Positions 1 through 21,069 of a stretch of DNA of 21,069 nucleotides are shown in pieces (positions within the stretch are counted from its first letter, which is position 1; each line of letters opens with the position of its first letter). The notes beneath the pieces were generated by a model. It was given only the letters and a program-made list of their open reading frames with translations, was not told the DNA's origin and ran no database searches. The DNA is from a virus. A program made the translations under genes and the position numbers. Where the stretch lies: IMG/VR virus record IMGVR_UViG_3300042396_000108, positions 1-21,069 of that record; one strand, written 5' to 3'.

Positions 1-2216
1 AGTTGCCAACCGCAGCCGCTCGCGCCAACTCGTTCCTTGCGTTTGACGCAACGGGCGAGCCAACGGTGGTGACGGCAGGTTCAAGCGGTGCGCCTACAAC
101 GATCACCCGTCAGCAGTTCAGCGGCACAGGGTCGCAGGTTGCGTTTACGCTTGCCTCAGACCCTGGTGCGCTTGGCAACTCCTGCGAGGTGTTCATCGGT
201 GGCATCTACCAGCAGCGCGACACCTACACGATTGCCGGCACAACGCTGACGTTCACCGCAGCCCCGGTCGCAGGTACTGACAACATTGAGGTTGTCAACT
301 TTCTGACATCAGCAATTGGTACTACAGACTCCTCGCTTGTCACCTTTGTCCCTGCCGGCTCGGGCGCGACGATGCGTACTGCTCAAGCGAAGTTCCGCGA
401 CGTTGTTAGCGTAAAGGACTTTGGGGCGGTAGGCGATGGGACAACAAACGACACGGCGGCAATCCAGGCGGCGTTTGCAAGCGGGGCCGGGCAAGTCTTG
501 TTTCCAATTGGAACATATCGCCTAGTTGCCAATTCTCTTGCAACACCGACAATACAGATGACATCTGGTGCAATGATTAGTGTTGATTCTGGATACACGC
601 TTACGCTTTCTGGCGGTTTGATTGCACCTATTTCGCAAATTTTCACTGGTGTTGGAACGGTTACGTTTGGAACTGCGCCAATTTCATGTGCGTATCCAGA
701 ATGGTTTGGTGCTGTTGGAAACGGAACGACTAATGACAGTGCCGCAATTCAAAAAGCAATTGATGCGTTTCCAATAACAGTTGCAACTGGTGGCATTGTT
801 CCATCGTGCGTGTCATTCCAAAATAAGTCGTATGGCGTTTCAAGTGAAGTTGTTATGCGGTCTGGCTTGACGTTAAAGGGCAGCGCAGAATCATGTGGAT
901 TTAAGATTGGTGTAGAAAATTCTGCCGGCTTGCGGTTGTTGTCATCTAATGCCAACATTGTCCGCATCCCAGAAGGTTGCACATTTTGCACAATTAAAGA
1001 TCTTGGATTCTATTGCTATACAGGAATTGCTAATTATGACATTGGCACTACCGCAATTCTTGCAAAGCCTGTTGCGTATTATGCCGATGCGGTTTTCCCG
1101 CCAAGTTCATACGATCACAAGATCTTGAATTGCGTGTTTTGGGGATTCAACAAGGCAATTCAATTTCTTCGCGCTGATAAGGCTTTGGCAACTCCATCAG
1201 ATGCCAACTGGCAAATTGACTTTGTCAGAATTGACGGATGTCGGTTCCAATACTTTAGAACCAACGCAATTTATGTGGCAACAACAAACTTTGATCTAAG
1301 CCACATTTCAAAATGTTCGCTTATCGCTTTGCCATTACGGACAACTTACTGCCGATCAATTGAATTAGAACGACACGGAAACATTCAAATTTCCGATTGC
1401 GCTGGTGCTTATATTCAACCAGCGGGAGAATTGGTAACAGATCCATCGGCCTTGAGTTCGATGATTTATTACACGTCCTACCATGATTCACTCATTGTGC
1501 AGAATTGCCAAAATGAACAACAGCCGCGATTTATAGATTCTGCTACTGGCTCCGGAACAACTCTTGACAGATTGACGCTTATTGGCAACACGCATGATCA
1601 CGCGTCATATTTCCAACATCCGCAAAATGTAAAAATTGTTGGTGGAATATTTAATGCTAGTCCATCATTCATAGTTACAAGTAGTGATGTAAATATTGAA
1701 GATGCTCCAGCAGGATCTATTGAAACTACGGGCAACGGATCAACGGCGTACGTCACGCATGAAATTGACAACGTAGCAACGGACTATAAACGGACTTCGT
1801 ACCTTATTACCGACGCTACTGTTTCATATAATTATCAGTTCCCAATTATTGTGAATAAATATATTGCGACTACGTCAACAACATCGTTGATTCAAGTTAA
1901 ATATATTCCTATAACACATAGGTTTTTTAGTTTGAATTTGCAGTACTCAGTAGTTGGTGCGCCTACATACACCATTTCTGTTAAGTACAAAACTGTCAAT
2001 GCGACGAACCCAGCAACAACATCAAATATAAATTTGACTCTTGCAAGCAATGCCGCCCCGGTGGTTGGAAGTGTAATTACGCATCGCGGCTATGCAGTTG
2101 CCGTTGCCGCAAGTGATTCAGTCAGTTGGATTGAAGTTCAAGTAATTTCAAACACAGCCAATGCGGTTTACATTTGGGCTGATTTGAATATGGAAAATGC
2201 ACATTCTACAACGTAA
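1..2216 (+). CDS. Tailspike / tail fibre protein with pectate-lyase-like fold (5' partial)
   Basis: This receptor-binding tail protein probably degrades or binds a host surface polysaccharide. The reading frame is open to the left edge; its first readable codon is a TTG at position 3, so the true start lies upstream. Counting from there, residues 7-18 (RANSFLAFDATG) are a common junction in podovirus tail fibres. Residues 38-100 form a beta-rich module (VFIGGIYQQRDTYTI) typical of phage fibres. Residues 136-157 carry the hallmark VSVKDFGAVGDG...DTAAIQAAF of the pectate lyase superfamily. A second, weaker copy (WFGAVGNGTTNDSAAIQ) lies at 234-250, suggesting an internal repeat of the beta-helix entry. 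From about base 490 the DNA becomes AT-richer with different codon use, as expected of an exchanged receptor-binding module. The catalytic residues cannot be assigned. The following gene is a paralogue over the entry motif. Confidence 0.85.
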   Translation, partial: LPTAAARANSFLAFDATGEPTVVTAGSSGAPTTITRQQFSGTGSQVAFTLASDPGALGNSCEVFIGGIYQQRDTYTIAGTTLTFTAAPVAGTDNIEVVNFLTSAIGTTDSSLVTFVPAGSGATMRTAQAKFRDVVSVKDFGAVGDGTTNDTAAIQAAFASGAGQVLFPIGTYRLVANSLATPTIQMTSGAMISVDSGYTLTLSGGLIAPISQIFTGVGTVTFGTAPISCAYPEWFGAVGNGTTNDSAAIQKAIDAFPITVATGGIVPSCVSFQNKSYGVSSEVVMRSGLTLKGSAESCGFKIGVENSAGLRLLSSNANIVRIPEGCTFCTIKDLGFYCYTGIANYDIGTTAILAKPVAYYADAVFPPSSYDHKILNCVFWGFNKAIQFLRADKALATPSDANWQIDFVRIDGCRFQYFRTNAIYVATTNFDLSHISKCSLIALPLRTTYCRSIELERHGNIQISDCAGAYIQPAGELVTDPSALSSMIYYTSYHDSLIVQNCQNEQQPRFIDSATGSGTTLDRLTLIGNTHDHASYFQHPQNVKIVGGIFNASPSFIVTSSDVNIEDAPAGSIETTGNGSTAYVTHEIDNVATDYKRTSYLITDATVSYNYQFPIIVNKYIATTSTTSLIQVKYIPITHRFFSLNLQYSVVGAPTYTISVKYKTVNATNPATTSNINLTLASNAAPVVGSVITHRGYAVAVAASDSVSWIEVQVISNTANAVYIWADLNMENAHSTT

Positions 2217-2224
2217 AGAACCCC

Positions 2225-3937
2225 ATGCCCAACACCAAGCCAACATCCGAGCAAGTCACGTTCCTAGCCTCCGGCACGGGCGCAGTCCAGCGCACCGCGC
2301 TGACGAAGTTCCGTGACACGGTGAGCGTGAAAGACTTTGGGGCGGTGGGGGATGGGGTGGCTGATGACACGGTGGCAATTCAAGCGGCGTTGTCTAGTGG
2401 TGCTACTAGCGTGCATATCACGGCTGGCACATATTTGGTAACAGGGTTGACAGTTGCAACATCATGCACAATTTATGGAAGTGGTGTTCTTAAAAAGGGA
2501 ACTGCTAGTGCAACTCCGTTATTGAACATTACGGCAAGCAATGTTACTGTCGATGGTGTTGAATTCCAAGGCGCAAGCCTTAACGCGACACCTGCTACAT
2601 ATGTATCCGGAGACACGGCAATTTTGTGCGCGGGATCTTCAAGCGTTTCGCCACGCAATGGAATAACCGTTAAAAACGTCACCATTAACGGATTCGCAGA
2701 TTTTGGCATGTTTATTAGGTATGCACAGAATGTCATGGTGACAAACAATCGCGTGTCCTACTGCGGATATGCGGGAATTACGTTCCTGTCTGTAATCCGA
2801 GGAATCATTAATGGCAACACGATCCAAGAGATCAATGCATCTGCAGGTGCGGTCAATTGGTATGGGATTTCGCTTACTAGAGATCCATCGGTAAACAGCA
2901 CAAATTCTGCACCATGCACTCAATGTGTCGTGTCCAACAACATTGTTCGAAATGTTCCGCAATGGACTGGCATTGATTCACACGCTCCGTATCAGTCAGT
3001 CATTACTGGAAACAACGTATCTGGCTGCAAAAACGGAATTTATGCACAATACGACGATGGGTCTGCGGCATTTCCTATGGAGGCGCGGCAGGTTGAAATC
3101 AGCAACAATGTCGTGACCGGGCCATCTACCGCAAGCAACAGCGTCATTGGAATTGCCTCGCTTGGTTTAGCAGCACTTCCCAATGACGGAATATTCATTA
3201 TTGGAAACATCATTATTGGTTGTGGCGACTATTCAAGTGCTATTGGTGCAATACATATTGCTAGTTCAATTAATAGCAAAGCATCAGACAACCATGTCAT
3301 GCGAGCAATTCGCATTGGTATCAGCCTGACAGGTACGTCATCATATGTTGACATCAGCCGAAATATTGTTGATGGCGTACAGGCTGGTTCATCAAGTGCG
3401 TCGTACGCTTATCTAGCGTTGGCTAACTTGACCAATTGCTCGTTTAATGACAACCGCATGCGGAACACAACCGGAAGCGGTACGTTTACTGCAGCGCAAG
3501 GAATCATTTATGACGGTACTACACCGAGTACGGGTGTTGTTTTGTCAAGAAATCGAATGGATTCAATCACCAACAAGTTGCTGAAAATTGCTGGCTCTGC
3601 CAACATTTACACCGACTTGGCGTGGAAGTTAGAAACCGAATCATGCCCAGCATTTACGCATGTATGCACTGGTGGCGTTTTGATTGAAGCGACGGCGAAT
3701 CAATCAAGCAATTTCCGAAGGGTTGCAAATACGTCCGGAACCTTTATCGCCAAAGCGCGAGCGGTTTTTGAACCTGCTGCCGGCCCGCCATCGTCGTACC
3801 GACTCGGAGTTCGTGGAAATTACACTTCTATCTTTGCTGTCGGCGTTTACGCTTTGGACGGAGTAACCAACATTACAGCCTCCACAAGCGTGGCAAACAT
3901 TGTTCTGTCAATTGATGGGGTGTATTGGGTGGATTAA
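2225..3937 (+). CDS. Second tailspike-like protein, pectate lyase superfamily
   Basis: A 570-residue protein of the right-handed beta-helix type. Residues 20-55 repeat the entry found in the previous gene (AVQRTALTKFRD, then VSVKDFGAVGDG, then DDTVAIQAAL). Long stretches of short parallel-beta repeats with Asn ladders follow (for example NGITVKNVTINGF and VVSNNIVRNVP). The C-terminal roughly 100 residues are non-repetitive and could be the receptor-binding or trimerisation end. The start is the ATG 8 nt after the previous stop; only a weak AAAGAA ribosome site is visible. It lacks the fibre-type N-terminal module, so it may attach to the first spike or to another tail protein through its short N-terminus. 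As in gene 1, the DNA turns AT-rich right after the conserved motif. Enzymatic activity is inferred from the fold only. Confidence 0.85.
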   Translation: MPNTKPTSEQVTFLASGTGAVQRTALTKFRDTVSVKDFGAVGDGVADDTVAIQAALSSGATSVHITAGTYLVTGLTVATSCTIYGSGVLKKGTASATPLLNITASNVTVDGVEFQGASLNATPATYVSGDTAILCAGSSSVSPRNGITVKNVTINGFADFGMFIRYAQNVMVTNNRVSYCGYAGITFLSVIRGIINGNTIQEINASAGAVNWYGISLTRDPSVNSTNSAPCTQCVVSNNIVRNVPQWTGIDSHAPYQSVITGNNVSGCKNGIYAQYDDGSAAFPMEARQVEISNNVVTGPSTASNSVIGIASLGLAALPNDGIFIIGNIIIGCGDYSSAIGAIHIASSINSKASDNHVMRAIRIGISLTGTSSYVDISRNIVDGVQAGSSSASYAYLALANLTNCSFNDNRMRNTTGSGTFTAAQGIIYDGTTPSTGVVLSRNRMDSITNKLLKIAGSANIYTDLAWKLETESCPAFTHVCTGGVLIEATANQSSNFRRVANTSGTFIAKARAVFEPAAGPPSSYRLGVRGNYTSIFAVGVYALDGVTNITASTSVANIVLSIDGVYWVD

Positions 3938-3952
3938 CACAAGGAGCATTCA

Positions 3953-4210
3953 ATGGCACTTACCAAAAACATTGTCACCGTTCACGGAATTTCCGTAAAT
4001 TCTGCATACCTTCGTATTGAATCCGTTCATTTGTCATCAAAGACGGAAATGCAATATGCAATTTATGCATACACGGATTCGTCGCACGTTCATTCATTTT
4101 GGTTTCAGCAGATTACTTTTGAATACGATTTGCTAGGTGAAAATCCGTTCAAACAGGCATACTTGCATGCCAAGACGCTTTCAGAATTCCTTGGCGCAAC
4201 GGATTGCTGA
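3953..4210 (+). CDS. Small phage protein of unknown function (85 aa)
   Basis: The start is the ATG preceded by a good AAGGAG ribosome site 7 nt upstream. The protein is soluble, mixed alpha/beta, with aromatic-rich beta segments (residues 33-62) and a C-terminal helix containing NPFKQAYLHAKTLSEFLGATDC. Short proteins with a similar QAY...KTL.EF..A.D ending often sit beside tail fibre genes in phages, but I know of no function. It lies directly after the spikes and two bases before the next start, so it belongs to the same late transcript. A spike chaperone or tail accessory role would be guesswork. Confidence 0.7.
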   Translation: MALTKNIVTVHGISVNSAYLRIESVHLSSKTEMQYAIYAYTDSSHVHSFWFQQITFEYDLLGENPFKQAYLHAKTLSEFLGATDC

Positions 4211-4212
4211 CC

Positions 4213-4437
4213 ATGACCTCCTCCCACAACGAAGAACTGTTTCTCGCCATAGGTCGCCTGGAAGGAAAGGTGGATTCGTTGCTCTCAATGCACACTCAAC
4301 ACTCGGCTGCTCTGAAGGAACACGACGAGCGCATCCGATCTCTTGAATACTCACGCGGGTACATGCTCGGTTGGTCAGCGGCTATTGGAGCCGGCATGAG
4401 CCTCGCTGCTAGTTTCTTAATTCGCGCATTAACCTAA
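4213..4437 (+). CDS. Small coiled-coil plus membrane-anchor protein, possible holin/XhlA-like
   Basis: A 74-residue protein. Residues 1-45 are polar, with heptad-like spacing (EELFLAIGRLEGKVDSLLSM, then LKEHDERIRSLE), followed by one hydrophobic segment of about 20 residues near the C-terminus (LGWSAAIGAGMSLAASFLIR). This order, amphipathic coil then a single C-terminal transmembrane helix, is that of XhlA-type haemolysin-like proteins and some holins. The ATG at 4213 lies 2 nt after the previous stop; an in-frame TTG at 4204 lies inside the previous gene and is less likely. Position in the late module is compatible with lysis, but there is no endolysin gene beside it, so a structural or membrane-tether role is equally possible. 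Confidence 0.6.
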   Translation: MTSSHNEELFLAIGRLEGKVDSLLSMHTQHSAALKEHDERIRSLEYSRGYMLGWSAAIGAGMSLAASFLIRALT

Positions 4438-4446
4438 AGGAACACT

Positions 4447-5016
4447 ATGGCTACTGACATCACTATCGCTACCGAAAAACCGTCCTACTCAACTACGGGG
4501 CTAATTGCCGTAACAAGCGGAACGGCGTACACCACGACCGAGCCGACTGCGACTGCCCCGACCACTACCGGGCAGAACTTCCTGATCCCGACCAACCTCG
4601 GCGATAAGCCGAGCCTGTTGCGACTTGCACCGTTCTGCGGAGCGGCGGTTGCGCCTACGTCAGCGACGTTTGCCAGCGGTGGCCTTCGGGTGGTTGGATG
4701 GTCGATCTACACGCAAACGAACGGCACGGCTTTCTATGTTCCAAACGTGCTTGCCGATCTTGCGCTTGGCCTGACCACAGGAACGGTGCAAACTGAATTG
4801 GTCAACGGCGTAGCGCAGTACCCTTTCTCATCGGTGACCGCTGGAGTAGGTGTGCCGACCGTAAACCTGTACAGTCCTGGTACGGCCGCTTCGGCTAACG
4901 TCGAATCATGTGCTGCCGTCATTGATTGCATCGGAATGCAATTCATTCAACTTCAGTTCAAGGCAACGGCAAGCGTCAGCACCCCCAAAATGGGCGCATT
5001 CCACGCTTTCATTTAA
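4447..5016 (+). CDS. Hypothetical phage structural-type protein (189 aa)
   Basis: Start at ATG after an AAAGGA ribosome site. The protein is rich in Thr, Ala, Val and Gly with little charge. The N-terminal 45 residues are Thr-rich, and the rest alternates short beta-type segments (FLIPTNLGDKPSLLRLAPF, VVGWSIYTQTNG, MQFIQLQFKATAS). There is no signal peptide and no membrane helix. This composition is typical of virion decoration or tail-associated beta-sandwich proteins, and the surrounding genes are tail genes, so a virion protein is likely. I do not recognise the family. The coding sequence is GC-richer than the flanking spike and SGNH genes. Confidence 0.65.
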   Translation: MATDITIATEKPSYSTTGLIAVTSGTAYTTTEPTATAPTTTGQNFLIPTNLGDKPSLLRLAPFCGAAVAPTSATFASGGLRVVGWSIYTQTNGTAFYVPNVLADLALGLTTGTVQTELVNGVAQYPFSSVTAGVGVPTVNLYSPGTAASANVESCAAVIDCIGMQFIQLQFKATASVSTPKMGAFHAFI

Positions 5017-5025
5017 GGACATCAC

Positions 5026-6519
5026 ATGCCACAAATTAGAACTCGTCAATTGCTTGGAAATTCTGATATCCCAGGCGTTTACGGCTCTCGCCGCGCAAGT
5101 GTGTTTCTTCGCGATGCAATTGCTGGAACCGATTCCATTGATGTTATGGTCATTGGCGACAGCAACGCTGGTTATTTTGCAAGTTCTACTGCTGCAAGCG
5201 GACAGGGATATACCGTTGGTGTTGGTAGAGCATTGCAGAGTTTGAATATTCCAATTTATGCGACACCACTAATCCCTGCTGGAAAGATTGGTGGTGGCAA
5301 TGGTTGGGCTGCGGGAATGCTTAGTCAAAATACGGGAACGTACATTGCTGGAAGTAACTACGGAACCCCATCCACAGGAATGCGTCAATTAGACACAGCA
5401 GCCGCAGCGGCAGATGCAGATGCTGTTGGATTAAAAACTCACTTAGGCTACAACTCAAGTAATTTGCCAATTACGTTTGGAATAATTAATGGAGTTCCAT
5501 CATTCGTTGCGTCTACTGTTACTTATACATCTTCATTTCCAAACAACATAAGCATTTCCGGTGCTTCAATGCTAAGTCTTGGATCAAGTGCTGGTGGTGT
5601 TGCGTGTCAATACCGACTAGTGCATGGAACATTTGTTACATCGGGAGGTAAGTATCGCTTATGCGTGTTGAATACTTCCAGCGTATTACAAACTGGCTCA
5701 AGTGCGGACATTCCAACATCTGGCGGGTATGGGTATTCAACTGGAATCCTGCCGTTTAACGCTCCAAAAAGTGGAAGCACTCCACTCCAATATATTTGTA
5801 CTTGGGACGGTTATAGCCAAACAGCCACATACAAACCGACTGGTCCATTCGCTGCTATCTATCACAGCGTGATTCGTACTTCGTACAAGGGGTATTCCGT
5901 AAGCAATTTCTGCTTTGAAAGCGGAGCAACTGCCGCACAAATTAACACCAAACTTTCGGACAGTTCGAAGATGTTGGAATCGTTTCTTTATGAACTAAGA
6001 ACTAGGCAAATTGCCGCTAGTGGAACTGGTCGAGTTATTGTGTGGGGAAATTGGGGAGTCAACGGACCTGAAACTCCAACAACTTGGGGCGTTAGTTCTT
6101 CAAATATTGTTGCGACCATTAGAAATCTTTGGATTGGACTTGGATATCCCGAAACGGATCTTGCCTTTGTATTCTCAGTTACACACCCAGTTCCGGGATC
6201 AAGTTGGGGCGCACTTTATCCAGCCGCAAACGAATGGGCAACAACGAATGCATCGTTGGGAGTTACTGTCGGCGATATTTCGCAGTTCTTTACGTCAGAC
6301 ACATTGACTGCAAGAGGACTTTATAACTTCAACGTAAGCACCTTTGGCGCGGATACATCCCATTTGCGTCCGATGGTTACCACGCTAATGCCGACAGCAA
6401 TCAACTTGTATCCAGCATCGAGCGGATTTATTTACGCTGGCTACGACTGCGACATTTCAAACTTTGGTTACGGAATTGTGGCGACAAAGTTGCTGACAGC
6501 AGTATCTCAGTACTACTAA
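5026..6519 (+). CDS. SGNH/GDSL-type hydrolase, probable tail-associated esterase
   Basis: A 497-residue protein with the layout of the SGNH hydrolase superfamily. Block I is GDSN at residues 44-47 (Ser46 the likely nucleophile) after a hydrophobic strand. A block III-like GNWGVN is at 341-346 after the strand RVIVW, and a block V-like DTSH is at 443-446 (Asp443 and His446 completing the triad). A beta-rich insertion of about 290 residues separates block I from block III, far longer than in compact enzymes and probably a carbohydrate-binding or trimerisation insert. Such proteins in tail modules usually deacetylate host polysaccharide; the substrate here is unknown. The start has an AAGGA site. 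The gene abuts the next one with no gap. DNA is AT-rich like the spikes, suggesting the same exchangeable host-range cassette. Confidence 0.72.
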   Translation: MPQIRTRQLLGNSDIPGVYGSRRASVFLRDAIAGTDSIDVMVIGDSNAGYFASSTAASGQGYTVGVGRALQSLNIPIYATPLIPAGKIGGGNGWAAGMLSQNTGTYIAGSNYGTPSTGMRQLDTAAAAADADAVGLKTHLGYNSSNLPITFGIINGVPSFVASTVTYTSSFPNNISISGASMLSLGSSAGGVACQYRLVHGTFVTSGGKYRLCVLNTSSVLQTGSSADIPTSGGYGYSTGILPFNAPKSGSTPLQYICTWDGYSQTATYKPTGPFAAIYHSVIRTSYKGYSVSNFCFESGATAAQINTKLSDSSKMLESFLYELRTRQIAASGTGRVIVWGNWGVNGPETPTTWGVSSSNIVATIRNLWIGLGYPETDLAFVFSVTHPVPGSSWGALYPAANEWATTNASLGVTVGDISQFFTSDTLTARGLYNFNVSTFGADTSHLRPMVTTLMPTAINLYPASSGFIYAGYDCDISNFGYGIVATKLLTAVSQYY

Positions 6520-7017
6520 ATGATTTGCGCCATTTCAATATTTATTATTGTTTCGTTGCTTGCCGGCTGCTCGCCTGTCAGCCGCATTGCCAACAACACG
6601 AATGAGATCCGCACCCAGGCTCAGTTGCTTGCCGACCACGGCATGGCGATTAACGACCCGGTAGTGGTGACAGGCGCGACCCGTATTGACACCCTTGCCG
6701 CAGGGATCCACGTTGCCCTAGGAGGCGTTGAGGACAAGGAGAGTGCTTGGCTCAATACTGTGTGGATGGTCGCGGCAGCAGCCATCGTGGTGGGCGTGTG
6801 CTACCTGCTGTGGTCAAGCGGCCTTGGGACAATGATAAGACTTGCCGTGGGCTGGCTTCCTCGCAAACAACGTCAGGACGCAGACCTTGCCGCAGGTATG
6901 CTTGACCCATCGAAACCAGAGGACGCTCGCGAATATATCGCTGCCCGTCGTGCCTCTGATCCATACTTTGATGCGGCGTTCAAAGACGCACGGGCGGCAC
7001 ATAAGGAGACACAGTAA
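6520..7017 (+). CDS. Lipoprotein with internal membrane helix; candidate unimolecular spanin
   Basis: A 165-residue protein starting on the base after the previous stop. Residues 1-16 are a hydrophobic signal ending in a lipobox, LLAGC (Cys17), so signal peptidase II processing and lipidation are expected. Residues 18-75 are polar and periplasmic. A hydrophobic helix runs from about 81 to 99 (VWMVAAAAIVVGVCYLLW). A basic, then mixed-charge tail of about 65 residues would be cytoplasmic. Lipid anchor plus one transmembrane helix in one chain is the layout of u-spanins (phage T1 gp11 type), which fuse inner and outer membranes at lysis. The long cytoplasmic tail and the short periplasmic part are unusual for that family. 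The alternative is a tail or superinfection lipoprotein. The next gene overlaps by TAATG. Confidence 0.6.
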   Translation: MICAISIFIIVSLLAGCSPVSRIANNTNEIRTQAQLLADHGMAINDPVVVTGATRIDTLAAGIHVALGGVEDKESAWLNTVWMVAAAAIVVGVCYLLWSSGLGTMIRLAVGWLPRKQRQDADLAAGMLDPSKPEDAREYIAARRASDPYFDAAFKDARAAHKETQ

Positions 7018-7130
7018 TGCTCGCAGATTTCTCATCATTGCTTGGTAGCGTTTGGGCGTGTGCTTTGTGCGGTTGCTTGGGCTTTGGAGCCGGATGGTTC
7101 ATCAAAGGAAAGTACGGGCATAAGTTCTAA
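7017..7130 (+). CDS. 37-residue single-helix membrane peptide
   Basis: A short frame running exactly between two real genes with TAATG overlaps at both ends (stop at 7015-7017 then ATG at 7017; stop at 7128-7130 then ATG at 7130), the strongest sign that it is translated by coupling. The peptide has one hydrophobic segment with three Cys and a GxGxG run (residues 9-27), then a basic end (KGKYGHKF). The shape fits a pinholin-like or antiholin peptide, or a small membrane anchor. It sits just after the spanin candidate, which favours lysis, but there is no direct proof of function. Confidence 0.6.
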   Translation: MLADFSSLLGSVWACALCGCLGFGAGWFIKGKYGHKF

Positions 7131-8047
7131 TGGCAAACATTCCGTTTCAGGTACGGGCAGCGTCGAGGAACATACACCTTGTCGATTTGGATTGCAGCCT
7201 GAAATCGAATGAATGGTGGTTCCTACTGTCCGGGGATCGCCACCACGACAACCCACACGCTGACCATGAACTCGAACTCAAACACCTTAACGAAGCGCGT
7301 GACCGCAACGCTGGCATCATTGATGTCGGTGATTTGCATTGCGCGATGGAAGGCAAGTTCGATCCTCGGCGCAGCAAAGCGGGTATTCGTGAGGAGCATG
7401 CAATGGCTCCAGACTATCTCGATTCCTTAGTACGGTACGCGTCAGACTTCTACGCCCCGTACTCAAAGAACTTTGTAGTCATTGGTCGTGGAAACCATGA
7501 GTCCGCAATCCTTAAAAATTGCGAAACAGATATCACCGAGCGCACATGCGAGCGGATGTCACAGATTTCCAAATGCAAGGTGCATGCGGGTGGGTACGGT
7601 GGGTGGGTGCGATTCAACATTGAAATGCACAAGAACGAGCGGTATTCGCTTGCACTCAAGTATTTCCACGGTGCTGGCGGTGCTGCCCTGATGTCGTTTG
7701 ACACGCTCAAGATTCGACGCGCTGCTGCCGTTACTCCTGACGCTGATGTGATTGTACAGGGTCATGTACACAAACAGTGGTTTATGCCGTTGTCGCGTGA
7801 GCGGCTAGTGTGTGACCGAGGTGGCGCACGAATTGTCAGCGACATTCAATACCATGTACGCACAGGTACTTACAAGGACGAGTTTGACGACGGTCATGCC
7901 GGCTGGCACATTGAGCAAGGCAGAGGCCCGGAAGTACAGGGTGCAGTGTGGATGCGTTTGTTCCTTGCGAAGCGCACCTCAAAGACACGAAACGGCAAAC
8001 CCGACACCAAGTACACGCTCACTCCCGAATTCCATCTTGCACACTGA
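7130..8047 (+). CDS. Calcineurin-like metallophosphoesterase
   Basis: A 305-residue protein with all five metal-binding motifs of the calcineurin-like phosphoesterase superfamily in order: DxH at Asp36-His38 (SGDRHHD), GD at 67-68 (VGDLH), GNHE at 121-124, a single His at 180 (KYFHG) and GHVH at 211-214. It should bind two divalent metals and hydrolyse a phosphomono- or diester; substrate unknown. Similar stand-alone phosphoesterases occur in phages, sometimes near DNA metabolism genes and sometimes, as here, in late regions. The first 30 residues precede the fold and may be a short extension. The start overlaps the previous stop by one base. No signal peptide, so it acts in the cytoplasm. 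Confidence 0.85.
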   Translation: MANIPFQVRAASRNIHLVDLDCSLKSNEWWFLLSGDRHHDNPHADHELELKHLNEARDRNAGIIDVGDLHCAMEGKFDPRRSKAGIREEHAMAPDYLDSLVRYASDFYAPYSKNFVVIGRGNHESAILKNCETDITERTCERMSQISKCKVHAGGYGGWVRFNIEMHKNERYSLALKYFHGAGGAALMSFDTLKIRRAAAVTPDADVIVQGHVHKQWFMPLSRERLVCDRGGARIVSDIQYHVRTGTYKDEFDDGHAGWHIEQGRGPEVQGAVWMRLFLAKRTSKTRNGKPDTKYTLTPEFHLAH

Positions 8048-8056
8048 GGTATTGCC

Positions 8057-8323
8057 ATGCGTGTACGACTTGGTGGCAAGTACTGGACGCTTCGCTTCGT
8101 CGCAAACATGCGCGACTACGGTGACATGCACGACCCAGGTCATTTAAAAGGTCGCATCATTCGCATCGGAACCTGGCCGTCTGAGCAGGACAGGATGGAT
8201 ACGCTCATCCACGAAGCATTGCACTGCATCAGACCCGAACTCGACGAGGCTGCGGTTGCTGACACTGCAACAGACATTGCGCGATTGCTGTGGAAGTTGG
8301 GCTATCGGCAGGTCATCAAATAA
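8057..8323 (+). CDS. Small HExxH putative zinc metalloprotease-like protein
   Basis: An 88-residue protein whose centre is a zinc-binding HExxH helix (IHEALHCI, His52, Glu53, His56). Acidic residues at 61-65 or 69 could supply the third ligand. The preceding strand (GRIIRIG) and the downstream helix (VADTATDIARLLWKLGY) match the minimal gluzincin-like layout seen in short phage proteins near a metallophosphoesterase or lysis genes. It is much shorter than ImmA/IrrE or SprT proteins. Whether it is a working protease is unknown. It is the last plus-strand gene before the convergent early operon, and its stop codon lies inside the T-tract of the opposing terminator. Confidence 0.65.
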   Translation: MRVRLGGKYWTLRFVANMRDYGDMHDPGHLKGRIIRIGTWPSEQDRMDTLIHEALHCIRPELDEAAVADTATDIARLLWKLGYRQVIK

Positions 8324-8365
8324 AAACCCCTACGCCGCAGTGTGTGGTGCTACGACGCAGGGGGA
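8318..8365 (-). terminator. Intrinsic terminator of the leftward early operon
   Basis: Read on the minus strand, CCCCT arms (8327-8331 with 8359-8363) close a second helix (8333-8339 with 8343-8349, two G-T pairs, three-base loop). TTTTTATTT follows directly (plus-strand 8318-8326). This is a proper hairpin plus U-tract for RNA coming from the minus-strand genes. The U-tract overlaps the stop codon of the HExxH gene. Read on the plus strand the hairpin is followed by purines, so it is a poor terminator for the late genes. Confidence 0.7.
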
Positions 8366-8385
8366 GAGGATCGGACGGATTCAGT

Positions 8386-8889
8386 CTAGCGGATTCGCAG
8401 ACTCGTTCCGCGTGGAAGCAGACGGCAACCCGCAATTTCAGCACCTGAGTCAAGTGCTGCACGAATGGCATCCTTGTCAGCCTCGCGCACAATTCGTACG
8501 AAGATCGGGTCAAGTGCAGACGGATCGTCAATCTCAAGCGATTGCTTGCCTCCCACGCCAGCGACACTTAATTTGAAACGCGGCGTGTCAATCTTAAGTT
8601 TCCCGACCTGCTCCATTGCTGCCTTCAAGCCTTCCTTGAGGCGTGTAGCCAGCGCATCGTCGGCAGCAGCGAGCGCACGGATACGCGAAGCCTCCTTGCT
8701 TCGCGCCTCCGCTCGCATCTCTAGTTCCTTGATAAACCCCGCGTAAGACTCAGCCTTGCTTTCAAGGGCAGTGTCAAGTCCCGCAAGGTGTTCATTTAGC
8801 GCGTCCTGCGCTTCGTGGGAGTCGATACCCCCATCAAGAACTGCGTCCAAGATACCCTGCATTTCGGATGTGATTGCGTAGAGCGACAT
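8386..8889 (-). CDS. Gp157-like protein (Siphovirus Gp157 family)
   Basis: A 167-residue protein matching the Gp157 family by layout. A short N-terminal helix (MSLYAITSEMQGILDAVL) leads into a long charged coiled coil at about 40-95 (ALESKAESYAGFIKELEMRAEARSKEA and on). Then come the family signature of a TP.F strand (IDTPRFKLSV), a DDPSAL.P.F segment and a C-terminal DKDAIRAALDSGAEIAGCRL. Gp157 proteins travel with phage recombination genes and were linked to resistance to phage infection in Streptococcus; the biochemical role is unclear. The start overlaps the ERF stop by TAATG, so the two are translationally coupled. It is the last gene before the terminator. Confidence 0.82.
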   Translation of the reverse strand: MSLYAITSEMQGILDAVLDGGIDSHEAQDALNEHLAGLDTALESKAESYAGFIKELEMRAEARSKEASRIRALAAADDALATRLKEGLKAAMEQVGKLKIDTPRFKLSVAGVGGKQSLEIDDPSALDPIFVRIVREADKDAIRAALDSGAEIAGCRLLPRGTSLRIR

Positions 8890-9689
8890 TAGAAAGGAAC
8901 CTCCTCTTTCACCGACTTCTTGGAATTGCCAAGGACGCGCATGATTTGAAGCGTGTCACCAATGCGCTCGACATCAAGGGTGATTGACTCGTTGACAGTC
9001 TCACCAAGCAGGGTCGCGTACTCCTGCACACTTGTCGCAATCCACGCAACGCCATGCTCACCCTCAGCCTGGATGGCGTACGGCTTGCCCGGTCGCGCCA
9101 CTACGCGCAGGATCTTGAACACACCCGCGTACTCTTCAGGGTACGCATCGGCAACGATCCGATCCTTGACAGGCTCTGCCTTGGCAGGTGCTGCCTTTGC
9201 AGGGGGCGCAGATGCCTTGGGAGCAGCCGGAGCCGCACCCTTGGCTTCTGTTGGCTTGAACGTCTTGCGAGGCTCAGGGCGGTCATTACGGTCACCGCTG
9301 CTGCCGGCGTTGCCGTCATCGTCCTCCTCGCCGACAATCCCGGTAATGGCTGCAAGCGAGTAACGGCGCAGGTAGGTGATGCTTGACCCCAATTGCTGCA
9401 CCGTTGCACGGTCAGGAAGTGCAGACCAAATCGTTTCGGCCATCCACTCCCCGCTTGAGTGCAGCAGGGTGGTGGTCACGCCAACCGAACCGCCGTCATT
9501 GCTGACAGTTTGAACTGCGCTGATACCGTGCGCTGCAAGTGGTGCGCGTACCGCATTAATGATCGCACCTAGGCTGGCGTACCGTGACTTGAAGTGCGGG
9601 TTGACCGCGTCCAAGTTGGGGTTCTTGATGTGGCCGTTTGCCGCCGCCAGTGCCTTCGCCAACTCTCCGATTGTTTCGCTACGTTGCAA
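8889..9689 (-). CDS. erf: ERF-family single-strand annealing recombinase
   Basis: A single-strand DNA annealing protein for phage recombination, probably circularisation or repair of linear genomes. Residues 5-127 carry the ERF signature (ETIGELAKALAAANGHIKNP, HFKSRYASLGAIINAVR, LRRYSLAAITGIVGEEDDDGN). A Pro/Ala/Lys linker (about 128-176) leads to a beta-rich C-terminal domain. I choose the TTG at 9689 (266 residues) because AGAGAGG sits 7 nt upstream and the family starts about here. An in-frame ATG at 9743 would add 18 atypical residues, has no ribosome site, and lies within about 7 nt of the predicted transcription start. It is coupled to Gp157 downstream and close to RusA upstream. Confidence 0.88.
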   Translation of the reverse strand: MQRSETIGELAKALAAANGHIKNPNLDAVNPHFKSRYASLGAIINAVRAPLAAHGISAVQTVSNDGGSVGVTTTLLHSSGEWMAETIWSALPDRATVQQLGSSITYLRRYSLAAITGIVGEEDDDGNAGSSGDRNDRPEPRKTFKPTEAKGAAPAAPKASAPPAKAAPAKAEPVKDRIVADAYPEEYAGVFKILRVVARPGKPYAIQAEGEHGVAWIATSVQEYATLLGETVNESITLDVERIGDTLQIMRVLGNSKKSVKEEVPF

Positions 9690-9732
9690 AGTAAAGTCCT
9701 CTCTAGTGACTACGCGGAACGCCGCGCACGAC

Positions 9733-9749
9733 TGACACAACATGTGTCA
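9733..9749. promoter_or_regulatory. Operator-like palindrome at the transcription start of erf
   Basis: A perfect inverted repeat, TGACACA-3 nt-TGTGTCA, lies just downstream of the -10 box and covers the predicted start point (about 9750). It shares the TGACA half-site with the palindrome over the -35 box. A repressor bound here would block initiation. The binding protein is unknown; small HTH proteins in the same operon are candidates. Confidence 0.55.
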
Positions 9750-9757
9750 ATGTGGTG

Positions 9758-9785
9758 ACTATACCACTTGACAACCTACTGTCAA
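9758..9785 (-). promoter_or_regulatory. Sigma70-like promoter for erf and gp157
   Basis: On the minus strand: TTGACA (9785-9780), a 16 nt spacer, TATAGT (9763-9758). The -35 is a perfect consensus and the -10 matches 5 of 6. The -35 overlaps the stop codon of the RusA gene, so erf and gp157 can be transcribed separately from the rest of the early operon. Confidence 0.7.
9768..9785. promoter_or_regulatory. Operator-like palindrome over the -35 box of the erf promoter
   Basis: TTGACA-6 nt-TGTCAA, perfect 6-base arms, one arm being the -35 itself. Together with the palindrome at 9733-9749 it brackets the -10 box, the classic arrangement of a repressed promoter. The same TTGACAGxx word recurs twice in the divergent control region (13389 and 13444). 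Confidence 0.45.
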
Positions 9786-10207
9786 TGGGTAATGTAAATG
9801 GAAATGCGAGATTCAGCAGTATTCCCGTATGCCTTTGTGGCAACAAGACTTACGACCTGCGAGTCATCGGCGTAGATAACGCCCGTAAGACCATCAAGAA
9901 CTGCTCTGCACAATTTGTCGATGTCTCCAATTCCCTTGCCTGGGTGGGTCGCCGCGCCGGCGCGGAGTACGCCCTTTGCGTTGTAGTGGCTTGCCGGCCT
10001 CACGAACGTGAACGCGATTGACACGCCGACCGTCCCGTTTGTTGCCACATCAACCCACGCCGCTCGCGCTGCAAGGGCTACGTTCGCTCTGTAGGGCTTC
10101 ACGCGAGCGCAAGACTCTACGAGGGCAATGCGACCGCCTCGCGTTTTAAACGCCTTCTTGCTGCCCTGCGGAGCGGCGATGCCGGGTACGCGGAACTCAA
10201 TCATCAT
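9782..10207 (-). CDS. rusA: RusA-family Holliday junction resolvase
   Basis: A 141-residue endonuclease that cuts four-way DNA junctions. The family signature is clear: N-terminal MIEFRVPGIAAPQGSKK, and near the C-terminus GDIDKLCRAVLDGLTG followed by ADDSQV, which carries the conserved Asp residues (numbering from the chosen ATG: Asp95, Asp97, Asp105, Asp114, Asp115) and Lys98 needed for catalysis. Length is normal for the family (about 120-145). I place the start at the ATG at 10207; an in-frame GTG at 10216 adds three residues and an ATG at 10204 removes one. The start overlaps the end of the upstream 51-codon gene. With ERF next door it forms a compact recombination cassette. Confidence 0.88.
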   Translation of the reverse strand: MMIEFRVPGIAAPQGSKKAFKTRGGRIALVESCARVKPYRANVALAARAAWVDVATNGTVGVSIAFTFVRPASHYNAKGVLRAGAATHPGKGIGDIDKLCRAVLDGLTGVIYADDSQVVSLVATKAYGNTAESRISIYITH

Positions 10208-10352
10208 CGGTTCCACGCGCCTTGTATCGGTTGGCTATCTCGCGAGCAAGTTCAAGCCGCAAGTATTTGATTTCTTCAGACGCTTCAAGTAGCAGCGAAT
10301 CGGTTGACTCGGAAGTCGCAATGCGGTCAACGATGTCTTCGATCTCGATCAT
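10197..10352 (-). CDS. 51-residue acidic helical protein, unknown
   Basis: A short frame tightly packed in the operon: its ATG overlaps the TGA of the upstream gene (ATGA at 10352-10349) and its stop lies inside the start of rusA. The protein is almost entirely helical and charged (MIEIEDIVDRIATSESTD, then LLLEASEEIKYLRLELAREI), with a heptad-like pattern at residues 20-40, suggesting a dimerising coil. I do not recognise it. Packing and codon use make it a likely real gene. Confidence 0.6.
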   Translation of the reverse strand: MIEIEDIVDRIATSESTDSLLLEASEEIKYLRLELAREIANRYKARGTDDD

Positions 10353-10552
10353 CCTTGCCCCTCGTACCAAACTTTGTCAAGTTTTTCAACAAATTTACTT
10401 CTGATCGTTTCCCTCAAAGAGTCGCATTGTGCTTGCGCTTTCGCAAGTTCAACCTCAAGCAATTTGATTCGTAGTTGAAGTAATAAAACGTCCCTGCCGG
10501 GGGAACGCCCCCCAGCAGGAACGCCGCAAAAACCATCGTCAGGAGTTAGCAT
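10349..10552 (-). CDS. Small coiled-coil protein, unknown (67 aa)
   Basis: Start chosen at the ATG at 10552, which has AAGG about 7 nt upstream and overlaps the last codons of the upstream HTH gene; an upstream in-frame ATG at 10603 lies well inside that gene and is unlikely. Residues 1-20 are Gly/Pro-rich, and residues 21-60 form one long amphipathic helix (LLLQLRIKLLEVELAKAQAQ) with Leu heptads. It could be a scaffold or an oligomerisation partner of the neighbouring HTH protein. Function unknown. Confidence 0.6.
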   Translation of the reverse strand: MLTPDDGFCGVPAGGRSPGRDVLLLQLRIKLLEVELAKAQAQCDSLRETIRSKFVEKLDKVWYEGQG

Positions 10553-10703
10553 TGGCAACCTTGGCTTTGTGCCGGCTACCACGCAACACGCGAGACACAG
10601 CACCTGTTGACACGCCGTATTTCACAGCAATGTCAACCTGTCGCATTCCCGCTTCCTTGTCAGTCCGTATTCCCTCAACGATATATGGCAGCATCTTCTT
10701 CAT
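10539..10703 (-). CDS. 54-residue helix-turn-helix protein
   Basis: A short frame coupled to its upstream gene by ATGA (10703-10700). Residues 21-42 read RQVDIAVKYGVSTGAVSRVL, an excellent HTH: helix, a Gly-Val-Ser turn, then a recognition helix with AVSRVL. The rest is a short basic tail. The size suggests a DNA-binding module acting as a dimer or with a partner, similar to HTH domains of resolvases or of NUMOD-type proteins. It is a candidate for binding the palindromes in front of erf or in the divergent region, which is inference only. Confidence 0.65.
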   Translation of the reverse strand: MKKMLPYIVEGIRTDKEAGMRQVDIAVKYGVSTGAVSRVLRGSRHKAKVANANS

Positions 10704-10915
10704 GTGATTCTCCGGTTGATGATGTTAAGCAATTGTCTGATCTCAAACCCTGCCGCTTTGTGGTCGAACTTTGCGCCTGATTCTAACGCCCCGCCAATCA
10801 CACCAAGCATCTTGCAATGGTGCTGAATGTCCCTGATCTGTGCGCGTAGTTGCGTCACGACAAGGCCGCGCTCGTTCAACAGCGTTTCGTAATAGCCTGG
10901 TGTTGGTGTACTCAT
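10700..10915 (-). CDS. Hypothetical early protein (71 aa)
   Basis: ATG at 10915 overlaps the upstream TGA (ATGA) and its own stop overlaps the next ATG, so it is embedded in a coupled chain. The first half is a charged helix (ETLLNERGLVVTQLRAQIRDIQ); the second has a Gly-rich turn and an amphipathic helix (EIRQLLNIINRRI). No family recognised. Confidence 0.6.
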   Translation of the reverse strand: MSTPTPGYYETLLNERGLVVTQLRAQIRDIQHHCKMLGVIGGALESGAKFDHKAAGFEIRQLLNIINRRIT

Positions 10916-11112
10916 AGTCCGTCCTTGTGTCTCACGATTCGGTACTTCTGTTCAGCCCTGATGCTGACCCTGATCCTGTCGTTGATTTCAGATCCCTGCA
11001 CTTGGGCGTAGATCTGTGCGATTTGGTTGCCGTCCTCGTCGTTGATGATGACCGAGTCACCCCATTTGCGGAGGGTCACGGTCAAGCAGCCTAGTGGTAA
11101 TTTACGAGACAT
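10912..11112 (-). CDS. Small beta-rich protein, unknown; faint CsrA-like pattern (66 aa)
   Basis: I use the ATG at 11112 (MSRKLPLGCLTVTLRK), which overlaps the end of the upstream gene by 11 nt; longer versions run out of frame through that gene and look non-coding. The chain alternates short strands (LTVTLRKWGDSVIIN, NQIAQIYAQVQG, RIRVSIRAEQKYRIVRH). The order LxR..GDSVII then RVSIRA...RIVRH vaguely recalls CsrA (LTRrvGE.i.I then vrIGI.AP..i.vhR), but with a longer middle. Not a confident match. Confidence 0.6.
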   Translation of the reverse strand: MSRKLPLGCLTVTLRKWGDSVIINDEDGNQIAQIYAQVQGSEINDRIRVSIRAEQKYRIVRHKDGL

Positions 11113-11491
11113 ATTTGATTTTGGTTGAAGGTTCACACTTGGTGATAAAGTTGACACACTTATTAAGCAGTTCGTCGCGCACAGATTCAACAGTGTCATC
11201 CGGGTCGCGGACACACAGGCTTGTGAACCGTGTCCCCTCAATCCCCGTAGGCGTTGAACTGACGAGGTACACGGATGACCGCCAGTACTGAAACACAGGG
11301 TTGCCGTCACCCTCGTCAACGCGGTGCAACATGGGGTCGCCAGCAACAATAATCATTGCCGGCAAGCCGACATGCTTTGCCAGCCCTTCCCTGATGCCGC
11401 GCTCGTTGAGAAACGCGGGAATGCCTGTTGCGTGTTCCCATGAAACGTCTTCCATTACAGGCCGCGCCCATCGGTTGTCTTCGTCTTTCAT
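11102..11491 (-). CDS. Hypothetical early protein (129 aa)
   Basis: Start at ATG 11491, overlapping the upstream stop as TAATG and preceded by AAGGAG, a strong ribosome site. It is a mixed alpha/beta soluble protein: an acidic N-terminus (MKDEDNRWARPVMEDVSW), a Gly-rich middle (GLPAMIIVAGDPMLHRVDEG), and a C-terminal helix (DDTVESVRDELLNKCVNFITK). No motif identifies an activity. It ends inside the next gene. Confidence 0.65.
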   Translation of the reverse strand: MKDEDNRWARPVMEDVSWEHATGIPAFLNERGIREGLAKHVGLPAMIIVAGDPMLHRVDEGDGNPVFQYWRSSVYLVSSTPTGIEGTRFTSLCVRDPDDTVESVRDELLNKCVNFITKCEPSTKIKYVS

Positions 11492-11892
11492 TACTGGTTC
11501 TCCTTGAAGCAATCCCAGCCGCGAAATGCAGCGTGTTCTAGCATTTCTTCCATCGTGTGAGGTGAGCAAGATTTCCAAACACACACTTCTCGCCTTGCCT
11601 CGTCGCGTTCCTTGCGAAGCATGTCAGCCTCTGCCGTCAAGTGATCAATCTCCTTGCACAATGTTGCTATGTCTTTTAAATTGTCTATTGGTTTCTGTTC
11701 TAATTTGGTGGCATTTAATGGAACAATGACTTCGTACTTTTGTAGCAATTCATCTAAGTCGTTACGGCTTCCACCAGACTCCATGTATTCAATGCAACCT
11801 ACAAACATGTTGCATTGCATTCGCTGATCAGCGTTTAGATGCTTTGCATTTGAAATTGATTCCAAATAAATGCGCGATTCTTCAGGTGTCAT
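11491..11892 (-). CDS. Hypothetical coiled-coil protein (133 aa)
   Basis: I choose the ATG at 11892 because it overlaps the upstream stop (ATGA) and has GGGAGG upstream; an in-frame ATG at 11934 lies inside the preceding gene. The N-terminal half is helical with several Cys and Met, and residues 85-110 form a charged coiled coil (ATLCKEIDHLTAEADMLRKE). The C-terminus (EEMLEHAAFRGWDCFKENQ) resembles endings of many small phage proteins of unknown function. No enzyme motif. Confidence 0.65.
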   Translation of the reverse strand: MTPEESRIYLESISNAKHLNADQRMQCNMFVGCIEYMESGGSRNDLDELLQKYEVIVPLNATKLEQKPIDNLKDIATLCKEIDHLTAEADMLRKERDEARREVCVWKSCSPHTMEEMLEHAAFRGWDCFKENQ

Positions 11893-12218
11893 GCCGTCCT
11901 CCCAAACAAGGTTGTTGGTATTGGTAATGTCCACACACGCGCTGCTCGGCCTGACCGTGTTGGTCGCTTGCCGTCAGCAACAATCAGTCCATCGTTCATC
12001 AGGCTGTTGACACACGCGCTGCAAGTTTGATGTGTCAATGACAACCGAATTTCGAGTTCGTCGCAAGTGCCTGGTTGTTGAGTAATCGCGTCAAGTACCA
12101 ACGCGTTTAGCGTCCCAAGGCGCGGTTGAATATCTGTCCAGGCTGCGTCTTGTGTATCCCACCGCGTTGCTTGCCGGCGGGTAGTGCGCGGTTCGTTGCC
12201 GTCTGTTGATTTGTTCAT
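11889..12218 (-). CDS. Winged helix-turn-helix DNA-binding protein (109 aa)
   Basis: The first 25 residues are a polar basic tail. Residues 34-95 form a winged HTH of MarR-like type: helix 1 (TLNALVLDAITQQPG), helix 2 (TCDELEIRLSL), recognition helix (THQTCSACVNSLMNDG), then the beta-wing (LIVADGKRPTRSGRAARVWTL). Short phage proteins of this kind (CDE...LSHQT.SA.V..L...G.I...G.R.T.SGR.A.VW) are common in early regions and are presumed regulators. Coupled on both sides by ATGA overlaps. It is the most convincing full regulator domain in the leftward operon. Confidence 0.78.
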   Translation of the reverse strand: MNKSTDGNEPRTTRRQATRWDTQDAAWTDIQPRLGTLNALVLDAITQQPGTCDELEIRLSLTHQTCSACVNSLMNDGLIVADGKRPTRSGRAARVWTLPIPTTLFGRTA

Positions 12219-12532
12219 GCATCCTCCGGTGGTCTGTCGGCAATGTACTTGCGTACCTGCTCCGCATCTTCAATGGCTGCGCGTACCTCGGCCATTGGGA
12301 AGTCTGATGGAACTAGGTCTTGGTCAGTCAGTTCAACGTCATCAAGCGCAATCTCAAGGATGTTCCATGAGATCAGTTCCCAGCCCTGCACCCCGGTGTA
12401 ATGTCCGGGCTTGTGATATTGCCAATGCACCTCAAGCGTTGCGGTGACAACGTGTTCGCTTAAGTACTCGGCAGCCTGGTCATCGGCAACCCATTCCGAC
12501 AGAACGTCAATTTGCATGATTTGCTTGGTCAT
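12215..12532 (-). CDS. Hypothetical acidic early protein (105 aa)
   Basis: ATG 12532 overlaps the upstream TGA. The protein is strongly acidic, with beta segments at 28-58 (VVTATLEVHWQYH, GWELISWNILEIAL) followed by Asp/Glu-rich loops and a C-terminal helix (AEVRAAIEDAEQVRKYIA). Small acidic early proteins are often DNA mimics or inhibitors of host enzymes; that is a guess here. No family recognised. Confidence 0.65.
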   Translation of the reverse strand: MTKQIMQIDVLSEWVADDQAAEYLSEHVVTATLEVHWQYHKPGHYTGVQGWELISWNILEIALDDVELTDQDLVPSDFPMAEVRAAIEDAEQVRKYIADRPPEDA

Positions 12533-12783
12533 AGGGTCACCACCGTGTTCTGATGAATGGCAATAAATGCGCCTTCGGCAGCATCCATTTCTTCAATGCA
12601 CTGGTCAAATGCTGCTTCGTTGTCAATGTCAACACAAGCGCGTTCGTTGTGAGCGCGGATGACGCGTTGGCTAACTGCATCGTTAATCTCCCGAGCCGTT
12701 GCAACAAGAACGTCACAATAAACGCGAGCAAGGTACGGGTTATTTATGGCTTCGGTTACGGTCAGTTGAATCTTAGTAGTCAT
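12529..12783 (-). CDS. Hypothetical early protein (84 aa)
   Basis: I select the ATG at 12783 with the strong site AGAGGATTGACA just upstream, one of a family of near-identical leaders in this operon. An in-frame start at 12798 would precede the ribosome site. The protein has a beta start (TKIQLTVTEA), a long helix (ARVYCDVLVATAREINDAVSQRVI) and an acidic second half. Function unknown. Confidence 0.65.
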   Translation of the reverse strand: MTTKIQLTVTEAINNPYLARVYCDVLVATAREINDAVSQRVIRAHNERACVDIDNEAAFDQCIEEMDAAEGAFIAIHQNTVVTL

Positions 12784-12807
12784 TGTCAATCCTCTCAAAT
12801 TGAGTGT

Positions 12808-12873
12808 TTATAATCCGAAGGTGTCGTCCGCGCCGTCGGCGGTGTCGTCGATATATGGGTCGTTTGGGTTCAT
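12808..12873 (-). CDS. Possible 21-codon acidic mini-ORF
   Basis: ATG at 12873, 1 nt after the stop of the upstream 51-codon gene, to TAA at 12808. The peptide is Asp-rich (DDTADGADDT). It fills the only spacer in this part of the operon and may be translated by coupling, but it is too short to judge and has no own ribosome site. Confidence 0.25.
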   Translation of the reverse strand: MNPNDPYIDDTADGADDTFGL

Positions 12874-12874
12874 G

Positions 12875-13030
12875 TCAGTTGTTAAGAAGAATTGCTTTGA
12901 GTTCTTTGACGCTCTTGCCAGTGGTGGCTGACAGTTCTGCAAGCGTCATGTTTGGATTATCGGCAAACATGTCGCAGATTTCCGAGTGGTTCAATTCAAG
13001 GTTGTTTTTTGGTTTGTTTGGCTTTGCCAT
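12875..13030 (-). CDS. 51-residue possible HTH-like protein
   Basis: ATG at 13030 preceded by AAGAGGACTAACA, one of the repeated leaders. The basic N-terminus (MAKPNKPKNN) is followed by three helices, the last two with an HTH-like spacing (MTLAELSATTGKSVKELKAIL). The fold resembles the minimal helix-turn-helix of FIS- or resolvase-type modules. It may be a small DNA-binding regulator; the evidence is modest. Confidence 0.55.
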   Translation of the reverse strand: MAKPNKPKNNLELNHSEICDMFADNPNMTLAELSATTGKSVKELKAILLNN

Positions 13031-13041
13031 TGTTAGTCCTC

Positions 13042-13284
13042 TTAAACTGGGTTGATTCGGTCAGTTGTAATAAAGTCACGGGCGTTGATTAGGGTTGGTG
13101 CGTCATGCACAACTTCCCAATCCCATTGCGGTGCTACGCCGTTTGTTGCAGTGCGGCGACGCGACACGGTGTATCGGCGTTGTTTGACTGTTGGGTCGCG
13201 ACGAACGAGGTAGTCAGATTGTGCAATGTCCGGGTTTGTTGTGTAGTAGATTCCAATATTGCCGTTGTGACGAGTGAGTTTCAT
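13042..13284 (-). CDS. First gene of the leftward early operon, unknown (80 aa)
   Basis: ATG at 13284 with GAGAGGACTAAGTA upstream, a strong ribosome site. The protein is basic and beta-rich (NIGIYYTTN, QRRYTVSRRRT, WDWEVVHDAP) and ends in an RDFITTDRINPV segment. First genes of phage early operons often counter host functions, but nothing in the sequence identifies a target. Confidence 0.65.
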   Translation of the reverse strand: MKLTRHNGNIGIYYTTNPDIAQSDYLVRRDPTVKQRRYTVSRRRTATNGVAPQWDWEVVHDAPTLINARDFITTDRINPV

Positions 13285-13340
13285 TACTTAGTCCTCTCAA
13301 ACTAGGTGTGTTTGTCATTGGCCGCGCCTTTGACTTCAGT

Positions 13341-13369
13341 ACTCTACGACAAGGTATATCGTCACGCAA
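13341..13369 (-). promoter_or_regulatory. Candidate promoter of the leftward early operon
   Basis: On the minus strand: TTGCGT (13369-13364), 17 nt spacer, TAGAGT (13346-13341). It would start RNA near 13334, leaving a 50 nt leader before the ATG at 13284. The -35 (TTGCG) resembles that of the leaderless promoter at 14449. No better sigma70-like pair is seen upstream of the operon. Confidence 0.4.
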
Positions 13370-13388
13370 GGGGTAGTACATGAGTTTG

Positions 13389-13452
13389 TTGACAGATTTC
13401 TGCATAATTGCAGTTTCCTAGTTACAAACACGCATGAAATAAATTGACAGAT
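13389..13452 (+). promoter_or_regulatory. Repeated TTGACAGAT sites and a CTGCA palindrome in the divergent control region
   Basis: The nine-base word TTGACAGAT occurs at 13389-13397 and again at 13444-13452. Between them lies the palindrome CTGCA-TAAT-TGCAG (13400-13413). Neither TTGACA has a -10 at a normal distance, so these look more like protein-binding sites than -35 boxes; the same half-site occurs in both palindromes of the erf promoter. Confidence 0.4.
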
Positions 13453-13464
13453 GCGGCATGTATA

Positions 13465-13737
13465 GTGCCGGCGCGGAGATGTGGGTGAGACTCCCACTTG
13501 CGACGAGGCACAAGGCCGAGAGGTACGCCCCTCGTTTCCCAGGCAATGGGGTAATTAACCTTCCGACAGGACAGGGCGCGGCAACGCGCTGCTGTCTGCA
13601 TAAACCTATGAATAATTTGAACCTTTATGCAGATCGACATAGTGCGGCGACTGTGTCGATGCGGTCAGCATTCCACTTTGACCTATGTTTCCTGCTCCGG
13701 AAACAAACACGGCTCGGGACTTTCGTCAACCGAGCCG
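13465..13737 (+). ncRNA. Putative large structured RNA, first domain (about 270 nt)
   Basis: No credible gene on either strand, but a dense row of inverted repeats: GTGGG/CCCAC (13481-13497, 7-base loop) enclosed by CGC/GCG and GTGCC/GGCAC (13465-13511); an imperfect hairpin at 13517-13534; GACAG and GCGCG stems capped by a GCAA tetraloop (13570-13596); nine-base arms CTGCATAAA/TTTATGCAG (13596-13632); ten-base arms 13633-13642/13651-13660 with one G-T pair; GTTTCC/GGAAAC (13687-13704); eight-base CGGCTCGG/CCGAGCCG (13710-13737). The strand is a choice: transcription is assumed rightward because GNRA capping fits that reading. A TATAGT at 13461 could start it but lacks a matching -35. No tRNA, tmRNA or RNase P features are visible. 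Confidence 0.55.
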
Positions 13738-13797
13738 CGCATCCGGGGGACTTGAGTGTAGCAATTTAATTCCATTTGCACGATCCAATTCGGTTGT

Positions 13798-13803
13798 TAT
13801 GAT
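13798..13803 (+). promoter_or_regulatory. -10 box of a leaderless gene
   Basis: TATGAT (5 of 6 matches) ends exactly 7 nt before the ATG at 13811, so RNA should begin at or next to the start codon. A TTGCAC lies 16 nt upstream (13776-13781) as a weak -35. The same spacing recurs at 14472 and 16249. Confidence 0.5.
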
Positions 13804-13810
13804 TCGCGGC

Positions 13811-13969
13811 ATGAGTCAGGGGCGCAAGATCAAGAAGCCATTCGGCAAGCGTGGAGATCCAAATTGGATGGACACGATTCCTTTGACTCCTGAGTTCTTG
13901 AACCGCTCGAAAGTTCATGTGCGGAAGTACGGCAAAGTCCGAACAGACTTGCCTCCAACCGCGAAGTAA
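13811..13969 (+). CDS. 52-residue basic protein, leaderless gene, unknown
   Basis: The ATG at 13811 is preceded by a -10-like TATGAT at 7 nt and no ribosome site, hence probably leaderless; an in-frame ATG at 13799 lies inside that -10. The peptide is basic and Pro-rich (MSQGRKIKKPFGKRGDPNWM, then DTIPLTPEFLNRSKVHVRKY), without a hydrophobic segment, and might bind nucleic acid. It sits between two structured-RNA stretches; if the whole region is one RNA, this frame could be accidental, but its amino-acid composition and clean start and stop favour a gene. Function unknown. Confidence 0.45.
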   Translation: MSQGRKIKKPFGKRGDPNWMDTIPLTPEFLNRSKVHVRKYGKVRTDLPPTAK

Positions 13970-14006
13970 CGACAATTTGGTGGTAGGTGTGCAGCCGCAT
14001 TACGAA

Positions 14007-14350
14007 TGGGTATCGCCGACGAGGCAGCCCTCATAGCACACAAGTTGCGGTACTCCGGCTCAAGTAAGGAGTATTACCCACTGGCGAAGGTTGGTGGGAA
14101 CGGACGTAGTAAGTCCATGTGCCAAGCATCCCGGCGCATGGCCGTGCGAAAGCATGTGGTGTAGTGGCATACCAGGGAATCGTCCACCCGAAACAAGGTG
14201 AAAGACCAACAGGCATACCGATGCGCGAAACCGTGCAAGTACGCTTCTCCGACTACGGTCGGGGATGCTCCCTCAACGCTCTCCGTGCAAGTACGTCAAT
14301 ACAACCGTCAGCATCGAAGTGCTGGGATTGAAAGAGATTTGAAAAATCTC
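14007..14350 (+). ncRNA. Putative large structured RNA, second domain (about 345 nt)
   Basis: Another gene-free stretch full of local helices on the plus strand: TGGGTA/TACCCA (14007-14080) enclosing GAGG-CAGC-CCTC (14021-14032) and TACTCC/GGAGTA (14051-14073); ATGTGCC/GGCGCAT (14117-14139); CGTGC-GAAA-GCATG with a GNRA loop (14143-14156); eight-base TCTCCGAC/GTCGGGGA capped by the very stable UACG tetraloop (14246-14265); CAGCA/TGCTG (14309-14324); GAGATTT-GAA-AAATCTC (14334-14350) at the end. A 13-base direct repeat, CCGTGCAAGTACG, occurs at 14231 and 14283. GNRA and cUACGg loops are RNA hallmarks and fix the sense strand. It may form one RNA with the 13465-13737 domain. GOLLD or ROOL-type phage RNAs are comparable in size, but I cannot identify the class. 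Confidence 0.6.
14231..14295 (+). repeat. 13-base direct repeat inside the structured-RNA region
   Basis: CCGTGCAAGTACG at 14231-14243 and 14283-14295, 52 bp apart, flanking the UACG hairpin. Identical single-stranded segments around a stable hairpin suggest repeated binding modules or alternative pairing partners. Confidence 0.6.
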
Positions 14351-14471
14351 GTCCTTCCCTTCCGATCTACATCCCCGCTCTAGCACCGGCATTGAGCCTC
14401 GCTGAAAAAAAATCACGTTGTATGCACGTTGTTGTGACATGCATAGATTTGCGCGAATCTTGATACATGTA
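14351..14471 (+). promoter_or_regulatory. Upstream region of the 14485 gene with repeats and -35 box
   Basis: A roughly 120 bp spacer. It holds an A8 run (14405-14412), a direct repeat CACGTTGT (14414 and 14425, 11 bp apart) and an inverted repeat TATGCA (14421-14426)/TGCATA (14440-14445). TTGCGC (14449-14454) lies 17 nt before the TATACT at 14472. The 11 bp period and the inverted repeat look like a regulator site just upstream of the -35. Confidence 0.4.
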
Positions 14472-14477
14472 TATACT
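14472..14477 (+). promoter_or_regulatory. -10 box of a leaderless gene
   Basis: TATACT, preceded by TTGCGC with a 17 nt spacer and followed by exactly 7 nt and ATG. Transcription should start at the A of the start codon. There is no ribosome-binding sequence upstream of that ATG. Confidence 0.6.
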
Positions 14478-14484
14478 CTCGCGT

Positions 14485-14934
14485 ATGACAACAATCACAT
14501 GGATGGACAACCGAAAGTTGATGGACGAACTGTGGCCAAAGTGGAGACTTGAGCCTGTATTGTCGAGCATCTTGAACGAGAAGTGGGGTCAACTGCATCA
14601 GGACAAACTGCAAAGTTGCATTCGCCAGCACCGTTTAGTGCGCGACTCAAAGCCTGATATATCAGCGATACACAAGGCGTACTGCGCTCTGATTCCACAG
14701 AACCTGGTAGGGGAGCGCGAGGTTGAGCAGACTCGCAACGACCTACAGCGTTGCACCCCAATCAGCCCTGAAGAGTTTGCTGAGTGGGATGTGTGGGCTG
14801 AAGCAATGCTCAAAAACGTGTCCGACGCGGAACTTGAACAAGTGCGCGAGTTCATTGGTCATGTACCGGAGTCACGCCGAATCCTTGCCGTTGCCGTTGA
14901 GCATGTCCGCAAGCCATCCGTGAGGTACGCATGA
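14485..14934 (+). CDS. Hypothetical early protein, leaderless mRNA (149 aa)
   Basis: I choose the ATG at 14485, which lies 7 nt after TATACT; an in-frame ATG at 14467 overlaps the promoter. The protein is helical and soluble: a Trp-rich N-terminus (WMDNRKLMDELWPKWRLEP), a middle with basic patches (IRQHRLVRDSKPDISAIHK), and acidic helices (EEFAEWDVWAEAMLKNVSDAELEQV). No catalytic motif. It is the first gene of a coupled rightward chain (ATGA overlap with the next) facing away from the early operon, so a regulatory or early role is likely. No family recognised. Confidence 0.65.
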   Translation: MTTITWMDNRKLMDELWPKWRLEPVLSSILNEKWGQLHQDKLQSCIRQHRLVRDSKPDISAIHKAYCALIPQNLVGEREVEQTRNDLQRCTPISPEEFAEWDVWAEAMLKNVSDAELEQVREFIGHVPESRRILAVAVEHVRKPSVRYA

Positions 14935-15266
14935 GGTACGAAAGCAAACCAGTATTGCAGCAAATGAGCGCACTTGCCATGTATTTGCAAGGAGAGGGAT
15001 TTACCGTTGGCATGACGCACACCGGATTTATTGCCATTGATTCGGAAGGTGTGGTGTTTCAGGTCAGCCCGTTCAGGACAAGCGCACAGATTCAACACCC
15101 CATACACAAGCGATTCCGTGAGGAATACTCGCGCAAACTCCCACAAACGCATTGGTTTGAGGAGCGGATGGAAATTCTAATTAAGTGGGCAAACAATCCA
15201 AAGAGCAAGGAATGGACTCGAAAGATGTCAACATCACGACGACCTGTGCAGCGGACAAACGCATGA
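14931..15266 (+). CDS. Tandem paralogue A, unknown (111 aa)
   Basis: The start overlaps the previous stop (ATGA). The protein has a compact alpha/beta core with the pattern MYL..EGFTVG.T.TGF.A.D..G.V.Q..P.RTSAQ, then a helix with REEY, then W(F) and a C-terminal basic SRRPV segment. The next gene repeats this throughout, with about half the residues identical, so the two arose by duplication. The strands EGFTVGMTHTGFIAIDSEGV resemble a small beta-sheet that could bind a ligand or nucleic acid. Function unknown. Confidence 0.7.
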   Translation: MRYESKPVLQQMSALAMYLQGEGFTVGMTHTGFIAIDSEGVVFQVSPFRTSAQIQHPIHKRFREEYSRKLPQTHWFEERMEILIKWANNPKSKEWTRKMSTSRRPVQRTNA

Positions 15267-15604
15267 TGTACCCAACCACCCGCAACAAGACAAAGATCCT
15301 TCGAGCAATCATGTACCTACGGCATGAGGGCTTTACCGTTGGCCAAACAAAGACAGGGTTTGTCGCTGTTGACGATGACGGCATTGTCATTCAAGCAACC
15401 CCGTACCGTACCAGCGCACAGGTTTTTCACCCGACACTTAAGATCTACCGTGAGGAATATGCGCTGTCCATACAGGAAACCTATTGGTTTGCTGAGAAAC
15501 TGCCATTGTTGACAGAGTGGGCAAAAGATCCAAACGCAAAGGAACCCGGTCGCGTGTTGTCGATTTCCCGCAGACCCGTACCCTCACAACAAAGAACCGC
15601 ATGA
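15263..15604 (+). CDS. Tandem paralogue B, unknown (113 aa)
   Basis: ATG at 15263 overlaps the stop of paralogue A (ATGATG; a second ATG follows at 15266). The same core is conserved (MYLRHEGFTVGQTKTGFVAV, YRTSAQ, REEY, ISRRPV), while surface positions and both ends differ. Keeping two copies side by side suggests distinct partners or a heterodimer. Its stop overlaps the next small gene by ATGA, so this is one coupled operon. Confidence 0.7.
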   Translation: MMYPTTRNKTKILRAIMYLRHEGFTVGQTKTGFVAVDDDGIVIQATPYRTSAQVFHPTLKIYREEYALSIQETYWFAEKLPLLTEWAKDPNAKEPGRVLSISRRPVPSQQRTA

Positions 15605-15699
15605 CTCATACGCTTTGCTCTATACCGCTTGCTTTAGTCTTCATTATTTTGTGTGGCGTGTGGCTATGGTTCTTTGACGATTCATCTCCGGACTACTAA
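15601..15699 (+). CDS. 32-residue membrane peptide
   Basis: ATG at 15601 overlaps the upstream TGA, and its TAA overlaps the next ATG (TAATG), so it is locked into the coupled chain. The peptide has one transmembrane segment (IPLALVFIILCGVWLWFF) and an acidic tail (DDSSPDY), predicting a cytoplasmic or periplasmic acidic end. Possible roles are superinfection exclusion, a holin-like peptide, or membrane recruitment of its neighbours; none is proven. Confidence 0.55.
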   Translation: MTHTLCSIPLALVFIILCGVWLWFFDDSSPDY

Positions 15700-16244
15700 T
15701 GCGACACACCAACCTACCCAACCATTTTTATGTGCAAGTTGACAACCAATACCTTGGGTCAAACATGCCAGCCGGCACAACGCCCGGTATGTGGCATGCC
15801 ATCTACGCTCGACCCGGTCAGTACCTGTCCTGCCATGTGATCCTCGCGTCCGGAGCACACTGGTCAGGTCTGCCGCTTCACGCGCTGTCAACGACCGAGT
15901 CCTTTGACCCTGACTTTGATGACTCCTCGCAGCCGTGGGGAGCAATGGGAAACAACATCGAAGCCGTGCAATTTAAGGCACTTGAAGGTCTGACTGTCAA
16001 CGCGTTCCGCGCCGAAACGTCAGGCATACACACAGGTATTGTGATTGATTGGGCTGATGGTTACTCGCAGTACCCCGCAGAACACAAGCCACTCAGCCTG
16101 ATCATTGCCGATGAAGGTTACTTTTTGCTGTTGCCCAACAACTACTTCACTGTCAAGGACAAGCACTTTGTTGACACCAAGAAGTACGTTGATCAAATGA
16201 AATTCTATAAAAGAGGCGATCTCGTATATTGGGAAACTGATTGA
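15699..16244 (+). CDS. Hypothetical protein (181 aa)
   Basis: TAATG-coupled to the membrane peptide. It is soluble, acidic and rich in Trp, Tyr and His, with beta-type segments (HFYVQVDNQYLGSN, MWHAIYARPGQYLSCHVIL, AVQFKALEGLTVNAF, LSLIIADEGYFLLLP) and a C-terminal charged helix. No catalytic motif and no signal peptide. It closes the rightward operon; 17 nt later a new leaderless gene begins. Confidence 0.65.
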   Translation: MRHTNLPNHFYVQVDNQYLGSNMPAGTTPGMWHAIYARPGQYLSCHVILASGAHWSGLPLHALSTTESFDPDFDDSSQPWGAMGNNIEAVQFKALEGLTVNAFRAETSGIHTGIVIDWADGYSQYPAEHKPLSLIIADEGYFLLLPNNYFTVKDKHFVDTKKYVDQMKFYKRGDLVYWETD

Positions 16245-16248
16245 CTTA

Positions 16249-16254
16249 TATACT
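16249..16254 (+). promoter_or_regulatory. -10 box of a leaderless regulator gene
   Basis: TATACT, the same hexamer as at 14472, again followed by exactly 7 nt and the ATG at 16262. A clear -35 is not visible. No ribosome site precedes the ATG. Confidence 0.5.
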
Positions 16255-16261
16255 GACGTAG

Positions 16262-16504
16262 ATGACGATAAACACTTACGACGAATTCAAAACGCATATC
16301 CGCGAGACACTTGAGTCGCAAGGATCTACACGCGGGGAACTTGCGGTTGCAATGGATAAGGCAGGGATACTCCGAGCGCACACGGTGAGGTGCTTGCTTG
16401 GTACGCCTGGTACGGTGATTGGTAAACGAAAGCCAGCATTCGACTCTGCGCTTGCCATTGCCGGCGCAGCAGGGTTTGACATCGTCCTGCGTAAACGCAC
16501 ATGA
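16262..16504 (+). CDS. HTH-like DNA-binding regulator (80 aa), leaderless
   Basis: The layout resembles short phage regulators and antitoxins with an XRE-like core: helices at 5-20 (YDEFKTHIRETLESQG) and 23-35 (RGELAVAMDKAG), and a later KRKPAFDSALAIAGAAGFDIVLRKR segment typical of the end of such domains. The middle (VRCLLGTPGTVIG) replaces the usual recognition helix and is not standard. A leaderless start is typical of phage repressor genes (lambda cI is the known case). It overlaps the next gene by ATGA. A repressor role for the operators in this window is inference. Confidence 0.55.
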   Translation: MTINTYDEFKTHIRETLESQGSTRGELAVAMDKAGILRAHTVRCLLGTPGTVIGKRKPAFDSALAIAGAAGFDIVLRKRT

Positions 16505-16824
16505 TCACCAAGCGTATAGCCATCGTCGCTGTTAATGAAGACGGCTATCGCATCGGGCAATCGCATCACAACGCAAGAATTTCAGATTATGCAGTACAGT
16601 GCATAAGGGACGCACGGGAGGAAAGAGGGCTTTCCTACGGCAAATTAGCGTCAATGTTCAAACTCTCAAAGTCCACCATACAGAAATTATGCAACTATGA
16701 AAGACGCGCCCAAATCCCTCGCGCTTACAAAAAAGTCACCCAGTACCTCTGTGATCAAGCGACCAGTGGGCAAGCCGAAACGCGGCCCGGTCATGCACAA
16801 CCCCAAGGCAGCGGAAGTACTTGA
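16501..16824 (+). CDS. HTH protein overlapping the small terminase gene (107 aa)
   Basis: ATGA-coupled to the previous regulator. Residues 31-75 contain a clear HTH (IRDAREERGLSYGKLASMF then LSKSTIQKLCNYERRAQIP) of the kind found beside homing endonuclease modules and in phage regulators. The last roughly 30 residues (CDQATSGQAETRPGHAQPQGSG) are low-complexity. The 3' 128 nt overlap the terminase small subunit frame (shifted by +1). The HTH helices themselves lie mostly upstream of the overlap. It may regulate packaging genes or be a terminase partner. Confidence 0.55.
   Translation: MITKRIAIVAVNEDGYRIGQSHHNARISDYAVQCIRDAREERGLSYGKLASMFKLSKSTIQKLCNYERRAQIPRAYKKVTQYLCDQATSGQAETRPGHAQPQGSGST
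16587..16693 (+). repeat. TTATGCA inverted repeat and a third copy before terS
   Basis: TTATGCA (16587-16593), 6 nt, TGCATAA (16600-16606), a perfect inverted repeat inside the HTH gene. A third TTATGCA begins exactly 100 bp downstream (16687) and ends 3 nt before the terS ATG. Related TATGCA/TGCATA pairs occur at 13596-13632 and 14421-14445. Confidence 0.35.
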
Positions 16825-17161
16825 TTGGCTGTCAACAGGTGGAACACTGCTTGAGTTTGCCAACCGCAAGGGCAACCCGGATGTACGAACGGTTCACCTA
16901 TGGAAAGAAGAAGACGAGGAATTTGCTGCACTTTATAAGGTCGCCCGTGACAAGGGACAAGAGGCAATGCTTGAGGAGTGCAAGACCCTGTGCGACACAG
17001 AGCCTACAGACGCAGTACAAGCCGCTTGGAGGCGTTTGCAGGTCGATACCCGGATGAAGTGCCTTCGGATGTGGAACCCCGCCCGGTGGGCAGAGCGCGT
17101 TGACATGAACCATTCCGGTGGCATCAGCCTCATGGTGGCAACAGGCGTACCGGAGCGGTAA
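16697..17161 (+). CDS. terS: Terminase small subunit
   Basis: A 154-residue DNA-recognition subunit of the packaging motor, placed directly before the large subunit (TAATG overlap). Residues 1-35 are a basic linker containing KRPVGKPKRGP, which resembles an AT-hook. Residues 36-72 carry an HTH-like domain (KAAEVLDWLSTGGTLLEFAN, DVRTVHLWKEED). A helical oligomerisation region follows (FAALYKVARDKGQEAMLEEC), and the C-terminal RWAERVDMNHSGG is seen in many phage terminase small subunits. The start is not certain: the ATG at 16697 has no good ribosome site and an in-frame ATG at 16793 would shorten the overlap with the HTH gene. Confidence 0.75.
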   Translation: MKDAPKSLALTKKSPSTSVIKRPVGKPKRGPVMHNPKAAEVLDWLSTGGTLLEFANRKGNPDVRTVHLWKEEDEEFAALYKVARDKGQEAMLEECKTLCDTEPTDAVQAAWRRLQVDTRMKCLRMWNPARWAERVDMNHSGGISLMVATGVPER

Positions 17162-18486
17162 TGGCTCGCACCGTCAGTTTGCAGTACAAGCCGCGAGCAT
17201 GGCAACGGACATGCCATGTCAGTAAGCGCAGGTTCACAGTGCTTGCCCTGCACCGTCGCGCTGGCAAGACCGAACTTGCCATCATGGAACTGATTGACAA
17301 GGCGATCCGGTTCAAACAGGAACTTGGCCTGTTTTTCTACATTGCCCCGTTCCTGAAGCAAGCCAAGGCTATCGCCTGGGCGCGGCTCAAACAGAAACTT
17401 GCGCCGCTCTTGCAAGAGAATGCAATTGACATTAACGAGGGCGACCTGCTTGTCACTTTCAAGCACAACGGGTGCGTTATTCGTATATTCGGTGGCGACA
17501 ACCCCGATGCCATGCGCGGTGTGCGCCTTGACGGATGCGTGATTGACGAGGTGTCGCAGGTCAAGCCGGAGGTGTGGAACGACATCATTCAGCCGGCGTT
17601 GTCTGACCGTCAGGGTTGGGCGATGTTCATCGGGACACCGTCAGGCATCAACCTGTTCTCCGAGTTGTACTACCGCGCACAGTCGCTGCCCGATTGGAAC
17701 GCTGCTCGGTACACGGTCTACGACACCCAAGCAATTGATCCCAATGAAGTCGAACGCCTGAAGCGCGACATGCCTGAGACTGCGTTTGCTCGCGAGTACC
17801 TGTGCGATTTTGCCGCCGCCGGCGATGACCAATTGATCAGCCTGTCAGACGCTGAACTTGCAGCAAGCCGCGAATATACGGACAAGGACATTGAAGGATC
17901 ACCCCGCATCCTTGGTGTTGACCCTGCGCGGTTTGGTGATGACCGCAGCGTCATTGTCAAGCGTCAAGGATTGACCATGTTCCCGCCGCTTGTGTACAGG
18001 GGCATTGACAACATGGAGTTGGCTGCTCGCGTTGCGGCGGTCATGGAATCCTGGGAACCGGACGCGGTGTTTGTTGACAGCGGTGCAGGTGCAGGAGTCA
18101 TTGACAGACTGCGTCAACTTGACTTTGACCCCATTGAAGTGCCGTTTGGTGGCCGCGCCATTCAGCCAGACCAATTCACGAACCGACGCACCGAGATGTG
18201 GTGGGGCATGAAGGAATGGATTGAGCAGGGTGGTGCAATACCGAATGACGTTCAATTGAAGCAAGAGATGGCAACGCCCGTGTATTGGTTTGACCAGGCT
18301 GGTCGCAAGGTGCTTGAGTCAAAGGACGAGATCAAAAAGCGTTTGCAAGGTGGCGCATCACCCGACCTTGCCGATGCGCTTGCGTTGACGTTCGCGTATC
18401 CGGTTCGTAAACGATCCTTATTCGACAAGTACAAGCGCAAGTCAACTGCGAACGAAGAGTATGACCCGTACAAACACGTTGTCTAG
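17161..18486 (+). CDS. terL: Terminase large subunit
   Basis: The ATPase-nuclease of the packaging motor, 441 residues. Walker A-like RRAGKTE at 32-38, Walker B VIDE at 127-130 (Asp129, Glu130), and coupling motif FIGTPSG at 156-162. The RNase H-like nuclease has ILGVDPARFGDD at 250-261 (Asp254), AVFVDSGAGAG at 302-312 (Asp306) and PDLADALALTFAYP at 401-414 (Asp402 or Asp405). All expected parts are present and in order, at the usual length for the P22-like/BPP-1-like group. Start overlaps the terS stop. Confidence 0.95.
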   Translation: MARTVSLQYKPRAWQRTCHVSKRRFTVLALHRRAGKTELAIMELIDKAIRFKQELGLFFYIAPFLKQAKAIAWARLKQKLAPLLQENAIDINEGDLLVTFKHNGCVIRIFGGDNPDAMRGVRLDGCVIDEVSQVKPEVWNDIIQPALSDRQGWAMFIGTPSGINLFSELYYRAQSLPDWNAARYTVYDTQAIDPNEVERLKRDMPETAFAREYLCDFAAAGDDQLISLSDAELAASREYTDKDIEGSPRILGVDPARFGDDRSVIVKRQGLTMFPPLVYRGIDNMELAARVAAVMESWEPDAVFVDSGAGAGVIDRLRQLDFDPIEVPFGGRAIQPDQFTNRRTEMWWGMKEWIEQGGAIPNDVQLKQEMATPVYWFDQAGRKVLESKDEIKKRLQGGASPDLADALALTFAYPVRKRSLFDKYKRKSTANEEYDPYKHVV

Positions 18487-18517
18487 TACCCGTATGCACG
18501 GTGTAGAGGGCTAATTT

Positions 18518-18964
18518 ATGCTGACGATTCGCCGCGCAACAATTGACGATGTGGAGGTTCTTACGCATATGAGTAGGCAATTCCACAACTTCGCGCCACA
18601 CGCAGCGATGATCAAAGCAACCGACACGGAACTGGAAGCAGCGATCCACGCGCTCATGGAACATGGGTGTGTGTTCGTCGCTGACCTCGGTGGTGTAGTT
18701 GTTGCCATGCTCGGCGCAATCATCAACCCCATTTGGTTCTGCCCCCGTGTCAAGATGGCGCACGAACTCGCATGGTGGGTCAACGAAGACGCACGGGGTA
18801 GCCGAGCAGCAATCCTGCTTGTCAAGGCGTACGAGGCGTGGGCAAAGGAACAAGGCGCACAGGTCGCCACAATGTCAGACCTGATGGTCAACACCACCGT
18901 GGAGCGGATGCTCACTCGGATGGGATTCCAGGCAAGCGAACGAACATACGCAAAGGAACTGTAA
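18518..18964 (+). CDS. GNAT-family N-acetyltransferase
   Basis: A 148-residue acetyltransferase of the GCN5-related fold: N-terminal IRRATIDDVEVL, a central strand (CVFVADLGGVVVAMLGA), then ELAWWVNEDARGSRAA at 83-98 forming the acetyl-CoA pyrophosphate loop (motif A, R-G-S-R-A), a following helix, and a C-terminal GFQASERTYAKEL. Start at ATG with AGAGGG upstream. Genes like this occur repeatedly between terminase and portal in podoviruses; the target, possibly a host or virion protein, is not known. TAATG overlap with the next gene. Confidence 0.85.
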   Translation: MLTIRRATIDDVEVLTHMSRQFHNFAPHAAMIKATDTELEAAIHALMEHGCVFVADLGGVVVAMLGAIINPIWFCPRVKMAHELAWWVNEDARGSRAAILLVKAYEAWAKEQGAQVATMSDLMVNTTVERMLTRMGFQASERTYAKEL

Positions 18965-19353
18965 TGCCACTATTCACATCAGTTGGACTTGCTCTTGGAG
19001 CATCAGCAGCAACCGCAGCCGCAACCGGAGCAGCAGCAATTGGAGCCGGCGCAGCCGCTATCGGCACGGGCGTATCTGCCGCATCTGCAATGCAGGGTCA
19101 ACAGGCTCAACAAGATGCCGCTCGTCAACAAAAGAAAGCGCAGAACCAGGCAACGGCAGCAGCAGCATCACAGCAACGCCAAAGCGAGATGGCAATCAAC
19201 GCTGCTAACCGCCGCTCCCCTGATGTCAGCAGCATCATGGCTGGTGCATCAAAAGCAGCAAGTGGTGGCCCGTCAGGAACAATGCTTACCGGGCCGGCAG
19301 GTGTTGACCCGAACTCGCTCGCGCTCGGACGCAGTTCGCTGCTAGGTGGATAA
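18964..19353 (+). CDS. Small Ala/Gln-rich virion-associated protein (129 aa)
   Basis: Start at the ATG at 18964, overlapping the GNAT stop. Residues 3-45 are Ala/Gly-rich and hydrophobic (ALGASAATAAATGAAAIGAG), a possible membrane-inserting stretch. Residues 46-90 are Gln/Ala-rich coil, and the end is GPAGVDPNSLALGRSSLLGG, a motif that I have seen next to podovirus portal genes. Such proteins are probably minor virion or ejection proteins. The first half looks like Ala/Gly-rich helices that could span a membrane during DNA ejection. Confidence 0.65.
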   Translation: MPLFTSVGLALGASAATAAATGAAAIGAGAAAIGTGVSAASAMQGQQAQQDAARQQKKAQNQATAAAASQQRQSEMAINAANRRSPDVSSIMAGASKAASGGPSGTMLTGPAGVDPNSLALGRSSLLGG

Positions 19354-19355
19354 AC

Positions 19356-21069
19356 ATGAGTCAATACACTGGCGACAACAACTCGTACGAAAACGCTCCA
19401 ACACGCGACAGGCTGTTCACGCGGTGGGGTCAACTCAAGTCTGAACGTGCGTCTTGGTGGGCGCACTATCAAGAGTTGACAACCTTCATCCTCCCTCGCA
19501 ATGGTCGATACTTCACGCAAGACCGCGACAAAGGACACCGCCGACATAACGCCATCTACGACAACACAGGGACTCGCGCCCTACGAACTCTCGGTGCAGG
19601 GATGATGGCTGGTGCAACTTCGCCGGCGCGGCCGTGGTTTCGACTCGGAACCGCCGACCCTGAGTTGAACTCCTACCAGCCAGTTAAACTGTGGCTTGAT
19701 GATGTCACGAAGCGCATGCAGTTGGTCTTTCAACGATCCAACACATATCGCGCATTGCACGGAATGTACGAGGAACTTGGGACATTTGGTACGGCCGCCT
19801 CAATCGTGCTGCCGGACTTCACTAATGTCATCCACCAGTACCCCGTGACTTGCGGCGAGTATTGCATTGCCACGGACTATCAGGGTCGCGTTTGCACCCT
19901 GTACCGAGAATTTGAAAAGACCGTCAGCGAACTCGTCAAAGAGTTTGGCTACAAGAACTGCTCAATCAGTGTGCAGAACCAATACGACAGGGGTTCCCTT
20001 GACCAATGGATCACCATTATTCATGCGATTGAACCTCGCGCTGACCGCGATCATTCAAAGCGCGACAACAAGAATATGCCGTGGGGTAGTTGGTACTTCG
20101 AAGTTGGAGGAGAACCAAACAAGTTTTTGTCCGAAAGTGGATTTGCTCAGTTCCCATGCCTTGTCCCTCGCTGGTCAACCGTTGGGGGTGATATCTACGG
20201 GAACTCGCCTGGCATGGAAGCATTGGGTGACATCAAGCAGTTGCAACACGAACAACTACGCAAGGCGCAGGTCATCGATTACCAGACGAAACCGCCGCTG
20301 CAAGTCCCGGCGAACATGAAGAACCGCGACGTTGAGATGTTGCCCGGTGGTATCACGTTTGTCGATGGTGTCAACTCAGGGATCAAGACCGCGTTTGAGG
20401 TCAACCTCAACCTGCAACACCTGCTCGGTGACATTCAGGATGTGCGCGAGCGTGTGCGCGGGTCGTTCTACGCTGACCTGTTCTTGATGCTTGCCAACGC
20501 TACCGACACCCGCATGACGGCAACCGAGGTGGCAGAGCGGCATGAGGAGAAACTGCTGATGCTCGGCCCTGTGCTTGAGCGTCTGCACAACGAACTCCTC
20601 GACCCGCTCATTGACATTACCTTCACCCGCATGGTTGCAGCCGGCATTGTCCCGCCAGCACCACCCGAACTGCAAGGCATGGATTTGAGCGTTGAGTTCG
20701 TGTCAATGCTTGCCCAGGCTCAACGCGCCATTGGAACCAACAGCGTTGACAGATTCGTTGGCAACCTCGGTCAAGTCGCTACCTTCAAACCTGATGTCTT
20801 GGACAAGTTTGACGCTGACCAGTGGGTTGACGCGTACTCCGACATGCTCGGTGTTGATCCAAGTCTGATCGTTGCCGACAAGCAGGTGGCACTGATCCGC
20901 GACGCACGGAACAAGGCAATGGCTGCAAAGGAGCAGGTCGCAGCAATGCAGCAGCAGAGCGAAACCGCCAAGAATCTTGCACAGGCTCCGACTGGCGGCG
21001 GTCAGAACGCGCTCATGGATGTGATGAACCAATTCTCAGGGTACGGATCACCGTCACCTTCTCAGGTGT
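19356..21069 (+). CDS. Portal / head-to-tail connector protein (3' partial)
   Basis: The frame is open from ATG 19356 to the window edge (571 codons seen). It matches the head-to-tail connecting protein family of podoviruses: N-terminal RDRLFTRWGQLKSERASWWAHYQEL, then RTLGAGMMAGATSPARPWFRL, TFGTAASIVLPDF, and the later AQFPCLVPRWSTVGGDIYGN, with a C-terminal part rich in helices and Gln (EQVAAMQQQSETAKN). It forms the dodecameric ring through which DNA enters and leaves the capsid. Its position after terL is normal. The last residues are cut off by the window end. Confidence 0.92.
   Translation, partial: MSQYTGDNNSYENAPTRDRLFTRWGQLKSERASWWAHYQELTTFILPRNGRYFTQDRDKGHRRHNAIYDNTGTRALRTLGAGMMAGATSPARPWFRLGTADPELNSYQPVKLWLDDVTKRMQLVFQRSNTYRALHGMYEELGTFGTAASIVLPDFTNVIHQYPVTCGEYCIATDYQGRVCTLYREFEKTVSELVKEFGYKNCSISVQNQYDRGSLDQWITIIHAIEPRADRDHSKRDNKNMPWGSWYFEVGGEPNKFLSESGFAQFPCLVPRWSTVGGDIYGNSPGMEALGDIKQLQHEQLRKAQVIDYQTKPPLQVPANMKNRDVEMLPGGITFVDGVNSGIKTAFEVNLNLQHLLGDIQDVRERVRGSFYADLFLMLANATDTRMTATEVAERHEEKLLMLGPVLERLHNELLDPLIDITFTRMVAAGIVPPAPPELQGMDLSVEFVSMLAQAQRAIGTNSVDRFVGNLGQVATFKPDVLDKFDADQWVDAYSDMLGVDPSLIVADKQVALIRDARNKAMAAKEQVAAMQQQSETAKNLAQAPTGGGQNALMDVMNQFSGYGSPSPSQV

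Follow-up and report, generated by a model that had tools for sequence, protein, structure and literature searches.

The YrlA RNAs (Rfam family RF02553) are among the closest described systems to the RNA reported here, and their traits include dihydrouridine and pseudouridine in the loops. A second point of reference is the permuted tmRNA of alpha- and betaproteobacteria and of cyanobacteria, in which the T-arm and the 3′ strand of the acceptor stem precede the acceptor 5′ strand. One account describes the YrlA tRNA-like domain and PDB entry 6CU1, with a large stem made from the 5′ and 3′ ends holding Rsr and the tRNA-like domain binding PNPase (PMC8394870). Another contains the suggestion that this domain could inhibit an anticodon nuclease (PMC7790460). 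Among phages, Y RNAs have been found in mycobacteriophages and suggested for a Listeria phage, where they would neighbour an Rsr-like gene (PMC12282133), and TROVE proteins occur in some jumbo phages (PMC7824862). GOLLD, ROOL and OLE are large structured RNAs associated with phages or metagenomes (PMC12286853).

The stretch of DNA analysed here (the window) comprises 21,069 bases of a virus record. Its PHROGs matches include Gam, RusA and an Erf-like annealing protein, together with terminase subunits and a head-tail adaptor family of T7 type. It contains a conserved noncoding gene with a conserved promoter position and fold topology, as established by computation. The product is probably a circularly permuted, tRNA-like RNA of the phage that acts in trans and offers a tRNA-shaped surface to a tRNA-binding protein. 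The promoter and RNA elements of the window described below all lie on the plus strand.

A conserved noncoding gene

The gene occupies a gap with the leftward (recombination) genes, which extend up to 13284, on one side and rightward genes on the other. Open reading frames that cross the gap are broken in close relatives, being open in 2/24 sequences on the plus strand and 1/24 on the minus strand, with the window's own sequence counted. A blastn search with 13300–13999 against 214 loci returned 122 matches in 90 loci, many of which cover 13458–13764 only; this island is therefore conserved, and its flanks have diverged.

The conserved 5′ domain (13473–13597) was recovered by profile and pattern searches as at least 63 distinct sequences (alignment A1, which omits the truncated L225). 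Among 88 loci added later, at least 42 profile matches reached 74 bits or more, and at least 25 further distinct full-length rows lie outside A1; the latter count excludes the doubtful L389 and the truncated L337 and L419, all three of which are inside the set of 28 later distinct rows referred to below. All family sequences come from metagenome-derived viral contigs.

No Rfam 15 family, GOLLD, ROOL and OLE included, matched the window at the gathering score. At E ≤ 10, the region 13300–13850 gave one lncRNA match of 8.6 bits, attributed to chance, and eight whole relatives gave five sub-threshold matches, none to a family of tRNA type. Against named phages, blastn of 13300–13800 found short matches only (E ≥ 2), and the L399 and L350 cores found none. 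The L271 core gave a 52-nt match in MT835723 (E 0.003), which was rejected as unsupported by the family model R1, and the best matches of the L341 core were tRNA genes or YrlA-like places. R1 found no match in two related complete Manatee Spring phages, in zth2-2 or in ten Erf-related loci (L147–L156). Under stricter filters and with no positive control, a strict pattern of the RNA gave no match in bacterial genomes, and R1 gave none in 399 genomes from the family of a Ramlibacter MAG in which a 75% TerL relative occurs. A literature search covering mainly papers outside subscription journals returned no description of a permuted tRNA-like phage RNA.

Promoter, 5′ end and flanking elements

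A −10 hexamer, TATAGT (13462–13467), spans −12 to −7 if +1 is placed at 13473. When the initial G of GCGG is taken as +1, T−12, A−11 and T−7 are invariant in all 38 distinct upstream sequences (from 62 cores), and these three positions are those that characterize the −10 element of sigma-70 promoters. This invariance makes 13473, the first base inside stem P1, the most likely transcription start, with transcription from the gene's own promoter. The sequence TTGACA (13444–13449) lies only 12 nt from the −10 box, a distance of 11 or 12 nt in the window's clade and shorter than a standard sigma-70 −35 element would allow. Inverted repeats resembling CTACAG...CTGTAG are found just 5′ of the −10 region in L226, L245, L250, L276, L252, L236 and L304, where they are perhaps an operator.

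A 3′ module (13687–13747) consists of the hairpin GUUUCC..GGAAAC (13687–13704), a second hairpin at about 13708–13740 and then ATCCGGGGG. It has no U run, and a terminator scan found no terminator. In relatives this conserved module, which ends in TCCGGGGG, is present whether or not the core is there, and in L078 it lies as far as about 1 kb from the core. Six loci (L147, L148, L150, L151, L154 and L156) share the window's upstream sequence through TTGACA and the 3′ module, but where the core would be they have another, short hairpin RNA; L152 has the same replacement arrangement with another upstream sequence. It seems that the RNA payload is exchanged while the promoter and the 3′ module on either side of it stay. 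A second, repeat-rich, leader-like element lies 3′ of the core or module in L127, L270, L259, L226, L250, L245, L073, L074 and L151; it shows a GAGC..TGCAA..GCTC pattern with later complementary arms, and in several cases precedes an ORF that starts like MAQPQWFPMYPTDFL.

The position of the RNA between leftward recombination genes and rightward genes, with a promoter 5′ and a hairpin module 3′, would suit a cis-acting leader of the rightward early transcript, ending at the 3′ module, whose fold controls termination or antitermination downstream; the second leader-like element downstream in several relatives points the same way. We nevertheless regard a leader as unlikely. In the sister loci L236 and L304 and in L252, a convergent gene comes next and ends 0–7 nt past the core, so that at these three loci there is nothing to lead and the RNA stands alone as a gene of about 140 nt. 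The core is also kept while the downstream sequence changes, and there is no U-run terminator.

Fold of the conserved 5′ domain

The predicted RNA opens with GCGG (13473–13476), the 5′ strand of an anticodon-stem-like helix (P1) whose 3′ strand is CCGAC (13563–13567). A13566 is bulged, and both-side changes occur at column pairs 10–135, 11–134 and 12–133. A variable-loop-like linker, AGAU (13477–13480), follows, in which U13480 corresponds by analogy to tRNA position 48. It leads to a T-arm-like hairpin (13481–13497) with a 5-bp stem, GUGGG/CCCAC, and a 7-nt loop, UGAGACU; 99.0% of its stem cells are paired over 63 rows. The acceptor-like stem, UUGC/GCAA (13498–13501/13543–13546), has 98.8% of cells paired and both-side changes at 3/4 pairs. 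It is closed, within 13498–13546, by a hairpin (13502–13508/13530–13536; 98.9% of cells paired, both-side changes at 7/7 pairs) with the near-invariant tip ACAAGGCCGNRAGGUACRMCC. The linker U-G (13547–13548), with U and G in 63/63 sequences, corresponds by analogy to tRNA positions 8–9, and connects to the D-arm-like hairpin GGGU-AAUUA-ACCU (13549–13561; 100% of stem cells paired, both-side changes at 2/4 pairs), from which a single nucleotide (13562) leads back to P1. Beyond P1 lies P5, the GCAA hairpin (13569–13597), with a 1 × 2 internal loop, 87.1% of cells paired and both-side changes at 8/11 pairs, values that include partly misaligned rows.

In A1, 94.7% of cells in the whole structure are paired, compared with 82.7% in shuffled alignments and 41.7–50.0% when the structure is slid, and 27/38 pairs change on both sides, compared with 15.2 in shuffles. 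RNAalifold, run on A1 with no structure given, recovers P1, the T-arm, the acceptor-like stem with its hairpin and the D-arm. By corrected mutual information over 20 representatives of less than 90% identity, the top 12 of 8811 column pairs (at least 90% standard) all fall within the structure. Among later-found members, 928/953 cells are paired, a figure that leans towards the model because the later alignment was fitted to it. The constrained fold is 1.6–33.1 kcal/mol above the minimum free energy (MFE) in 18 rows (6.3 in the window), in part owing to misaligned P5, and the core alone has a z-score of −1.80, with 11/200 shuffles as good. An MFE fold of 13468–13745 in which the 5′ and 3′ ends pair together was set aside because the alignment gives it no support. 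The 5′ domain thus appears to form one cloverleaf on the evidence of RNAalifold, pair counts and mutual information, although thermodynamics prefers other folds.

The order of elements (anticodon-like stem, 4 nt, T-arm, hairpin-closed acceptor-like stem, U-G, D-arm, 1 nt) appears to be that of a circularly permuted tRNA. The linkers measure 4 nt from the stem to the T-arm, 0 nt from the T-arm to the acceptor, 2 nt from the acceptor to the D-arm and 1 nt from the D-arm to the anticodon-like stem, the 4-, 2- and 1-nt lengths each holding in 63/63 sequences. By analogy these represent the tRNA variable loop, the T–acceptor junction, positions 8–9 and position 26, respectively.

Resemblance at the level of individual letters differs between lineages. 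The T-loop has 7 nt in 29/63 sequences; it reads UUCGAUU or UUCGACC in five (L271, L277, L252, L236 and L304) and UUCGAAU in L341. The D-loop contains GG in 5/5 sequences with the canonical T-loop and in 7/58 others; L341 combines a perfect T-loop with a D-loop that lacks GG. In the window, the T-loop UGAGACU and the D-loop AAUUA do not have the U55–C56/G18–G19 letters. The counterpart of the tRNA 15–48 pair (A13554–U13480 in the window) is U-A in 50/63 sequences and C-G in 13/63, and ranks ninth by corrected mutual information; no other tertiary pair appears among the most strongly covarying pairs. On a tree built without those columns it changes only twice (sign test, p 0.5), so this covariation is not significant by itself. 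The 28 later distinct rows have U-A in 15, C-G in 3 and C-A in 9 (one clade), with the pair missing in 1.

A lineage-specific 3′ tail

Downstream of the 5′ domain in the window's clade are two hairpins that the first-pass annotation had described as back to back, with no linker. Both are present where it placed them. In P6 (13596–13632), CTGCATAAA (13596–13604) and TTTATGCAG (13624–13632) form nine Watson–Crick pairs around a 19-nt loop, with 98.6% of cells paired over 24 distinct rows. In P7 (13633–13660), ATCGACATAGT/ACTGTGTCGAT (13633–13643/13650–13660) enclose a 6-nt loop, with 98.0% of cells paired where the hairpin is present; its start and its single T-G (G-U) wobble agree with the annotation, but the stem has 11 pairs, one more than the ten counted there. 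P6 ends at 13632 and P7 begins at 13633, and coaxial stacking of one on the other is possible because no linker separates them. The reported one-base overlap with the GCAA hairpin also holds: C13596 is the last C of that hairpin, and P5 and the P6 stem compete for it.

Stems of at least nine pairs with loops of 3–20 nt are not rare in the window (8, compared with a shuffled mean of 6.8, s.d. 2.2, over 60 shuffles); two such stems at most 3 nt apart occurred in 1/60 shuffles. The MFE structure of the 65-nt stretch consists of exactly the P6 and P7 stems, at −23.4 kcal/mol (z −5.15; 0/200 shuffles as good). Within the window's clade (24 distinct rows), the pairing is kept in 98.3% of P6 and P7 cells. 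Relatives had been proposed as a source of compensatory changes; they preserve the pairing but supply a single compensated pair, a number equalled in 17/500 shuffles, so that covariation here is weak because the stems scarcely vary. The P6 loop is inverted in L026, L029, L030 and L327 with the 9-bp stem unchanged, the outcome expected from a flip between the two arms or from a template switch.

Homologues that lack the pairing do exist. L037 has no P7, and the more distant L105/L113 group, L271, L277, L252, L236 and L304 have neither hairpin at this place and yet retain the 5′ domain; other lineages end after P5 or carry different tails. The hairpins are therefore not essential to the family. 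Their reading as a feature of a compact RNA survives insofar as they lie inside a conserved noncoding RNA, but they are peripheral to its core. As one component of the overall interpretation that we favour, P6 and P7 probably constitute a 3′ tail, specific to the window's clade, of a phage-encoded noncoding RNA.

Comparison with YrlA, tRNA and tmRNA

Positions 28–81 of the YrlA consensus (RF02553) run from the T-arm through a closed hairpin, a 2-nt linker (UA) and the D-arm to a closing stem, which is the order of the phage RNA. The differences lie around and within this module. Since the phage RNA starts at P1 (with +1 placed from 38/38 upstream sequences), the outer stem of the 5′ and 3′ ends, which would bind Rsr, appears to be absent; the acceptor tip is longer, with a near-invariant GNRA motif; the T-loop is replaced or extended in most lineages; and hairpin P5 follows the closing stem.

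If the RNA were a genuine but divergent YrlA, bound to the host's Rsr (Ro60) and linking it to PNPase, the shared module order would be accounted for, but we consider this quite improbable, as a start at P1 would leave no 5′ strand for the Rsr-binding stem. The RF02553 model gave no match in 13300–13850 at E ≤ 10, and none of 30 records of relatives exceeded its 69-bit cut-off. At E ≤ 10 these 30 records yielded five matches, four in the core (L271, 15.3 bits; L277, 17.8 bits; L304, 14.5 bits; L236, 12.4 bits) and one elsewhere (G020). The four core matches lend the YrlA reading some support; they depend chiefly on the T-arm, and the model also matches 13/14 control genomes at E 10. No TROVE gene was found in 26 records of family members or related phages or in two further ones, many of these records being fragments; a host copy is possible.

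Two named phages carry unannotated candidate YrlA RNAs, which likewise count in favour of the YrlA reading: Streptomyces phage Stella (L428, 592–693; 28.2 bits), where the candidate is flanked by a tRNA-Pro and a tRNA-Gly gene, and Arthrobacter phage Racecar (L427, 582–713; 32.9 bits), both below the cut-off of 69 bits. They share the register of the phage RNA, down to the AGAU of the variable loop that precedes a UUCGA T-arm, and lack its GNRA tip motif. The R1 score provides no link between them, since it is no higher on the Stella candidate (16.7 bits) than on a tRNA pair in DSS3P8 (16.6 bits). On this comparison the phage RNA is at least laid out like the YrlA effector module and perhaps works like it, and we do not class it as Rfam YrlA.

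A virion structural or packaging RNA, or some other fold with a coincidental resemblance to tRNA, is very unlikely in our estimation. In favour of these readings are the podovirus-like character of the phage, which has a portal family of T7 type, the placement of the RNA gene a few kilobases upstream of the terminase genes, and the thermodynamic preference for other folds already noted; against coincidence, six independent tRNA-like dimensions agree (the 4-, 0-, 2- and 1-nt linkers, the 5-bp T-stem and the 7-nt T-loop in 29/63 sequences), and some members have a canonical T-loop. The RNA shares with GOLLD, ROOL and OLE a structured nature and an association with phages or metagenomes; it has no Rfam match, and its conserved core is far smaller.

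Relative to a tRNA, the order is permuted and the acceptor closed, and free ends, CCA, an anticodon loop and the standard order are lacking. Relative to permuted tmRNA, the part order is the same, and there is no tag frame or CCA end. A permuted tmRNA or decayed tRNA gene is scarcely credible: permuted tmRNA does share the order of parts, and the L271 T-arm matches both the Rfam tmRNA model (17 nt, 14.3 bits) and tRNA-Gly genes (24 nt), but ARAGORN found no tRNA or tmRNA in the window and 16 relatives, no tmRNA match extends past that T-arm, the acceptor end is a closed and strongly conserved hairpin, and the compensatory changes indicate selection rather than decay.

Proposed role

The permuted layout suggests a tRNA imitation that the phage uses to engage some host factor. 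The RNA would be transcribed from its own promoter, beginning at the 3′ strand of the anticodon-like stem and continuing through the variable-loop-like linker into the T-arm; the conserved hairpin would seal the acceptor-like stem at the site of the two ends of a tRNA, and the chain would return through the D-arm to the first stem. Since it can stand alone, it would act in trans. Having no free acceptor end, it would not be chargeable and would most likely work through its tRNA-shaped surface, with the T/D elbow and the sealed, near-invariant tip of the acceptor as the contacts for a tRNA-binding protein. Our best guess for the partner, made because the YrlA module binds PNPase, is PNPase itself, in which case infection may retune or occupy an enzyme of host RNA decay; it is nearly as likely that the RNA would be a decoy for some other enzyme that binds tRNA, and the suggested inhibition of anticodon nuclease by the YrlA domain fits such a decoy.

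More tentatively, and with less confidence than in the tRNA-like layout, these sequences may represent a separate class of phage RNA: a tRNA permuted as if nicked in the anticodon loop, sealed at the acceptor, independent of Ro60/Rsr and unchargeable, which would occupy or redirect host PNPase, a tRNA-repair enzyme or a tRNA-cleaving enzyme. The family shows that Rfam and tRNA finders miss structured RNAs in small podovirus-like genomes, and it makes about 90 natural variants available for testing mimicry at the T-loop, the D-loop, the 15–48 pair and the sealed acceptor. With a tRNA-like module, but apparently no Rsr-binding stem and no detected phage Rsr, it pulls apart the two components of the Y RNA concept and would show that a tRNA mimic is useful to a phage on its own.
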